A DNA stretch of 64,000 nt, taken from the NCBI GenBank assembly GCA_003225075.1, contig QIAP01000046.1:1-64000 (forward strand). Direction: 5' to 3'. The stretch comes from Acidobacteriota bacterium. Lineage in GTDB: Bacteria > Acidobacteriota > Terriglobia > Terriglobales > Acidobacteriaceae. The notes beneath the pieces are model-generated. The model worked only from the letters and a program-made list of their open reading frames with translations. It ran no database searches and was not told the origin of the DNA. The translations under genes were made by a program, and so were the position numbers. This document shows, one piece after another, positions 1 through 64,000 of the stretch; position 1 is the first letter of the stretch, and each line of letters opens with the position of its first letter.

Positions 1-2
1 CT

Positions 3-809
3 CTTCACGAGAATCTGCAAATAGGTCTGGCGAAGAACGATGCCGGCGCGTGGACATTGTGGAATGAAGTGAAGCGATACCTGGAATTTGCGTCACATAC
101 GCCAGTTCGGCTCGATCCCGCCGCCAACATGGGCATAGTAACCGACGACTACGAGACATCTTACGAACCCATCAACCTGTTGGCGCGCCACAATATTCCA
201 TTTCGCATTTTTCGCCCCACCGATTTGCAAAGTCATTCCCTCAAAGATATTGACGTCCTAGTAGTGTTTGACATGCCAGACCGGCAAACCATCAAGCTGA
301 TTGGTGATTTTGCGGATCAGGGTGGAATAGCGATTCTGGTGGACTTGCCTGGGTCCTATCCCTGGCAATCAGTCCAGCGCGTCGAGACTGCAAAGCACTG
401 GGCCGCTTATGCCATGGGTCAAGGTCGCATCATTGAGCTCTCTGAGCCGCTTACCGATCCGGAGACATTTGCCCAGGACATTCGCCGCCTGATGGATAAG
501 CAGAAGCTAATCAGTCTCTGGAACGCCTTGACTACGGTCGCTGTTCCATATCGCGAGTCTGGTACCGTCGCGACAATTCTGGAATTGGTCAATTACGCCC
601 AGGATCCGCTCCGGGTTCAGGTGCAGGTTAAAGGGTCCTATTCTTCGATCCAGTACGAGACACCGGAGCACGGCTGCTGCGAGTCCCTCACGCCAGTGCA
701 ACATGACGGATTCACCGAGTTTGTTGTGCCGTGGCTTCGAATCGGTGGCCGGGTGCATTTGAGGGCGGGCGGGAGTGCCGCTCACGAAGGTCCAAGCCGC
801 CCAAAGTAA
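3..809 (+). CDS. C-terminal part of a putative glycoside hydrolase (beta-galactosidase trimerisation-like domain), 5' end outside window
   Basis: The reading frame is open from the window edge (frame beginning at base 3) to a TAA at 807-809, so the protein starts upstream. The visible 268 residues begin with an alpha/beta segment of the class-I glutamine-amidotransferase-like type (hydrophobic strand ending MGIVTDD, then a DVLVVFDMP strand and a GGIAILVDLPG strand). This is like the trimerisation domain that follows the catalytic barrel in GH42-type beta-galactosidases. A beta-sandwich-like tail rich in Val and Gln follows. No catalytic barrel is inside the window, so substrate and mechanism cannot be read. 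It converges on the GntR gene 13 bp away and sits beside other carbohydrate genes, which fits a glycosidase. A ThuA-like or other hydrolase tail is the main alternative. Confidence 0.5.
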   Translation, partial: LHENLQIGLAKNDAGAWTLWNEVKRYLEFASHTPVRLDPAANMGIVTDDYETSYEPINLLARHNIPFRIFRPTDLQSHSLKDIDVLVVFDMPDRQTIKLIGDFADQGGIAILVDLPGSYPWQSVQRVETAKHWAAYAMGQGRIIELSEPLTDPETFAQDIRRLMDKQKLISLWNALTTVAVPYRESGTVATILELVNYAQDPLRVQVQVKGSYSSIQYETPEHGCCESLTPVQHDGFTEFVVPWLRIGGRVHLRAGGSAAHEGPSRPK

Positions 810-822
810 GCTGCACTTCCGA

Positions 823-1545
823 CTACCGGAATCTACGGATTAAAAGGGTATGACGGTCCGATCGGTAAAGCCCCAGCGCATAAATAGCTGGCTTTCCTTT
901 GGTGGAATAAATAACCTGGCGGATCCTGATCAGCGGGAAGCCGCGTGAAATGCCCAGCAGTTGTGCGGTTCGGGAGTCCGCGGCTGTGGCATCGATCTCT
1001 TCGTCCGCATAGGCGAGTTCGAGTCCGAAATCGTGCTCCAGGGTAGAAAACAGCGAGCCACGCTCCAGCGGAGAATGGGTCAAGCTGGCGTATTCGTCGG
1101 CTGACAAATAGCAGGTTTCCAGACAGAAAGGTTCCTCGGCCCCTTGCCGCAGCCGCTCCAGCTTGATCAGGCGACTGCTCGCAGGCAAGGCCAGGCGCGC
1201 AGCGATTTCCTGCTCCTTGCCGATCACGCTGCACGACAGAACTTTCGAGCGCGCGGGCAAACTGCGAGTGGCCATCTGCTCGCTAAAGCTCACCAGCTTG
1301 TTAAAGTGGATTTTTGGCGGAGCGACAAAAGTGCCAGCGCCACGCCGCCTCTCGACCATACCCTCTTGTTCGAGTCCGGCCAATGCGTGCCGCGCAGTCA
1401 TAAGACTCACGCGATGAATCCTGGCCAGTTCTCTCTCAGAATCGACCGCGTCTCCCGGTTTCAATTGCCCGGTTTCGATACGCTTCAGGATCGCGCCCTG
1501 GATTCTCCTATAGGCGGGCGTTCCGTTGCGGTGGTTTTCTGGCAT
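823..1545 (-). CDS. GntR family transcriptional regulator, HutC/FarR subfamily (UTRA domain)
   Basis: This 240-residue protein has the two-domain layout of HutC-type regulators. An N-terminal winged helix-turn-helix (about residues 10-76) carries the family signature SERELARIHRVS, the recognition helix TARHALAGLEQEG and the wing GAGTFVAP. A UTRA effector-binding domain follows (about 95-235, with LIKLERLRQG and the terminal strand PAIYALGLYRSDRH). Such proteins usually repress nearby transport and catabolic genes and are released by a sugar or phosphosugar ligand. Here the gene is divergent from a TonB receptor, and a near-palindromic 12-bp element lies 38 bp upstream of its own start. A perfect version lies over the receptor promoter (see 1583 and 1889). 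I infer autoregulation and control of the 1,970-11,924 locus; the ligand is unknown. Confidence 0.9.
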   Translation of the reverse strand: MPENHRNGTPAYRRIQGAILKRIETGQLKPGDAVDSERELARIHRVSLMTARHALAGLEQEGMVERRRGAGTFVAPPKIHFNKLVSFSEQMATRSLPARSKVLSCSVIGKEQEIAARLALPASSRLIKLERLRQGAEEPFCLETCYLSADEYASLTHSPLERGSLFSTLEHDFGLELAYADEEIDATAADSRTAQLLGISRGFPLIRIRQVIYSTKGKPAIYALGLYRSDRHTLLIRRFR

Positions 1546-1582
1546 AACTGCTCTCGTAGTGAAGCGGCAGTATACAACGAGG

Positions 1583-1594
1583 TGCTATAGAGCA
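1583..1594. promoter_or_regulatory. Putative GntR operator, gene-proximal copy
   Basis: The element TGCTATAGAGCA lies 38 bp upstream of the GntR start codon. It differs by one base from the perfect palindrome at 1889-1900, and both are followed by TAA and preceded by G. The shared sequence and its position suggest autoregulation. That this regulator binds it is inferred. Confidence 0.5.
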
Positions 1595-1869
1595 TAATAC
1601 AATTTTTAGGAGAAACGCATTATTCCGGAAATACTCAACTTCTGCACCTGAACTTTCCAGAACAAGCTAACGGCTGGAGAATAAGTAGGAAATTGAGATG
1701 CCACTCCGGTGAGTCTGCGGTAGCCGCGAGGTGGTTTATTCCAATATTTGGAGGTGCGTGCGAGTCTGCTTCCGTTTTTCACAGACGGCTGAGTAGGGTG
1801 ACCTGGGCAACGGTTTCGGATAAGGACTTCAGCGAATTGTAAAAAAATTGGCTTCGTCTCATTTTTTTC

Positions 1870-1897
1870 TTGACGGTAACGTCCACTGTGCTATATA
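1870..1897 (+). promoter_or_regulatory. Putative sigma70 promoter of the TonB receptor locus
   Basis: A TTGACG -35 box at 1870-1875 is followed after 16 bp by a TATATA -10 box at 1892-1897. The start codon of the receptor is about 70 bp further on. The palindrome at 1889-1900 covers the -10 box, which is the usual geometry for repression by steric hindrance. Confidence 0.5.
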
Positions 1898-1900
1898 GCA
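1889..1900. promoter_or_regulatory. Putative GntR operator, receptor-proximal copy
   Basis: TGCTATATAGCA is a perfect 12-bp inverted repeat lying on the -10 box of the receptor promoter. It matches the element in front of the divergent GntR gene at 11 of 12 positions. Repression by the HutC-type regulator is inferred. Confidence 0.6.
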
Positions 1901-1969
1901 TAAACCCACTATGATTCACGACAGTGTGGGGTCGTGTATCATGCAACGCGTCTTCCCGGAGGTTTTCTG

Positions 1970-4900
1970 ATGCGACAGTCGATGAAAATTGGTTTCGCCC
2001 TTCTGCTGGCAGTCGGACTTGCCGTTGTGAAACCTGCAATGAGCCAAGAGGTGACGGCGGGTATCGTAGGAACGGTTAGCGATCCTAGTGGAGCGCCGAT
2101 CAAAGACGCAACCGTTACGGCAACCGACACCGAACGGGGAGTCGTCCGGACCGCGAAGACTAACGACGCAGGCGCCTACAACCTTACGCGTGTTCCCGTC
2201 GGAAATTATAGCGTCAGGGTAGCAGCACCGGGATTTCAGACCGCAGTACACCCTCCGCTGACGCTCGTGCTTAACCAGACCGCTCGCATCGACGTGCAGA
2301 TGAAGATGGGTCAGGTTACTGAAACTGTCGAAGTCACGAGCGCCGCCCCTATTTTGAAGACAGAAACCGCCCAGGTCGACACCATCATTGACGCCACGTC
2401 TGCCGACAGGCTGCCATTGGCGACGCGCAACTACGTTCAGTTGACGTTGCTTGCGCCGGGCTCCGTCACGCCGAATCCGTCGAGCTTTAACAACGGCGAC
2501 AACACCGCCAGCGGCGGCCGGCCGTACATCAATGGGAACCGCGAACAAGCCAACAACTTTATGAGTTCGGCAACTATCAGGGGGGCATCGTCAGCACGAC
2601 GATCAAATCTGGGACGAACGGTTTTCACGGCGATGTGTGGGAATATTTCCGAAACGATGTTCTAAATGCGAACCAATGGGAACACGGGTTCCAAGGCCCC
2701 AACCAGATACCCAAGAACAAGCTGCGCTGGAACATGTTCGGTGGTGCTATCGGCGGTCCTGTAGTCAAGAACAAGCTGTTCTTCTTCTTTGACTATCAGG
2801 GTCAGCGCTTTGACCATCCCTCCAGCACTAATCTGATTAATGTCTTTACGGCGTCAGAGCGCGCAGGAGACTTTGGAGATGTCTGTCCAGAAGGATTTAC
2901 CGCGGGTGTGTGCAACAATCTGGCTCATCAGCTCTATGATCCATTCAACGGGAATGTCCCGTATGCGAACAATGTCATCACGCAGGCGATTGATCCAGTC
3001 GCGGCAAACCTATTCGCTTCGCCCCTTTACCCCACACCCATCGGTACTAGCCTCCAGAATAACGCCAGCTATACTTCGGTGGGGATCATCAACACCAACC
3101 AGTACGACATCAAGCTCGACTTCAATGCCACTGGCAAAGATCACATCTTTGGCCGCTATTCACATGCCAAGCAGCACAATCCGACAATCAACTCGTTCGC
3201 GCTTATAGGTACCGGTTTCTCGGATGCGCCAATTGATAACGAGGTCGTCGATTGGAGCCATACCTTTAGCTCAAACCTGCTGAATGATGTTCGTTTCGGC
3301 ATTAATCACGTAAAACTGCATAACGGGACCCAATTCGATAAGTCGATCGGGAATCTCGGTACTCAGTTGGGGATCGGACATGCAAACGATAGTGGACCGG
3401 GATTGCTCGACCTGGCATTCAATACAGGCAACGGGGTCCTCACCAACGTCGGCAACAGTGGAGTGCAGCAGAGGTTCCAGGACGCGGTCATTCAAGCCTC
3501 AGATTCGATGGTCCTGAATCACAACCGCCACGTTTTCAACTTCGGCTTTGAATACTGGCGCGACCGCATCAATACCTTCTACACCGGAAATAGCGGAGCG
3601 CTGGGCAACATCTCTTTCGACGGGGCCTTTACTTCGACGGATCCCACGGGTGCAACTACACCAACCGGTGGATACGGTGGAGCGGATTTCTACCTCGGTC
3701 TGCCCTCTTCCTACGGCAAGGGAATTGCTGGTGGTGAATGGGGACAGCGTGCCAACATCTTTGCCGCATATATCCAGGACAACTGGAGAGCAACTGAAAA
3801 TCTCACCGTTAACCTAGGATTGCGTTACGAAGCCCATAGTCCCTGGATTGAGGCGCACGATCTCCAGGACAATTTCGATCTCTTAACCGGCCAGTTACTG
3901 GCCCCGAATTGTTCCAGAGTGAACCTTGGAACAGCGCCGGTCACGTGCAAGCAAAGCGACCGTGGACTCTACAAGGGTACCTACGGCATAAAAGATTTCC
4001 AGCCTCGCATCGGGTTCGCATGGACACCATCTCGTTTCGGTGGAAAGTCGGTCATCCGGGGTGCTTTCAGTATCTCCTCTTATTTGGAGGGCACAGGTAC
4101 GAACCTGCGGTTGCCAATCAATCCACCCTTCACCCCTGCTGAGACCTTCGTCAACTACAACAACCAAGCGTTACCGACTACGACGACGGATCAGGGATTG
4201 GCTCCGGTGGGTGCGGCCAGCGATCCGTTTGCAGGCTCATTGGTTCGCGTCTGGGACCCCAATGTCCAGCCCGCCATCACGGACCAGTGGAATATCACGT
4301 GGCAGCAGTTGTTATCGAACACCACGACGGTCCAGGTAGGCTACGTCGGACAGCACGGAACTCATCTTATGGTCCCCATGCCGTACCTACAAAGGCAGTT
4401 GCTCCCGAATAGCGCCTGCGCCACGCCGCCCTGCACCGCGCCCAGCATTTACTTCAGCGGGAACCCGACGTTCCAGAGCGATATCTCGCAAATCTCGGGT
4501 ACGGCTTCCGTTGGCAGCATGAAATATAACGCACTCCAGGCAGTATTCCAGAAGCGCTATTCCAACGGCTTGCAGTACCAGGCGGCTTACACTTTCTCCA
4601 AGTGCATGACCGACAACAGCGGCTATTACGGCAACTGGGGAGCGCAGGCAAATCCTGCCAACCCCTACTACCAGAACCTCTATCAGCCAGGCGCCGACTG
4701 GGCCAACTGCTTCTACGACGCCAAGCACGTCCTCAGTGCGTATGCGGTGTACGAAATTCCTTTCGGACACGGCAAGAGGTTTGGTGCCAATGCCAACAAA
4801 GTGGTTGATGCGGTTGCCGGCGGTTGGTCAATCGACCCGATCCTGTCCTGGCATTCTGGCTTCCCGCTAGCGCTCTATGATTTCGGCAACGATCCCACCG

Positions 4901-5301
4901 GTACCAATTCACGAGGCCTTCGTCCGGATTGCGGATCTGGCGCCGGGCGAGTCTTTGGACGCCGACCAGCGTTCGACAACAGTAACCCGAGCCAGCCAGT
5001 GTTCATCGGTTATCAATGGTTTGATCCCACCCCTTACTCGGCGCCCGCTACGGGAAACTTCGGCAACTGCCCGGCGCAGGGTCCGGTCCGTGGCCCCGGC
5101 TATGCGGATATAGATCTGAGCTTACAGAAGAACTTCACCATCACGGAGAGGGTGAAGCTCCAGTTCCGCAGTGATTTCCTCAACGCCTTCAACCGGGTAA
5201 ACCTGAATGCCCCGGGAGGTGGATTGGGCACAAACATGGGGGTCACCGGCAGCGCGCAAGACCCGCGTGTGATTCAGTTTGCTCTGAAGCTCTACTACTG
5301 A
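1970..5301 (+). pseudogene. Oar-like TonB-dependent receptor with carboxypeptidase-regulatory N-domain, broken by an internal deletion with frameshift
   Basis: Outer-membrane receptors of this family import large ligands, often oligosaccharides, using TonB energy. The ATG at 1970 is preferred over an upstream GTG because a GGAGG ribosome site sits 7 bp before it and a clean signal peptide follows (MKIGFALLLAVGLAVVKPAMSQ). Next come a carboxypeptidase-regulatory-like domain (about residues 28-110) and the start of the plug. The reading frame then switches at about 2561-2565: the first frame reads NGNREQANNFM and runs into unrelated sequence ending at 2665. The +2 frame, open well before its own first ATG/GTG, picks up the family sequence EFGNYQGGIVSTTIKSGTNG at 2563. 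It continues through the barrel to the aromatic C-terminus ALKLYY at 5301. The plug segment that normally lies between these blocks (roughly 35-40 residues starting LDG) is absent. The gene is therefore either a true pseudogene or carries a local assembly error. Apart from this one join the sequence looks intact. Confidence 0.85.
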
Positions 5302-5312
5302 TCGCGGTATGA

Positions 5313-5347
5313 TGAGGCAGGCGTCTATGGCGCCTGCCTCATTTTTT
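5313..5347 (+). terminator. Rho-independent terminator after the TonB receptor
   Basis: A perfect 11-bp stem (TGAGGCAGGCG paired with CGCCTGCCTCA) with a 7-nt loop is followed directly by six T residues. It starts 12 bp after the receptor stop codon and ends against the ATG at 5348. Confidence 0.9.
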
Positions 5348-6322
5348 ATGTTCAAATATCTCCCCACGGCTCTTATTTCTACTCTCCTCTTTGGGCTGCT
5401 CTGCAAAGCATCTGGGCAGGTTGCCAAGCGAGCTTCGATATCTGAGCCGTCCAGTTCCGTCCAGCAAGGCATCACTCTCGCCAAAGGCGGCCACTGCAAG
5501 GAAGCGCTCCCACTCCTGAAGAAGGCCACGCTGCGGGCAGGGGACAAGGACCTCAAGCGCCAGGCTGGCTTCGCCGGCATACGATGCGCCATGACCGAGA
5601 ATCAGCCAGACGCGGCAATAGAGTTCGTTAGGTTTCTGAACCGCGAATTCCCGCATGACCCTGAAGTTCTCTACATATCCGTTCATACTTATTCTGACCT
5701 CTCGACTCGGGCGTCCCAGGAATTGGCGATGAGAGCCCCAAACTCCTACCAGGCGCACAAGCTCAATGCCGAGTCGCTCGAACTGCAAGGGAAGTGGGAT
5801 GCGGCCGCGAAGGAATATAAGCTCGTTCTAGAACAGAATCCACGTTTGCCAGGAATTCATTTCCTTCTCGGCCGGCTGCTGCTCTCCAAGCCCGATCCGG
5901 CCCCTTCGGCTGCTGAAGAAGCGAAGCGGGAATTTCAGCAGGAACTTGAGATTGACCCTTCGAATGCCGGCGCCGAATATGTGCTGGGTGAATTGGCTCG
6001 CCAGCAGAACGAATTGCCTGATGCCATTGCGCATTTCTCTCGCGCTACCAAGCTGGACGCCGGATTCGGAGATGCATTTCTTGGCCTCGGCGCGGCGCTG
6101 ATTTCTACGAAGAAGTTTTCAGAAGCAATTTCACCGCTGGAAACTGCCGTCAAACTGGAGCCTCAAAACCCGGGAGCGCACTATAATCTTGCCATTGCGT
6201 TAAGCCGCGCTGGACGCAAACAGGAAGCAGAAAGGGAATTTGCCGTTCACCGCCAAATGACACAAAAGGGTGGGCCAGGCCAGGAATCGCAGCAAGCCAC
6301 TCAACCGGAAAATCCGAACTAA
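5348..6322 (+). CDS. Secreted tetratricopeptide-repeat protein
   Basis: This 324-residue protein begins with a signal peptide ([23 protein letters not shown]). At least five TPR units follow, between about residues 35 and 310; for example [28 protein letters not shown] and the later repeats ending [13 protein letters not shown]. It probably acts as a periplasmic scaffold. I chose ATG 5348 over the upstream ATG 5309 because the latter would translate through the terminator hairpin and place a non-hydrophobic stretch before the signal peptide. The chosen ATG touches the T-tract of the terminator, so no normal ribosome site exists. It may be translated from a message reading through the terminator, or as a near-leaderless message. 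It precedes the CRTAC1 gene by 56 bp on the same strand. Confidence 0.75.
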
Positions 6323-6378
6323 TCACAAAGAAATCGCGCGTTGTCTACTTACAATTATCATCGAGAACAATAACTCAG

Positions 6379-8106
6379 GTGGACGGGCTCATTTCACAGC
6401 AAAGTAGGTCACTGCTGAGTTTTTCGCGGCGCAGCTTTCTGCGGGGAATTGCAGGCAGTCTCGCATTCAGCGGACTCTCGCGATTTGTGCGCGCCCTGCC
6501 TGATGCAGTTTATCCGTTCAATGAGATCTCCCCAGCAGTTAGCGGCATCACCTGGGTGCACACCGCAGGAAAATCTCCTGAGAGATATTTGCCTGAAACC
6601 ACCGGAGCGGGATGCGCTTTCCTCGACTACGACAACGACGGCTGGATGGACATCTATCTAGTGAACAGCGGGAAGTGTGATTTTCTCAATCCCAACCCGC
6701 CATTACGGAACGCCCTATATCGCAATAGCCGTGACGGCACCTTCACCGATGTCACTGAGACAGCCCGAGTCGGAGCTGGCGGCTTTGGTCAAGGGGTGGC
6801 GGTTGGCGACTACGATGGCGATGGGTTTCCTGACCTGTACCTTACGCAATATGGCAGGAGTATCCTGTATCACAACAATGGTGATGGCACTTTCACCGAC
6901 GTAACCGAGAAAGCGGGGCTGGCGGCTCCGGGATGGGCATCCAGTGCCGTCTGGTTCGATTATGACAATGACGGGCGGCTCGACCTCTTCGTCTGTCAAT
7001 TCGTGGAGTTTTCCAAGTCGCTAAACAAATCTTGTGGTCCGGGCGAGGAAGGGAAGCATGGGTACTGCATTCCGCGCCTCTACCAGCCCATGCCTAGCTG
7101 GCTTTTTCACAACAATGGCGACGGAACCTTTACAGATGTCAGTAAAGCGTCGGGAATTGGAAAATATCCGGGGAAAGCCTGGGGAGCCGTGGCGACTGAC
7201 GTCAACAATGATGGTCTTCTGGATCTGTTTGTTGGTAATGACACAGTGCCCAATTTTCTCTTTAAGAACGTAGGGCAGGGTCGTTTCGAAGAAATTGCTA
7301 CCCAGGCGGGCGTTGCCTATAGTGCCGACGGGCGGGCGCGCTCCGGTATGGGAGTAGATTCGGCCGATTTCAACGAAGATGGATGGATGGACCTGTTCGT
7401 AGCGAATATAGATCGTGAGATGTTTTCCATCTACCAGAACAATCACGACGAAACCTTTGATGATCTGGCTGGACCAACAGGCATCGGCGCAGCAACTCGC
7501 CTAATGAGTGGCTGGGGTCTGAAATTTTTCGACTACGACAACGACGGCAACCTCGATCTGTTTCTGGCTAATGGCAATCCAGATGACCTCATTGAAAGTC
7601 TGCATAATCAGGTGAAGTATCAAGAGCCGCTCATGCTTTTCCGAAATACGGGCAAGAGCTTTCAGAATGTAAGTGCGGAGAGCGGTCCGGCATTCGCAAA
7701 GCCCCTCTCAGCTCGTGGCATGGCCATTGGAGATTTCGACAACGACGGTGCCGTGGATGTCCTGGTTTCCGTAAACGACGGCGCCCCTATGCTCCTGCGC
7801 AATAACGTTGGAAGTCAAAACCATTGGCTGGGCATACGTCTCGTAGGGAAGAAATCGAATCCCGACGCGATTGGCGCCCGAATCAATTACCAGGCGGGAG
7901 ATTTGAAGAGAAGCAGGATGAAAGTGGGAGGAGGAAGTTACTTATCCTCGCATGACCCACGTATAGTGCTCGGCATCGGCAAGCGACCCAAGATTGACTG
8001 GCTGGAAATAAAGTGGCCGCAGCCCGGTGGCGCAGTGGAGCGCTTCACTGAGCTACCTGTCAACCGCTACATTACGATTGTCGAGGGCAAGGGCAAATGG
8101 GGATAA
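6379..8106 (+). CDS. CRTAC1-like protein: Tat signal, FG-GAP/VCBS repeats, ASPIC/UnbV domain
   Basis: The 575-residue product starts with a twin-arginine signal (SRRSFLRG at about residues 16-23, then a hydrophobic run). It is therefore predicted to be exported folded. About seven FG-GAP/VCBS beta-propeller blades follow, each with a calcium-binding DxDxDG loop (such as [14 protein letters not shown] and [12 protein letters not shown]). The end is an ASPIC/UnbV domain (about 475-570, containing [13 protein letters not shown] and AIGARI). Function in bacteria is not settled; adhesion, glycan binding or scaffolding is usually assumed. The start is the GTG at 6379, without a strong ribosome site. 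The following gene overlaps its end by 10 bp, so the two are probably translationally coupled. A second homologue lies at 12552-14249. Confidence 0.88.
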
Positions 8107-11100
8107 CGCATCCCGAGCTTGGGGCGTTCACAGTATTGAGGATTATTGCGAAGTTCGCGGTAGAAATCGCCTACTCGAAGAGGCGAAAAGTCGCTTGCAT
8201 AGCCTGTCTTGCAGCTCTGGGGTTCACATTCTTAAGCGTCGACCTGCGGGGCGAAAACACTGCTCCCGAGCCATCGCGAGTGCGAGTTTGGCAGGACTCG
8301 CAGATTATTCCCACTTCTGAAGAAGGGCTGCCCGACCCGAATCCGCCCTTCGACCTTTTCAACACCGGCAGGTTCCACAACTATCCCTACACGCTGCGCC
8401 ACAATTTGGTGGACCGTCACGTGCCGCGGACGTGGCGGACCCTCAATCTGGAAAACGAATATTTGAAGTGCACAGTGCTACCCGATCTTGGAGGCCATCT
8501 CTATACGTGCATCGATAAGATCAACGGCACGTCGATGTTTTATGCGAACCCCACCATCAAGTTCGCTCGCATTGCCTACCGCGGCATGTGGGCGGCACTC
8601 GGGATCGAATTCAACTTTCCGGTCTCGCACAATTGGATGACGGTTTCTCCTGTGAACTTTGCCATGACGCGCGAACCGGATGGCGGCGCTTCGGTCTGGG
8701 CTGGCAATATCGACCGGCCCTATGGCATGGAGTGGCGTGTTCAACTGACACTGCGGCCCGGCCGCGCTTACCTCGAACAGAAAACTACACTTTATAACCG
8801 TGACGACACACGTCACCGCTTTTACTGGTGGACCAACGCAGGCGTCCAGGTCTGGGATGACAGTCGAATCCTGTACCCCATGGAATTCACCGCTGCGCAC
8901 GGATTCGCAGATATAGATACCTGGCCGGTGAATTCAGAGGGGGTGGATCAGAGCATTGTCGGCAATCACAAGTACGGTCCGGTGTCCCGCTTTAGTTACG
9001 GCAGCAGGGAACCGTATATGGCGGTATATCATCCGCACACCCGGGTTGGGGTTGTTCATTATTCGTCGCCCCTGGACCTGCCCGCAAAGAAGATATGGTC
9101 GTGGGGCAGTGACGAGGACGGTCTGGATTGGCGTACAGCCTTGTCGGACAATAACAGCGCCTACGTGGAAATCCAGGCTGGCCTGTTCCGCGATCAGGAG
9201 ACATACGGATTCCTGGAGCCGCAAGAGACTCGCTCCTTCACCGAATACTGGATCCCCATTCGCGAACTTGGCGACGTCTCTCGCGCAAATCCGGAGGCGG
9301 TGCTTAACCTCAAGCGTCAGGCCGTAAGCGCGGACGCCGCGACCATCGAGGCCATTCTCAACGTGACTCGGGAATTGCCAGATGCATTGATTAGCGTTTT
9401 GGCCGGCGCGCGAACGGTTGCATCTGCACGCGAATCGCTATCTCCGAAGAATACCTTTCGCAAGACGTTTTCCGGCCTTGCCGCAAGTGCAATTTACACA
9501 GTCGAACTTCGAGATTCGGCTGGCGAATTGCTTCTGCGGCAGACTGAGCGCAAGTACGACTTCGTCAGTCGTGACAAGGTCCATACAGGGAAACAACCAT
9601 CGCATGAATATCCGGCAGAAGCAAATCGTGGGGCCGACGACTTCCTGGCGGCAGGCACGGAAGAAGAGAGCAATGGGGAACTGCCGGTTGCGCTCACCAC
9701 GTATCAGCACGGGCTCGCGCGCTTTCCGGAGAGTGTCGCTCTGAACGGGGCGGCTGGGCGTCTTGAGGTGATTCTCAAGCAGTATGGGCTCGCAGCGCAG
9801 CATCTTTCCAAGGCGCTGGCTTGGGTGAGCAGCGATCACGAAACCGCCTATTACCTGGGCCTGGCTTTGGCCGCCGAAGGCGACGACCAGGCAGCTCGCA
9901 TCCAATGGGAGTTCGCGCAGCAGTCTGGTAGCTATTACGCGCCTGCGATGATGAAATTAGCCGAATTGGAAGCACGCACCGGCGATCGCAAGCGAGCACT
10001 GAGCATGATCCAGGAAGCTGTCAGCAACCGGCCAGACCTGGATCGCATGGGCGGCCTTGAGGTTGCGTTTTTGCGCGCGGTAGGACGTAAGACCGAGGCC
10101 ACGAAGCGCCTGGCGTTGTGGAGGCAGAAGGACCCAATTAGTTCTTTTCTTCGTTATGAAGCTATGCGGCTGGGCGAGAGCGACCCAGACCTGCTGGCGC
10201 ATCTCGCCGGCGATCCCGAGCGCATACTCGAGATTTCTGCCGATTATATGCGCTCTGGTCTATATGAAGATGCCCTCGATGTGCTCTCTCGGCAGTATCC
10301 CTCCGGCCCGCAAGTCGTGAGTGAGCCTGGCGTGCTCCACCCCAGCTCCTATCCTCTGATCGCCTACTACCGCGGCTTTTGCCGCTATGCCCTCGGCAAA
10401 GACGGCCGGGCCGACTTCGACGCTGCCTCCCGCATGCCGACACGCTATGTTTTTTCTAACCGGGCGGAATCATTTCCGGTATTGCGCCGCGCTATCGAAA
10501 TCAATCCGAATGATGCCACCGCGCACTTTCTGCTGGGCTCGCTTTACCTCTCAGGAGCAGAAACCGGTCCGGCGCTACAAGAATGGGACGCCGCGCGCCG
10601 CATAAAACCAGCTATTCCGACTCTGCACCGCAATATGGGGTATGCGGTCCTGCAATCCGGAGGATCAACGGAGCGCGCGATTGAGATCTTCCGCGACGGA
10701 ATGAATTACGATCCTCATAATGTCGACATTTATCTCGGACTAGAGGAAGCAATGGGCAAAGCCGGACGCCCGGTCCGCGAAAGGGCGCGCGCCCTCCAGA
10801 GCTTCCCCGAATTGCAGTCCGCCCCCGCTGCTCTCGTTTTCCGGTTGGTAGGGCTGCTGAGCGAAACGGGAGAATTCGATCAGGCTGAACACCTGCTTGC
10901 GAATCGATTCTTCCCCCGCGAGGAAGGCGGCGCCAACGTGCGTCAGATTTATATCGAACTGAAGCTCAAGCGTGCCAAAGCGATGGCTGCTCAGCGCCAG
11001 TGCGCGCCAGCGCTAGACACGGTGAATCATCTGGGCGATCCTGTTGCAAGCCTGCCTTTCACGGCAAAAGGGCTGGGACCATTCTTGGCCTCTGCCTCCT

Positions 11101-11141
11101 CAAAACATACTGTGGAAGAAATACGGAGTGTCTGTCATTAG
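8097..11141 (+). CDS. DUF5107 and TPR domain protein, exported, likely carbohydrate-related
   Basis: This 1,014-residue protein has an N-terminal hydrophobic segment (about residues 30-50, [18 protein letters not shown]). A DUF5107 domain of the galactose-mutarotase-like fold follows (about 75-395, with [36 protein letters not shown] and a conserved [15 protein letters not shown] region). The C-terminal half is rich in TPRs (about 525-930). DUF5107 proteins are found with glycosidase genes, and the fold binds sugars; the exact activity is not known. It starts inside the CRTAC1 gene (ATG at 8097, overlap 10 bp) and is followed after 60 bp by a CBM9-like gene. The three look like one transcription unit for handling glycans outside the cytoplasm. 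Confidence 0.82.
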
Positions 11142-11201
11142 CCTGAGCCTTGCTGTAAAGAGGTTCTTCGGCAAGATGAGGTTTTTTGTTGGAGCATCCG
11201 A

Positions 11202-11924
11202 ATGAATCGATTAGTTCGAGTTTGCATAGTGCTAATGCTGTTAGGAGCCGTTGCGATGGCTGCCGACAATAGCTTAATCGAGAGCACCAAAGCGGATGAA
11301 GACGTCGCTCTCTCTACCGATTCTGATTCATCATTCTGGCGTGGCGGTCGTCCGGTTTATGCTGAAAAGGACACTTACGGGAAGCCGCTTCCCCGTTACC
11401 GCACCGAAATACGCTCACGCTGGAGCAAAAACAATCTGTATTTCTTGTTCATCTGTCCCTACGAGAAACTGAACCTTAAGCCGGAACCGAGTGCTTCGAC
11501 AGAAACCTTTCAGCTCTGGGACTGGGACGTGGCAGAAGTTTTCATCGGATCAGACTTCCAAAATATTCGCCACTATAAGGAGTTCGAATTGTCGCCACAA
11601 GGCGAGTGGGTAGACCTCGACATCGACCTGGACAAGCCGCATCACGAAGAAGGTTGGAAGTGGAACTCAGGATTCCAAGTTGCGGCGCGCATCGATCGCG
11701 CTGCGAATATCTGGTACGGTGCGATGCGCATTCCTTTGGCGGCCATCGATTCCCGTCCGCCAAAAGAAGGTAATACGTTCCGCATCAACCTGTTCCGATG
11801 TCAAGGGCAGGCGCCAGATCGCAAACTGATTGTCTGGCAACCCACGATGAGCGACACCTTTCACGTCCCCGAACACTTCGGCCTGCTTAAACTCGTGGAG
11901 CCGCGATCGGAACGACGCAGATAA
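11202..11924 (+). CDS. Secreted CBM9-like (DOMON-type) carbohydrate-binding protein
   Basis: The protein has 240 residues with a signal peptide (MNRLVRVCIVLMLLGAVAMAA). A single beta-sandwich of the carbohydrate-binding family 9-like type follows. It shows the expected order: WSKNNLYFLFICPY, the acidic WDWDVAEVFIGSD strand, then FELSPQGEWVDLDID, and the closing RINLFRCQG and FGLLKL strands. These domains bind sugars or occur in export-associated proteins, without catalysis. The gene ends the 5,348-11,924 series on the plus strand and fits a glycan-capture role. I see no second domain. Confidence 0.8.
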   Translation: MNRLVRVCIVLMLLGAVAMAADNSLIESTKADEDVALSTDSDSSFWRGGRPVYAEKDTYGKPLPRYRTEIRSRWSKNNLYFLFICPYEKLNLKPEPSASTETFQLWDWDVAEVFIGSDFQNIRHYKEFELSPQGEWVDLDIDLDKPHHEEGWKWNSGFQVAARIDRAANIWYGAMRIPLAAIDSRPPKEGNTFRINLFRCQGQAPDRKLIVWQPTMSDTFHVPEHFGLLKLVEPRSERRR

Positions 11925-11952
11925 GAACGAGAGTCGCCCTATCCGAGAACAG

Positions 11953-12339
11953 TTATTTGGCGGCGGGCAAGGCTTCGATCTTGTCGATGACCAGCGCCCG
12001 CGATCCGCCTCGCTCGAAGACGCTACCAGTGGCAGTAACTTTCTGTCCCGCGAATGGGAGCAATTTCTCGTTCTGGCCCGTTGCCGGCGTTGTGTTCGAG
12101 ATAGGCCAGTAAATGGTGCCGTCGTCGGTAAGAATCACTAGCGGTGAACCAGCCTTCGCACATGCTAGAGCACAGTCTCTGCTGATCGGTTTATCGAGAT
12201 TCTTGGTGAAAGCACAGGCGGAATCCAGAACATAGCCTTTCATAATGACTGCCTTGCCTGCCGCACTCCCTCCCATAACAGCGATCGCGACGACTGCGCA
12301 TAGGACAACAACGTTCAACGGCATTGACCGGAAATTCAT
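11953..12339 (-). CDS. Small secreted hypothetical protein
   Basis: The 128-residue product has a signal peptide (hydrophobic LNVVVLCAVVAIAVMGGSAAG). The mature part has Cys residues in a DSACAFTKN...DCALACAKAG arrangement and ends in a small beta fold with VTATGSVFERGGSRALVIDKIEAL, reminiscent of OB-like folds. I do not recognise a characterised family. It is convergent with the CBM9-like gene. It is 212 bp from the end of the CRTAC1/two-component operon, which is on the same strand but upstream in transcription, so it may be a separate unit. Confidence 0.65.
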   Translation of the reverse strand: MNFRSMPLNVVVLCAVVAIAVMGGSAAGKAVIMKGYVLDSACAFTKNLDKPISRDCALACAKAGSPLVILTDDGTIYWPISNTTPATGQNEKLLPFAGQKVTATGSVFERGGSRALVIDKIEALPAAK

Positions 12340-12551
12340 AGCAGGTCTCCTTGTAAGGAAATGCTAAATCTAGCGTTCGACGGCGTGAAGCAAACGTAAA
12401 CTGCCGGCGCAGCCTGAAACCGTGAGTGGGTGGCCGCATCCGGCAGTTACAGTCCGGGTCCTCGAGGCGCGGAGGTTAGTTCGCAACTGAGGACAAATAA
12501 ATTGAGGTCACTTTACACAGCACGGATAACGGGGACAATAGTTTAAACATA

Positions 12552-14249
12552 CTAGAACCCCGTTAGTGGGGTAATACCCTTGCCTTCGACGCATTCGTAA
12601 GTTCGACCTGCCGCAAGGCTTTTGAACTCCTCCACTCTGCCGCTGGGCCAGTTTATAACCGCACGCTCAATACCATCTTGACGCCCCAGACCAAATGTAA
12701 CTGGCAATTCTGATTGCGAGAGATAACTGGATCCGCTCTTAACTAACCGTAATTGGGCTCCTCCGCCGTGGAATATTCGCACCGCAGCACCGATCGCATC
12801 GTGATTGGATTTCGTGCCCACCAAACGGAAACGGATGCTCTTGTTCCCTGAAGATTGATCGTTGCGAAATAGAAAAGCGGGCCCGTTGTTGGTGGTCATC
12901 AGAATGTCAAGATCGCCATCACGATCGAAGTCGCCATACGCCAGGCCCCTACCGACTTTGGGTTGGTTGAACTCCGTACCCAACTCAGATGCAACGTCGC
13001 GAAACTTTCCTTTCCCATCGTTCAGAAAAAATTGCGGAGGCTGCGCATAACCGACATTGCCGCGAATATTGCGCACCGTTTCGTCAATGTGGCCATTTGC
13101 CACCAGCAGGTCAAGTGCGCCATCGAGGTTGCCATCGAGGAAGGCGCATCCGAATCCCAGACTGTTCTTCGATGCGAGGCCGATGCCAGCCTGCATGGAA
13201 ACGTCTTCATAAATACCATTACCCACTGCGCGATATAGGCCGGTCATCTCGTTATCGAAGTTCGTAATCGCCACGCCGACGGTACCTGAGTTGTTGAAAT
13301 CTGCCACATCTACGCCCATGCCGGCGCGAGCCTTGCCTTCAGCGCTGAATGCGATACCTGCCTCAACGGCAACATCCTTGAAAGTGCCATCGTGCATGTT
13401 GCGATATAGCTTGTTGGGCTGCGTGTCGTTGGCCACCAGCAAATCAGGCCATCCGTCGCGGTCGTAATCAACGATGGCCGCGCCCAAGGACTTCGAACTG
13501 CTGTCGAAGAGGCCGCTCTTTGCGGTGACATCTTCAAAGGTTCCGTCGCCACGGTTGCGAAATAGCCAACATGTTTCGCCGCGATAGGCTTCGGGAGTGC
13601 AGTACGATTTGTGCTTCGCGTCCAGGCTGCAAAATACGTCATGCTCGGGAGACCACTTCACGTAGTTACAAACAAACAAGTCGAGCAGGCCATCGCGATC
13701 GAAATCGAACCACAACGCTGAAGTGCTGAAGCCTTGTCTGCCAGCCAATCCGCTGGAGCGCGTAACTTCCAGAAACGTTCCCTTCCCGGTATTTCTAAAC
13801 AGACGATTCTGCCCGACAGAGGTGACCAGAATGTCGGGAAATCCATCATTGTTGTAATCTCCGACCGCCACGCCCATGCCGTATACCTCAACATCGAGCC
13901 CGGCCTTGCGTGTCACGTCTGAGAACGTGCCGTTGCGGTTGTTTCGATACAGGCGGAGAGTGGTTCGTTGGCGCTTGTGCCCGGGCCAATCCATTCCATT
14001 AATAAGGATAATGTCTTGCCAACCGTCGCCGTCGTAATCGAGGAATGCGCAACCGGAGCCTAAAGTTTCGGGCAGCAACTTGCCGCCGTACGCGCCGCTA
14101 TTGTGATGAAACTGAATGCCCGCTTGTAAAGTGACATCAACCAGCCCGAATCCTGCGGTGGGCGACGTGGGTGCCCAGCCATCAAGCCGCGGCAACGCTG
14201 AAGCCGATGCCAATCCTGCTATTCCTACTAAGAAAGACCTGCGATTCAC
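12552..14249 (-). CDS. CRTAC1-like protein (second copy) with FG-GAP repeats and ASPIC/UnbV domain
   Basis: At 565 residues it matches the first copy in layout. A short twin-arginine signal (MNRRSFLVGIAGLASASA) is followed by propeller blades with DxDxDG loops (DYDGDGWQDIILIN, DYNNDGFPDILVTS, DFDRDGDLDILMTT). A C-terminal ASPIC/UnbV domain closes it (about 465-555, with FRLVGTKSNHDAIGAAV and FGLGRQDGIERAVINWPSG). The GTG start overlaps the response-regulator stop (GTGA), so it is the third gene of the kinase-regulator operon. Either the two-component system controls it, or the exported propeller helps sensing. Neither is shown by the sequence. Confidence 0.88.
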   Translation of the reverse strand: MNRRSFLVGIAGLASASALPRLDGWAPTSPTAGFGLVDVTLQAGIQFHHNSGAYGGKLLPETLGSGCAFLDYDGDGWQDIILINGMDWPGHKRQRTTLRLYRNNRNGTFSDVTRKAGLDVEVYGMGVAVGDYNNDGFPDILVTSVGQNRLFRNTGKGTFLEVTRSSGLAGRQGFSTSALWFDFDRDGLLDLFVCNYVKWSPEHDVFCSLDAKHKSYCTPEAYRGETCWLFRNRGDGTFEDVTAKSGLFDSSSKSLGAAIVDYDRDGWPDLLVANDTQPNKLYRNMHDGTFKDVAVEAGIAFSAEGKARAGMGVDVADFNNSGTVGVAITNFDNEMTGLYRAVGNGIYEDVSMQAGIGLASKNSLGFGCAFLDGNLDGALDLLVANGHIDETVRNIRGNVGYAQPPQFFLNDGKGKFRDVASELGTEFNQPKVGRGLAYGDFDRDGDLDILMTTNNGPAFLFRNDQSSGNKSIRFRLVGTKSNHDAIGAAVRIFHGGGAQLRLVKSGSSYLSQSELPVTFGLGRQDGIERAVINWPSGRVEEFKSLAAGRTYECVEGKGITPLTGF

Positions 14250-14875
14250 GGAAGGTTCACCAAGCCGTTGCGGATGGCGTAGACGACGAGCTCAGCGGTT
14301 TTGTGAATCCCGAGCGCATCCATGATATTGGCGCGATGGACGGCCACCGTGTTTGCGCTGAGTTCAAGCTGCGCCGCGATTTCTTTGTTTGACTTGCCGT
14401 CAACAATAAGTTGCAGAATTTCCAGCTCGCGGACCGTGAGGCCGTAATTCCGCTCGCCTTTCAAGACCGCCGGTCGGGCGAGTTGCGGATCAAGCACAAT
14501 CTCGCCTGCCATGACTTTTCGTATTGCTGTCCCTAGCTCCAAATCTATGGCATTTTTCAGAATGTATCCGCGAGCACCGGAATCCAGTGCCTGGCGCACT
14601 AAGGTCTCTTCGGTATGCATGCTCAGCATCAGCACAGAACTTTCTGGGCACGTCTCAATAATACGGCGCATGGCTTCCAGGCCGCGCATTCCAGGCAAGG
14701 CGCAATCCATGACGATGATCCGAGGTCGAAGTTGCTCAGCCAAGCGGATTGCCTCTGGACCATCGCTGGCTTCACCGACCACTGTAATATCCGGCTCGTC
14801 TTGCAGCATGCGCCTAAAGCCGCGCCGCACCAGACCGTGATCATCGACAAGCAGCACAGAAATTTTAGGTGACAT
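14246..14875 (-). CDS. NarL/FixJ-type response regulator
   Basis: The 209-residue protein has a receiver domain (about 5-120) with the acidic pair D11-D12, phosphoacceptor D57 (in IIVMDCALPGM) and the conserved Lys in GYILKNAID. A LuxR-type helix-turn-helix follows (about 143-205: LTVREL...DGKSNKEIAAQL, then NTVAVHRANIMDALGI). It should be a DNA-binding activator or repressor phosphorylated by the kinase coded just upstream, with which it overlaps by 11 bp. Its stop overlaps the start of the CRTAC1 gene. Targets cannot be read from this window. Confidence 0.93.
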   Translation of the reverse strand: MSPKISVLLVDDHGLVRRGFRRMLQDEPDITVVGEASDGPEAIRLAEQLRPRIIVMDCALPGMRGLEAMRRIIETCPESSVLMLSMHTEETLVRQALDSGARGYILKNAIDLELGTAIRKVMAGEIVLDPQLARPAVLKGERNYGLTVRELEILQLIVDGKSNKEIAAQLELSANTVAVHRANIMDALGIHKTAELVVYAIRNGLVNLP

Positions 14876-16208
14876 GCGAATCCGGCATATCTCGTGGAAT
14901 TCTCAACCGAACGAGTGTGCCGCCTTCCGGCGGTTTTAGGAACTCAATGGCGCCGCGTAACAATTCTGCGCGTTCTCGCATGGCGACAAGCCCAATCCCC
15001 TGTTTGGATGAGTGCGCCACAAATCCTGAGCCGTGGTCTTCCACTTCAAGTTGCAGTGTATCGGCCAAGAACTGCAGCCGCACCAAAGCCTCGCGCGCTC
15101 CCGAATGGCGCGCTACATTATTAAGAGCTTCCTGCAAGACACGATACACGTGAACCGCAGGATTACCGTTCACCGGGAACGGTGCTCCAATCTTTTTATA
15201 GGATATGGCAATTCCGGTCTGCCTTTCTACCATCGGAATGTACCAATCAAGAGTGCTCTCCAGCCCCGATTCATCGAGCATTACTGGGTGTAACGCTTGC
15301 GAAAGACTGCGAACATTTTCCAGCGTATTTTGCGCGATTTCACACACCTCGCGCAGTTCGGTTCGTATCGGAGATCCTTCCGGCGACTGGTTGCCGGCTC
15401 GACTCAGCATCGACCCAATGGCGGTTAGAATCTGGCCAAATTCATCGTGCAGTTCGCGCGAGATGTAGCGCAAGGTAGACTCTTGCGTAGAAATCAATTT
15501 TTGCGCCAGTTCACTCCGCTGCTCGGAAAGGGCAGCCAGTTGCGCGAACAGCCGCCGGTTAGAACGAATAAGATAAACGCTGGTCAGGAAAATGGCGATA
15601 AGTGTCGCGCTCAGCAGGACGTACACCTGATGTTGAACGCGATCGTAGATCTGACGGATGCGCAGCGCCGCTTGTTCCTCACTTTCACTGTTCTGAACCA
15701 TCAGTCGTGAGACCGCCGTGCTCAAGGCCGCCTGCCGCGCCTGAAGCGAGAGGCGGATCTGCGCGCGCGCGTCCTTCTCTTTGCCGTTTTGCGCCAGCAG
15801 AAACATACGGTCCACTGCATCCCAAAACTGTGCCAGCGAGTTTCTCAGGACTTGCTTTTGTTCCGGGGTTTGGCGTGCAACCGCGAGTTGCTCTTCGCGC
15901 CGCAGGGCATCATCCAGGTCGCTTCTGATTCGCTGAAACTGTGCTGACCAGGCGGTGAGCGGATAGGGCTCGTCATTGTCTAGCATGTCTCGCATTGCCA
16001 GCCCAAGGGAATTCAGGTCATTCTGAATCCGCAGCAGTTGAAGTGAGTCCTTGCGGTTCCGATCAACGAGGTCGTTCTGTAGTTCGCGCAGGCCGGAAAT
16101 CTGCCGCGTGATGTACCACGAATAAGCCACCACCGCGGCCAAGGTAATGATGAGGCCAAGAATCAGGCCAGCGGTTGGCGACCTACCAGGTGCATGGAAG
16201 CGGAGCAC
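14865..16208 (-). CDS. Membrane sensor histidine kinase (HisKA_3 type)
   Basis: This 447-residue kinase has two membrane segments (about 14-34 and 195-216) framing a roughly 160-residue, mostly helical periplasmic sensor, probably a four-helix bundle. A coiled linker and a HisKA_3 dimerisation domain follow, with phospho-acceptor H254 in SRELHDEFGQILTAIG. The HATPase domain has its N box at EALNNVARHSGA, G1 at DHGSGF and G2 at GIGLVAMRERAELLRG. It is the partner of the NarL-type regulator. The start is the GTG at 16208, and the 83-bp gap to the divergent TSUP gene must hold both promoters. The signal is unknown. Confidence 0.92.
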   Translation of the reverse strand: MLRFHAPGRSPTAGLILGLIITLAAVVAYSWYITRQISGLRELQNDLVDRNRKDSLQLLRIQNDLNSLGLAMRDMLDNDEPYPLTAWSAQFQRIRSDLDDALRREEQLAVARQTPEQKQVLRNSLAQFWDAVDRMFLLAQNGKEKDARAQIRLSLQARQAALSTAVSRLMVQNSESEEQAALRIRQIYDRVQHQVYVLLSATLIAIFLTSVYLIRSNRRLFAQLAALSEQRSELAQKLISTQESTLRYISRELHDEFGQILTAIGSMLSRAGNQSPEGSPIRTELREVCEIAQNTLENVRSLSQALHPVMLDESGLESTLDWYIPMVERQTGIAISYKKIGAPFPVNGNPAVHVYRVLQEALNNVARHSGAREALVRLQFLADTLQLEVEDHGSGFVAHSSKQGIGLVAMRERAELLRGAIEFLKPPEGGTLVRLRIPRDMPDSHVT

Positions 16209-16291
16209 GTCCCGAGAATATAACGGCGCTTGGCAGACAACAATGTTTCGTTCGAAGTCGCGTATGGCACACTGTGAGTGCGGAGGGCCCG

Positions 16292-17128
16292 ATGAGTGTG
16301 TTGGTTTTCACCCTGTTGGTAGCGGCTGGCTCGTTGGTTGCCGGCTTCCTGGGGGCACTCACCGGGCTAGGCGGCGGAGTCGTGCTGGTCCCCTTGCTGG
16401 CTATTCTGTTCAAAGTCGACATTCGTTATGCCATCGGTGCGTCGCTGGTTGCAGTCATTGCGACATCTTCCGGAGCCGCTGCGGCGTATGTGAAAGAAGG
16501 ATTTACCAATATTCGGGTAGGCATGTTTTTGGAAATCGCCACCACCCTGGGTGCGCTTTCTGGAGCATTTTTGGCGACCAGAATACCGGCTCCTGCACTG
16601 GCAATCGTTTTTGGCCTCGTTTTACTGTATTCCGCCTATCTTTCCAGTCGAACCCGGCCGTTGCCACCCGCTAACGAAGAACCAGACCCGCTGGCAACCC
16701 GGTTGAAGCTAAATGGGAGCTTTCCGACTCCCAACGGCGTCCGGCATTATTTTGTGCGTAGAGTTCCTGCCGGATTCGGCTTGATGTTCGGAGCAGGCAC
16801 GCTTTCCGGATTGTTGGGGATTGGATCGGGAGCCGTGAAAGTTTTGGCAATGGACCAGGCCATGAGAATCCCCTTCAAAGTCTCCACCACCACTAGCAAC
16901 TTCATGATCGGTGTTACCGCCGCAGCCAGCGCAGGCGTATACCTACGACGCGGTTACATCGATCCTGGACTGGCGATGCCTGTCATGTTGGGCGTATTGG
17001 CCGGATCTCTATTGGGTACGCGGGTTCTGGTAAAGGCTCAAACCCGCTCACTGCGTTTGGTTTTTGCAGTAGTGATCGCCATCCTCGGTGTTGAGATGAT
17101 CTACAAAGGGCTTTCGGGAAAGATCTAA
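16292..17128 (+). CDS. TSUP family (TauE/SafE) membrane exporter
   Basis: The 278-residue protein has about eight membrane helices and the TSUP signature region GALTGLGGGVVLVPLL near the N-terminus, repeated in degenerate form as LSGLLGIGSGAVKV in the second half. Family members move sulfite, sulfonates or other organic anions. I chose ATG 16292 (GGAGGG ribosome site 5 bp upstream) rather than an earlier frame start at 16175, which would add 39 polar residues and overlap the divergent kinase. The next gene overlaps by one base (TAATG), a common pairing of TSUP and DUF1634. Confidence 0.85.
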   Translation: MSVLVFTLLVAAGSLVAGFLGALTGLGGGVVLVPLLAILFKVDIRYAIGASLVAVIATSSGAAAAYVKEGFTNIRVGMFLEIATTLGALSGAFLATRIPAPALAIVFGLVLLYSAYLSSRTRPLPPANEEPDPLATRLKLNGSFPTPNGVRHYFVRRVPAGFGLMFGAGTLSGLLGIGSGAVKVLAMDQAMRIPFKVSTTTSNFMIGVTAAASAGVYLRRGYIDPGLAMPVMLGVLAGSLLGTRVLVKAQTRSLRLVFAVVIAILGVEMIYKGLSGKI

Positions 17129-17508
17129 TGACGATTTGGGCCAAATGGACCGATCAGAAGACAGAAGAGATCATCGGGAATCTCTTACGTGCGGGAGTTC
17201 TGCTTGCCGCTATGGTCGTCTCGGCGGGAGCAATACTCTATCTGGTCCGTCACGGAGAGGCGCCCGCCGACTACCGCATTTTTCGTGGAGAGCCGACCGA
17301 TCTGCGGCATGTGCGCGGAATACTGAAAAACACCAGAGAGGGACACGCTCGCGGCATCATTCAACTTGGAGTTCTGCTGCTGATAGCGACGCCCGTAGTC
17401 AGAGTTGCCTTCTCGGTGTTTGCGTTCGCTCTAGAAAAGGACCGCATGTACGTCATCTTCACGCTTATCGTGCTTTCGGTCCTCATGTACAGTCTGTTGG
17501 GTGCCTAG
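17128..17508 (+). CDS. DUF1634 small membrane protein, partner of the TSUP exporter
   Basis: The protein has 126 residues with three predicted membrane helices: LLRAGVLLAAMVVSAGAILYLV, then IQLGVLLLIATPVVRVAFSVFAF, then YVIFTLIVLSVLMYSLLG. This length and spacing are typical of DUF1634, which is often coded next to TauE/SafE proteins and may be an accessory subunit. The ATG overlaps the stop of the exporter, so coupling is expected. It converges on leuD 18 bp away. Confidence 0.82.
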   Translation: MTIWAKWTDQKTEEIIGNLLRAGVLLAAMVVSAGAILYLVRHGEAPADYRIFRGEPTDLRHVRGILKNTREGHARGIIQLGVLLLIATPVVRVAFSVFAFALEKDRMYVIFTLIVLSVLMYSLLGA

Positions 17509-17526
17509 GGGAGCGGGTCGGAGATA

Positions 17527-18156
17527 TTAGCGGGTTATGTTCGGAATTGCGAGCTTTAGATTTAGCATGTTCTGCAAAACGGGATGGCTACTCTCGTAAC
17601 TGGATAATTCAGACTCATGCTGCAGCGTGAGTCCAATATCATCCAATCCTTCCAACAGGCACTGCCGCGTGAAATCATCGATCTGAAACGTTGCAGAGAA
17701 GCCGTGCTCGTCCTGGAGCTTCCGTTGCTCGAGATCAATGGTGAGCTGATAATCGTCCTTTTCCCGCGCCCGAAGGATGATCTCCGCGACTTCTGCCTCC
17801 TGTAGAGTGACAGGCAAAAATCCGTTCTTCACGCTGTTGCTGGCGAAGATGTCTGCGAAGGACGGCGCAATCACCACGCGAAAGCCGAAATCTGCCAATG
17901 CCCACACGGCGTGCTCACGCGACGAACCGCAACCAAAGTTCTTCCCCGTCACCAGAATACTGGAACCTTTATATTTAAGATCGTCCAGCACAAAAGGCTG
18001 TTCTCCGGCAGACCGGCGCCAGTCGTAAAACAGAAACTCGCCAAAGCCGGTGCGCTCGATACGCTTCAGAAACTGCTTGGGAATAATCTGGTCGGTATCA
18101 ACGTTGTCGCGATCCAATGGCGCGACGCGACCTTTATGTAGGCGAAACGGCTTCAT
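17527..18156 (-). CDS. leuD: 3-isopropylmalate dehydratase small subunit
   Basis: LeuD (209 residues) is the small swivelling subunit of isopropylmalate isomerase, which converts 2- to 3-isopropylmalate in leucine synthesis. Family motifs are clear: [15 protein letters not shown] near the start, the [15 protein letters not shown] loop at about 73-87, and [19 protein letters not shown]. The length is normal for the bacterial type. The start ATG lies inside leuC (overlap 23 bp), so the two subunits are probably made in step. Confidence 0.96.
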
Positions 18157-19567
18157 AATTTATGTCTTGAAAACGCCAGTTGCGGATATCGGTAAAGTGC
18201 CCGGCAATCGCCGCGGCAGCAGCCATCATCGGACTCACCAGGTGAGTACGGCCGCCTCGCCCCTGGCGGCCTTCGAAGTTACGGTTGCTGGTGGACGCGC
18301 AGCGTTCTCCCGGTTGCAGAATATCCGGATTCATGCCCAGGCACATCGAACAGCCGGACTCCCGCCACTCGAACCCCGCGTCAACAAATATCTTGTGTAA
18401 CCCTTCTTTTTCGGCAGCGTGTTTCACTGCCTGCGATCCTGGCACCACCATCGCTCTGACCTTTGGATTGACCCGGTAACCCTTCGCCACTCTGGCGGCG
18501 GCGCGCAGGTCCTCAAGCCGCGAATTGGTGCACGATCCAATAAAAACGCGGTCCACAGAAATCTGTTCGATGGGCGTGCCCGGCTCGAGATCCATATATT
18601 TCAGCGCGTGCTCGATCGCTCGATGATCTGCGCCATTGCCGAGCTCTGGAACCCGGCCGGTCACCGGAACCACCATGCTGGGATTCGTTCCCCAGGTAAC
18701 AAATGGCGCAAGTTTCGCGGCATCGATCTCCATCCCAGCATCGAAGCGCGCGCCAGCATCGCTTGGCAGCGTACGCCAGTGCTCCACCGACCTCTCCCAT
18801 TCGCCATTTCGTGGCGAGTATCGCCGACCCTTCACATATTCGAACGTGATTTCATCGGGAGCCACCATTCCCGCCCGTGCACCGGCTTCAATACTCATGT
18901 TGCAGAGCGTCATGCGGCCTTCCATCGAAAGGCCGCGGACCGCCTCGCCGGCGTATTCAATGACGTGTCCAGTAGCCCCAGCACTCCCGATCTGGCCGAT
19001 GATGCCGAGCGCCAAATCCTTTGCAGTGACTCCTTTGGCCAATCTGCCCTTGATCTCAATGAGCATGGTTTTCGGCCTGCGCTGCGGCAGGCATTGCGTA
19101 GCCAGTACGTGCTCCACTTCTGAGGTACCGATGCCAAACGCCAGCGCGCCGAAAGCTCCATGAGTACTGGTGTGGCTGTCGCCGCATACGATCGTCATGC
19201 CCGGTTGCGTCAGTCCTAACTCCGGCCCAATCACGTGCACAATTCCCTGGTCTACCGAATCCATGTCAAAGAGCGGAATCCCGAATTCGAGGCAATTTTT
19301 CTGCAGCGCCTGAATCTGTAATGCGGCGATGGGGTCAGAGATTGGAGTGCCGCGCGGGGCGGTCGGAATGTTGTGGTCCACAGTCGCCACGGTGCGCAGC
19401 GGTTGGCGCACCCGGCGGCCTGCGGCGCGCAATCCATCAAATGCCTGGGGCGAAGTTACTTCATGTACCAGATGCAGATCGATATAAAGAAGAGGCGGAC
19501 GCCCCAGCGGTTCGGCCACCACATGCGCGTCCCATACCTTGTCAAATAATGTGCGTTTACCGGTCAT
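18134..19567 (-). CDS. leuC: 3-isopropylmalate dehydratase large subunit
   Basis: LeuC (477 residues) is the aconitase-like catalytic subunit. The 4Fe-4S ligands are visible as C346 (in FIGSCTNSR) and C406/C409 (in [11 protein letters not shown]). Other family blocks are [21 protein letters not shown] and [14 protein letters not shown]. It sits first in a leuCD operon. No leuA or leuB lies in the window. Two abutting palindromes about 90-110 bp upstream (19654-19678) may be its control site. Confidence 0.97.
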
Positions 19568-19653
19568 AGTTAGTGCAAGTATTTAGCGTACGTTTGCCAC
19601 AGGAACTCCCACCCATCCGGGAATATGGCAGGAGATCAAGAGACTTCGAATCA

Positions 19654-19678
19654 CAACACGTGTTGATAGTTTATCAAC
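19654..19678. promoter_or_regulatory. Two overlapping palindromes upstream of leuC
   Basis: CAACACGTGTTG (19654-19665) is a perfect 12-bp inverted repeat. It overlaps GTTGATA-GTT-TATCAAC (19662-19678), a 7-bp inverted repeat with a 3-bp spacer. The 164-bp gap holds the leuCD promoter region, since the flippase gene on the other side ends here. An operator is plausible; the regulator is unknown. Confidence 0.4.
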
Positions 19679-19731
19679 AATATGGAGCAGCATGCTGGTT
19701 GATGTGATTGGATGCACAAGCCGGCGCAGAG

Positions 19732-21777
19732 CTATGCCAGGTCGGGGTATTTCGAAGTATTCCTTAACATGCGCTCGATCATACGGTCATGGTCGTGCCG
19801 CAGGTATTTCAGCCGATTTACTCCGTAGCGCCAGAGGGTTGAAATATCCGTGTGGTACCAGCAGCATTCTGTCATGCGAGGAGAAAATCCACAAAAAAAG
19901 CGGAAACGCGAGAGCGCCAGATCAGGCGAAACCAGCATCGCAGCAGCCACTCGATGATTGCCCTCGATGATGGTCAGGGGGCCGTTCTGGTCGATCCCGA
20001 TCAAAAGGACCGAGCTTGGCGTTACTGATTCCGGCAAATGCTGACTCAGGGCGCGTATCTTCGAGATGAATCCGCCGCTTTTGCCGGAAGCGATTCGCCC
20101 GCGGAGTAATTCCACTACTTCGAACAGGTTGAAACTGCCCTTGGCGACTCTGAGCCATTGAGATCTGGGAAACACGCGTATGCGTCCCAAGTCCTCCGGG
20201 CTCAACTCCACCTGCCACCAGTCGGTATCGGCGGGAAGTTCTCGCCAGAGCTTTCCCCGACGACGGTCGAGCAGGGCACGCCTTAATTCGTTTTCCTGCT
20301 CGCTCGTTAGATTAGGCTGATATACGAGATGTCCAAGCTTGTCCCGGTAACCATCGTATTGCTTCTCGTAGAATTCATTTTTCAGAAACTCAGCAATAAC
20401 CTCTTCCTTTGAGACCCGTCGAATTCTGGTCATGTTCCCGATAACCTGAATCTCCGTCAAGGAAGAGCGAGACCGGAACAGTGGTGCTGCCACGGTAACC
20501 AGCAGGGCAATCATCAGGATCAACTGCACCGCAATGACCTGGTGCAAGTTCTTGTGGAACGTGTAAATTCCGAGCACCACGGCCCCGCTCATCCCCAGTT
20601 GCAGCCAGCCCACATTCACAATCTTACGAGACATCTCATAAGTCATGAGTACGACGGCCAGAGAGTAGACCCCAGTGGCTGCGGCATACAACAGAAGCAA
20701 CGATGTGTAAGGACTTCTCCCGCCCAGAGGCGGGAAACCCGCACCCAGCAGGAATTTCCAGAGTGCATTCGGCGCCAGCCACAGTCCGAACAAGAAAAGT
20801 GTCGTGATCAGGAGCACCAGCAGAAAAGTTGTGGTCAACACCATGCGACCGCCCCGCTCGTCGCTCCGGGCGCCGGCCGAGACCGGGAACATGCTGCTCA
20901 CAACCGACCAGGACAACATGTACACTACACGTCCCACTAGAGCCACGGCGGCATAGAGACCAGCTTCGCCTGCGGAGAAGAAGTGCTTTACCAGAACTAT
21001 ATCGACGTTATTGATAATGACCTGGCCGACAAAAAACACCGCCGCCTGCATTCCTTCCCAGAAGGAGGCTGGTAGATCGGGCTTGGTCGCTACCCGCAGA
21101 TCTTTCTGCGGATACGCCATAAGATAAGCGACACCGAGCGAGGCTGTGACCGCTGCAATCACCCCAGTCACGCCCCATCCCAGCACCAACAGCAAGATTG
21201 CACCGACCAGTTTGACCAGAACTTCTACGACAAAGTTCTCGGCCAGGCGCCGGAAATCGTACATGCCCTGCAGCAGACCACGTCTTACGCCAAGAGGAAC
21301 ATAAAGGGCAGTTCCGACGCCCAGCAGAATGATGTAGGTACGAGTTGGCAGCTTGAGGTAGCTGGATACTGCGCTGCTGGCCAACACCAGCAGCACCCCC
21401 AGAATGGTGCCGACTTTCCACGAGCTACGATGGAGACTGACGTAGACTCCGGCTTTGGCCTCCAAGGCCTCGCTCTGCGCCACGAACTTGGAACAGACAA
21501 GCTGGAAAGCCAGGGTAACGGACGACAACAACATCAGCAGCGTGTATACAGCGGCCGCGTGGCCGAACTGTACAGCTCCGAGCCAGCGCGCAATCAGGAT
21601 GTTGTAGAGCAGATTGATGCCGCCCACCATGGCAGAACTGATGAGCATGACCATGCTGCCACCGAGGAGCCGGGCACGCAGAGCGCCAGAAGAGCCCAAT
21701 GGTGCGACCGCCAGTGAACCTTCCTGGCCAATTTGCGGTGCTCGCAATGAGGGCGCCTTGATAGTGTTCATCGTCAT
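19732..21777 (-). CDS. Polysaccharide flippase (MOP/Wzx-like) fused to a C-terminal ParB/Srx-like domain
   Basis: Residues about 30-430 form 12 or so membrane helices of the MOP flippase superfamily (early helix MVMLISSAMVGGINLLYNILIARWLG, typical of Wzx/RfbX proteins). These move lipid-linked sugars across the inner membrane. After the last helix comes a soluble domain of about 240 residues (about 445-681) not normally present in Wzx. It contains RVFPRSQWLRVAKGSF and, near residue 615, IIEGNHRVAAAML. The GNHR-type box resembles the nucleotide/phosphate loop of ParB/sulfiredoxin-fold proteins. Its role is unknown; lipid-linked substrate handling or regulation is conceivable. It is coded 88 bp downstream of the giant TPR/beta-barrel gene on the same strand, as expected for an export pair. 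Confidence 0.75.
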   Translation of the reverse strand: MTMNTIKAPSLRAPQIGQEGSLAVAPLGSSGALRARLLGGSMVMLISSAMVGGINLLYNILIARWLGAVQFGHAAAVYTLLMLLSSVTLAFQLVCSKFVAQSEALEAKAGVYVSLHRSSWKVGTILGVLLVLASSAVSSYLKLPTRTYIILLGVGTALYVPLGVRRGLLQGMYDFRRLAENFVVEVLVKLVGAILLLVLGWGVTGVIAAVTASLGVAYLMAYPQKDLRVATKPDLPASFWEGMQAAVFFVGQVIINNVDIVLVKHFFSAGEAGLYAAVALVGRVVYMLSWSVVSSMFPVSAGARSDERGGRMVLTTTFLLVLLITTLFLFGLWLAPNALWKFLLGAGFPPLGGRSPYTSLLLLYAAATGVYSLAVVLMTYEMSRKIVNVGWLQLGMSGAVVLGIYTFHKNLHQVIAVQLILMIALLVTVAAPLFRSRSSLTEIQVIGNMTRIRRVSKEEVIAEFLKNEFYEKQYDGYRDKLGHLVYQPNLTSEQENELRRALLDRRRGKLWRELPADTDWWQVELSPEDLGRIRVFPRSQWLRVAKGSFNLFEVVELLRGRIASGKSGGFISKIRALSQHLPESVTPSSVLLIGIDQNGPLTIIEGNHRVAAAMLVSPDLALSRFRFFCGFSPRMTECCWYHTDISTLWRYGVNRLKYLRHDHDRMIERMLRNTSKYPDLA

Positions 21778-21865
21778 TCAGTCAAGCTCTAGGTACAAGT
21801 CCCTTGGTCGCTGGGTGAGGGAGGGCACGGTTTTTAAAACTGCGGACGTCTCAATTACTTTCCCG

Positions 21866-24800
21866 CTAAAACAATGTCAGCCGGATCACTGGAAGAACGG
21901 TAGTTCTGCCGCCGCCCGGAAAATCGTAGAAAGTCTGCTGCTGCAATCCGAACGAGAAACGTAATGGGTAGGAAACCGGGGTCTCTCCCGTACCGTCGTT
22001 CACTGCTCCTCGCATAGGCTTTACGTAAGAGACCAGAAACTCGTTTTGCACGTTGTCGTAGGTGTGGAATCCCTGCCCTCTGGACATGAGGAAAGAACCC
22101 TGCACGCTCCAACGGCTGTTGGGCTGGTAGTCGAAGCGGACACCCGGACGAACGGCTTCCGCTATGGCAAACTGAAGGTCCTTTACTCGCCACGAACGTA
22201 GATATTCGGCCAGCATTGCGACCCTCAAGTTGGAACCAAATCTGTGCTGTACGCCGACGTAACTGCTGGTCGTGAAATATTCCCTTATCAACGGACGGAA
22301 AAGGACGTCTCGGGCGCCGTAGCCTGCCAATAGCTCAGTGCTTCCCCAAGGACGGCCGACGGTAAACTCGAGCAACGCCGAGGCGTCGCGAGAGTGCAGG
22401 TTTTGTTCGGTGAACGGACCAGCTTCGCGAATCCCCCTGGCCGAAATTGACAACCAGTTCCCGATCGAGTTGCTCGATATATATAAGAATTGGCGAAACA
22501 GGTTCTGGTTCATGGCGAAGGGCGAAATCGTGTCGCGACGAATGGTGAACTGCAGTCCTGGAGTGAATGTAAAGGTCGCGTTCCCGATATGGAGAAGCGG
22601 GTTAATGGCGCCATTGAACGTGGTGTCGTAAGTATTGCGGTCCTGAATGAGCAATTGACTTGGAATGGAAATGCTCCCGCGAGCGTTGCGTTCCTCTACA
22701 AATCCGCTGATTACGGGCCAGCTTTGAAGACGAGCCTTGAAGTGGGCAATGCCCAGGCTTTCGAATGAGGAGCGGGGCGGAGGCAGCAGTGTGCCAGTCG
22801 TGCCCAGCAAGGGATTCGTCAGCAGTTTCGCATCCAGGGTGTAGATATTTATGTCCTCAAAAATTGGGCTCAGTGAAATGTCAGAAACCACGCCGACATT
22901 GGGCTTTATCTGCCGCCCTTCTTGACTTGCGAGATCGAATTCGGCGCGCTGTGCCGCTTCATCTGTGGCATTCATGTCATTAGCGCGGGCGTAAAACGAC
23001 AAGGCATGAACTGTATCCTGCTGTTGGCGGTACACGTTAGCCTTGGCTACCAGGTAATCGTAGTTCTGCTCGTTATCCGAATCGTTGCCCAGGCTGGCTA
23101 ATTGGGCTTCCGCGCTGGAGGTTTGGCCTTGTGCAAGGTAAGCGTTGGCCAAACCGACCGCGACAACTTGCTGATCGGCTCCTTCAGTTTCGGCGCGCTC
23201 GAAATATTTTTTGGCCAGCTCGAAGTCATGGATGGACATAAAAACATCGGCGGCCTTCAGCAGGTGCTCGGGTGTAATATCCTCCGTGTTGTCAATTCGC
23301 GCTTCGGCGAATCCAAGAGCCACTTGCTCGCGCGCCTCCGCCAGCCGGCCTTCACCTGCAAACAATCGCGCCAGAGACAGGCGCGTTTCCACGGTATCTC
23401 CTCCCACAACATCCAGGGCTCGGGAAAAGCGTTGCATAGCGGCCTTGCGATCACCCAGCGTCAGCAGCGCATCGCCAGTGGCGAGGAGGATGCGGTCTGA
23501 ATCTCCACCAATCCGCTCTGCTTCTCCAATTGCGTGCATGGTGTTTTCCCGCTCCCCCATCCTGGCATAGCAATGCGCCATCTGCGCGTATATCACAGGA
23601 TCGTTGGGCGAGAGCTGGAGCGCGGCTTGCAGAGTATTAATGGAGTCGCCGTAGCGATGCAGCCGGTATTGCGCATCGGCGAGCGCCAAACGCGTTCTGA
23701 TGTCGGAGGGAGCGAATTGGATTGCCGCTTCATATTCCTTAATGGCCTGATTCAGCAGCACCTGCTGGCGGTAGGCCTCGGCGCGCGCCAGATGAATGGT
23801 GACTGATTCGCCCAGAATCTTTTCAGCCGCGTTCGCTTCTTTAATGGCAGGCTTTGATTTCCTCATTTGCAGATACGAATAAGCCAGCCCGAGGTGCGCC
23901 TCGCCGTAGTCAGGCCTTAATTGGAGCGCCTTCTCGAAATCCGCTGCGGCTTTGGGTGCTTGTCTCAGATCATTGAGTACGTATCCCCGATTCATATACC
24001 CAGTGGCCATCTTGGGATCGTGCTCTAACGCCTCTGTGAAGTCGGCTACGGCCTCATGGAGCAAACCGTCGTGCACGTGGATGTAACCAGCAATCAGGGG
24101 AAGATCTTTGTCCTTGGGCAGAATCTTCTGATACTGGCGAACGATGGTATTCGCTTCGTCATAACGTCCCAGAAAGAGCAGATCGTATGCCAGGTAAACC
24201 GGCGCTTCCGCATCGCGCGGTAATTTCTGTATCACCTTGTATCCCAATTGCGCGGATTCCAAATACTTGCCGCTGAAAGTAAGGTAGCGTTCGTGCTCGC
24301 GCATCAACTGAGGGTTCTGGTTCATGTCGGCGTCGGCGCGATCCAGCCAATTTTTTGCGACGGGCAACTCGTGAGCTTCAAGAGCGGCATTGGTGCCGCC
24401 AGCTAGCACCAGAGGGTTGCGGGGAGCCAGTTTGTGGGCTTTTTCATAATTGCTCTGAGCTTTGGCAAACTGCCGCGACGCTGTGTACATGTCTCCAAGC
24501 GCAAGATAGGGAACATAGTCATCCGGGTACAGCGTAGCCAGGCGGGTAAAGTAGTCTTCAGCAGCTTTTTGGTCTCCCATATCGCGGGTGAGGTAGCCGA
24601 GCGAAGACAGCGCCGAAGCGTTCGTGGGGTCCAGCTTCAGCGCACGATTGAACATCTGTAGCGATTGATCTTTCTTCTCCAGTTTCCACAACAGATTGGC
24701 GTAATTCAACGTGATATTAACGCTGGAGGGATCTAGCGAGAGGGCCTCTTTCAGGTCCTTTTCCGCCTCGCCGGAGTGTCCAGAGGCATCCTCCAGGGCG

Positions 24801-26077
24801 GCGCGGAGGCGAAGAAATTCCGGCCGGTTTGCGTCCTGGAAATCCAGATTCTGCATTGCGGCTTGGGCCAAACTGACCTGTCGCTGCGCCGCATTAGAGT
24901 CCCCATCATCGCGATAGAGCTGATAAAGACTCAGCCGCAGTTCAACAGGATAGAGCACCCCTTCGGGCACTCCTTCCGGTACATTGCTGAGCGCAAGCTC
25001 GTATTCGCGGATTGCGTCTTGGGGACGGTTCTGCAAGCTGGCTATTTGCCCACGCACCGCATGCAGACGGTAATAGTTGGGATCAATTCCCTCAGCCCGC
25101 TTTAGGAAATCGTTGGCGCGGCCGGTATCGCCCGCATTCACGAATGCTTGCGCGGCACTAAGTTGCAGGGCGATATCTTTGCTCTGCGCGTCAGCCGCTT
25201 GCGCATACGAATCTGCAGCTTCCTTCTTCTTACCTGCTAACTGATAGGTGTAGCCCAGTTCCCCCAGCAGGGCCGGCGGTTTGGATGGCGCAGACTTCAA
25301 CGTCGAGATCGCCAGATCGTATTGCCTGGCATCGCGGTAGAATCCCGCGACGGCGCGCACCACATCAGTATCACGGGGAGCGCGTCGTCGGGCGCGTTCC
25401 AACATCTGCTTCGACATTTCCGGCTGCTTCATCAGCACGTAGGCTCGCGCCATTAGAAGTTCGGTGCGTGCGGATGGCTTCAGGGCGTCGGCACGCTGTA
25501 GTAGTCCCAAGGTACGTTGCGGGTCAGAGGTCAAAAATAGTTCGCCCGCCAGGGTCAGCTCAGTGGGACTCTTAGGATTTGCCGCTAGCACCCGAAGCAC
25601 AGTTTTCTTAGCGTCGTCATTACGGCCCATCCGAGCGTAGGTCTGCGCCAGGCCGGACAGTCCGTTGATAGAGCTTGGCTGATTCTTAAGGCCGTGCTGG
25701 TAGGCGTCGACGGAGGTCTGGTAGCGACCGGCCAGCCGGGCCGTGTAGCCCAGCAGGAACCAGAAGTCTGTGTTTTGCGGGGCAGCCTTGGCGGCGCGTT
25801 CGGCGTAGGCGACGGCTGAGGCATAATCGCCTCTATCTATCGCTTGCTGGGCGGCCCGGGCTTGACGGGCTACCTCAATACTGGAGCCCCAACCCATGCC
25901 ACTTGACGACGGTGAAGAAACTTGCGACATGCCATGCGATTTCTGTGACTGCTTAGGTTGCCCAGTAGCCACTTGTCCATTCTGATTTACCTCAAACGTC
26001 TGCCCGGACGCAGTAACGGCGGCAGCCAGCATAAGGGAGCACAGCGCGGCGGAGAATCGAGTTCCCAAAGCTTTCAT
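21866..26077 (-). CDS. Giant periplasmic TPR protein with C-terminal outer-membrane beta-barrel (BcsC/PelB/PgaA-like exporter)
   Basis: The 1,403-residue protein has a signal peptide (MKALGTRFSAALCSLMLAAAVTASG), about 25 consecutive TPR units from residue 60 to about 1,010, and then a beta-rich C-terminal part of about 370 residues. That part shows alternating hydrophobic strands and ends in a terminal Phe (VIRLTLF), the usual mark of outer-membrane barrels. This is the plan of BcsC, PelB and PgaA, which carry exopolysaccharide across the periplasm and outer membrane. The frame is open to an ATG at 26170, which would add 31 polar residues. I prefer 26077 because it starts the signal peptide directly, though neither ATG has a clear ribosome site. 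It is divergent from the 26,299-32,790 operon. Confidence 0.8.
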   Translation of the reverse strand: MKALGTRFSAALCSLMLAAAVTASGQTFEVNQNGQVATGQPKQSQKSHGMSQVSSPSSSGMGWGSSIEVARQARAAQQAIDRGDYASAVAYAERAAKAAPQNTDFWFLLGYTARLAGRYQTSVDAYQHGLKNQPSSINGLSGLAQTYARMGRNDDAKKTVLRVLAANPKSPTELTLAGELFLTSDPQRTLGLLQRADALKPSARTELLMARAYVLMKQPEMSKQMLERARRRAPRDTDVVRAVAGFYRDARQYDLAISTLKSAPSKPPALLGELGYTYQLAGKKKEAADSYAQAADAQSKDIALQLSAAQAFVNAGDTGRANDFLKRAEGIDPNYYRLHAVRGQIASLQNRPQDAIREYELALSNVPEGVPEGVLYPVELRLSLYQLYRDDGDSNAAQRQVSLAQAAMQNLDFQDANRPEFLRLRAALEDASGHSGEAEKDLKEALSLDPSSVNITLNYANLLWKLEKKDQSLQMFNRALKLDPTNASALSSLGYLTRDMGDQKAAEDYFTRLATLYPDDYVPYLALGDMYTASRQFAKAQSNYEKAHKLAPRNPLVLAGGTNAALEAHELPVAKNWLDRADADMNQNPQLMREHERYLTFSGKYLESAQLGYKVIQKLPRDAEAPVYLAYDLLFLGRYDEANTIVRQYQKILPKDKDLPLIAGYIHVHDGLLHEAVADFTEALEHDPKMATGYMNRGYVLNDLRQAPKAAADFEKALQLRPDYGEAHLGLAYSYLQMRKSKPAIKEANAAEKILGESVTIHLARAEAYRQQVLLNQAIKEYEAAIQFAPSDIRTRLALADAQYRLHRYGDSINTLQAALQLSPNDPVIYAQMAHCYARMGERENTMHAIGEAERIGGDSDRILLATGDALLTLGDRKAAMQRFSRALDVVGGDTVETRLSLARLFAGEGRLAEAREQVALGFAEARIDNTEDITPEHLLKAADVFMSIHDFELAKKYFERAETEGADQQVVAVGLANAYLAQGQTSSAEAQLASLGNDSDNEQNYDYLVAKANVYRQQQDTVHALSFYARANDMNATDEAAQRAEFDLASQEGRQIKPNVGVVSDISLSPIFEDINIYTLDAKLLTNPLLGTTGTLLPPPRSSFESLGIAHFKARLQSWPVISGFVEERNARGSISIPSQLLIQDRNTYDTTFNGAINPLLHIGNATFTFTPGLQFTIRRDTISPFAMNQNLFRQFLYISSNSIGNWLSISARGIREAGPFTEQNLHSRDASALLEFTVGRPWGSTELLAGYGARDVLFRPLIREYFTTSSYVGVQHRFGSNLRVAMLAEYLRSWRVKDLQFAIAEAVRPGVRFDYQPNSRWSVQGSFLMSRGQGFHTYDNVQNEFLVSYVKPMRGAVNDGTGETPVSYPLRFSFGLQQQTFYDFPGGGRTTVLPVIRLTLF

Positions 26078-26298
26078 GGCATGAAGTACGAGCGCATTAG
26101 GGCCACAATTAGACAATTGCGCTCGGGTTCCATCTGCTCTGATGCCTTTGCCAGAATTCCGGTTGGTCATTGCCAGGCCGTCCGGGCAACCCCGGCAACC
26201 TCTGACCTAAGATCGGCTAACCCTTGCAGAATCCACAGCAAACCATCCAAGCAGAACAGGAATCCAAAGGTCGCTGAACAACTTACCAGGAGGCGTCC

Positions 26299-28053
26299 GT
26301 GGATCAGAGGGATACGAGCTTTTTCCGCCGGCCGATCCCGCCTGCCGCGATCGTGCTCATCGCATTGGTCGTGCACGCTCCGCTGCTGATCATGCAGTTG
26401 CCGACTACGACTACTTACGACGCGAACTTTCACATCTTTTTCGCATCGCATTACGCTCATCACTGGTTCAATCCGTGGAATGAACAATGGTTCGCGGGAT
26501 TTTCCCAAACCACCTATCCGCCACTCGGACACCAGTGGATTGCGATCTTGTCTTTCATTTTCGGATTGAACATGGCGTATATGCTGGTGCAACTGATCGG
26601 CGTGGTGCTGCTGCCGGTTGGTGTGTTCCGTTTCGCTCGATTGTGGGTCAGTGAGCGTGCCGCAAGTTACGCGGCGTTGCTTAGCGTGTTTCTTGGGACA
26701 GTTGCGTTCCTCGTGTACTCAGCCGGCCAACTCTCGACCACGGTCTCAGCCCCCTTCTACCTGCTGGCCCTGCCTTATTTTTACGAGTGGTTGCGTTGGG
26801 GGCGGGGGCGAGCTCTGGCGAAAGGCGTGGTGCTGACTCTGGTAGCAGCTTCGATTCACCACGTGACGCTGTTGTTCGGCGCGATATTGTTTGCCGCGCC
26901 CGTGCTAATGCTCGCCTGGATGGACCGCCGCGCAGAGCGCGATGGCGGCGGCCTGGCGGTTTTAGGAAGAGCAGCAGTCTTCACAGCACTATCGGCGATC
27001 GGTGTTGCCATAGTATTGCTGCCCTACTGGATCTCGATTCTCCAACACCCAATTGAACAGGTTCCCATCCCTCACGCCAGCCGGTCGAACTTCCTGCTCA
27101 ATGTCGATTATGGGATGAATTACTTCATCGTCCCTTACGGTGCGCTAATCCTGGCGTTGCCATTCATCGTGATTCGAGGCGCCTCGGTGCCACGTTTGCG
27201 ACCGTTGCTGATCTTCTTCTGGATCGCGTTCATTTTTGGCCTGGGCGGAACTACTCCCCTTCCGCGCTTGTTGCTGGGACGAGCTTTTCAAATCCTCACC
27301 TTCGAGCGATTCACCTTGCTGGCCGCATTGCTGGCCCTTCCCATTGTTGGGCTGTTGGTTGAGGAACTCCTGGATCGAGCCCCGAAGCTTGCCTCGATTG
27401 GCGTCAGCATCGCCGCGATTGCCACGTTTGCGTTGGCACTGGGCTGGATGTACTTCAGTCCGTTTAAAACCATCGGTGGGATGAACGTGGATTCAGTGGT
27501 CTCTTTCCTGAATCGTGACGGACACGATAAGTATCGTTACATCACGCTCGGGTTTGGTAACGCTTTGCCCAAGGTTTCTACTTACACGACTGCGAACAGC
27601 GTCGATGGTGAATACAACTCAGCCAGGCTGCTGCCCGAGATGACGCAGTACGGTGCGGCTCAACTTACCAGCGCCAAGTTTTTCGGACGGGCAGGTATGG
27701 AATCGCTGCGGGCGATGCTAAAGCACGCTAATAGGTACGGACTGAAATACATCTTCGTTCATGATGCGTACTACGATCCGCTGCTGGCCTTCGCAGGCTG
27801 GCGAAAGATTGAGACCTTTGACAATGGCCTGGTTACAGTCTGGTCCAAAGAAGATGTTCCACCTGCGCGCAAGATTGAGTCGGACGCGATACCTGCTCCC
27901 TGGGAAGGTCTGCTCTGGGGCATTCTTCCGATAGGGTGTAGCTTCTTTGCAATTTTGTTGTGGCTGTTAGTTCCGGACCGCGTGAGGTCTCTGGAAATTG
28001 TGCCGTCCTCTACCCCGGCCGAAGTACCGACGTACGCGCGGGAGGCCCACTGA
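26299..28053 (+). CDS. Polytopic membrane protein, PTPS-related/GT-C-like, probable glycosyltransferase
   Basis: The 584-residue protein has about 10-11 membrane helices spread over residues 15-400, a periplasmic C-domain (about 410-535) and one last helix near 550. The first loop has an acidic DANFHIFFASHY motif and a later YPPLGHQ motif, which fits the PTPS-related membrane family. That placement also matches GT-C glycosyltransferases, whose catalytic Asp is in the first external loop. No glycosyltransferase of the GT-A or GT-B type is coded nearby, so this could be the sugar-transferring enzyme of the locus; that is inference. It is the first gene of a tightly overlapping operon, with the next ATG overlapping its TGA. 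Confidence 0.65.
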   Translation: MDQRDTSFFRRPIPPAAIVLIALVVHAPLLIMQLPTTTTYDANFHIFFASHYAHHWFNPWNEQWFAGFSQTTYPPLGHQWIAILSFIFGLNMAYMLVQLIGVVLLPVGVFRFARLWVSERAASYAALLSVFLGTVAFLVYSAGQLSTTVSAPFYLLALPYFYEWLRWGRGRALAKGVVLTLVAASIHHVTLLFGAILFAAPVLMLAWMDRRAERDGGGLAVLGRAAVFTALSAIGVAIVLLPYWISILQHPIEQVPIPHASRSNFLLNVDYGMNYFIVPYGALILALPFIVIRGASVPRLRPLLIFFWIAFIFGLGGTTPLPRLLLGRAFQILTFERFTLLAALLALPIVGLLVEELLDRAPKLASIGVSIAAIATFALALGWMYFSPFKTIGGMNVDSVVSFLNRDGHDKYRYITLGFGNALPKVSTYTTANSVDGEYNSARLLPEMTQYGAAQLTSAKFFGRAGMESLRAMLKHANRYGLKYIFVHDAYYDPLLAFAGWRKIETFDNGLVTVWSKEDVPPARKIESDAIPAPWEGLLWGILPIGCSFFAILLWLLVPDRVRSLEIVPSSTPAEVPTYAREAH

Positions 28054-29159
28054 TGAGATACCTTCTGGCTCTCCTAATTTTTGCGGTCACTCTACTATTC
28101 GTGGCCGTGGGGTGGGTAACCTCGGGCGGCCTGGCACGGGCCGAGATCAGATCGGCTTCCACGCCTACCGAAGCGGTACAGGCTCTACTGGCAGATGTGC
28201 AGTCGCACAACTGGGATCGAGCCTATGCGCGACTTGCGAACAACAAAGATATCGACCGAAGCGCATTCGAACGCGATCTTTCCGGCAGCTATCGTAGCTT
28301 GCGGACGTATTCTTCGTTGGAAGGATTCGATGTTTGGCCAATTCATGCTGCCAGCGAGCAAGCGGTGGTTCGTGCCAACTTGCATTGGTCGACGGCGGTG
28401 GGCCCAATCGATGACGTCCGCGACTTGAAAGTGGAGCACCAAGGGAGTAGTTGGAAAGTAGACTGGCCGTCTCCCAATCTTCCCAAGGTGCCGCCGCAGG
28501 TGATCCCCGTGAACTACCTCCGTTGGGACGTAATCAACCGCGGCCCGGAAGATGACTGGGGCGAGCAGAACGTGGATACGCCGCAGGTGCGCATCATCTC
28601 GATGAATCCGGTCGAGCGGCCAGACCGGCTGATCATCCTCGGCGAAATTGTGAACGAGGATACAGTGCCGGCTTATGTGAACGTCAATGCAACGCTGCTT
28701 GATCAGCATAATGCACCCATGAGCCAGGAGGGCAGCTTTGACAAAATCTCTCACACCTTGCTGCCCAAACAAGTGTCGCCGTACCGGATTGACTTCCCCG
28801 GCATAAAGCTGAAGCAGATTAAGAGCGTGCGGATGGATGCAAAAGCCATGCTGGTACCGGCCAGCGCTGATCCGGTCATCGAGGTTTCTGGACAACGCAT
28901 GAACACGGATGCGCTTGGCAAGAAGGTCCTGAGTGGTGAGCTGCTGAACGAAAGTGGACAGCCGGTGAACATCGCCCAGACCCTGGCGGTGTTTTACGAT
29001 AGCAACGGTAGAGTCATTTGGGTTTCGGACGGATATATCGATCAGGCGCTGCTGCCGCAAACCCCCGTCCACTTCGCGGTGGATTTGCCGGATGACGTAG
29101 CCGCAAAGGTGCAGAACTATCACGTCACGGTGAACCATTACAGCAGTGGCAATTCGTAA
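28053..29159 (+). CDS. Membrane-anchored protein with NTF2-like and FxLYD-like beta domains
   Basis: The 368-residue product starts at an ATG that overlaps the previous stop (TGATG). The hydrophobic N-terminus (MRYLLALLIFAVTLLFVAVGWV) is a signal anchor. Residues about 35-150 look like an NTF2-like accessory domain (ASTPTEAVQALLADVQSHNWDRAY...). The rest holds two beta-sandwich segments with the FxLYD pattern: LIILGEIVNEDTVPAYVNVNATLLD, then VLSGELLNESGQPVNIAQTLAVFYD. Such domains are usually involved in binding at the cell envelope. An envelope accessory protein for the polysaccharide system is my best reading. Confidence 0.6.
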   Translation: MRYLLALLIFAVTLLFVAVGWVTSGGLARAEIRSASTPTEAVQALLADVQSHNWDRAYARLANNKDIDRSAFERDLSGSYRSLRTYSSLEGFDVWPIHAASEQAVVRANLHWSTAVGPIDDVRDLKVEHQGSSWKVDWPSPNLPKVPPQVIPVNYLRWDVINRGPEDDWGEQNVDTPQVRIISMNPVERPDRLIILGEIVNEDTVPAYVNVNATLLDQHNAPMSQEGSFDKISHTLLPKQVSPYRIDFPGIKLKQIKSVRMDAKAMLVPASADPVIEVSGQRMNTDALGKKVLSGELLNESGQPVNIAQTLAVFYDSNGRVIWVSDGYIDQALLPQTPVHFAVDLPDDVAAKVQNYHVTVNHYSSGNS

Positions 29160-29160
29160 T

Positions 29161-30030
29161 ATGCGCCATACCTTCGTATTTTTCATTCTGCTGCTTCTTA
29201 GCGAGCTCAGCCTCACCGGCGCGCGCGCGGCGGACTTACATCCGCCGAAGCAAGTAACTGCGGGCAATGGCTTTTCAATTGCGACGACCGGCAATGGAGA
29301 TGCCACTTTCTATCTGGTGGGGCCGAGCGATCGCGCAAAGCAGACGGTACGGCTTGGAAATGCGATCGAGGTCGCGGCTGACGACGTGCGCACTGCCGGG
29401 CGCTACATCGCCACGGTCTGTGGGTCGGATGGTTGTGCGAGTTCCGCATTCTATGTTGTTGCTGCCGCCCCGGCCCAACTGAGCTTTCTGGTTCATCCCT
29501 CTCGCGTGCCAGTGTCTGCGAAAGATGCGATCAGTGCGGTGGCATTTGTCTTCGACAAGTTTCACAACCTGGTGTTGCAGCCGGTGAAGGTGGATTTCAA
29601 TGTGGCTGTGAAAGATGCTCCAGCGATTTCACGATCTTTGCCGACAAACAATGGTGTCGCCTGGATACGCCTGAACGCCACTCGCAAAGGCGGGCCAGCA
29701 CAGGTGGTGGCTTCGATTGGAAGTATTTCCGAGCACCGGGTGGTACAGCAGGTCGCGTCTGATGCCTGTAACTTGCGCATCAAGGCAACACGCAAGGGGA
29801 ATTCCGTCGCGGTAGAGACAGAGACAGTGCGCGACTGCAGTGGCAATCCGGTACCGGACGGCACGGTTGTGACGTTCACTGCAACTGACGCGAAGGGGAA
29901 GACAACAGTTGATGCGCCGATCAAACGCGGAACAGCGCGGGTACAAATGCGGCTGACAGGGGGAGCGACTATCTCCGTCGCCTCGGGCGTGGCCATGGGC
30001 AATGAGGTGCGGATTGGGGGAACGCCATGA
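29161..30030 (+). CDS. Secreted protein with bacterial Ig-like domains
   Basis: The protein has 289 residues and a signal peptide (MRHTFVFFILLLLSELSLTGARAA). It continues as about three Ig-like beta-sandwiches (for example AQLSFLVHPSRVPVSAKDAISAVAFVFD and GNPVPDGTVVTFTATDAKGKT, which resembles invasin/Big_1 repeats). The ATG at 29161 lies 1 bp after the previous stop and begins the signal peptide; an upstream start at 29146 would overlap the neighbour. It is probably a structural or binding partner in the envelope. No catalytic motif is visible. Confidence 0.6.
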   Translation: MRHTFVFFILLLLSELSLTGARAADLHPPKQVTAGNGFSIATTGNGDATFYLVGPSDRAKQTVRLGNAIEVAADDVRTAGRYIATVCGSDGCASSAFYVVAAAPAQLSFLVHPSRVPVSAKDAISAVAFVFDKFHNLVLQPVKVDFNVAVKDAPAISRSLPTNNGVAWIRLNATRKGGPAQVVASIGSISEHRVVQQVASDACNLRIKATRKGNSVAVETETVRDCSGNPVPDGTVVTFTATDAKGKTTVDAPIKRGTARVQMRLTGGATISVASGVAMGNEVRIGGTP

Positions 30031-30563
30031 TTTCATGGGTTGCGTTCCGGCGTTTGGGTTTGGTGCTTTTTGCTGTGCTGTTGCTCGCTCGCCTCGGGCC
30101 AAATACCGCTGCGTGGGCGGCCGATGCCCTGCCGAGCGTCCAGTTGAATGCAGATTCGATTTCTCCGAGACCTATTGAGGAGCTTACCGGCAAAAACATT
30201 GCTCGTGACTATGCCTATGCGTGGCAGACGCTGGCACAGGCGTTGGATCAAGACCGCTCTGAACTATTGGACGGATACTTCACCGGGTTCGCAAAAGAGA
30301 CCTTGTCCCGGGCGGTTGCCGATCAGAAGAAAAGCGGAATTCGGGTCCACTATATCGATCACGGACACAAAGTAAGCGCACTCTTTTATTCCCCCAGTGG
30401 CGACGCCATGCAGTTGCGGGATACTGCGCAACTTGAAGTACAGGTTCTCGATGGAGACAAGATGGTCCATCAGGAACAGGTGGCGCTGAATTATCTGGTC
30501 TTGATGACGCCGGCCGCGGACCGATGGGTGGTGCGGTTGTTGGAAACAGTTCCTGGTTTCTGA
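30027..30563 (+). CDS. Small secreted hypothetical protein of the polysaccharide operon
   Basis: The 178-residue product has a signal peptide (LGLVLFAVLLLARLGPNTAAWA). A mature alpha+beta domain of about 135 residues follows (ARDYAYAWQTLAQALDQDRSELLDGYFTG, then several beta strands, ending RWVVRLLETVPGF). The pattern of a long helix followed by strands resembles an NTF2-like fold. It overlaps the previous gene by ATGA (30027-30030). I do not recognise a named family. Confidence 0.55.
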   Translation: MISWVAFRRLGLVLFAVLLLARLGPNTAAWAADALPSVQLNADSISPRPIEELTGKNIARDYAYAWQTLAQALDQDRSELLDGYFTGFAKETLSRAVADQKKSGIRVHYIDHGHKVSALFYSPSGDAMQLRDTAQLEVQVLDGDKMVHQEQVALNYLVLMTPAADRWVVRLLETVPGF

Positions 30564-30652
30564 CAACTGAACGACTCGCGAGTGCGCACAATAATCGGTG
30601 GTCTGAATGCATCAAACAGAGTGTTGTCAGTTTTCCAGAAGAGATTTTCTAA

Positions 30653-31666
30653 ATGAGGGTCAACCGTTTATCGCTCCTTCCCGTTCTTATTGCGGCTTTG
30701 GTTTTTCTCGCAATGGGATGCAATTCGAACGGAGTCCATCGCGCCATTCGAGATAACCTGCCGGTGGCCACTCCAGAGAGCTATCCCAGGGTACTCGCAG
30801 ACTACCAGCCCTGGTTTGGAGAACCCAAGCACATCAACGTCGGATATTCCACCCAAGATCCTGCGGTCCTGCGCTCACAAATTGAACAGGCGAAAAATAT
30901 GGGCATCTACGGTTTTGCCGTGGATTGGTACGGAACTCGCGACGCATTCGTCGACCGCAGCTACGCGCTATTGCAGAAAATAGCCAGCGAAAATCATTTC
31001 CGTGTGGCCCTCATGTACGACGAAACCGAGGAGGATAACGGTCACGCCACTGAAGATGCGCTGGACGCGTTCGACAAGGCCTACAAGTCATACATCGGTC
31101 CGAATGCGCCTGGTCGTGACGCCTACGTTTATTACAATGGTCGTCCGGTCATATTCATTTTTCCCAAGCGCGGTCATACCGATTGGAACCAGGTCCGCGC
31201 CCAGGTCAGCAACTGGCCGCAACCGCCGCTGCTCTTCTACAAAGACGAACCGCCGCAACAATATGCCAATGCCTTCGACGGTCTCTATGCCTGGGTCCAC
31301 CCTTCGAAAAACTGGACGCCGGATGGAAGCGATTGGGGCGAAGAGTACCTGGAGAACTTTTACAAGAAGATGAAAACCAGGTATCCCGATAAAATTCCGG
31401 TCGGGGGTGCGTGGCCGGGATTTAACGATGCGCGCGCCTCCTGGGGCCTGAACCGCCACATAGATCAACGCTGCGGGAAAACTTTTGAGGATACATTGCG
31501 CTTGTTCCGCCGCTATTACGATGAATCCCATCCTCTGCCTTTCTTGCTGATTGCCACATGGAACGATTATGAGGAAGGTACCGCTATTGAACGAGGGCTG
31601 GCACGTTGCGACCACAACCAACCGGCAACCCAGGCCGGCACTGCTGCGGAGAGTTCAGGCCGATGA
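30653..31666 (+). CDS. GH99/GH71-like lipoprotein, putative endo-acting glycosidase
   Basis: The 337-residue protein has a lipoprotein signal with lipobox LAMGC (C23). A (beta/alpha)8-type hydrolase domain related to GH99 endo-mannosidases and the WbsX-like family follows: VLADYQPWFG near residue 50, GIYGFAVDWYGTRD at about 85, VALMYDETEEDNGH at about 118, and LIATWNDYEEGTAIERG near the end. The acidic DE..EED and WNDYEEG clusters are where catalytic residues usually lie. Exopolysaccharide operons often code for a glycosidase that trims or releases polymer, as PelA does. That role is inferred. The following gene overlaps its stop (ATGA). Confidence 0.72.
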   Translation: MRVNRLSLLPVLIAALVFLAMGCNSNGVHRAIRDNLPVATPESYPRVLADYQPWFGEPKHINVGYSTQDPAVLRSQIEQAKNMGIYGFAVDWYGTRDAFVDRSYALLQKIASENHFRVALMYDETEEDNGHATEDALDAFDKAYKSYIGPNAPGRDAYVYYNGRPVIFIFPKRGHTDWNQVRAQVSNWPQPPLLFYKDEPPQQYANAFDGLYAWVHPSKNWTPDGSDWGEEYLENFYKKMKTRYPDKIPVGGAWPGFNDARASWGLNRHIDQRCGKTFEDTLRLFRRYYDESHPLPFLLIATWNDYEEGTAIERGLARCDHNQPATQAGTAAESSGR

Positions 31667-32790
31667 ATAAAACGCAATCAGCAACTCCATCAGACCTCTT
31701 TTCGAAAGTTCGCGAGCAGAACCAGGATTTCCATCAACTGTCACTTCTGCTGCTAGGCTCTGACGAACTGGCTGCAAGGGAACATGCCATGGAATCGCTG
31801 TTGGGTCGCGATCGCGACGGACTGGCGCGTCTCCTGGCGACGGCGGATACCCATCACGTAGTGGTGCGAGCTTTCCAGGTCTTACAAGGACGTGCCACAA
31901 ATGTTGGCGAACAGGAACTCGCACAGTGGGCTGCCACGGCCGTTTCCACGGAACAGGAGCGGGCCCAAAAAGCAGTTATTTTCCTGCGTTCAATTTGTGA
32001 AGCACTGAGCTCCACTGGATGCCCGGTGCTGGTGATCAAATCGCTGGAGCATTGGCCTGACTTGGGCAGCGATCTTGATCTGTTTACCACCGCCGACGAT
32101 CGTGGCGTGGTTCGAATCATGACAAAAAAACTCCATGCGCAAGTTCTGGACCGGAGTTGGGGCGACCGCCTGGCGCATAAATGGAACTTCAAAGTGCCAG
32201 GGTTAGCGGAGGCCATTGAAGTGCACGTGGCGCGGCTCGGCCAAACCGGCGAACACGTGGGCTTAGCGCGGCGGCTGGTCGAGGGTAGCCTCACGCGCGC
32301 CGTACATGGCTATGACTTCAGAGTGCCCGCAGCGGAAGGCAGCATCATTCTCTGCACATTGCAGCGTATGTACCGGCATTTCTACCTTCGACTGTGTGAC
32401 ATCGTGGATGCCGCCAATCTGGTTGAAAACCGGCCAATGGATTACGGACGATTGCGGACTATTGCAGAGCCAGCGGGGATCTGGCCCGGCGTAGCCACCT
32501 TCCTGAAGATCGTGTCGGATTACCTCGAAGCGTACCGGGGTCAGGGCCTCAACTTACCCGCAGAAGTCCTGTCGGCGGCGATGTTCGGGGGAGAGGCGCT
32601 TTTCTGTCGGGGTAATTTCCTGCGAATCCCAATTCTTCGGCAGGGAGCAAAGCTCTACACTATGCAAGTCACGAACGCCGCCTTTCGCGGCGATGTTCCC
32701 GCCGTGTTGCGCCTTAGTCTGCTGCCTTATCTTGGAGCGGCTGCGGCCATCGAGTACAAGCTCACCGGCAGCGATAAAGGAGTTTGGTAA
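31663..32790 (+). CDS. Nucleotidyltransferase-fold protein (uncharacterised NTP_transf_5 type)
   Basis: The 375-residue protein begins at an ATG overlapping the previous stop. An N-terminal helical region is followed by a nucleotidyltransferase-like core with VLVIKSLEHWPDLGSDLDLF (about 125-145). This matches the GSDxDx metal-binding pattern of the fold. Proteins of this family are often found in capsule or exosortase-linked polysaccharide loci, where they are thought to modify sugars or lipid carriers. The start is set by the ATGA overlap; an upstream in-frame start at 31606 would overlap the lipoprotein by 61 bp. It is the last gene of the operon and is followed by a strong hairpin at 32843. 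Confidence 0.65.
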   Translation: MNKTQSATPSDLFSKVREQNQDFHQLSLLLLGSDELAAREHAMESLLGRDRDGLARLLATADTHHVVVRAFQVLQGRATNVGEQELAQWAATAVSTEQERAQKAVIFLRSICEALSSTGCPVLVIKSLEHWPDLGSDLDLFTTADDRGVVRIMTKKLHAQVLDRSWGDRLAHKWNFKVPGLAEAIEVHVARLGQTGEHVGLARRLVEGSLTRAVHGYDFRVPAAEGSIILCTLQRMYRHFYLRLCDIVDAANLVENRPMDYGRLRTIAEPAGIWPGVATFLKIVSDYLEAYRGQGLNLPAEVLSAAMFGGEALFCRGNFLRIPILRQGAKLYTMQVTNAAFRGDVPAVLRLSLLPYLGAAAAIEYKLTGSDKGVW

Positions 32791-33129
32791 CCTAGCTCCT
32801 CTAATCGAGAATACCCATACCCAAAGACTCCACTAAAACAGCAAGCGCCGGTCACTGTTGTGATCGGCGCTTACTTGCTTCGCTTTGGGGGAGATCGATC
32901 TCACGTATAAAAGTACCGGTTCCTGTCGGCTCGAAGCTATCGGGGCAAATCTGTATCCCTGGCTGAAAATCGCTGTAGGGCAATCCGCGTTATCCGCACT
33001 AGCCGTCTCAAAGTGCGTCAAGCAGCCAACCTTGCTGTTTTCATTTACTCCGTGCGCTGAATCGCCTATGATGCTCGCGCTTAACCGCGGCCCCAGAAAA
33101 CGACACTACGGGTAACGTTGAAGACATCC
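32791..33129. other. Intergenic region between the polysaccharide operon and the symporter
   Basis: Apart from the hairpin at 32843-32872, this stretch shows only short unconvincing reading frames on both strands. The symporter promoter must lie here, but I see no clear -35/-10 pair. Confidence 0.5.
32843..32872 (+). terminator. Strong hairpin after the polysaccharide operon
   Basis: AAGCGCCGGTCAC pairs with GTGATCGGCGCTT (13 bp, one G-U) around a 4-nt loop, 52 bp after the last stop codon. The outer bases AGCAAG/CTTGCT can extend it. The T-run is poor, so it may be a Rho-dependent or RNA-stabilising end, not a classical terminator. Confidence 0.55.
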
Positions 33130-34827
33130 ATGAATCATGCTGCCGCCATTACACATCGCACGCTCGCTCCCGTGGATCTGGTCATCATCGGAATTTATTT
33201 CCTGGTGGTATTTGCCATCGGGTTTTATTTCGCCCGCAAAGAACGCACCTCAACTGACTACTTCCTGGCTGGCCGCGATATTGGCTGGTTTGCTATCGGC
33301 GCGTCGCTATTCGTCTCCAATATTTCGACCGAACACTTCATCGGCCTGGCCGGTTCTGGAGCCACCTCGGGGTTGGCAGTTGGACATTTTGAGTGGCTGG
33401 CCTGTCTGATTCTACTAATCCTCGGCTGGGTGTTTGTGCCTTTCTATTTGCGGTCGAACGTCTTCACCATGCCCGAATTTCTGGAACGCCGCTTCAATCG
33501 CAACTGCGCTGTCTACCTGGCCAGCATCTCCATCATCGCTTATGTATTCACGAAAATATCGGTCCACCTCTACGCAGCGGCCATCGTGCTGGAACGCGTA
33601 GTGGGTTGGAATCAATGGACCGCGGCAATCGTACTGGTGATAGCGACTGGAATCTACACCGTCGCGGGCGGACTGGCTGCCGTCATTTACACCGACCTGG
33701 TGCAGACAATGATTTTGATTGCCGGTGCCGTCATCCTCACCTTCGTCGGTTTGGACCGCGTCGGCGGCTTCGCCGGATTGCGGGCTGCTGTCCCCGCCAA
33801 TTACTTCCACATGATTAAGCCCATGACTGATCCCGAGTTTCCCTGGACAGGCATCTTCTTCGGGGCGCCCATTCTCGGCATCTGGTACTGGTGTACGGAC
33901 CAGGTGATTGTTCAGCGCGTCCTCTCCGCTCGTGATGAAGGACACGCAAAAGCGGGTACCATCTTTGCCGGTTTCCTGAAGGTTCTTCCTGTCTTCATGC
34001 TTGTTCTGCCCGGCCTGATTGCTTTTGCGCTTTACCGCGACTTGTTCAAGATCGGTCCGCACGGCCAGGTACTCAACGGCGATATTGCATATCCCACGCT
34101 CATCATTAACTTGCTGCCTACCGGCCTCGTCGGACTGATGATCGCCGCTCTGCTGGCAGCTTTGATGGGCGCCATGAGTTCAGTTTTCAACTCGGCTTCC
34201 ACGCTGGTCACACTGGATTTCTACAAGAAACTTCGTCCCCAGGCCTCGGAAATGCAGCTTGTCAGCTTTGGCCGCGCTGCCACCGGAATTATGGTGGTGC
34301 TTGGCCTGTTGTGGGTGCCATTCATTCACCTGATCAGCAGCCAGCTTTATATTTATCTGCAAAGCGTGCAGGCCTACATCAGTCCGCCGATCGCAGCCTG
34401 TTTTATTCTGGGGATTCTCTGGACGCGCCTGAACGGAGCAGGGGCGATCAGTTCACTGCTGACAGGCTTCGTCATGGGGACCGTACGTTTCATCTTCGAG
34501 ATTACCGATCGCCTGGGCGCCTCTCCGCGCTACAGTTCGCCCGTAATTCGCTGGATCATTGACATGAACTTTCTGCATTACGCCATTTTCATGTTTGTGG
34601 TTTGTTCTTTAGTCCTTATTGCGGTGAGCTTGATGACGCCGGCGCCGGATCGGCGTAAGCTGGCCGGACTCACCTTCGCCACGGTGGACGAAAAAATGGA
34701 CACGGTCGCCGTGGGTACCCCGCAATTTAAGCCTGCGAAGGAAACAGCCCTTGAACGCCGACTAAATATTGTTTTCAGCCTGGGATTGGTAGCGACGGTG
34801 GTCGGACTGTGGATATATTTCCGATAG
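33130..34827 (+). CDS. Sodium:solute symporter, SGLT/SSS family
   Basis: The 565-residue transporter has about 14 membrane helices. It carries the SSS pattern of vertebrate SGLT-like members: DYFLAGRDIGWFAIGASLFVSNIS (the first core helices with the GASL..SNI sodium-site motif), WWC-like GIWYWCTDQVIVQRVLSARD, and LAALMGAMSSVFNSASTLVTLDFYK (helix 8, holding the SSxxNS sodium ligands). The substrate is probably a sugar, inferred from closeness to SGLTs. ATG 33130 is preferred over the TTG at 33118 because a GAAG ribosome site lies 6 bp upstream. It is a single gene with no evident partner. Confidence 0.88.
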   Translation: MNHAAAITHRTLAPVDLVIIGIYFLVVFAIGFYFARKERTSTDYFLAGRDIGWFAIGASLFVSNISTEHFIGLAGSGATSGLAVGHFEWLACLILLILGWVFVPFYLRSNVFTMPEFLERRFNRNCAVYLASISIIAYVFTKISVHLYAAAIVLERVVGWNQWTAAIVLVIATGIYTVAGGLAAVIYTDLVQTMILIAGAVILTFVGLDRVGGFAGLRAAVPANYFHMIKPMTDPEFPWTGIFFGAPILGIWYWCTDQVIVQRVLSARDEGHAKAGTIFAGFLKVLPVFMLVLPGLIAFALYRDLFKIGPHGQVLNGDIAYPTLIINLLPTGLVGLMIAALLAALMGAMSSVFNSASTLVTLDFYKKLRPQASEMQLVSFGRAATGIMVVLGLLWVPFIHLISSQLYIYLQSVQAYISPPIAACFILGILWTRLNGAGAISSLLTGFVMGTVRFIFEITDRLGASPRYSSPVIRWIIDMNFLHYAIFMFVVCSLVLIAVSLMTPAPDRRKLAGLTFATVDEKMDTVAVGTPQFKPAKETALERRLNIVFSLGLVATVVGLWIYFR

Positions 34828-34878
34828 AAGATACGGTCTTAACAGGCGGGCGGACGCGTTACACAACACATCGCGCTT

Positions 34879-35433
34879 CTACTTGCTGCCGCTAGTACGC
34901 TTTTTCTGCAATTCATCCAGCGCTCCTAAAACTTCCTGACTGTGATTCTTCGGATCCACGCTCGTATAAACGCGGACAATCCTGCCTTCCGGATCGATGA
35001 TGAAGGTATGGCGCGCTGAGAACTTCACTAGCAGCAGATTGGTGAGCGAATCATACGCAGTTGAAACCTTGCGGTCGGTGTCAGCCAGCAGCTTGAAATT
35101 CAACCCCTCCTTAGAGCAGAAGTGCTTGTGCGAATCCACGCTGTCTACACTGACCCCAAGCACGACGGCGTTTCTCTGGGCGTACTGCGCCTGGTCGCGC
35201 TGAAAGTTGCGTGCTTCAAGCGTGCACCCGCTGGTGAAATCTCGGGGATAAAAATACAGCACCACCCACTTTCCGCGATAGTCCTTGAGACTGACTGGCT
35301 TGCCTTCCTGCGAAGGAAGAGTGAAATCAGGGGCCATACTGCCAACCGCTGGTGTAGATGACGCACCAGAGGCGAGCAGACTAGCGCCTGCAACGACGGA
35401 AGTAATTATCATCATGGCAATGTGTCGCCGCAT
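34879..35433 (-). CDS. Exported peroxiredoxin, AhpC/TSA (Bcp/PrxQ-like)
   Basis: The protein has 184 residues with an N-terminal signal or anchor (IAMMIITSVVAGASLLASG). A thioredoxin-fold peroxiredoxin domain follows, with the peroxidatic site DFTSGC (Thr67, Cys70), the PDFTLP start block and the DP.GRIVRVY end block. Cys106 (KHFCSKEG) is the only other Cys and may be the resolving one; the usual PrxQ second Cys five residues after the first is absent. It should reduce peroxides outside the cytoplasm. ATG 35433 is chosen because AGGAGGAGG lies 7 bp upstream. Three tandem repeats lie just before that ribosome site. Confidence 0.88.
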   Translation of the reverse strand: MRRHIAMMIITSVVAGASLLASGASSTPAVGSMAPDFTLPSQEGKPVSLKDYRGKWVVLYFYPRDFTSGCTLEARNFQRDQAQYAQRNAVVLGVSVDSVDSHKHFCSKEGLNFKLLADTDRKVSTAYDSLTNLLLVKFSARHTFIIDPEGRIVRVYTSVDPKNHSQEVLGALDELQKKRTSGSK

Positions 35434-35449
35434 GAAAACCTCCTCCTGG

Positions 35450-35493
35450 TACGACAATAGAATTGGTACGACAAGAGATTACTACGACAATAG
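35450..35493. repeat. Three tandem copies of TACGACAATAG upstream of the peroxiredoxin gene
   Basis: Copies start at 35450, 35467 and 35483 (the middle one reads TACGACAAGAG), a spacing of 17 and 16 bp. They lie 17-60 bp before the peroxiredoxin start on the opposite strand. The regular near-helical-turn multiple and the place next to the ribosome site suggest a protein-binding array or leader control element. Confidence 0.55.
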
Positions 35494-35675
35494 ATTACTC
35501 TCTCACCGGCTGCCCATTCGGCTCACCTTGCCTGTGCGCAACTAGCGGTCCGGCGGTAACTGCGGACGAGACCCAAACTCGGAATGTACGCTGACAATTC
35601 CCGCCTACCCGCCAGCAAAATTCCAAATAATTGAATATCATGGAAGGTTCAGCACTCAAAGGACGGTGACAACAG

Positions 35676-38354
35676 GTGGCGGAGACGCAGACAAACGGCT
35701 TGGAAGTTCTCGAAACCAGAGAATGGCTTGACTCTCTGGATTACGTACTGTCGAAAGGCGGACCGGATCGGGCCGGGAGGCTGCTGCAGCAGTTAGCGCT
35801 GCACGCCCGGCGCGCCGCCGGAGTCAACCTTCCCTTTACCGCAACGACTCCTTATCAGAACACCATCCCAGCGCGCCAGCAGCCCCCTTTCCCCGGCAGC
35901 CAGGAGATGGAGCGGCGCATCAAGAGCCTGGTTCGCTGGAATGCGCTGGCAATGGTGGTGCGCGCCAACAAGATTCAAGAGGGCATTGGCGGTCATATTT
36001 CCACCTATGCGTCTGCCGCCACGCTGTATGAAGTCGCTTTCAATCATTTCCTGCACGCGCGTAACGAGTCAGGCGATCGCGACATCGTCTATTTCCAGGG
36101 TCACGCTGCGCCGGGGATGTATGGGCGCGCCTACCTCGAAGGCCGCATCCCGAAACAAAAGCTGGAGAATTTTCGCCGCGAGTTGCGGCCCGGCGGCGGC
36201 CTTGCATCTTATCCGCATCCCTGGCTGATGCCTGATTTCTGGGAATTCCCCACTGTATCTATGGGGCTCGGACCGATCCAGGCAATTTATCAGGCGCGGT
36301 TCATCAAATATCTTGAGAATCGCGGGCTTAAGGAGTCGAGGGGCGGCAAGGTCTGGGCCTTTCTTGGTGACGGCGAAATGGATGAGCCCGAATCTCTGGG
36401 TTCAATCACTCTGGCCTCCCGCGAGAGATTAGACAATCTCATCTTCGTAGTGAACTGCAACTTGCAGCGCCTGGATGGCCCCGTCCGTGGCAATGGAAAG
36501 ATCATTCAAGAACTCGAGGCAATCTTCCGTGGCGCCGGCTGGAACGTGATCAAAGTCATCTGGGGTACCGATTGGGACAGTCTTATCCAGAACGATCGCG
36601 ACGGCTTGTTGGTGCGGCGTATGGGCGAAATCACGGACGGACAGTATCAGAAATACTTTGTCGAGAGCGGAGCGTACTTCCGCCAAAACTTCTTCGGCAC
36701 CGACCCTCGCCTGCTCAAGATGGTAGAGCATCTGTCGGACGAGCAACTGGCGCGCATGCGTCTCGGGGGTCACGATCCCATCAAAGTGCATGCAGGTTAT
36801 AAGGCGGCCGTTGAGCACACCGGGTCCCCGACCCTGATCCTGGCAAAGACAATCAAGGGATATGGTCTGGGAGAAGCCGGGGAAGGCAAGAACATTACTC
36901 ATCAGCAGAAGAAATTAAACGATGATGAGCTGCGTATTTTCCGCTCGCGCTTCGGGATTCCTATACCAGATGGCGAACTCCACGATGCGCCGTTCTACCG
37001 GCCGTCCGACGACAGTGCCGAAATCCAATACATGCAGGAAAGGCGTAGGCAACTCGGTGGCTATCTGCCGGAGAGAAAGGTTCGCTCCACTCCACTGAAA
37101 GCGGTGCCGGAGTCTCACTTTGAGGAGTTCTACAAGGGAACTGATGGCCGGGAAGCCTCCACCACCATGGTATTCGTGCGCCTGCTCTCGAAGTTGTTGC
37201 GTGATCCGGAAATTGGCAAGCTGATCGTTCCGATCATTCCGGATGAAGCGCGTACTTTCGGCATGGAGGCGCTATTCCGGCAGGTCGGTATTTACTCGAG
37301 CGTGGGTCAGCTCTACGAACCCGTCGACATGGATACGCTGCTCTATTACAAGGAAGCAAAAAACGGACAGATCCTGGAAGAAGGCATTACCGAAGCCGGA
37401 TCGATGTGCTCATTCATCGCCGCCGGCACCGCGTACGCCAATCATGGCATCAATACCATTCCCTTCTTCATTTACTACTCCATGTTTGGTTTCCAGCGCA
37501 TTGGCGACTTAATATGGGCCGCTGGCGATATGCGTTGTCGCGGCTTCCTGGTTGGTGGTACCGCCGGACGAACCACGCTTGCCGGCGAGGGACTGCAACA
37601 CCAGGACGGCCACAGTCACGTGCTGGCGCTCTCTTTACCCAACCTGCGGGCCTATGATCCAGCCTTCGCGTACGAGATCGCTGTCATCATCCAGGATGGC
37701 ATCAAGCGCATGTATGTGGATCAGGAGTCGGTCTTCTATTACCTGACTGTCACCAACGAACCGCTTCCCATGCCCGAAATGCCCAACGGGCGGAATGTCC
37801 GCGAAGGCATTCTCAAAGGTATGTATGCCTTCAAGTCTTCACAGAAAAAGGATGCCAAGCTGCACGCGCAGCTCCTCGGCAGCGGCACCATCATGTACGA
37901 AGTCCTTAAAGCACAGCAGATTCTGGAAGAGAAATATGGAGTTGCGGCTGACGTTTGGAGCGTAACCAGTTATAAAGAGCTTTATCGCGACGGCAACGAC
38001 TGCGAGCGGTGGAACATGCTGCATCCGGGCGCACCGCCGAAGGCGCCGTACGTGAGTCAGACGCTGAAAAACGCACCCGGCGTATTTGTCGCGGCATCGG
38101 ATTATATGAAGGTTCTGCCGGAAAGTATCGCGCAGTGGGTGCCGCGCCGCTTGGTCTGTTTGGGCACAGACGGGTTTGGACGCAGCGAGAATCGTGCTTC
38201 ATTGCGCGACTTTTTCGAAGTAGATGCCAAGCACGTTGTACTTGCAACTCTTACAGCCTTGCAGCGCGAACAACAGATCAAGCCGGAAGTGGTGCAGCAG
38301 GCAATTCGCGATCTGGGAATTAATCCGGAAAAACCCAACCCGGTCGTCAGCTAA
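35676..38354 (+). CDS. aceE: Pyruvate dehydrogenase E1 component, homodimeric type
   Basis: AceE (892 residues; the E. coli protein is 887) decarboxylates pyruvate with thiamine diphosphate and passes the acetyl group to E2. The ThDP site reads GDGEMDEPESLGS...VVNCNLQRLDGPV, the GDG-NCN motif of E1 enzymes. Other family blocks are IQEGIGGHISTYASAATLYE, QGHAAPGMYGRAYLEGR and RTTLAGEGLQHQDGHSH. It starts at GTG 35676 with GGA-type pairing about 12 bp upstream. It is first in an aceE-aceF-lpdA operon with 16- and 9-bp gaps, so all three subunits of the complex are co-expressed. Confidence 0.97.
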   Translation: MAETQTNGLEVLETREWLDSLDYVLSKGGPDRAGRLLQQLALHARRAAGVNLPFTATTPYQNTIPARQQPPFPGSQEMERRIKSLVRWNALAMVVRANKIQEGIGGHISTYASAATLYEVAFNHFLHARNESGDRDIVYFQGHAAPGMYGRAYLEGRIPKQKLENFRRELRPGGGLASYPHPWLMPDFWEFPTVSMGLGPIQAIYQARFIKYLENRGLKESRGGKVWAFLGDGEMDEPESLGSITLASRERLDNLIFVVNCNLQRLDGPVRGNGKIIQELEAIFRGAGWNVIKVIWGTDWDSLIQNDRDGLLVRRMGEITDGQYQKYFVESGAYFRQNFFGTDPRLLKMVEHLSDEQLARMRLGGHDPIKVHAGYKAAVEHTGSPTLILAKTIKGYGLGEAGEGKNITHQQKKLNDDELRIFRSRFGIPIPDGELHDAPFYRPSDDSAEIQYMQERRRQLGGYLPERKVRSTPLKAVPESHFEEFYKGTDGREASTTMVFVRLLSKLLRDPEIGKLIVPIIPDEARTFGMEALFRQVGIYSSVGQLYEPVDMDTLLYYKEAKNGQILEEGITEAGSMCSFIAAGTAYANHGINTIPFFIYYSMFGFQRIGDLIWAAGDMRCRGFLVGGTAGRTTLAGEGLQHQDGHSHVLALSLPNLRAYDPAFAYEIAVIIQDGIKRMYVDQESVFYYLTVTNEPLPMPEMPNGRNVREGILKGMYAFKSSQKKDAKLHAQLLGSGTIMYEVLKAQQILEEKYGVAADVWSVTSYKELYRDGNDCERWNMLHPGAPPKAPYVSQTLKNAPGVFVAASDYMKVLPESIAQWVPRRLVCLGTDGFGRSENRASLRDFFEVDAKHVVLATLTALQREQQIKPEVVQQAIRDLGINPEKPNPVVS

Positions 38355-38370
38355 GAAAGGTAACTGCTAA

Positions 38371-40218
38371 GTGACCGAATTCAAACTCCCTGAATTGGGA
38401 GAAAACATCGAACAGGGCGATCTTGTCCGCCTGTTGATCGCGCCCGGAGCGAACGTGACGGAGGGCCAATCCGTCATGGAACTCGAGACCGACAAGGCGG
38501 TGATTGAGGTGCCATCCTCGGTCAGCGGAACCGTCAAAGAAGTCCGCGTGAAGGAAGGCGACAAGCTAAAAGTTGGACAGGTAATCTTCACCGTCGAGAA
38601 CGGAACTGGCGCGAAGGCCCATGCTGCTTCACAGTCCAAGGCTGGTGAACCCAAAACTGCAGAGCCGAAGCCTGCAGAACCCAAAGCTTCAGACGAGAAG
38701 AATTCAGAAATAACCACACTGCACGCCTCATCTGAAACAGATGAGGCCGCGCCGTCTGAAGTGGTTACATCTGCAGCTTCGGTCGCCGACTGCGAAAAGA
38801 CCTCCGCGAGTGCGACCGCAATCCCCGGTCGGCGACGAGCCACCGACGTAGCTGGCGCTGGCATCTCGGAATTCAAGCTGCCGGAACTCGGCGAGAATAT
38901 CGAGCAGGGCGATCTGGTGCGTCTGATGATTTCGCCCGGCGTAATGGTTACCGAGGGCCAACCGATCATGGAGCTTGAAACTGACAAAGCTGTAGTCGAA
39001 GTCCCTTCGTCGGTCAGCGGACTGGTCAAAGAGGTAAAGGTCAAACAAGGAGAAACGGTCAAGGTCGGCCAGGTGATTTTCACGCTGGAAGGCAGCTCTG
39101 CGCCGGAGCCTGAGCGCCGACAGCAGCCGCACACCTCGCCCGTCGAGCACTTATCAGGTCAACAGGCGGCTCGACTGGCATTTCAAGCAGCGATTCACGC
39201 CGAAGGTAAGACCGAAGAGCAGGCTCTTCCTCGTGATAAGCCGGTTGCTGCGCCGCCGGTTTTTACCATGCCCGCCCAACTGGGCAAGGTCGCCGGTAGC
39301 GAGCATCGCGAACCGGTTCCAGCCGCACCTCATGTGCGGCGGCTGGCCCGCGAACTCGGTGTGGATATCCACGACGTCAAAGGCACCGGTCCCGGGGGCC
39401 GCATCAGTGAAGATGATGTGAAGGCCCACACCAAAGCGACTCTCGCGTCGGCCGTCACCGCGGCAACTCGTGCCGGACACTTTGTTGAGCCGGCGCTGCC
39501 GGATTTCGCCAAGTGGGGAAAGATCGAACGCGTCTCGATGCGCGGAATACGCCGCAAGACTGCCCAACATCTTGCGGAAGCTTGGAACACAATTCCGCAC
39601 GTCACCCAACACGACCGTGCGGATATCACGGAGCTTGAGCAGTTGCGTGCCCGCTTTGCGCCCAAGGCTGAAGAAGCGGGAGGCAAAATGACGGTTACCG
39701 CCATTGCACTCAAGGTCTGCGCATCCGCCCTGAAGATTTTCCCGCAATTCAATGCCTCGATTGATATGGGGAAGGAAGAGATCATTTACAAGCAGTACAT
39801 CAATATTGGCGTTGCCGTAGACACAGATCGCGGACTGCTTGTGCCAGTCATCCCGGAAGTGGACAAGAAGAACATCGTGGAACTCGCAGCCGAGCTCACG
39901 CAGCTCTCAAAAAAAGCTCGTGACAAGAAGCTTATGCCCGCAGAAATGGAAGGCGGCACATTTACCATCACGAACCTCGGCGGCATAGGGGGCACGGGAT
40001 TTTCGCCAATCGTGAATCATCCAGAAGTTGCAATCCTGGGCTTGTCGCGATCAAGCATGCAACCGGAGTGGATCAATGGCAAGTTTGAACCGCGGCTGGT
40101 ACTGCCGCTCTCGCTTTCGTACGATCATCGCCTCATTGATGGCGCTGACGCCGCCCGCTTCCTGCGCTGGATCGCGGAAGCGTTCGAACAACCTTTCCTT
40201 CTCTCTGTACAAGGTTAA
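38371..40218 (+). CDS. aceF: Pyruvate dehydrogenase E2, dihydrolipoamide acetyltransferase with two lipoyl domains
   Basis: This 615-residue E2 has two lipoyl domains (about 1-77 and 166-242). The lipoylated lysines K42 and K207 both lie in ELETDKAV. The linkers are rich in Ala, Pro and charged residues. An E3/E1-binding domain follows (about 319-353, PHVRRLARELGVDIHDVKGTGPGGRI), then the acetyltransferase core with the catalytic SYDHRLIDGADAARF near the end. The start is GTG 38371, with an AAAGG site upstream. The two lipoyl domains are nearly identical in their first 20 residues, pointing to an internal duplication; E. coli has three. Confidence 0.97.
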   Translation: MTEFKLPELGENIEQGDLVRLLIAPGANVTEGQSVMELETDKAVIEVPSSVSGTVKEVRVKEGDKLKVGQVIFTVENGTGAKAHAASQSKAGEPKTAEPKPAEPKASDEKNSEITTLHASSETDEAAPSEVVTSAASVADCEKTSASATAIPGRRRATDVAGAGISEFKLPELGENIEQGDLVRLMISPGVMVTEGQPIMELETDKAVVEVPSSVSGLVKEVKVKQGETVKVGQVIFTLEGSSAPEPERRQQPHTSPVEHLSGQQAARLAFQAAIHAEGKTEEQALPRDKPVAAPPVFTMPAQLGKVAGSEHREPVPAAPHVRRLARELGVDIHDVKGTGPGGRISEDDVKAHTKATLASAVTAATRAGHFVEPALPDFAKWGKIERVSMRGIRRKTAQHLAEAWNTIPHVTQHDRADITELEQLRARFAPKAEEAGGKMTVTAIALKVCASALKIFPQFNASIDMGKEEIIYKQYINIGVAVDTDRGLLVPVIPEVDKKNIVELAAELTQLSKKARDKKLMPAEMEGGTFTITNLGGIGGTGFSPIVNHPEVAILGLSRSSMQPEWINGKFEPRLVLPLSLSYDHRLIDGADAARFLRWIAEAFEQPFLLSVQG

Positions 40219-40227
40219 GAAAACATA

Positions 40228-41649
40228 ATGGCCGATACTTCGAACTTGCGCATCGCAGTCGCGGGCGGCGGGCCGGGAGGATACGCCGCCGCATTCCTCG
40301 CCGCCGACCTGGGTATGAAAGTCACGCTCATTGATCCCGAGGTGAACCCGGGCGGCGTCTGCCTCTATCGTGGATGCATTCCGTCAAAAGCCCTGCTTCA
40401 CGTTGCCAAACTGATTGAAGAATCGCATCAGGCAAAGGATTGGGGCATTGAATTCAGCAATCCGAAAATCGATCTTGGTCGCCTGCGTTCGTGGAAAGAG
40501 GGCGTCGTTAAAAAGCTTACTGGCGGTCTCGGTCAGCTTTCGAAACAGCGCTCTGTGCAATACATCCAGGGACGCGCCAGCTTTGAAAACTCCAACACAT
40601 TGAAAGTTGCGAAAACTAACGGCAATGAAACCCTGACTTTCGATCGCATCATCCTCGCTACAGGTTCACGTCCGGCTGTGATTCCAAGTTTAAAACTTGA
40701 TAGTGCACGAATGATGGATTCCACCGGCGCGCTTGACCTGCCGGATATTCCCAAGAGTCTTTTGGTAATTGGCGGTGGCTACATCGGACTGGAGCTTGGC
40801 TCGGTATACGCAACCCTGGGTACTCGAGTCACCGTGGTCGAAATGTTGCCGGGTTTGCTGCCAGGCGCGGATCGCGATCTGGTGCTTCCGCTGCACAAAC
40901 GCTTGGAAAAATTGTTCGAGACGATTCTGCTCAATACGACCGTGTCATCCTTGCGGGAAGAGAAGAGCGGAATTCGCGCCAGCTTCGAAGGCAAAGACGT
41001 TAAAGAGCGCGAGAAAGTTTTCGACAGAGTTCTGGTTTCAGTTGGCCGCAAACCCAATTCAGACATTGCCGGCTTGGAGAGAACGAAAGTTCAGCTAGGC
41101 CAGCGCGGTTTCGTCCGCGTGAACGAGCAGTTGCAGACCGACGATCCGTCCATTTACGCCATTGGCGACGTAGTTGGCGAACCCATGCTGGCGCACAAGG
41201 CTTCGCACGAGGGACGCACCGCAGTGGAGGCCATCGCGGCTCACAAAGTCGCATTTGAGCCGAATGCAATCCCCGCTGTCGTCTTTACTGATCCAGAAAT
41301 TGCCTGGGCTGGCCTCACCGAGACTAAAGCCAAAGAAGATGGTCGCGAGATCGCCGTCGCTAAATTTCCCTGGGGCGCATCGGGCCGTGCCATCACGCTC
41401 GACCGGCCAGAAGGCATGACCAAACTCATCGTGGACCCGAAAAGCGAGCGTGTCCTCGGCGTAGGGATCGTCGGAGTGGGCGCGGGAGAGTTAATTGCTG
41501 AAGGCGTTCTCGCCATCGAGATGTGCACGGTCGCGGCCGACCTGGCGCTCACGATTCATCCGCATCCCACGCTGTCAGAGACGCTGATGGAAGCTGCCGA
41601 AGTTTTTTACGGGCAGGCGACTGACATTTATCGGCCCAAGAAAAGTTAG
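40228..41649 (+). CDS. lpdA: Dihydrolipoyl dehydrogenase (E3)
   Basis: The flavoprotein (473 residues) reoxidises the lipoyl groups of E2 with NAD+. The N-terminal FAD site is [19 protein letters not shown]. The redox disulfide is C45-C50 ([17 protein letters not shown]), the NAD site is [12 protein letters not shown], and the C-terminal active His-Glu pair lies in [15 protein letters not shown]. It closes the pyruvate dehydrogenase operon 9 bp after aceF. It may also serve other 2-oxoacid complexes. Confidence 0.97.
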
Positions 41650-41764
41650 TCACGCCATGAGTGAAGGCCCAAATTAAATTTCAGCGCCTTTCCGAAAACG
41701 TCTAACTATCTTCTTTGCCGCGTAATATCTTATAGCTATAGACGATTCGTGTAATTTCTAGATA

Positions 41765-41780
41765 TGTTCCACGTGGAACA
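41765..41780. promoter_or_regulatory. parS-like ParB-binding palindrome
   Basis: TGTTCCACGTGGAACA is a perfect 16-bp inverted repeat in the gap between lpdA and the next gene. It is the parS sequence form used by chromosomal ParABS systems (the common form TGTTTCACGTGAAACA differs by one symmetrical base pair). Such sites cluster near the replication origin. No parA or parB lies in the window. I found no second copy here. Confidence 0.75.
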
Positions 41781-41803
41781 CTTCTCCGATTTGTAAACAA
41801 GAC

Positions 41804-42400
41804 CTACGACTCCCGCCAGCGCTTCGACCACCATCGCAGGATCAAATGCGTGGGGCAATAAACAGCGAGCGGCACCGCGATCAGATAGCACAGCAGATAG
41901 ACCGGACCAGAAACGACATGTTGTTCGCGATAAAAAAGTCCGCGCACCCAGTTGACATTGTGCTCTGGACGCCAGAAGTAGTTGATTGGCGCGACGATCC
42001 AAGTGGTCAGTGTCTGATACTTCCAGCCCCGTTCGTCATAGCCCAAACGACGGATGGCCCAAAGCAGCAGCGGCGGCGTCACCACATGGAACAGGCTCAG
42101 CAACCGGATGAACAGCGGCACGGCTGGATCAAACATGAATTCCGTGCCGCCGATGAAGTGCTTTCCGAACAGGAGCGCAGGCAAGAGATCAAGCGTGAAC
42201 AGGGTCTGAAAGAGCAGCAGTCCAGTTGCCTGCCAGGAGAAGAGGAGCGCGCTCTCCGTCCACAGCGCGATTGCGATGAAGAAATTTCCCAGGTCGCAGA
42301 AGTAAAGGAAGTTCTGCGCGCCATATTGTTTCCAGTAAAACGGTGCCCAGGCCACCACCCAGAGGGTCCAACCCAGCTTGAGCCAAAGCGGCAGGCGCAT
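41804..42400 (-). CDS. Polytopic membrane protein of unknown function
   Basis: The 198-residue protein is strongly hydrophobic, with about five or six membrane helices: LWLKLGWTLWVVAWAPFYW, LGNFFIAIALWTESALLFSWQA, LFIRLLSLFHVVTPPLLLWAI and VVSGPVYLLCYLIAVPLAVY among them. It has a conserved-looking aromatic NYFWRPEHNVNWVRGLFYREQ loop. I do not recognise an assigned activity. The start is the ATG at 42400, since the upstream TTG at 42424 would add only eight polar residues; neither has a clear ribosome site. It is divergent from the receiver-TonB gene. Confidence 0.65.
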   Translation of the reverse strand: MRLPLWLKLGWTLWVVAWAPFYWKQYGAQNFLYFCDLGNFFIAIALWTESALLFSWQATGLLLFQTLFTLDLLPALLFGKHFIGGTEFMFDPAVPLFIRLLSLFHVVTPPLLLWAIRRLGYDERGWKYQTLTTWIVAPINYFWRPEHNVNWVRGLFYREQHVVSGPVYLLCYLIAVPLAVYCPTHLILRWWSKRWRES

Positions 42401-42519
42401 GGCCGCAATTCTACTCGGGGACAAGGCTCATTTCGCGCGAGGCTAGGCTTCGGAAATCGTCTGTCCACTTACCAGGGTAACTTGTTGCTGATCACGTTAC
42501 TTTCGTAGCATCGGACAAT

Positions 42520-44235
42520 ATGGCTATTCGCGCGTTGGTGCTCAGCGGCGATGAGAAAGCTGTGCTCGCCGTGACTCAGATCCTCGATGAACTCGAGATC
42601 GCTTTCGAACACTCCACCGAGACGACTTTCGGGATTAAAAGGCTCGCGAACCAGCGCTTCGATCTGATTCTGATTGATTGCGACAATGAGCAAAACGCGA
42701 CTCTGATTTTCAATTGCATCCGCGGCTCGGCTCTTAACAAAGTCGTCATTGCGATTGCGATTGTGGACGGCAGAGGTGGCGTTCCCACCGCATTCCGTCT
42801 TGGGGCCAGCCTGGTGGTCACGAAGGCGGTGGCCCTCGAACAAGCTAGAAGCACGCTGCGAACCGCGTTGGGAATGTTGCGAAAAGAAACCAACGAGGTC
42901 CGTACAACTGTCACACCCGCGGTGACGGCAAATGCCGCGACATCTGATCGTGCTGAGGATCTCTTAACGGACCGATATGCGGTTCCGCAGCCGGCCCCCG
43001 ATGGAGATCACGAAAAACAGGCGGAGGCAACAATTTCTGATGGCTCTTCTCCGCAGTTGCCGGCGCCAAACTCTGGGTGCGACGTGGAGCCTGCGCTGCC
43101 GCCTGCTGCTGCAGTATCTGAGCGGCCCACAACAGCGGATACTCCGACTGTTGATACAGGCACGAAAGTCGTTCCATTCCAGGCAAGATCACAGAGAAAA
43201 GAAAGCGCGATGGCACGGGGGCAAGAGGCTGCGCCTCCCGCTCCGATTCCAATAAAACCTGCACTGTTGCAGTCCTTCGATTCAGTCGCTCCAGAAACGG
43301 GAAAAGGGAGCGCAAAGCGAGTTTCGGATGAGAACATGTCTCGGGCGCGCAAGAGTCCGGCTCGCGGAAATAGAGTGTTAGCGCTGACGGCCGTTTCAGC
43401 AGTTCTAGTCGGGGCCGCGATCTGGGTGGCGTGGACTACTCAACCAAAATTCCGAGAACTCTTGGCTTACGAGTACGTACAACTGAAACTGCAGATCGCG
43501 GGACTACGCCTGCAAGAGCTGTCACTTCCCTCTACGAAACAGATTCCTGCGCATCCTCTCCCGCAGGCAGCACCATCTGAATTGCCGCCATCGCAAACAG
43601 CGCAAGCTTCCTCAACGGAATTAACTCAACCTGGTGCGACTGATGCGACCGCGACGAATGTCGCCGCACCTAATGTCGCTGGACCTAATCTGGCTGCACC
43701 AGAGGAAGCTTCGGCGGCCGATTCCGGCCCAGCGCGCCTCAATCCGCCTCAACCTGTGAAGACGACCGATGAAGGAAGCGTTTCGAAGGCGAGCCACCCG
43801 GTTGTGAAAGATAGCGCGTTAACCGAAGGTGTGCGATCGTCGCCGTCTTCGTCGTCGCATAATCTGAAACACACCGTGGCAGCGGGCAAGTCTGCCGGGG
43901 GCACACTTCTGGCCACAAGTTCAACGCAGAAAGCAGCGACCAAGGCAGGCGAACCCCTGGTGCTTTCTGAAGATGTCGCCGACGATAGCGTTGTGCGCCG
44001 GGTGCGTCCGGTTTATCCGAAGCTTGCACGGCAGAAGAAAGCGCACGGGCCGGTGTTGTTGCGGGTCGTGGTCGACAAGGAAGGTAGAGTTGACACGGTT
44101 CAAGTCCTCGAAGGGTCTACTCTCTTAGCGCAATCGGCGGTGGATGCCGTGAAACAGTGGCGTTACCGACCCTACCTGCACCGTGGCGAAGCGGTGGTTT
44201 TCCAAACTAAGGTCAGCGTGCACTTTCTGCCCTAG
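42520..44235 (+). CDS. Receiver-like domain fused through one TM helix to a TonB C-terminal domain (copy 1)
   Basis: This 571-residue protein joins three parts that rarely meet. Residues about 1-120 resemble a CheY-type receiver, with an acidic D11 after the first strand, D53 at the end of the third (FDLILIDCDN) and K102 (SLVVTKAV); the usual Thr/Ser is not evident. A long Pro/Ala-rich linker contains one membrane helix at about 287-305 (VLALTAVSAVLVGAAIWVAW). The C-terminal 80 residues are a TonB domain (VRPVYPKLARQKKAHGPVLL...AVKQWRYRP). Topology should put the receiver in the cytoplasm and the TonB domain in the periplasm. I infer that a phospho-signal or partner could regulate energy transfer to outer-membrane receptors. 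No ExbB/ExbD is coded nearby. A paralogue follows directly. Confidence 0.8.
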   Translation: MAIRALVLSGDEKAVLAVTQILDELEIAFEHSTETTFGIKRLANQRFDLILIDCDNEQNATLIFNCIRGSALNKVVIAIAIVDGRGGVPTAFRLGASLVVTKAVALEQARSTLRTALGMLRKETNEVRTTVTPAVTANAATSDRAEDLLTDRYAVPQPAPDGDHEKQAEATISDGSSPQLPAPNSGCDVEPALPPAAAVSERPTTADTPTVDTGTKVVPFQARSQRKESAMARGQEAAPPAPIPIKPALLQSFDSVAPETGKGSAKRVSDENMSRARKSPARGNRVLALTAVSAVLVGAAIWVAWTTQPKFRELLAYEYVQLKLQIAGLRLQELSLPSTKQIPAHPLPQAAPSELPPSQTAQASSTELTQPGATDATATNVAAPNVAGPNLAAPEEASAADSGPARLNPPQPVKTTDEGSVSKASHPVVKDSALTEGVRSSPSSSSHNLKHTVAAGKSAGGTLLATSSTQKAATKAGEPLVLSEDVADDSVVRRVRPVYPKLARQKKAHGPVLLRVVVDKEGRVDTVQVLEGSTLLAQSAVDAVKQWRYRPYLHRGEAVVFQTKVSVHFLP

Positions 44236-44330
44236 GGAAGCGATTTCCGGGTCCTCCTTCTTCTATCTGTCTCAATTCGACATTACCTCCGTAACTTGCT
44301 GGCCCTGAGAAGGTTACCTAGGATTACCGC

Positions 44331-46142
44331 ATGGGTTACCAAGCGCTTCTGTTCTGTCCGGACGAGAAGATCGCGCGTGTGGTCACGCACGTTCTGAGCG
44401 ACCTGGAATTCAGCATCGAAACTGCGACTGAACCATTTGCCGCGGTCAAGAAGCTGATGGCGCAACATTTCGACGCCATCGTGGTTGACTGTGAGAACGA
44501 GCAGAATGCCACTCTGGTCTTCAAGAGCGCACGGAATTCAAGCTCCAACCAAGCATCGCTAGCGGTTGCAGTTGTAGAAGGGCAAGCCGGGGTGGCCAAG
44601 GCCTTCCGAATCGGCGCCAACCTGGTGTTGACCAAGCCAATCAACGTGGAACAGGCCAAGGGCACGCTGCGTGTGGCGCGTGGATTGTTGCGCAAAGGCT
44701 CAGAATCCGCCAAGTCTTCGCCGGCTGCAACAGCAGGTCCGCCGGTGCAATCTGCCCAAACCCAAGCTGCGCAAACCCAAGCTGCGAGGGCGGATTCGCT
44801 GCGCACGTCCCCTCAAGATTCGATGCTGCCAAAGGCAAAATTTCAGGTTCCAAAAACCGCGACGCCGGAAACTAATCCCGCGGGTGCTTCTACAAGCGGC
44901 TTCGAACTGGGGAAGAATTCAAGTTCCCAGGCGGCTGCAAGCGAAGCTGCCATGTCTGACTCGAATTCGAGTGCGGGACCTGCCTCCGCGCATCAATCAT
45001 CTGACAAGGAGCGCAACACCTCCAAGAACTTCCCGTGGCAACGGGCGTCCAAAGACAGCACTGGGCCGGTAGCGACTCCGGAAGCTTCGCCGGTGGAGCA
45101 ACCCTCGCGTCCATTCATGGCTTCGGCGTCTCACGGGCAAGCGGCAGCGACTGCTCCTGCCAGGGAAAAACCCACTAGTGTGACTGCCTCCGCAAGCGAA
45201 ATTCAGCGTCTGGCAAACACCGTCGTCTTCGAAAGCGGAGCACAAGTCCGTCCGCCCGCAGTTTTCGGGGCGAGCGCTCCTGCTCCATCGCTTTCAACAC
45301 GCCGCTCTGAGGACGCCGGAAAAGAATCGGGCGGGAGTAGCAAGATCTTACTAGCGCTCGTCGCCATTCTGGTGATGGCAGTCGCCGGCTATTTTGGGTG
45401 GACAGAAACCCACGGTAAAGCAGGGAAATCAGCGGCAGGTGTAAAGCAAGTAACGATACCGACCGTGCCCCAACCCAGCGCGGCACAAGACGCAGCTATT
45501 CCGCAGATCAAAGACCAGACCGGTAATGTGCCGGCGGAAAGCCAAGCCGGGCATAAAGGCGGAACAACCGCAACAAAGAGTGCGACCCCTGGCTCAAAAC
45601 CGAGCGCCGCAATAGCCAGCGGAAATAAACCTGACGCCAAGGCGGCATCTGCTGAGAGCGACGTAACTGTGACCAACATTGAGCCGATGGTAGTCACGAA
45701 TGATGTCAAGCGACACTCTCCGGCTGTCTCGCAAGCTCAGCCAGATGTGCCGGTGCCCAATGCTCTGAACATTGCAGGTGGATCGGGTGCGGACAAGGAA
45801 ATCTCCAACATCATGACGTCCACACCGGTGAGTGTCCCCAAGCCTGTCCCTCAGTCTATAAAAGTGTCACAAGGAGTCTCTCAAGGCCTGCTGATTAAGA
45901 AAGTGCAGCCCAGCTATCCAGCTCAGGCACTGGCTATGCGGATGCAAGGCGCGGTTCAACTGCAAGCGACGATCAACAAGGACGGCAGCGTCAGCAATCT
46001 GAAAGTACTAAGCGGCGAAGCCATCTTGTCCCGTGCAGCGATGGATGCGGTGCGCCAATGGAAATACAAACCCTATTTTCTCAATGGTGAACCGGTAGAG
46101 ATTCAGACCCAGATTGTAGTGAATTTCAAGCTTCCCAATTAG
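44331..46142 (+). CDS. Receiver-like domain fused through one TM helix to a TonB C-terminal domain (copy 2)
   Basis: The 603-residue paralogue has the same order: a receiver-like N-domain (D11, D53 in AIVVDCENEQNA, K102 in LVLTKPIN), a Ser/Ala/Pro-rich linker, one membrane helix at about 343-361 (KILLALVAILVMAVAGYFGW), a second linker, and a TonB domain. The TonB domain spans the last 80 residues (VQPSYPAQALAMRMQGAVQL...AVRQWKYKPYFLNGEP). The receiver parts of the two copies share stretches such as DC-NEQNATL-F, while the linkers have diverged. The regions upstream of both genes also share a GTAACTTG-TG element, so the duplication included the control region. The 95-bp gap suggests co-transcription or a separate promoter. 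Confidence 0.8.
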   Translation: MGYQALLFCPDEKIARVVTHVLSDLEFSIETATEPFAAVKKLMAQHFDAIVVDCENEQNATLVFKSARNSSSNQASLAVAVVEGQAGVAKAFRIGANLVLTKPINVEQAKGTLRVARGLLRKGSESAKSSPAATAGPPVQSAQTQAAQTQAARADSLRTSPQDSMLPKAKFQVPKTATPETNPAGASTSGFELGKNSSSQAAASEAAMSDSNSSAGPASAHQSSDKERNTSKNFPWQRASKDSTGPVATPEASPVEQPSRPFMASASHGQAAATAPAREKPTSVTASASEIQRLANTVVFESGAQVRPPAVFGASAPAPSLSTRRSEDAGKESGGSSKILLALVAILVMAVAGYFGWTETHGKAGKSAAGVKQVTIPTVPQPSAAQDAAIPQIKDQTGNVPAESQAGHKGGTTATKSATPGSKPSAAIASGNKPDAKAASAESDVTVTNIEPMVVTNDVKRHSPAVSQAQPDVPVPNALNIAGGSGADKEISNIMTSTPVSVPKPVPQSIKVSQGVSQGLLIKKVQPSYPAQALAMRMQGAVQLQATINKDGSVSNLKVLSGEAILSRAAMDAVRQWKYKPYFLNGEPVEIQTQIVVNFKLPN

Positions 46143-46166
46143 CGCAACCGAGCAAAAAACCTGAGG

Positions 46167-46201
46167 CGGCACGGAGATTGATTCCCCGCGCCGTTTTGTT
46201 T
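46167..46201 (+). terminator. Rho-independent terminator after the second receiver-TonB gene
   Basis: CGGCACGG pairs with CCGCGCCG (one A-C mismatch) across an 11-nt loop, and TTTTGTTT follows. It begins 24 bp after the stop codon. Confidence 0.65.
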
Positions 46202-46269
46202 CTAGCTGACTGCCTCAGCGCCCCAAGCGAGGCAAAGATCACTTTACCGGCCACCGTTTTTGCCGGCGA

Positions 46270-46494
46270 CTAGTGTTTTACCAGACCGGTTGACGGATCC
46301 AGGAACAGCTTGTCGGTGCGCTGCTAAAGTCGAACCTGTTCTTCAGGGATCCAGCGAGGTTATCGAACGAGTTGCTGCTCACGGTTCCAAGATTCCAGTT
46401 GTCCTCGATAAATTTCAGGATCGAAGTCTGGTCGGTCAAACTGCTATCTACGTGGTGTTCCCAGGCGCGAGGTACTGGGCGGGAGAATGCAACT
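46270..46494 (-). pseudogene. Decayed 3' end of a phosphoesterase (acid phosphatase/phospholipase C family)
   Basis: On the minus strand, translation of this gap gives family sequence in pieces. One frame reads SPAQYLAPGN (about 46,482-46,453). A second reads VDSSLTDQTSILKFIEDNWN and then NSFDNLAGSLKNRFDF (about 46,452-46,325). A third gives TDKLFLDPSTGLVKH ending at a TAG at 46270-46272. The order and wording match the C-terminus of alkaline-phosphatase-fold phosphoesterases (DQTS..KFIEDNW, then LFLDP). Two frame changes and the missing N-terminal 80% show it is dead. The remnant lies between two convergent genes: the kinase-like gene stops at 46533 just upstream of it. Confidence 0.75.
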
Positions 46495-46532
46495 TGAAAA
46501 CTGTTTCTTTAGTTGAGACGGAGCAGAAGATT

Positions 46533-49085
46533 TTATTCGCGTTGCATAGGTTCGTCGATCACAACCTTACCGCGTTTTTCCACATTCACCACCCGATGGA
46601 TGGGTTTGTATCCGGAGAGAGTAATGTCAACGATGTAGTTGCCTTGATTGAGCATGAATTCCACGGGCGAGGTCTTATCCAGCATGCGCCGGTTGACGCT
46701 TACCTGGGCTCCTTTTGGCTGGGTCTTGATGTTGATCGTGCCCATGTCAGCCGTGCTGTCTCCACCGCCCTTGAAAAACTTCTTGAATTTGCCAACCGTT
46801 TTGATGTCGTCTACGTTGCCAAGCACCCGGAGTGCGGGAGCGAAATGGAATGTCTGACCGGCTTGAAGATCTGCGGTTGTGGTTTCGTCCAGGTAACCCT
46901 GCTTCCTGACAAGGAAGGTATGCGTCCCCTTGTCCACGGTGATCTGGGTGGGAGTGGCTCGTCCGCTATCCTTGCCGTCAACGAAAACTGACGCGCCTGC
47001 GGGCTGGGTGTTCAGGGAAACCGTAGCTGCGATTTGGGCGAGGTGGACTACCAAAAATGATTTGCTGCCCGAAGTCACATCGACGCTGCGAGTTTCAGAA
47101 GCGTATCCGTTCTTGACGATGCTCACGCTATGGGCACCGGGAGTTAGGCCAGCAAGATTGTAGGGCGTGACCCAGCCGGGATCGGTGCGGCCATCGATGC
47201 GTACCTGAGCGCCTTCCGGAGTGGAATCTACGGTCAGTTGTCCGGGAATCAAGGCCACTTTGGCCGGCACTGGGGCTCGGGACTTGCGAGTTTTATAGCG
47301 CGGTCTCACCACCGGCTCAGGCTGTGGGACGGTTGGTTCAGCCTCCACCTGGGTGATGACTCGAGGAGGGGTAACGGCATGAGCCGGTACCGGACGGGCC
47401 TGAGGCTGAATTGTCGCCGACGCCGAAGCAGAACTGACGGATGCCGGGGTGCCTTCATCATCCGCGTTTTGCGAATGCAGGTGGTAAGCGATAGCTAACG
47501 TGATGAACAGAACCAGGGCAACTGCGCCCGAAACGGAGTACATCATCAATTTCGGCGGAACGCCCTTGATCGCCGTGATGGCTTTCTTGGCTACTTCGCG
47601 AGGCTGTACCTTGGGCTTTTCCGGCTGGCTCCGCGCCAGGAAAACGGCAGGAGGGGCTGCGGGGATGTTCTCAACATCGGCTGACTCGGCTGGTTTGGAA
47701 GCCGGCAGAAACACCTCTTTGAGTGGCGGAAGTTCTTCCAGATCGGAGAAGCTCACCGGCTTCTTCGTTCCCGGGGCGTCTCCTGCCATCATGGGATCAA
47801 CCGCGAACGTCGGCTCTACGCCAGTCTCGGGGCTCACGGCGGCGGACATTTGCGCTGCTTTCTCCTGGCTGTCTTTCTCCTGACTTTCGAGCGCCTCCAC
47901 CGAGGCCTTGACGCATGCACTGATGAATGGGGCGCTGGGGTCTAATTTCGCCATCTTGGGAGTGATTGACGAAGCTGCCGTCACGCCGATACCTGCTGCC
48001 GCTGCCGCCGCCTTGTCAGGAGAAGATGAGTTCTTGGCTGTGGATTCAGGTTTGGCGATGGCTGAAACCGCTTTTGCCACCGGCTTCGCGACGGGCGCCG
48101 CCTGCTGCGGCGATTTGGGTTCCAGTTTTTGAACTCCCGCGGATTGTTGCTTGACTGCGGGCTGGCCAGTGAACTTGGCTTGCGCCGCTGCGACATCCTT
48201 AGCGGGAAGATTCTTGCTCGTAACCCCTTGGGCCTGAGCGGGCGCACTGGTCTTTGCCGGCTGGGTGGTGGCCTGCTTGCACTTCTCCAATTCATTGACC
48301 AGTTCTTGTCCGTTCTGGAAGCGCTCCGAAGGCGCTTTAGACAACGCCTTCATGATCAAATCGCTGACCGCGGGATGAATTTTCTTATTGATCTCGACGG
48401 GTGCGAGTGGAGTCTCTTGGAGAATTTTGTGGCGCACAGTTTCGACGTCCGCGCCTTCAAAGGCCTTGCGGTCCGTCACCATCTCATAAAGGACGCTGCC
48501 CCAGCTAAACAGATTGGAGCGTGCGTCGAGCGTTTCTCGCTGGACCTGCTCCGGGGATTCGTAATGCAGAGTGGCTGGGACTTTGCCGGACGACTCAGAT
48601 TCGAGCAGCCCCATGGTGGAAATGCCGAATCCTAGAATTTTGACGGTGCCATCCCATTGCACCATCACCTTGGCCGGTTCCAGACTGTAGTGGACGACTC
48701 CAGTGGCGTGCGCATGGTCCAGTCCCTGGCAGACTTGACGGCTGATATCCAGCAGATCCCAGATGGAAAACCCTTCCTGGCGCGCCAACATGGTTGCAAT
48801 ACTGTTGCCCTGCACATACTCCATGGCAGCGCAGAACAGGCCATCGATTTCCCCGGCGCCATAAAGCAGTGCGACATTCTGACTGTTAAGGGATTTGGTA
48901 CTTTCCGCCTCCGCCAGAATGCGCTCAACCAGCGCTTTCGCCTGCTCCTCCGGGATATCAGCGAGCCGAAGGGTTTTTAAAGCGACAGTTTGCCCGTTAG
49001 ATGGGTCGCTCGCCTTGTGGACAGAGCAGCGCTCTGATTTGGCGATTTCGCTCAGTACTTCGAAACGGCCAATTTTTGTCGACAT
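46533..49085 (-). CDS. Ser/Thr kinase-like protein (pseudokinase) with one TM helix and three PEGA domains
   Basis: Residues 8-268 have the bacterial Ser/Thr kinase fold, but catalytic motifs are lost. The glycine-rich loop is IAKSERCSVHKA. The HRDLKPxN loop reads HYSLEPAK (132-139, Asp replaced by S134). DFG is LGFG (152-154, Asp to Gly). The ATP-binding K37 (VALKTL), the SPE box (177-179) and helix F (FSWGSVLYEM) remain. A 240-residue Ala/Pro/Lys linker leads to a membrane helix (about 514-536). An external part then has three PEGA repeats (about 630-850): LTVDSTPEGAQVRIDGR, VSLNTQPAGASVFVDGK and INIKTQPKGAQVSVNRR. It most likely acts as a scaffold linking cell-wall or glycan sensing by PEGA to cytoplasmic partners. 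The adjacent receiver-TonB proteins are obvious candidates. Confidence 0.85.
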   Translation of the reverse strand: MSTKIGRFEVLSEIAKSERCSVHKASDPSNGQTVALKTLRLADIPEEQAKALVERILAEAESTKSLNSQNVALLYGAGEIDGLFCAAMEYVQGNSIATMLARQEGFSIWDLLDISRQVCQGLDHAHATGVVHYSLEPAKVMVQWDGTVKILGFGISTMGLLESESSGKVPATLHYESPEQVQRETLDARSNLFSWGSVLYEMVTDRKAFEGADVETVRHKILQETPLAPVEINKKIHPAVSDLIMKALSKAPSERFQNGQELVNELEKCKQATTQPAKTSAPAQAQGVTSKNLPAKDVAAAQAKFTGQPAVKQQSAGVQKLEPKSPQQAAPVAKPVAKAVSAIAKPESTAKNSSSPDKAAAAAAGIGVTAASSITPKMAKLDPSAPFISACVKASVEALESQEKDSQEKAAQMSAAVSPETGVEPTFAVDPMMAGDAPGTKKPVSFSDLEELPPLKEVFLPASKPAESADVENIPAAPPAVFLARSQPEKPKVQPREVAKKAITAIKGVPPKLMMYSVSGAVALVLFITLAIAYHLHSQNADDEGTPASVSSASASATIQPQARPVPAHAVTPPRVITQVEAEPTVPQPEPVVRPRYKTRKSRAPVPAKVALIPGQLTVDSTPEGAQVRIDGRTDPGWVTPYNLAGLTPGAHSVSIVKNGYASETRSVDVTSGSKSFLVVHLAQIAATVSLNTQPAGASVFVDGKDSGRATPTQITVDKGTHTFLVRKQGYLDETTTADLQAGQTFHFAPALRVLGNVDDIKTVGKFKKFFKGGGDSTADMGTINIKTQPKGAQVSVNRRMLDKTSPVEFMLNQGNYIVDITLSGYKPIHRVVNVEKRGKVVIDEPMQRE

Positions 49086-49264
49086 TTCTCGCTTACCTCG
49101 TGCACTTGAACAATGCGTCCGTGAGCAGGGACGCTACACAACAGAGGGGAAGGTCGAAAGTAGGATACCGCGACGTAACCAATCGAGAGAGTTACGAAGG
49201 TCACTCAGAAAGTTCAGCGAAAAGCCCAGTGTGCAGCGATGAGCGAGGTGTGAGTTAGGCGAAT

Positions 49265-49714
49265 TCAATTGATTGAAGCCAGCCAATCAGTGAGCAACCG
49301 GCGTACTTTAGCACCTTCGAAGCGGCGGCGGACGGCATCGATCACCTCCAACCGGGCGTTGCTACCGTGTCCACGAAATCCAACCCAATAAGGAATGTGA
49401 ATCTCTCCAGGCAGCGGTTCAGCAGCAAGTTGCAGCGCACGTAAACGAAAGAAGCCGCGACTGAATAATACGCGGCGAAATTTCGCGATGAGCAGTTCGG
49501 TAGCTTGGGTGTCGTCCAGTCGCGCCGGAGGACAGTTGCGGCTATCCAGCACGATCACATCCGACGCCAATGGGACATGCTCGAAATAATAGAGGTCCAA
49601 AATACCTGGACCGAAGATAAAGCCGCGGGCGGAATCGGCGAGTCCTCCGGGCGAGAATTGTTCCATGGCCTCCTCCCGGGTGACATTGGGTTTGAGACTG
49701 CGAATGCGTGGCAT
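49265..49714 (-). CDS. Conserved-looking hypothetical protein
   Basis: The 149-residue product is soluble and mixed alpha/beta, with IHIPYWVGFRGHGSNARLEVIDAVRRRFEG in the second half and a C-terminal helix that ends LLTDWLASI. I do not recognise the family. It has coding-like composition, starts at an ATG with no strong ribosome site, and stands alone between the kinase-like gene and the ABC operon. Confidence 0.55.
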   Translation of the reverse strand: MPRIRSLKPNVTREEAMEQFSPGGLADSARGFIFGPGILDLYYFEHVPLASDVIVLDSRNCPPARLDDTQATELLIAKFRRVLFSRGFFRLRALQLAAEPLPGEIHIPYWVGFRGHGSNARLEVIDAVRRRFEGAKVRRLLTDWLASIN

Positions 49715-49804
49715 TTTGAATCCAGTTACGAGTCTTTTAACACTTGCCTGGGCACCTTATCGAAACAAACTACTTGATCAACAGCGTAATATGAAATCAC
49801 CATT

Positions 49805-50956
49805 ATGACCCTCACTCGCTTCGTGACGAAGAATGCATTTCGCAACAAGCGTCGCAGCGTGCTGACGGTTGCCAGCATCGGATTCTCTTTGCTATTGCTC
49901 ACTGTCATGATGACTATTTGGCATGCCTTCTATATGAGCGAGGGCAGTGCCGAATCGGCGCAGCGTTTGATCACGCGACATAAGGTGTCGCTCGGGTTCT
50001 TCTTGCCTGCTTATTATGGGGAAAAGATTCGTGCTCTTCCGGGAGTCAAGCAGGTGGTGAACGAAAGCTGGTTTGGGGGACAGTATAAGGACGACAAGCC
50101 GGCAAATTTCTTTGCGCAGTTCGGCACAGATCCGCAGGGACTCATGCAAGTCTATCCGGAGTTCCGCATGCCTGATGACCAATTGGAAGCGTGGAAACGA
50201 GACCGCGCAGGCTGCATTGTGGACGCTGAACTGGCCAGGAAACACGGCTGGAAAATAGGAGACCGCGTGTACATCAAGGGGACCATCTTTCCCCTGAACC
50301 TTGACCTCACCATCCGCGGCATGTTCACCGGGTCTCGCCCGACGGAAACCGTCTACTTCAATAACACGTATCTGGAGGAAGGCTACCCGCACGTCAAAGG
50401 CCACGTGGGATTCTTTGCCGTGCTGGCGGACTCACCAGCGGCGGTGCCTAAAGTGGCCAGGGAAATAGATGATGAGTTCCGCAACGCGCCTCGTGCTACG
50501 AAGAGTGAGAGCGAAAAAGCATTTCAGCTCGACTGGATCGCCATGCTGGGCAACGTCAAGGCTTTCATTCTCAGCATTTGTATGGCGGTGGTATTTGCCA
50601 CTCTGCTGGTTTCGGCGAATACCATGGCTATGTCGATTCGCGAGCGCACCCGAGAGGTCGCGCTGCTGAAGACTCTCGGGTTCACGCGCGCTGCGGTATT
50701 GGGATTGTTCGTCAGTGAAGGAGTGAGCCTATCGCTGGCGGGGGGCCTGTTGGGGGCTTTGGCGGCCTCTGGGTTGGTCACGCTCATGGCGCACTCTCCG
50801 CAGACCGGTCTTTTTTTGGCAGGCATGCGGGTTACGGTGCCCACCATGTTGGTAGCATTGGGTGTGGCAGGGATGGTGGGGTTCATCAGCACGTTTGTGC
50901 CCTCTTATCATGCGTCCCAGATCAACATCGTGGATGGTCTGCGTCATATTGGCTGA
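49805..50956 (+). CDS. FtsX/MacB-type ABC permease (copy 1)
   Basis: The 383-residue permease has the standard four-helix plan: one N-terminal helix (SVLTVASIGFSLLLLTVMMTIW), a periplasmic MacB-like domain (about 50-250), then three helices of the FtsX domain (AFILSICMAVVFATLLVSANTMAM, LGLFVSEGVSLSLAGGLLGALAAS and TMLVALGVAGMVGFISTFVPSYHAS). The coupling helix carries ERTREVALLKTLGFTR. It should pair with the ATPase at 54974. The gene at 51209 is a close paralogue of it, similar even at DNA level over the first 60 bases. Confidence 0.9.
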   Translation: MTLTRFVTKNAFRNKRRSVLTVASIGFSLLLLTVMMTIWHAFYMSEGSAESAQRLITRHKVSLGFFLPAYYGEKIRALPGVKQVVNESWFGGQYKDDKPANFFAQFGTDPQGLMQVYPEFRMPDDQLEAWKRDRAGCIVDAELARKHGWKIGDRVYIKGTIFPLNLDLTIRGMFTGSRPTETVYFNNTYLEEGYPHVKGHVGFFAVLADSPAAVPKVAREIDDEFRNAPRATKSESEKAFQLDWIAMLGNVKAFILSICMAVVFATLLVSANTMAMSIRERTREVALLKTLGFTRAAVLGLFVSEGVSLSLAGGLLGALAASGLVTLMAHSPQTGLFLAGMRVTVPTMLVALGVAGMVGFISTFVPSYHASQINIVDGLRHIG

Positions 50957-50980
50957 GCGGAAGATCTGAAGACCGCAAAA

Positions 50981-51014
50981 AAAGCTCGGGGGCAAAGTCT
51001 ATCGTGCGAGCTTT
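50981..51014. terminator. Possible hairpin between the two permease paralogues
   Basis: AAAGCTCG and CGAGCTTT form a perfect 8-bp stem with an 18-nt loop. There is an A-tract before it but only a short T-run after, so it would end transcription better on the minus strand. Weak evidence. Confidence 0.3.
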
Positions 51015-51208
51015 CATGTCGTGACAGTTGACATTTGTTGTACCCGGGGACTTCAACTCAAGCCTAAAAACGGGAGGGCAATGCCGTGTCCGCACGGCAA
51101 AATACCGAGGCTTGTTGAGTTTTCAACCATGTTCTATGCTGTACGTAATAATATCGGGGCTGCCCCTCCCGATTGATCTAACCGTTCGTCATCTCTCGGA
51201 ATACGATT

Positions 51209-52351
51209 ATGACCCTAACCCGCTTTGTGACGAAAAATGCTTTTCGCAATAAGCGCCGCACGGTGTTGACCGTGCTGAGCATCGGTGTTTCTCTGTTGTT
51301 GCTCACCTTTATGATGACGGTCTGGCGAAGCTTTTATATTGATCAGGGAACCGTCCAGGCAGCCCAGCGTTTGATTGTGCGTCACAAGGTTTCGCTTGTT
51401 TTCAACCTGCCGGGATTTTACCGGGAGAAAATCCGGGCCATCCCAGGTGTGACACACGTAGTGAACGAGCAGTGGTTTGGCGGGCTATACAAAGACGACA
51501 AGCCAGAAAACTTTTTTGCCCAGTTTGGCACCGATCCTCAAGAATTATTGAGTGTATATCCCGAAGCCCGCATACCGGCAGAACAAGTCGAAGCGTGGCA
51601 GCATGATCGCGCCGGGGCGATCGTAGATTCGGAATTAGTCAAGAAATACAAGTGGAAAATTGGCGATCGGCTGAACATTAAGGGGACAATTTTCCCGCTC
51701 AACCTTGAACTGACCATCCGGGGAATCTTCACGGCACCCACCCCGACCCAGACGATCTACTTTAACAAGACTTATCTGGATGAAGGCTACGCGCAAGTTA
51801 AAGGATCGGAGGGAGTCTTTGCGGTGTTGGTGGATACTCCGGAGGACGTGCCCCGGGTCGCTAAAGCCATTGACGAGGAATTCCGTAACGCGCCCCGTCC
51901 TACCAAGAGCGAAAGCGAACGAGCCTTCCAACTCGGCTTTATACAGATGCTCGGCAATGTGAAAGCGTTCATCCTGAGTATTTGCCTGGCGGTGGTTTTC
52001 GCGATTTTGCTGGTATCAGCAAATACCATGGCCATGTCCATCCGTGAGCGCACGCGCGAGGTTGCGTTGTTGAAGACTCTGGGATTCACTCGCCGCAAAA
52101 TTCTGGGGCTGTTTGTGGGTGAGGCGGTTTCACTGGCAGTCCTGGGTGGTGTGCTGGGCACGCTGGCTGCCTTCGTCCTGGTGGGTGGAATGGCCCGTCA
52201 GGGTGGATTCTTAACCGGCATGAGAGTAACTCCGCCCACGATGCTGGTGGCTTTGCTGGTGGCGGCGCTAGTGGGATTCGTCAGCGCATTTTTGCCGTCT
52301 TACCACGCCTCCCGGGTCAACATCGTGGACGGCTTGCGTCACATCGGCTGA
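51209..52351 (+). CDS. FtsX/MacB-type ABC permease (copy 2)
   Basis: This 380-residue protein is collinear with copy 1 from the first residue (MTLTRFVTKNAFRNKRR in both) to the last (IVDGLRHIG). It has the same MacB-like periplasmic domain and FtsX helices, including SIRERTREVALLKTLGFTRRK. Blocks such as FFAQFGTDPQ and KSESE-AFQL are shared. The two look like a tandem duplication followed by moderate divergence, and could form a heterodimer. A 19-bp gap joins it to the third permease. Confidence 0.9.
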   Translation: MTLTRFVTKNAFRNKRRTVLTVLSIGVSLLLLTFMMTVWRSFYIDQGTVQAAQRLIVRHKVSLVFNLPGFYREKIRAIPGVTHVVNEQWFGGLYKDDKPENFFAQFGTDPQELLSVYPEARIPAEQVEAWQHDRAGAIVDSELVKKYKWKIGDRLNIKGTIFPLNLELTIRGIFTAPTPTQTIYFNKTYLDEGYAQVKGSEGVFAVLVDTPEDVPRVAKAIDEEFRNAPRPTKSESERAFQLGFIQMLGNVKAFILSICLAVVFAILLVSANTMAMSIRERTREVALLKTLGFTRRKILGLFVGEAVSLAVLGGVLGTLAAFVLVGGMARQGGFLTGMRVTPPTMLVALLVAALVGFVSAFLPSYHASRVNIVDGLRHIG

Positions 52352-52369
52352 GAGAAACAAGGAATAGAG

Positions 52370-53533
52370 ATGGCGATTCCACTGAGTTATAACGTGCGGA
52401 ACCTGCGGTTGCGCAAGGGCTTGACCGTCATGACCGCTCTCGGTATCGCGCTCACCGTCGCCACTGCAGTTTTTATTATGGCGCTTCTGGCGGGTCTGAA
52501 CCGCGCATTTGGGGCCACGGGCGATTCACTCAACGTGCTGGTGTTGCGGAAGGGGTCGACCTCGGAACTCGCCGCTGGAGGTGTGCAGCGGGATGCTCTG
52601 CAAGTTATTAAGGATCTGCCTGGCGTGGCCAAGAACAATCATGGCGAGCCGTTGGTTTCCGGCGAGGACATTCTGGTGATCGTTCTCCCTCGCAAAGACG
52701 GTACCGGAGAAGTGAACGTTACCACCCGCTTTCTGACTCCGCTCGGAATCGAGATGCGTCCCAAGGTACACCTCATCGCCGGACGATGGTTTACTCCCGG
52801 GCAGCGGGAAGTGGTGGTTAGCAAGTCCATCAGCCAGCGTTTCGCCAAGACTAACATTGGCGACCAAATGCGGATCGGGAATGGGGACTGGAACGTCGTT
52901 GGCATCTTCGATGCAAACGGCACGGCGCATGAGTCCGAGATCTGGGGTGATATCAACCAGCTTGCCACCGACTTCGAGCGCACCGTGTATTCGTCGGTAC
53001 TGCTGCGAGCGACTGATCCGGTATCCGCCGATGCTTTGAAAAACCGTGCTAACGATGATCAGCGGCTGGAACTTAATGGAATGTTGGAACCGGATTACTA
53101 TGCCTCACAAACCAAGTCAGGCGCGCCCATTAAGTTCGTCGGGATCATCGTGGCTATCATCATGGCCGTAGGTTCAAGTTTCGCCGCCATGAATACCATG
53201 TATGCCGCGGTCGCGTACCGTGGGAGGGAGATCGCCACCTTACGGGTAATTGGATTTTCACGTCCCAGCATCTTGACGTCGTTCGTTCTCGAATCGCTTC
53301 TCCTGTCTTTGCTGGGCGCGATCGGCGGCATTGTTCTGATGTTGCCTTTTAACGGCATGACTACGGGAACCTCGAACCAGGTGACATTCAGCGAAGTCGT
53401 CTTCAGCCTGCGGATGACTCCGGCTGTAGTAGTCACCGCGATCACATTCGCGGTTGCGATGGGCTTGCTCGGAGGTTTGGCACCAGCGTGGCATGCTGCT
53501 CGCCAAGACATTCTGGCGGCGCTACGGGGTTAA
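52370..53533 (+). CDS. FtsX/MacB-type ABC permease (third, divergent)
   Basis: The 387-residue permease has the same fold but is clearly distinct from the two upstream copies. It starts MAIPLSYNVRNLRLRKGLTV, has an N-terminal helix (ALGIALTVATAVFIMALLAGL), a periplasmic domain with VSKSISQRFAKTNIGDQMRI, and an FtsX end with YRGREIATLRVIGFSRPSIL. Three different permeases beside one ATPase mean that at least two alternative permease pairings are possible. The ribosome site AAGGAA lies 7 bp before the ATG. Confidence 0.9.
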   Translation: MAIPLSYNVRNLRLRKGLTVMTALGIALTVATAVFIMALLAGLNRAFGATGDSLNVLVLRKGSTSELAAGGVQRDALQVIKDLPGVAKNNHGEPLVSGEDILVIVLPRKDGTGEVNVTTRFLTPLGIEMRPKVHLIAGRWFTPGQREVVVSKSISQRFAKTNIGDQMRIGNGDWNVVGIFDANGTAHESEIWGDINQLATDFERTVYSSVLLRATDPVSADALKNRANDDQRLELNGMLEPDYYASQTKSGAPIKFVGIIVAIIMAVGSSFAAMNTMYAAVAYRGREIATLRVIGFSRPSILTSFVLESLLLSLLGAIGGIVLMLPFNGMTTGTSNQVTFSEVVFSLRMTPAVVVTAITFAVAMGLLGGLAPAWHAARQDILAALRG

Positions 53534-53606
53534 TGCCTCGCGTTTCACGATTTGCGTTGGGTCAAGATTTCACGTTGTCCATGAATTGACATAACTTTGC
53601 TCTGAT

Positions 53607-54977
53607 ATGCCGATCGATACCAAACACGACGATCTGCAAAGCTTGCGCATTGATCGCACGCAGCGCGGTCCCGGTGAAGGAGAACCGGCGGCCTGGGCGC
53701 GCCGCTACATCGTGGCGGGAATCGCGATCATCGTGCTGCTCGGCATAACAGCGCTGGTCTACCGGCTGCTGTCGTCTGATGCGCCAGAAGTGGAAGTGAC
53801 CCGCGCGGTTGCGGAGAGCAGCGACGTGGGTGGAACTATCCTTTCCGCTAGCGGATACATTGTCGCCCATCACAAGATCAACGTGAATTCCAAGGTGACA
53901 GGCCGCGTTGCCTGGATCGGTGTGGAAAAGGGCGATAAGGTCAAGGAGGGACAGATTCTGGTCCGCCTGGAAGACCAGGAATTCCGCGCTCAGTATGAGC
54001 AGGCGCGGGGGGCGGCGGAGAACGCGAAGGCCTATGTTCAGGAACTTGAGAACGGCTCCCGTCCGGAGGAGGTGCAGCAGGCGGAACACAACCTGGAGGA
54101 AGCCCGGGCGACTCTCGGGAATGACAAGCTCACTTTGGCTCGTACTCGTGATCTGGCGGCGCAGGGCGTGGTATCCAAGCAGGCGCTCGATGACGCCATC
54201 GCGAAGTTCGGAGCCGACCAGCAGCGAGTAAACTCTCTCGAAAAGGCTTCACGCCTGGTGAAGATTGGCCCCCGGCAGGAAGAGATTGCACGGGCGCGCG
54301 GCAGCCTGCTACAAGCTCAAGGACAACTGGCATACGAAAAATCGCAGCTTGACGCAACCCTGATTCGCGCACCTGTAACCGGGACGATTCTGGACCGCAA
54401 AGCCGAAAAGGGAGAACTGGTCACGGCGCAGTTCGCCAGCGGAGCAGAGGGAGGACCAAAAGGAGAAGTCGTTTCGCTCGCCGATCTCAGCGACCTTCAG
54501 GTTGAGCTCGACATCGCGCAGGATGACTTCGCAAAGCTGAGTCCAAAGCAAAAAGCCGTTGTGACCACCGATGCTTTTCCTGATCGCAAATACAATGGCT
54601 TGATCGCCGAGATGTCGCCCGAGGCCAACCGTCAAAAGGCTACGGTGCAAGTCAAGGTAGCGATCGTCAACCCTGACACCTATTTGCGGCCGGAGATGAA
54701 CGCCACGGTGCGGTTCCTGGCTAACGAGGAGGGGAAGAAGAGCTCAGGCCAGGCATCGGGTGTTGTAGTGCCAACCAATGCGGTCCGCGACCATGATGGG
54801 AAGAAGGTTGTCTTTATTGCCTTCAACGGCAAGGCGCTGATGCGCGAAATACGCGTGGTGAGCCAGCGTAGCGGCGGTTATCTGGTCAATGGGTTGGTTG
54901 GAGGCGAGGACGTCATTATTGCGGCGCCGGCAGATTTAAAAGATGGCGCCAGAATCAAAATCAAAGGACAGTCATGA
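53607..54977 (+). CDS. Periplasmic adaptor (membrane fusion protein, HlyD/MacA-like)
   Basis: The 456-residue adaptor has an N-terminal membrane helix (about 32-53, [22 protein letters not shown]). A split lipoyl domain follows ([20 protein letters not shown] before, [23 protein letters not shown] after). Between its halves lies a long alpha-hairpin coiled coil (about 130-245), and beta-barrel and proximal domains complete the protein ([25 protein letters not shown]). It should bridge the ABC permeases to an outer-membrane channel, which is not coded here. Its stop overlaps the ATPase start. Confidence 0.92.
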
Positions 54978-55687
54978 GCACGGCATTTGCTACCAATACA
55001 GCGACAGACACAAAAGTAGTCGAAGTCCGCAACGTCAGCAAGCTCTTCAAAAGGGATGCATTCGAAGTGAAGGCGCTGGAAGATGTTTCCATTGACATTG
55101 CTACCGGGGAATTTCTGGCGCTCATGGGGCCCTCCGGCTCGGGCAAGACCACCTTGCTTAATATGATCGCCGCTATTGACCGCCCAACGTCGGGCGAGTT
55201 GCTCGTCATGGGGGAGAATGTTTTCCGCTTCGGTGACGGGCAGGCTGCGCGTTGGCGGAACGAGCATATAGGCTATGTATTCCAGACCTTCAATCTGATA
55301 CCAGTGCTGACCGCATTCGAGAATGTGGAGCTGCCACTATTACTCACCAAGCTCAACCAGCAACAGCGCCGCGATCACGTGATGACGGCGCTCAAATTGG
55401 TGGGACTGGAAGACCGCGTCAACCACTTACCAAAGCAGCTGTCTGGAGGACAGGAGCAGCGCGTAGCAATCGCCCGCGCAATCGTAAGTGATCCCACTCT
55501 ACTGCTGGCAGACGAGCCTACGGGGGACCTCGACAGTCATTCCGCGACTGAGATTCTGGAGATACTGAAGCGTCTGAACGAGGACTTTCATAAGACCATC
55601 GTGATGGTGACGCACGATCCCCACGCCGCTTCGTATGCGCACGTCAGCCGGCATTTGGAAAAGGGCATGTTGCTGCCACCGGCGTGA
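54974..55687 (+). CDS. ABC transporter ATPase, MacB/LolD/FtsE type
   Basis: The 237-residue ATPase is complete: Walker [11 protein letters not shown] loop [21 protein letters not shown], signature [14 protein letters not shown], Walker [13 protein letters not shown] and switch His in VMVTHDP. The ENVELP..L pattern after the Q loop is typical of the MacB/LolD group, which works with FtsX-type permeases. It starts at an ATGA overlap with the adaptor, closing a five-gene efflux operon. The substrate (lipid, peptide or antibiotic) is not evident. Confidence 0.95.
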
Positions 55688-55734
55688 GTTCAGGGAATCC
55701 CGCCAAAGTGTTCGACTATTCCGGCCCGTCAGAT

Positions 55735-56259
55735 TTACGACACTGCGTCATGTCCACCGTTCGGTGGCGCGATCGCGCTACTCGGATCAGCTATCCACTG
55801 CCATGCCCGGCGTCCGTTTTCTTTGATCACCGTCCGGGCCTCGCCATACTCGACCAGCCGATTTAGAACCGTGGTCACCGAGGCCAGTGGATCCTTGTGA
55901 CGCAGCAGCACTGGGGGGATTCTTTGCTGGATCTGCTCACATACTTCTCGCGCTCCCAGAGGCTGGTTGGCTTCCATCAGCACCATGCGGCATGCCTTGG
56001 TGAAACCTGGCTGGCGGCCGCTGCTCTTGCGATCCACAAGTTCCAACAGTTCATCGCTTAGCACACTATCCCCGAAAAGATTTGCCAGTCCGACGATGGT
56101 TTGCTTGACGGTGCCGATTCGCTTCATAATCTCGGCGCGTTGCCGCATCAATTGACGCAATTCATCGTGTGCGGCCTTAACGACTTCCTGCACATGCGGT
56201 CCGCTGTTGGGAACACTTTTATTTGCATTTCCGTTCATTCCATGACGTGCACTTTCCAT
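55735..56259 (-). CDS. Coiled-coil and winged-helix-like protein of unknown function
   Basis: The 174-residue protein has an N-terminal helical coiled coil (about 25-60, VVKAAHDELRQLMRQRAEIMKRIGTVKQ). A compact alpha/beta region of winged-helix appearance follows (about 85-155): FTKACRMVLMEANQPLGAREVCEQIQQ and SVTTVLNRLVEYGEARTV. That pattern occurs in small DNA-binding proteins that dimerise through a coiled coil, so a regulator is possible, but I cannot name the family. A strong ribosome site (GGGGGGAG) lies 3-4 bp before the ATG. It converges on the ABC operon 47 bp away. Confidence 0.65.
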   Translation of the reverse strand: MESARHGMNGNANKSVPNSGPHVQEVVKAAHDELRQLMRQRAEIMKRIGTVKQTIVGLANLFGDSVLSDELLELVDRKSSGRQPGFTKACRMVLMEANQPLGAREVCEQIQQRIPPVLLRHKDPLASVTTVLNRLVEYGEARTVIKENGRRAWQWIADPSSAIAPPNGGHDAVS

Positions 56260-56711
56260 GACTCCCCCCTGATCAGCCCAGGTTCACCGCCGTGCCAGGT
56301 GCATCGTGCAGGAACATGAGAGCCCACCATGCTTGCCACCCAGATACGCTCGATTTGAGGTCTTGAGCTCTTCGTAGATGCGCTTGTTCTTTAGACGCCA
56401 CCGGATAGAAAGTGTGAGCTTGTTTAATTTTGACCCTTTACACAAAATGCGCAGAGGAGGTCTTTACACTCTGGGGGATCCTCTCACTCATGGAATCTCA
56501 TAGCTTCGGCGCGTCAAGCAATCCCGATCCTGGGAGCGGTATTCCTTTTGTGGAAGAAGGCTGCGGTATTGGGACAGGAACCGTCAGGGGACATTGACCC
56601 CAGGGCGTCAAAGGCTTGGGAGTTCGAAGGACGTGGCTTCCAAGCGTCAGAGCAGGATTGTCTGTGACGTATCGGCTAGCGTTGTTTCATCCGAAATGGC
56701 TTGTGTAGGAA
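56260..56711. other. 452-bp region without a convincing gene
   Basis: The gap between the coiled-coil gene and sodC has only short frames. It contains TTTAATTTTGACCCTTTACAC-type sequence near 56,425-56,445 and a second GGTCTTTACACT run near 56,460, which look like a decayed mobile-element end. I cannot identify one. Confidence 0.4.
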
Positions 56712-57236
56712 CTACTTTGTAATCACTCCGCATGCAATGCGGTCGCCGGCGTTCCCCGCGGGATCGGTCTTCATGTCATCGGGCTTAGCGTGAATCACAA
56801 TCGCGGTCCCGCCATTACTGAACAGGGAGTGGCTGTCGTCGCCCATATTCACGGCCTTGTTCACGAGTGTCTCCTTGGCGGTGCCACTCTCTGTAACGGT
56901 GAAATTAGGCATGTCCCCAGCGTGCGGGCCCTCTGGATTCTGCAATCCATGTTTCTTGTTGTCAGGATTGAAGTGCGGGCCTGCGGACTTGAAGTCCGGC
57001 ACGTCGCATTTTGGATTTTGATGAATATGGATAGCATGCTCGCCGGGAGGAAGATTATTAAGATCGAGTCTGATCTTCACACCTTGCTTTTGCGGCGTCA
57101 GGGTTGCGGTGCCCACACTCTCGCTATTCCCATTCTTCAGATGGATAACTTTCTTGCTGCCTTTGGTCGCGCCTATCAAAGGGACTGCGCTGATGGCTAT
57201 TGAGAATGCAATGCTAGCTAAAATTTTGGTTGTCAT
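56712..57236 (-). CDS. sodC: Cu/Zn superoxide dismutase, exported
   Basis: SodC (174 residues) converts superoxide to oxygen and peroxide in the periplasm. It has a signal peptide ([19 protein letters not shown]), the copper-ligand box GEHAIHIHQ, the zinc-loop region [12 protein letters not shown]...GPHAGDMPN with its His and Asp ligands, and VIHAKPDD near the end. The two cysteines (in KCDVPD and RIACGVI) can form the conserved disulfide. It is a single gene, next to other peroxide-related genes but 143 bp from the next unit. Confidence 0.95.
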
Positions 57237-57379
57237 GGCGTTGAGATTATAGTCCTACTGAACCTAAAGCCTGTAGTAGAGGTGCTTATCGCATTCGGTG
57301 GTATAGAGGCAAATATTCAGTAAAACCCTGGGACTAGGCAGCCCTGCTCACGACTTAAGTCTCACTCGATTTTGAAGAC

Positions 57380-59905
57380 TCACAATTCTTCTACTTTTTT
57401 CTGCAACTCGCCCGCTATCCACTGCGGATCGCTCTCGGGCGGGAATTCAATTGGCGAACCGATGCGAACCCAAATTTTGCGTGGCGGGGCGAATTTCTTT
57501 CCCGCGCTCTTGACTTCAAACAGGCCACCAATGCGCACGGGCAGGATTGGGATCCGCAGATTGTTCGCCAATAAACCTATGCCAGACTGGAAGGGTTGTA
57601 AGTTGCCGGTCCTGGTGTGATGACCCTCAGGAAAGACCAGTACGCTGTAGCCGCGATCTACAGCATCTCCGGCGTAGGCAAAGCTCTTGCGGAATCCGGC
57701 CTGGCGGGGCAGGGGAAAAAGGTTTAGCAGGGCCACGCCTAGTGTCCACTTCAACCGGTCGTAGATTCGGCTGAAAAATCCACGCGTAAGCGGCGGAGTG
57801 CGAAGTGATTCGAGTGCTTCTCCTCCAGTCGCGGTGGCCAAGCGGTGCCGCAGCCGGGCAGGAAGGGCGGTGAGGATGAAACCGAGGTCCACGTCATCAA
57901 TGTGGTTGGAGACCACAAGGACAGGGCCTCGCACGGCGCGTAGATTCTCGCGGCCTTCGACGCGGGGCAATCCTAATAGCATGATTGCCGGACGAACCAG
58001 CAGATAATAAGCGAGCAGGCGAATCCATGTGACGGGCCAACGCAATACCCATCGTGGATAGTGATACGCGACCTTCTCTCTGTTAGTGTCACGCAGCATG
58101 CGTTCTAAGTCGCCGACAGTGCAGGCGGCAGCGAAGCGGGTTTCGCTTAGGTCCACCTGATAGCGATCTTCAAGCGCGCTCAAGAGTTCGACGCGATCAA
58201 GCGAGCTGAGGTTTAAGTCGGATTCCAAGTTGGTCTCTGCAGACGAACGGGCCAAGCGACGTCTCGAGATGCGCGATATCAATTCAGTCAGTGGGCTTGA
58301 ATCTATTTGAGTCGGAGGATGGGCTGCGAACCGCGCCTGGATCTCATCGCGGATGATATTCACGCGAGCCTTTTGGGTAGGAGTTCGAGGAAAATCGGCT
58401 TGCGGCCACACATACCAACATCGCATTCGCTGGTATTCAGCTAGAGCGTCATTGGCTCGCTTTACGATGGGCTCTGGATCGAGTTTAGAGTCATGCAGAA
58501 TCAGCACGGCGCACGGCTCAGCGTTGCCGTCGCGTTCCCGGCCAACAACGACGCAGTCGCGTACCTCGGGCTGGCGCCGTAGGGTGGCCTCAAGGTCCTC
58601 CGGATAAACGTTCATACCCGCGGGTGTGACGATGACGTCCTTCTTGCGGCCTTTGAAGTAGAGGTTGCCTTCAGGGTCGAGCGCACCGATGTCCCCGGTG
58701 CGATACCAACCTCCCTGGCCGGCGACCGGTTGCAACACTCGCTCCGTCCAGTACGCGCTTGCAATGCCCTGTCCGCGGACCAGAATCTCGCCGTCGTCGG
58801 CAAGTCTGATCTCCCGGCCGGGAAGCACCTTGCCGATTGAGCCTTTACCAAGGCGGAAGGGGTGATTGACACTAATGAGCGAAGTCGTCTCGGTCAATCC
58901 ATAACCCTGAACGACGGCATATCCCAGGCGGCCCCAGAACTCCTCGGTCTCACGGTCGAGCGTTGCGCCGCCACAGATGAATGCCCAAAACTTCCAGCCG
59001 AAATCGCGATGAACCCGGCGGAAAATCCACCAGCGCCGCAGGAAATGCTTGCCCTCTGCGGCACGAAACCGCTGGTGGAACTGTTCGAGACGACCGCTGT
59101 CTTCCAAATCACGATTAATCTTGTCCTTCAACGATTGAAGCATGCGCGGAACCGCGACGAGGACTGAAACCCGCTCTCGCCGAATTGTTTCTATAACCTT
59201 GGAAGGGTTGAGGACAGTTTGAAAAATCACTGTTCCGCGCAGCAATGGCGGTAGAAACATTCCGAGGAACTGACCGAAGACGTGGCTCAACGGCAGCAAG
59301 TTCAAAAATCGGATGGGATGCACGAAGCGTTCGTACTTGGGATATTTTCGAATTTCAGTTTCGAGCGGGATGATGTTGGCAAGCACGTTCCCGTGCGTGA
59401 TTACTACGCCTTTGGGTTCCGCTGTGGTGCCGGAGGTGAAGACGATTTCCAGGGTGTCGCTAGCTTTGAGTTCTGCCGCAGGATAGGGCGCATTTGAATG
59501 TTGGGCAACGTGGTTTACCAGGTCTTCCAAACTAATTGTGGAGACACTTCCGTTCTGCTGTAGATGTGTGCGGGAGCAGAGCAGCAATTTGGTATTGATT
59601 CGCTGAGAAACACGCAAGACGAAGTCTGCTGCGGCGGCATCGTCCATCGGAACCACGATCGCGCCTCGCAATGCACAGCCAAAGAAAGCAACCACCCATT
59701 CCGCGCAGTTCTCGCCCCACAGAATAACGTGGTCGCCCCTGCCAATGTGGAGAGCTTCGAGTTCGCGCGCAAATTGGAACGCCGTTTCGGCAACTCGCCG
59801 GTAGCTCCAACGCTCGATGCGGTATCCGCGGCGGTGAACATAGGCGGAATCAAAACTATGCTGCAGAAAGATGTTCAGGTAATCGGTAAGAGAATTCCGT
59901 TCCAT
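57380..59905 (-). CDS. Three-domain fusion: acyl-CoA/ACP ligase, acyl carrier domain and 1-acylglycerol-phosphate acyltransferase
   Basis: This 841-residue protein is an Aas-type fusion with an added carrier domain. Residues about 1-500 form an AMP-binding ligase (FTSGTTAEPKGVVITHGN, VQGYGLTETTSLISVNHP, WYRTGDIGALDPEGNLYFKGR). About 535-605 is an acyl carrier-like domain, with the phosphopantetheine Ser in LNLSSLDRVELLSALED. About 640-841 is a PlsC-type acyltransferase with NHIDDVD (NHx4D) and VFPEGHHTRTG (FPEG). Fatty acids could be activated, held on the carrier and passed to a lysophospholipid, for membrane repair or a special lipid. It lies 25 bp downstream of the selenoprotein candidate on the same strand, so the two are probably one operon. 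Confidence 0.88.
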   Translation of the reverse strand: MERNSLTDYLNIFLQHSFDSAYVHRRGYRIERWSYRRVAETAFQFARELEALHIGRGDHVILWGENCAEWVVAFFGCALRGAIVVPMDDAAAADFVLRVSQRINTKLLLCSRTHLQQNGSVSTISLEDLVNHVAQHSNAPYPAAELKASDTLEIVFTSGTTAEPKGVVITHGNVLANIIPLETEIRKYPKYERFVHPIRFLNLLPLSHVFGQFLGMFLPPLLRGTVIFQTVLNPSKVIETIRRERVSVLVAVPRMLQSLKDKINRDLEDSGRLEQFHQRFRAAEGKHFLRRWWIFRRVHRDFGWKFWAFICGGATLDRETEEFWGRLGYAVVQGYGLTETTSLISVNHPFRLGKGSIGKVLPGREIRLADDGEILVRGQGIASAYWTERVLQPVAGQGGWYRTGDIGALDPEGNLYFKGRKKDVIVTPAGMNVYPEDLEATLRRQPEVRDCVVVGRERDGNAEPCAVLILHDSKLDPEPIVKRANDALAEYQRMRCWYVWPQADFPRTPTQKARVNIIRDEIQARFAAHPPTQIDSSPLTELISRISRRRLARSSAETNLESDLNLSSLDRVELLSALEDRYQVDLSETRFAAACTVGDLERMLRDTNREKVAYHYPRWVLRWPVTWIRLLAYYLLVRPAIMLLGLPRVEGRENLRAVRGPVLVVSNHIDDVDLGFILTALPARLRHRLATATGGEALESLRTPPLTRGFFSRIYDRLKWTLGVALLNLFPLPRQAGFRKSFAYAGDAVDRGYSVLVFPEGHHTRTGNLQPFQSGIGLLANNLRIPILPVRIGGLFEVKSAGKKFAPPRKIWVRIGSPIEFPPESDPQWIAGELQKKVEEL

Positions 59906-59930
59906 TGCTGCAGGCAGTTGCCGCTACGGC

Positions 59931-60497
59931 CTAGTCCCGTCCTACACCCAGCGCATCGGCAACGCGATTGATGTAGTTGAACCAGGAGGCGATCAAGGTA
60001 ATTTGAAGGATGGCCTTGTCATCGAAGCCGGCGGTATGAAGCCGGTCATGGTCGTCCTTCCAGACTTTGGTGGCGTCCTTCGTCAACTTTACGACATAAT
60101 CGAGCATGACCCCCTCCTGGTCAGTTATCGGAGCGGTGGTGTAGTCCTTCTCCAGGGCTTCGACGAGTTCTTTGTCGAGGGTCACTCTACGCAGAAACTC
60201 TGCGTGGGACTCGATTCAATAGACGCACCGGTTGGTCACCGAGACCACGGTAGCGATCATCTCGTGCTGGCGGCGCTGAAGCGGCAGATCGGGTGACATA
60301 AGCACGCCGTAGGTGGCGAAGGCATGGTACAGAGCGTCTGGGATCAAACTGTGCGAGGCAACGATCTGCGCTCCGCCTTCTTCCGTCGGGTGGACGGGAC
60401 TGGCGTATTCCTGCGGATAAAGTCCCCTCTGACTTTCCATGGCGTTACGCAGTTTCTCGTTTGCTTCTGAGACCGGAACGGTGTGAATCCAAGTCAT
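59931..60497 (-). CDS. AhpD-like peroxidase-related selenoprotein (CMD family), UGA at residue 94 read as selenocysteine
   Basis: The frame is continuous from ATG 60497 to a stop at 59931 except for one TGA at 60216-60218. On both sides the sequence fits the uncharacterised peroxidase-related (AhpD/carboxymuconolactone decarboxylase-like) family: [16 protein letters not shown] at the start, [18 protein letters not shown] before the UGA, and [10 protein letters not shown], then [10 protein letters not shown] and [21 protein letters not shown] after it. The family's CxxCxxSH redox motif reads CVY-U-IESH, so UGA takes the place of the second Cys. A bSECIS-like hairpin follows (60189-60205). The protein would be 188 residues with Sec94. 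It should reduce peroxides or act as a thiol/selenol oxidoreductase. Standard annotation would split it into two genes. The upstream TTG at 60578 is disfavoured because the family starts near MTWI. Confidence 0.85.
60189..60205 (-). promoter_or_regulatory. bSECIS-like selenocysteine insertion hairpin
   Basis: In the mRNA, ACGCAGA and UCUGCGU form a perfect 7-bp stem around a GUU apical loop, starting 11 nt after the UGA. The first loop base is a G, 18 nt from the UGA. Known bacterial SECIS elements have a small loop with an early G, placed about 16-37 nt after the UGA. Confidence 0.75.
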
Positions 60498-60656
60498 AAA
60501 ATTAAAGACTTTCGATGGCTTGTTGCCGTAAAATGACTTCGTTAAACCAAGGTACACGCTGTAGGTTTGATATGCCAAGTCCGATCACTGGTTGATTTGG
60601 GTTGCCAGGTTCGACAGATTCATTCGCGGTTCCCCCCGCGCGGAGGATTCCAGTCG

Positions 60657-60752
60657 ATGAGCATCGTGGCACGGAAAATTCTGCGGAGACTGCCCCGGCC
60701 ACTCCTGCTGTGCCTTTTGATTTTTGTTCTCAGTGCGATTGCCCGCGCATAA
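60657..60752 (+). CDS. Small hydrophobic peptide, possible membrane microprotein
   Basis: An ATG at 60657 follows a strong ribosome site (GGAGGA, 10 bp upstream) and codes for 31 residues. The N-terminus is basic (MSIVARKILRRLPRP) and a single membrane helix follows (LLLCLLIFVLSAIA), ending in a TAA. It is too short for homology-based assignment. It is divergent from the selenoprotein candidate and precedes the large TPR gene. Confidence 0.4.
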   Translation: MSIVARKILRRLPRPLLLCLLIFVLSAIARA

Positions 60753-61036
60753 GCCTGACGCGTCGGATGCAGCCTCTCTCTCGAAGCATCAGCGGTTTAG
60801 CGACCGCCCGGCAGGCTCCCTGGTTCCGGAGGTAATCGGTCGTACACTCCCTTTTGGTAACCCTTGGTAACCATGCAAATCTCGTTGGCCGGATTACAAT
60901 TGCCCTTACCGTAACCATCCCCAGAAGTTGGCTGCGGTTTCCCGGGATTACTGCCCGGTGCAGGTCAACCCGTCTGCGAACGGCTCTCGGAATCGAGAGT
61001 TCAGCGGCGGGAACCAGAGCTGGAGTCCGCACTTCT

Positions 61037-64000
61037 ATGGCGTTTGGTTTTGGCTTCAACAAACAAAAGATTCTCAGCGCCGCGGAGAAATTTGTCCAGC
61101 AGGGCAAACTGCAGAACGCTATCGCTGAGTACGAGAAAATCATAAAGAGCGACGCCAAGGATCTGACGGTGGCGAACACCGTGGGCGATCTCTACGCGCG
61201 CCTTGGCGAAAATGATAAAGCGATCGAGTGCTTCAAGAGTGTCGGCGACGCCTATGCCACTCAAGGCTTCACCGTCAAAGCGATCGCAATGTACAAGAAG
61301 ATCAGCAAGATCAAAACTACTCTTGAGGGCATTCTGAAACTGGCTGAACTGTATACGCAGCAAGGCCTGTTTAATGATGCCCGAGCCCAGTACCTGCAAG
61401 TCGCGGAAGAATTTCTGCGCGCGGGCGAATTGGATCAGGCAGTCCGCATTTTCCAGAAGATCCTGGAAATGGATCCTGAGAACGTAGCTATGAGAGTACG
61501 CCTGGCTGAGGTTTACATACGGCTGGGCAAGAAGACAGAAGCCTGGCAAATATTTTCCGCCGCCGCCGACAGTTTACGTAAGCGTGGTCAGTTGGGACCT
61601 GCCGAAGAGATCCTGCAGCGAATGATGAGTCTGGACCCGGGGAACGGCTATGCGCTTCTGCTGCGTGGCCGTAATGCACTTGAAAATGGTGAAATCCCGG
61701 CTGCAATTAAATACCTGGAAAAAGTCGCCGATCTTGATTCGCATGCCGATGGCCTGCGAGACCTGCTGAAGGCCTACTTGCAGTCCGGCCGCATGACCGA
61801 TGCCGTGGGCCTCGCCGGCAAACTGCTTACCGTCCATAACGACATGGGCGGAATTTCCAGCGTCGCGGAAGCCTTGATGCAGTCCGGGCACTACAAGGAT
61901 GCGCTCCAGCTTTATTGCGAACACTCAGAACGTCTCCTTTCCACCAATCCGGCGATGGTTTTGGAGAACCTGCATTCCATCATTGGGCACGTTCGGGAGA
62001 ATGTCGAAGCATTAGAGACATTACTCCAACTCTTTCACAAGGCAGGCGAAAACACCCATGTCAGCGAAGTTACCGAACTGCTGGCCCACGCCTATGTGCA
62101 ATCGGGCAAACTCGCTGGCGCTCGTGACTTGTACCAGAAGCTAGCCACCATGGAACCGCAGAATGCGCTGCACATGCGGAATTACCAGCAAGTCGTCGCC
62201 ATGATGGGAGGGACCAGCGGTTCGCGACTGATTACCGCTGAAGAGGGTGCGGTGATGGTCGACGAACTGGAGGCCACAGCGCCCGTGATCGAGCAGCACT
62301 ACCCGGACAATGTAGCCATTGCAGTCCGCTCTGCTCTGACCGATGCCGATTTGTTCGTTTCCTACAATATGCCGGCTAAGGCCCTGGTGCCGCTCATGGC
62401 AGTGCTTCCACAAGCCCCGCGGGACGTGCGTCTGAATCAACGCCTGGCTGCACTACATACTCGTGCAGAGCGGTTCGCTGAGGCGGCCGTATGCTGCCGT
62501 ACTCTGGAAGCTGTATTTTCCGAAACCGATCATCCAGACGAAGCAGTGCGCTACGGGGAGCTTGGCAGCAAATACGAAGAGCGGTCTGCTGTGGCACATG
62601 GCAAACCGACGTCCGAAGAAGTTGCGACCACGAACTGGGCTGCAACCTCAATTGCCGTCGAGCCTGCCTACCGCGGGGTGGCAACAGTCCCCGAATTTGA
62701 GGTGCAAAACGCTGCAGCGGAATCTGCAAGCGAGATTGACCTCTCTGAGGAATGGGAAGGCGCGCTCAGCGGCGAACCAGCGTCAGCGTCCGCACATGAT
62801 CATAAAGCCGAACCTGTCCCTGCTGCGGCAATTCAAGAGGCTGATAACAGCCAGGCAGTTGCTGAAACAATTGAAGAGATCCGGTTTTACCTGGGCCACT
62901 TCATGGGCGAACAAGCCCGTGGGGCAATGACCAAACTCGAAGCTCTGACGAATGATTCCGCCATCTTAGCGACAATAAAGGCAGAAATTGAAGCAGCGGC
63001 AGCCGTACCTGCAACTTCCGAACCTGAAATCGTTGAGGAAGTCGCTCCTGAGGTCGCGCCATCTGTGCAGGAAAACGGCGACCTGCAGGAAATGACTGCG
63101 GAGTTGGAAGCTTCTCTGGGAGAAGGACTTGACTCTGAGACGGTCTCGCAACCGGCAGTATCGGAGCCTGAACCTAGATCGGAACCCGACCAAGTCGAAT
63201 ACGCTCAAACGGAGTATGCCGCCGCGACGCAGCAAAAAAGAGGTGTGTTGGGCGAGTTGGTTTCAGATCTCGAGTCTTCCCTGGGTGACGGTTTCATGAA
63301 ACAAGCTCCAGTCGTGGAACCGGGACCTGCAACCCAGTTCGATGAAGAGCCTGCGCCGGAACCAGAACCAGTATCCGCTAAGGCCCAAGTTTCCATGGCG
63401 GCCAGCGCTGCGGTATCCACGCCGACGACTCCAGTAGTCCCTCAGATGGCTGCGGCTGCGGGCGCGCCTTCGGTCTCTGCATCACCCTCATTCACTTATC
63501 GCCCCACAAAGATACGACCTTTGGCGGATGCGACTGCGCCCGCCGCGAAGTTCAGCGCAAATCCGGGCGTGGATCTGGCCCAGATGTTCGGGGAATTGAA
63601 GCACGAACTCGAGGAGGACGTAGCCACCGCCGACGAGGATCCCGAGACGCATTACAATCTCGGCGTGGCCTTCCGCGAAATGGGCCTGCTCGACGAAGCC
63701 ATCGGTGAGTTGCAAAAGGTTTGCCAGGCCGTGGAACATGGCCATCCCTTTCCACACATAATGCAAACGTACACCTGGCTATCGCAATGTTTCCTTGACA
63801 AAGGAGTGCCTGAAGCGGCGATCCGCTGGTATGAACAGGCGCTTAAGCTTACTGACATCGATCCAGATACTCGAATGGCTCTGCATTATGAGCTCGCCTC
63901 AGCGTACGAGACTGCCAACAACAAACCCGCAGCCCTCGGTCATTTTATGGAGGTCTACGGCACCAACATTGATTATCGGGATGTCTCCGAGCGCATCAAG
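61037..64000 (+). CDS. Large TPR-repeat protein, 3' end outside window
   Basis: The frame is open for 988 codons from ATG 61037 to the window end, so the protein is longer. It begins MAFGFGFNKQKILSAAEKF without a signal peptide and is thus cytoplasmic. TPR blocks run from about residue 15 to 400 (GKLQNAIAEYEKIIKSDAKD and AEVYIRLGKKTEAWQIF among them). A less ordered, acidic, Glu/Pro/Ala-rich middle follows (about 560-830). It repeats a short motif (MTAELEASLGEGL, later LVSDLESSLGDGF and MFGELKHELEEDV). A second TPR group comes last (from about 875, ETHYNLGVAFREMGLLDEAIGEL). It is probably an assembly scaffold. I cannot name a pathway. Two copies of TTGGTAACC lie near 60,854-60,872 upstream. 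Confidence 0.85.
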   Translation, partial: MAFGFGFNKQKILSAAEKFVQQGKLQNAIAEYEKIIKSDAKDLTVANTVGDLYARLGENDKAIECFKSVGDAYATQGFTVKAIAMYKKISKIKTTLEGILKLAELYTQQGLFNDARAQYLQVAEEFLRAGELDQAVRIFQKILEMDPENVAMRVRLAEVYIRLGKKTEAWQIFSAAADSLRKRGQLGPAEEILQRMMSLDPGNGYALLLRGRNALENGEIPAAIKYLEKVADLDSHADGLRDLLKAYLQSGRMTDAVGLAGKLLTVHNDMGGISSVAEALMQSGHYKDALQLYCEHSERLLSTNPAMVLENLHSIIGHVRENVEALETLLQLFHKAGENTHVSEVTELLAHAYVQSGKLAGARDLYQKLATMEPQNALHMRNYQQVVAMMGGTSGSRLITAEEGAVMVDELEATAPVIEQHYPDNVAIAVRSALTDADLFVSYNMPAKALVPLMAVLPQAPRDVRLNQRLAALHTRAERFAEAAVCCRTLEAVFSETDHPDEAVRYGELGSKYEERSAVAHGKPTSEEVATTNWAATSIAVEPAYRGVATVPEFEVQNAAAESASEIDLSEEWEGALSGEPASASAHDHKAEPVPAAAIQEADNSQAVAETIEEIRFYLGHFMGEQARGAMTKLEALTNDSAILATIKAEIEAAAAVPATSEPEIVEEVAPEVAPSVQENGDLQEMTAELEASLGEGLDSETVSQPAVSEPEPRSEPDQVEYAQTEYAAATQQKRGVLGELVSDLESSLGDGFMKQAPVVEPGPATQFDEEPAPEPEPVSAKAQVSMAASAAVSTPTTPVVPQMAAAAGAPSVSASPSFTYRPTKIRPLADATAPAAKFSANPGVDLAQMFGELKHELEEDVATADEDPETHYNLGVAFREMGLLDEAIGELQKVCQAVEHGHPFPHIMQTYTWLSQCFLDKGVPEAAIRWYEQALKLTDIDPDTRMALHYELASAYETANNKPAALGHFMEVYGTNIDYRDVSERIK

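Follow-up and report, generated by a model that had tools for sequence, protein, structure and literature searches.

A tandem gene pair in an acidobacterial family encodes degenerate receiver domains joined to TonB-type C-terminal domains: putative motor-independent tethers

The usual view of TonB is that of an energy transducer whose activity follows the demand of its receptors. Two adjacent genes, A and B, in a 64-kb stretch of DNA from a soil acidobacterium (64,000 nucleotides, hereafter the window; contig C72 in our numbering) raise the question of whether a TonB-type domain may also answer to the cytoplasm, and by what means. The original prediction held that the fusion of a receiver to TonB could switch TonB function on and off, through phosphorylation or binding. 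The features on which our analysis rests are as follows.

35676..41649, + strand: upstream neighbours of A (ORF list), which we take to be aceE, aceF and lpd
42520..44235, + strand: protein A, 571 aa; degenerate receiver, linker, membrane helix, linker, TonB_C (ORF list, Pfam, helix prediction)
42520..42885, + strand: A receiver-like domain, residues 1-122; D53 codon 42676-42678, K102 codon 42823-42825
43375..43431, + strand: A transmembrane helix, residues 286-304, without the S-x3-H/Q/E signature
44005..44226, + strand: A TonB_C domain (Pfam/profile match)
44331..46142, + strand: protein B, 603 aa; same layout as A; the constant member of the pair
44331..44699, + strand: B receiver-like domain, residues 1-123; D53 codon 44487-44489, K102 codon 44634-44636
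45345..45401, + strand: B transmembrane helix, residues 339-357, without the S-x3-H/Q/E signature
45846..45896, + strand: B conserved segment SQGVSQGLL ahead of TonB_C, common to B and the ExbBD-linked TonB of contig C62
45906..46133, + strand: B TonB_C domain; TonB-type fold, best Z 11.5 to FoxA-bound TonB, 6i97
46533..49085, - strand: convergent neighbour, a Ser/Thr kinase with three PEGA repeats (Pfam)

A and B lie on one strand, 95 bp apart, and the ORF list places their reading frames exactly at these coordinates. From the N-terminus, each consists of a receiver fold, a low-complexity linker, one predicted membrane helix (A 286-304, B 339-357), a second such linker and TonB_C, so that the fusion layout first described is borne out in both. 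Chance or mis-called reading frames are ruled out by the exact ORFs, by the Pfam matches and by the recurrence of B-type N-domains (66-100% identity) in 73 of 300 genomes of the family, a hand count of rows at E <= 4.5e-46 in which near-identical genomes may count twice because two collections overlap. In the surveys made, the receiver-TM-TonB_C type was found only in this one acidobacterial family.

Orthologue comparisons drew on two sets. The B set holds 45 ORFs, after removal of duplicate loci (L004, L009, L010, L017), 5'-open ORFs and identical sequences; TonB_C is absent from three of them, namely L083 (run of unknown bases), L106 (end of the stretch) and L097 (487 aa). The A set comprises 13 loci, with TonB_C inside the ORF in 11; the A protein of L086 is without it and that of L080 is cut by unknown bases. 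The A protein of L079, cut at a contig start, stands outside these 13, but its locus is included in the tally of 14 that have A upstream. Alignment A1 (28 rows) and alignment A2 (26 rows) each sample these sets.

The identity of the N-domain is an immediate concern. Its matches to Response_reg fall under the Pfam cut-off of 30.2 bits in both proteins (A 12.7, B 24.1), and a single-sequence search of the PDB with the A N-domain returned no significant match (best E 0.093). For the B N-domain, structure prediction gives a high-confidence (beta-alpha)5 fold (pLDDT 91.5, pTM 0.87), and the model is closest, among solved receivers, to DivK (1mav; Z 18.0, rmsd 1.9 A, 116 residues); the A receiver domain is 48% identical to that of B, from which the fold model was made. 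The original prediction had made its signalling claim depend on such a fold, which the model supports, and on conservation of D53. The phosphoacceptor Asp (D53) and the Lys (K102) are indeed invariant in 42/42 B and 13/13 A orthologues.

Further key positions have not been kept. In a profile alignment to RssB, the site of the first Mg-binding acid (position 10) is P/S/G/A in A and B orthologues and that of the switch Thr (residue 80) is Ala or Gly, while the second Mg-binding acid is represented by D11 (D/E; Q once in B) and, in a MAFFT alignment, the switch aromatic site (residue 99) by V/I/L. The usual pair of Mg-binding acids after beta1 is thus incomplete in A and B, and both the switch Thr/Ser and the aromatic are missing. 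Pfam coordinates differ by a one-residue shift, placing C9-P10 at the Mg-binding acids, in which case both would be lost; we prefer the P10/D11 placement, on which the profile HMM and MAFFT agree, since D11 persists among the paralogues, with an acidic residue in 12 of the 13 degenerate rows. The receiver of A and B is degenerate in sequence, having lost one Mg-binding acid, the switch Thr and the switch aromatic, and phosphorylation switching becomes less likely as the main mechanism through these losses. D11, D53 and K102 are nevertheless all retained, although a domain used purely for docking would not need them.

What the N-domain may do instead is suggested by its conservation. In B, mean column identity is 0.89 in the N-domain and 0.72 in TonB_C, against 0.34 and 0.35 in the linkers; in A, the N-domain reaches 0.83 against 0.62 and 0.37. 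Within the B N-domain, beta5 (1.00) and alpha4 and alpha5 (0.96) stand out, and in receivers the beta5/alpha4/alpha5 region is the usual partner face. Because conservation is so much higher in the N-domain than elsewhere, regulation of A and B from the cytoplasm by protein contact is plausible. To this extent the proposed control remains credible; a phosphorylation-switched, energised TonB finds no support in the lost residues or in a helix lacking the motor signature. The N-domain is also a clade of its own lineage: in a tree it groups 75 rows, split with support 100/100 from 34 others (mainly canonical receivers). Elsewhere it is fused mainly to PilZ domains, which occur in 8 of the 10 own-genome proteins with such an N-domain that were submitted to Pfam. 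The domain labels on the tree, assigned by regular expression, are crude, and their class 'oth' includes L046 and L047, both PilZ by Pfam.

At the other end, TonB_C scores 64.9 bits in A and 74.8 bits in B (Pfam cut-off 24.6), and structure comparison of the B model confirms a TonB-type fold, with FoxA-bound TonB (6i97) as top match at Z 11.5 and TolA at Z <= 7.1. The B domain is 61% identical to that of the ExbBD-linked TonB of contig C62, in a match that extends to the preceding SQGVSQGLL. By likeness to these two proteins, the B domain appears to be of the receptor-binding TonB type. As TonB_C domains are numerous in this genome (25 matches), the argument for receptor binding by A and B is one from similarity. 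Potential targets abound: the expectation that acidobacteria carry many TonB receptors fits the 20 Plug matches of this genome, 16 of which are above cut-off.

Are A and B energised? The Ser and His of the SHLS motif of TonB-type helices contact ExbB/TolQ, according to the available text of PMC12215075. Neither A nor B carries Ser-x3-His in its helix, even when H/Q/E is allowed at the last position. Within the genome, the relaxed signature occurred in the helices of 10/10 short-N TonB/TolA-type proteins vs 0/7 long-N proteins, a post hoc split that becomes 10/11 and 0/6 if L006 (C129) starts later. All 25 TonB_C matches entered this comparison: 10 short-N (eight from the first helix set, TolA, and C126:67666), seven long-N, one split paralogue, and seven others, either small or with no clear helix, among which L008 and L129 contain the pattern outside any convincing membrane helix. 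Among orthologues, the signature is found in 0/13 A proteins and unmatched in 40/42 B proteins, the other two matches falling outside the helix core; a helix above threshold is predicted in 12 of 13 A proteins, L072 being the exception. The third protein of G084 matches the pattern as SRRSE, in the helix flank. The original prediction had overlooked both the loss of the other key receiver residues and that of the motor-docking signature.

Several further observations bear on this argument. Firstly, the C62 TonB, which adjoins ExbB and two ExbD, itself carries S-x3-Q in place of S-x3-H; other helices may therefore be acceptable to the motor of this lineage, which counts against motor independence. 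Secondly, a pattern search for the D-box for ExbD (described in the available text of PMC10907165) found no match in A or B, nor in the C62 TonB that served as control, and no conserved segment directly follows the B helix. Thirdly, exbB and exbD are absent from the window, as originally noted, and matches to the MotA/ExbB and ExbD families lie on contigs C62 and C120; this is weak evidence, because exbB/exbD and tonB genes are often, not always, together (PMC12204202, available text). On balance, the helices suggest that A and B are probably motor-independent TonB-like proteins.

The gene neighbourhood offers few further clues. The lpd gene is upstream of B in 17/25 B loci; other genes lie between lpd and A in some loci, and therefore no obligatory operon partner was found. 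The PEGA-repeat Ser/Thr kinase is downstream of B in 12/25 B loci.

The reading we prefer, to which we would give somewhat less than an even chance, is that A and B are bitopic, motor-independent inner-membrane tethers of TonB-like type, controlled or read out via a cytoplasmic docking domain. They would not couple to ExbBD in the way that ordinary TonB does, a plain hydrophobic helix anchoring them in the inner membrane with the N-domain in the cytoplasm and the C-terminal domain across the periplasm. Because it is 61% identical to its counterpart in the C62 TonB, the latter domain may bind the inner ends of receptors (TonB boxes) or pair with TonB itself. The cytoplasmic domain would localise or gate the protein by docking with other proteins and not by acting as a phosphorylation switch; the PilZ domains fused to its nearest relatives make it probable that these partners come from the c-di-GMP circuitry of the cell. 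The likeliest net effect would be a passive tether or competitor, placed by a signal, that decides which receptors the powered TonB reaches.

An outside-in sensor, in which TonB_C samples occupied receptors through exposed TonB boxes while the cytoplasmic domain passes the information on to c-di-GMP or other effectors, seems unlikely to us, although it shares all its parts with the tether, is in keeping with an N-domain conserved above all other parts, and fits the signalling-like GAF, PilZ and kinase modules found on the same chassis. The linkers flanking the helix are long and unconserved (0.34-0.35), and a conformational change could hardly be transmitted across the membrane by so poor a rod. 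Improbable, too, is a structural tether from the inner membrane to some periplasmic or outer-membrane partner unrelated to receptors: TonB_C is common in the genome, including in small proteins with just a signal-peptide-like helix, but the close match of the B domain and its SQGVSQGLL segment to an ExbBD-linked TonB speaks against it.

About as improbable is the phosphorylation form of the original prediction, in which A and B would be energised TonB proteins and phosphorylated D53 would control their coupling to ExbBD. The conserved D11, D53 and K102, the TonB-type C-terminal domain, the ExbBD encoded elsewhere in the genome and the 20 Plug matches are all compatible with this, but the switch Thr, the aromatic and one Mg-binding acid are lost, exbBD does not adjoin A and B, and S-x3-H/Q/E is missing from their helices and from the helix core of all orthologues examined. 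Least probable is membership of an envelope-spanning machine such as the Myxococcus gliding apparatus of GltG/GltJ, powered by a motor of the TolQR type. GltG does share the overall plan (PMC3169522, PMC5349195, available text), but the genome holds only two MotA/ExbB-family matches, one adjoining the C62 TonB and the other a TolA-like protein on C120, and an incidental view of the A/B neighbours noticed no glt-like cluster.

In this genome, the chassis of membrane helix and TonB_C also carries other N-terminal modules: GAF twice, a kinase once and PilZ once. An extension of the tether reading, which we regard as possible yet doubtful, is that acidobacteria of this family hold a class of motor-independent TonB-like proteins in which one chassis (membrane helix, linker, TonB_C) bears exchangeable cytoplasmic modules (degenerate receiver, PilZ, GAF, Ser/Thr kinase). 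Such proteins would act as regulated decoys or as sensors of occupancy, linking outer-membrane receptors directly to signalling in the cytoplasm, probably by c-di-GMP. If true, the TonB C-terminal domain would have a second use, as the point of contact for signalling or gating between the cytoplasm and the outer membrane. The helix signature would offer a simple, testable sorter of powered from unpowered TonB-like proteins in genomes rich in TonB_C, such as this one. No description of a receiver-TM-TonB_C fusion was recognised in the mostly open-access literature searched, and the main text of PMC12204202 has no occurrence of 'acidobacteri', 'PilZ' or 'receiver'.

Several known systems resemble the receiver-TM-TonB_C proteins in part. 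With ExbBD-linked TonB (C62; E. coli) these proteins share the fold and sequence of the C-terminal domain (61% to C62; Z 11.5 to 6i97), a single membrane helix and a long periplasmic linker. They differ in an added N-terminal part of 285-338 residues with a receiver fold, in a helix without the S-x3-H/Q/E docking signature and in genes that do not lie beside exbBD. FrzS, an atypical receiver, is not known to us as a TonB-type protein. In the available text of PMC1974792, the FrzS domain has kept the Lys, binds no Mg and, like A and B, combines a receiver fold with loss of a Mg-binding acid and the switch Thr; FrzS, however, lacks the canonical-site Asp but retains the switch Tyr, the reverse of A and B, where D53 never varies and no aromatic is left. 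PixA of Myxococcus joins a receiver and PilZ in one protein, as do paralogues of the A/B N-domain, but with PilZ first, the order being reversed, and with the phosphorylation residues kept (PMC8316039, available text). Similar in overall plan are GltG and GltJ: as far as the available text of PMC3169522 and PMC5349195 describes them, they resemble A and B in having an N-terminal regulatory domain (GltG), one membrane helix, a flexible periplasmic region and TonB_C, while GltG carries FHA where A and B carry a receiver, is encoded in a gliding cluster and has been shown to bind AglR.

The tandem proteins A and B are encoded by open reading frames separated by 95 bp. In both, a receiver-like domain of ~122 residues is joined through a low-complexity linker to the single membrane helix, and a further linker leads from there to TonB_C at the C-terminus. 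The original prediction had read this layout, save the second linker, from the sequence, and Pfam and helix prediction bear it out. TonB_C scores well above the Pfam cut-off in each protein; Response_reg falls below its cut-off of 30.2 bits (A 12.7, B 24.1).

Features of the tandem pair and its surroundings
41804-42424, minus strand: 206-aa hydrophobic protein with no Pfam match
42520-44235: A, 571 aa, first ORF of the tandem pair
44331-46142: B, 603 aa, second ORF of the tandem pair
46533-49085, minus strand, convergent with B: Ser/Thr kinase, then three PEGA repeats
49805-53533, plus strand: three similar, consecutive permease-like ORFs

Synteny was compared over 25 loci with B (the window, L052 and L065-L087), several of them on contigs which end too early to judge. 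A lies directly upstream of B in 14 of the 25, lpd upstream in 17, and the kinase-PEGA gene downstream and convergent in 12; B is the constant member of the pair and A the optional one. The 206-aa protein adjoins A or B in 9/25 loci. The permease-like ORFs are presumably of the FtsX/MacB type.

Modelling predicts a receiver fold for the N-terminal domain, as had been proposed. Residues 1-123 of B, modelled from a 28-row alignment (pLDDT 91.5, pTM 0.87), retrieved receivers in Foldseek, headed by 7c1j (E 1.3e-6) and including FrzS 2i6f (E 1.5e-5), while VIA-align superposed them on DivK (1mav) over 116 residues (Z 18.0, rmsd 1.9 Å). D53 and K102, the residues originally singled out, are invariant among orthologues (42/42 B, 13/13 A), and the alpha4-beta5-alpha5 face of B is nearly so (0.96, 1.00, 0.96). 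Receiver sites were assigned by profile alignment to RssB and by MAFFT alignment with canonical receivers. Both place the first Mg-binding acid at residue 10, the second at D11 and the switch Thr at A80; the MAFFT alignment places the switch aromatic at residue 99. Residue 10 is P in 41 and S in one of the 42 B sequences, and P, G, A or S in A; residue 11 is D or E in 41/42 B and D in 13/13 A; residue 80 is A in 40 and G in two B sequences and A in 13/13 A; residue 99 is V or L in B and I or V in A. By these assignments the domain is a degenerate receiver. D53 could still be phosphorylated, but the coupling residues have been lost; protein-protein contact is the more probable input.

The domain belongs to a lineage-specific set. 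A tree of 109 domains sets 75 sequences of the degenerate type apart from the remaining 34 rows, most of them canonical receivers (support 100/100); A and B each form one clade, their sister relation being weak (85/44). Strong matches (E ≤ 1e-15) occurred in 4/199 genomes of a phylum sample and 30/150 of an order sample, all from the window's family, and in 111/300 genomes of a family sample; B-type domains occur in 73 of these 300 genomes by hand count. Named records with the domain are Terriglobia, Acidobacteriaceae or Candidatus Sulfotelmatobacter genomes. The window's own genome holds 13 matches to the B domain at E ≤ 0.01. Among ten of its proteins with a related domain scanned against Pfam, eight carry PilZ and one is a canonical receiver-GGDEF protein; the tenth, a split paralogue on contig C126, has no second domain.

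The C-terminal domain of B (residues 504-603, pLDDT 90.5) was modelled as a TonB CTD. Its top solved matches are TonB CTDs, the first being 6i97, TonB bound to the receptor FoxA (Z 11.5, rmsd 1.6 Å, 86 residues); TolA entries reach Z 7.1 at most. It is 61% identical to the CTD of a TonB on contig C62, whose gene adjoins ExbB and two ExbD genes, and the two proteins share an SQGVSQGLL segment ahead of the CTD; A is more distant (34%). An ExbD/TolR match at G000:C120:48066-48428 is listed with one internal TAA stop.

In E. coli, an S-x3-H motif provides the Ser and His through which TonB and TolA engage ExbB/TolQ (PMC12215075). The ExbBD-linked TonB (L001 1000-1740, G000:C62) has S-x3-Q instead, and other TonB-type proteins of this genome have H, Q or E at that position; the lineage rule is therefore looser than in E. 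coli. Among the genome's 25 TonB_C matches, all ten short-N TonB/TolA-type proteins with a clear helix carry S-x3-H, Q or E, against 0/7 long-N proteins (A, B, two GAF, PilZ, kinase, and L006 on C129). Fisher's probability for this post hoc grouping is 1/19448 by our own arithmetic, and 1.6e-4 as computed for 8 vs 7 proteins; L006 may start later, which would make the split 10/11 against 0/6. In shuffled helix segments (nine of the ten) the motif arises with probability 0.03-0.25 each. The signature is absent from 40/42 B orthologues, the other two matching outside the helix core, and from all 13 of A.

In the most likely working arrangement, a plain helix would keep a passive TonB end of the receptor type at the inner membrane, and whatever docks on the cytoplasmic domain would set the position or availability of that end. 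Since its CTD is of the type found in the powered TonB, such a protein could compete with that TonB or hold receptors. An energised TonB switched by phosphorylation, as originally envisaged, is possible but less likely: D53 is kept, whereas the coupling residues are gone and the helix lacks the docking signature.

The same chassis carries other modules in this genome: GAF-TM-TonB_C proteins on C120 and C152 (loci L005, L049), a kinase version on C83 (L061) and a PilZ version on C6 (L131). A third degenerate-receiver-TM protein, at G000:C126:9135-10986 (L050 4136-5987, minus strand), is followed by TonB_C in another frame; the break may reflect assembly error, mutation or recoding, and G084, a relative, encodes such a protein intact (L053, 667 aa). 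We found no description of the receiver-TM-TonB_C combination, its one-family spread or the missing signature in the literature searched (main texts, few subscription papers). Taken singly, the components are known: there are degenerate receivers, TonB_C proteins that carry cytoplasmic domains, and fusions of receiver and PilZ. FrzS, an atypical receiver which binds neither Mg nor BeF3, resembles the A/B domain in having lost one Mg acid and the Thr while keeping the Lys, but differs in lacking the canonical Asp and retaining the switch Tyr (PMC1974792). The plan of GltG/GltJ is close to that of this genome's module-TM-TonB_C proteins (PMC3169522, PMC5349195).

Follow-up and report, generated by a model that had tools for sequence, protein, structure and literature searches.

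AhpD-like proteins with a CxxU motif, in which selenocysteine (Sec) occupies the second position, have been described from the Sargasso Sea (2005) and GOS surveys within COG2128 (PMC1088965, PMC2398784), and a 2026 review table lists TIGR01926 with CxxU (PMC13188914). The active sites of two Cys-containing relatives comprise a proton relay, Glu118-Cys130-His132-Cys133-His137 in M. tuberculosis AhpD and Glu36-Cys48-Tyr50-Cys51-His55 in PA0269 from Pseudomonas aeruginosa, the latter reducing H2O2 only weakly (PMC3141380). Two NCBI (seleno)protein models, NF041238 AhpD_rel_CFYUT and NF053654 GroundWater_YciW, also contain a related AhpD-like core.

Here we analyse a locus in a contig of a soil acidobacterium (the window, i.e., the whole 64,000-nucleotide stretch of DNA under study) that very probably encodes a selenoprotein of this kind and not a nonsense-mutated gene. 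It shares with the Sargasso Sea and GOS proteins the superfamily, the TIGR01926 model, a CxxU motif with Sec second and a bacterial SECIS with a G in the apical loop. As compared by family model and motif, the published members are marine, whereas the present subfamily belongs to soil and groundwater Acidobacteriota and to Gemmatimonadota; it is almost wholly of the Sec form in our sample, whereas Cys homologues are numerous in the AhpD-like families published so far. The protein is not a member of NF041238 (59.2 bits, cut-off 175) or NF053654 (34 bits, cut-off 310), since both scores lie far under the cut-offs, and no selenoprotein-specific NCBIfam model reaches its cut-off on it. A search of the openly searchable literature found no publication naming the acidobacterial subfamily. 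Selenocysteine use is already established for enzymes of the AhpD-like CxxU kind; the acidobacterial member is new and well supported.

An AhpD-like frame with a single in-frame UGA

The initial annotation had described two in-phase minus-strand frames split by one UGA, with the UGA at the second Cys of a CxxC motif and Sec as residue 94, and all three points are borne out. The frames run from 60578 or 60497 to 60216 and from 60215 to 59931, and translation from 60497 to 59931 gives 188 residues with the TGA at 60218-60216 as the sole interruption. The ATG at 60497 (MTW), a start also used in relatives (MTW/MAW), makes the UGA codon 94; an alternative TTG start at 60578 overlaps the promoter-like TTGGCA (Table 1). 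The residues around the UGA read TNR-C-V-Y-[UGA]-I-E-S-H, and the UGA aligns with the second CxxC cysteine of 2pfx and 3c1l, both of which carry Cys at the Sec position, and with the Cys of the Cys-form orthologue described below.

Table 1 Features of the locus in the window.
Feature	Position	Strand	Basis and remarks
AMP-binding + phosphopantetheine + PlsC-type acyltransferase fusion	57380..59905	-	Pfam; functional link to the predicted selenoprotein doubtful
Predicted AhpD-like selenoprotein gene	59931..60497	-	188 aa; ATG 60497-60495; TAG stop 59933-59931
Putative bacterial SECIS hairpin, 7 bp, loop GUU	60189..60205	-	Frozen synonymous sites; compensatory change in L050/L051; within bSECIS constraints
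Codons of proton-relay residues E79, C91, Y93, Sec94, H98	60204..60263	-	Alignment A1; spacing 12-2-1-4
In-frame UGA, predicted to be read as selenocysteine (Sec94)	60216..60218	-	TGA in 75/75 unique aligned orthologues; Cys in one without selA and selB
Promoter-like TTGGCA-N18-TACCTT	60549..60578	-	Upstream of ATG; aligned by eye, no statistics

The read-through protein reaches 115.3 bits with the TIGR01926 model (peroxidase-related; cut-off 81.8) and 34 bits with Pfam CMD, and misses the cut-off of the AhpD subfamily model TIGR00777 (19.2 versus 191.95 bits). An AlphaFold2 model with Cys replacing Sec has a pLDDT of 90.5, and its best PDB matches are AhpD-like peroxidase-related proteins: 2pfx, 2prr, 6k40, 3c1l and 2oyo, the best matches in both sequence and fold, align with a TM of ~0.8 and are 22–34% identical. 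Overall, the fold resembles that of M. tuberculosis AhpD only weakly (TM 0.5–0.6). Residues E79, C91, Y93, Sec94 and H98 match the E-C-[H/Y]-C-H spacing of the AhpD relay, with Sec replacing the second Cys of M. tuberculosis AhpD and PA0269. The earlier proposal that Sec94 is an active-site residue is backed by this alignment, and because the relay residues share their spacing with both enzymes, Sec94 is most probably the nucleophile in a thiol or peroxide cycle of the AhpD type.

Operon coupling to the lipid-handling fusion protein, also proposed in the initial annotation, finds little backing. The fusion gene begins 25 nt after the selenoprotein stop, but the linkage is lineage-limited: among 70 loci with enough flank, the fusion gene lies directly downstream in 9 and within ~2.5 kb in 20, and is not found nearby in 41. 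The proposed lipid link is weak because the linkage is not conserved and a promoter-like element lies upstream of the selenoprotein gene. The form TTGGCA-N18-TANNTT is roughly conserved in relatives, as judged from an alignment by eye without statistics. Many relatives also conserve a further upstream sequence outside the coding region, ATTTTACGGCA (window 60524-60534). Downstream on the same strand, a frame at window 56712-57236 resembles Cu/Zn superoxide dismutase by eye; a similar frame is found in only two related loci.

Conservation of the UGA and the downstream hairpin

Orthologues were collected from 100 relatives and a public genome collection. The close ones are 58–84% identical (alignment A1), and the hosts are Acidobacteriota, Gemmatimonadota-labelled MAGs and one Latescibacterota-labelled MAG. 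In each of the 75 unique orthologues of the alignment this codon is TGA, and the core region contains no further in-frame stop. Rough dN/dS values, many pairs being near synonymous saturation, are ~0.21 before the UGA and ~0.13 after it, indicating that the second half is under protein constraint at least as strong as that on the first. Decay of the frame after the UGA in close relatives, named in the initial annotation as the outcome that would point to a simple nonsense mutation, is not seen; relatives keep both the frame and the UGA.

A perfect 7-bp stem, ACGCAGA-GUU-UCUGCGU, follows the UGA. The G-first-loop hairpin was correctly placed 11 nt on by the initial annotation, in that base pairing begins at the 11th nucleotide past the UGA, leaving 10 nt between. 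The bSECIS model calls for a loop of 3–9 nt, a stem of 4–16 bp, a G at loop position 1 or 2, a distance of 16–37 nt from the UGA and an MFE of -7.5 kcal/mol or lower (PMC13188914), and the hairpin satisfies all of these constraints with its 3-nt GUU loop, 7-bp stem, UGA-to-loop spacing of 17 nt and free energy of -8.2 kcal/mol when folded in isolation (z -4.5). When the peptide is recoded synonymously 20,000 times, only 83 of the resulting sequences contain a comparable hairpin. An Rfam scan of the window at gathering thresholds gives no match. For the 42 nt that follow the UGA, the MFE does not differ significantly from that of synonymous shuffles (z -0.8), and we therefore place weight on the specific-hairpin test and on the freezing of synonymous sites. 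Across the six hairpin codons (+4 to +9), normalised synonymous entropy is 0.04, compared with 0.71 in other conserved columns (permutation p ~1e-5), and the six lowest-entropy six-codon windows all overlap these codons. A compensatory change from C-G to G-C occurs in the two most divergent orthologues (L050 and L051), and in another AhpD-like group three of nine sequences have U-A in place of C-G. Since the hairpin hardly varies, with one compensated pair in two divergent sequences, we regard covariation as modest evidence and synonymous freezing as the main evidence.

Sec machinery, a Cys-form orthologue and further UGA-containing genes

The source genome (4.79 Mb, 97.6% complete, in many contigs) contains the complete set of genes that the initial annotation had suggested looking for: selA (545 bits), selB (369 bits) and selD (350 bits) all score over their cut-offs, and tRNA-Sec is detected at 70 bits and also called by ARAGORN, with anticodon TCA. 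We interpret a second selB-like match, on contig C192 (193 bits, below the cut-off, model positions 1-260), as probably EF-Tu. The selD gene (L020; G000:C227:44343-45317) itself contains one in-frame TGA and is therefore probably a selenoprotein gene too. Among the relatives, selA is present in 23/23 genomes with an orthologue versus 54/77 without one (p 0.001), and genomes lacking an over-cut-off selA hold none of the 78 TGA-containing AhpD-like matches versus 25 of the 70 stop-free ones (p 5e-10), both p-values being nominal because the genomes, through their relatedness, are not independent samples.

Among 297 genomes sampled across the phylum, a single stop-free orthologue was found (L173:1456-2016; 62% identical), in genome G112. 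It reads NRTRYCSLSH, with Cys (TGC) in the Sec column and Thr in place of the partner Cys, and its hairpin is broken, folding at -5.9 kcal/mol, which does not improve on shuffles. In this genome, which is 99% complete, selA is absent and selB is below the cut-off or absent, whereas selA is found in all 19 other genomes checked, each with a TGA orthologue. An LNRCHFC match in L173 was set aside as a different gene, not an orthologue of the selenoprotein. The Cys form nests within the Sec clade in a quick tree, which suggests a Sec-to-Cys replacement after loss of the Sec trait in the G112 lineage.

Taken over all AhpD-like genes, the 78 TGA-containing matches are distributed over 51 of the 100 sampled genomes. 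In several distinct acidobacterial groups (L136-L169; motifs CPYULDSH, CPFUTGSH, CEYULASH and CHYULQHH) a hairpin comes after the TGA, and its loop mostly opens with a G. In the source genome, a second AhpD-like gene with an in-frame TGA (L133:3838-4361 on G000:C153; NRCNYULQHH) adjoins selB convergently; because of an additional TAA in its N-terminal part, it may be decayed or mis-assembled there. In several relatives, too, a gene of this type lies next to selB, in some cases in a Cys form. A third gene (L134:2450-3300 on G000:C61; DCDYUITAH) also has an in-frame TGA and scores 75.7 bits against NF053654 GroundWater_YciW (cut-off 310).

Alternative readings and active-site chemistry

Conservation of the UGA and the hairpin, the Sec machinery, continued purifying selection and the hairpin-less Cys orthologue together strongly favor a selenoprotein over a nonsense mutation. 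Where a UGA breaks a CxxC motif in a many-contig assembly, one might suspect that an AhpD-like gene of the ordinary Cys type has recently acquired a nonsense mutation or was missequenced, but the recurrence of the same UGA in independent assemblies refutes this, purifying selection on both sides of the UGA and the frozen hairpin point the same way, and we consider this reading practically eliminated. Hardly more credible is the production of two small proteins, the first stopping at the UGA and the second restarting at GTG 60185: mechanical ORF calling does list each half as an open frame, yet the relay residues lie on both sides of the UGA, the codons from the UGA to the GTG are highly conserved as protein and the structure model forms one domain. 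Decoding of UGA as Trp or Cys, through reassignment or general read-through, would formally leave the frame open like any recoding, but UGA is an ordinary stop in this genome, ending 11 of the 35 large frames of the window; moreover, the genome has the Sec machinery, whose presence goes along with that of UGA-containing members, and the Cys form has lost the hairpin, leaving this reading very improbable as well.

A rival compatible with the selenoprotein reading, since it concerns only the chemistry, is that the protein is not a peroxidase but a thiol-disulfide adaptor or a catalyst of another CMD-superfamily reaction, such as reductive dehalogenation (Bmp8). The CMD superfamily is functionally diverse, Bmp8 is among the structural matches of the model, PA0269 is a poor H2O2 reductase, and no conserved ahpC or reductase is recognised among the recurrent neighbors. 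The Cys orthologue also points in this direction: it has Thr for the partner Cys (TRYC), so that C91 may not always be needed. The Sec forms, on the other hand, keep the full AhpD proton relay, and we hold a non-peroxidase role to be a serious but less favored option, an AhpD-like peroxide or thiol cycle being somewhat the better bet. An unlikely further reading is that members of the subfamily are in effect bound to Sec and rely chiefly on a single selenol; the one lineage without the machinery kept just a Cys at that site, with Thr for its partner, which would suggest a chemistry other than the two-thiol AhpD cycle.

What the computation shows is the UGA, the hairpin, the machinery in the genome, the conservation, the fold and the active-site residues; Sec insertion itself, the chemistry and the substrate are inferences. 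The locus would encode one AhpD-like (peroxidase-related, CMD superfamily) selenoprotein, in which the SelB-bound SECIS hairpin just past UGA94 would bring Sec-tRNA(UCA) to the codon and create a C91-x-Y-Sec94 motif. By analogy with the characterized relay, Sec94 would act as the nucleophile, with H98 and E79 activating it for attack on a peroxide or on a thiol/disulfide substrate; C91 would then resolve the selenenyl group, and cellular thiols would reduce it again.

The subfamily offers a clean natural experiment, in which the UGA and hairpin accompany the Sec machinery and have both disappeared where it has been lost. Because standard-code ORF calling splits the gene into two fragments, UGA-containing redox enzymes of this type are easily under-counted in soil Acidobacteriota.
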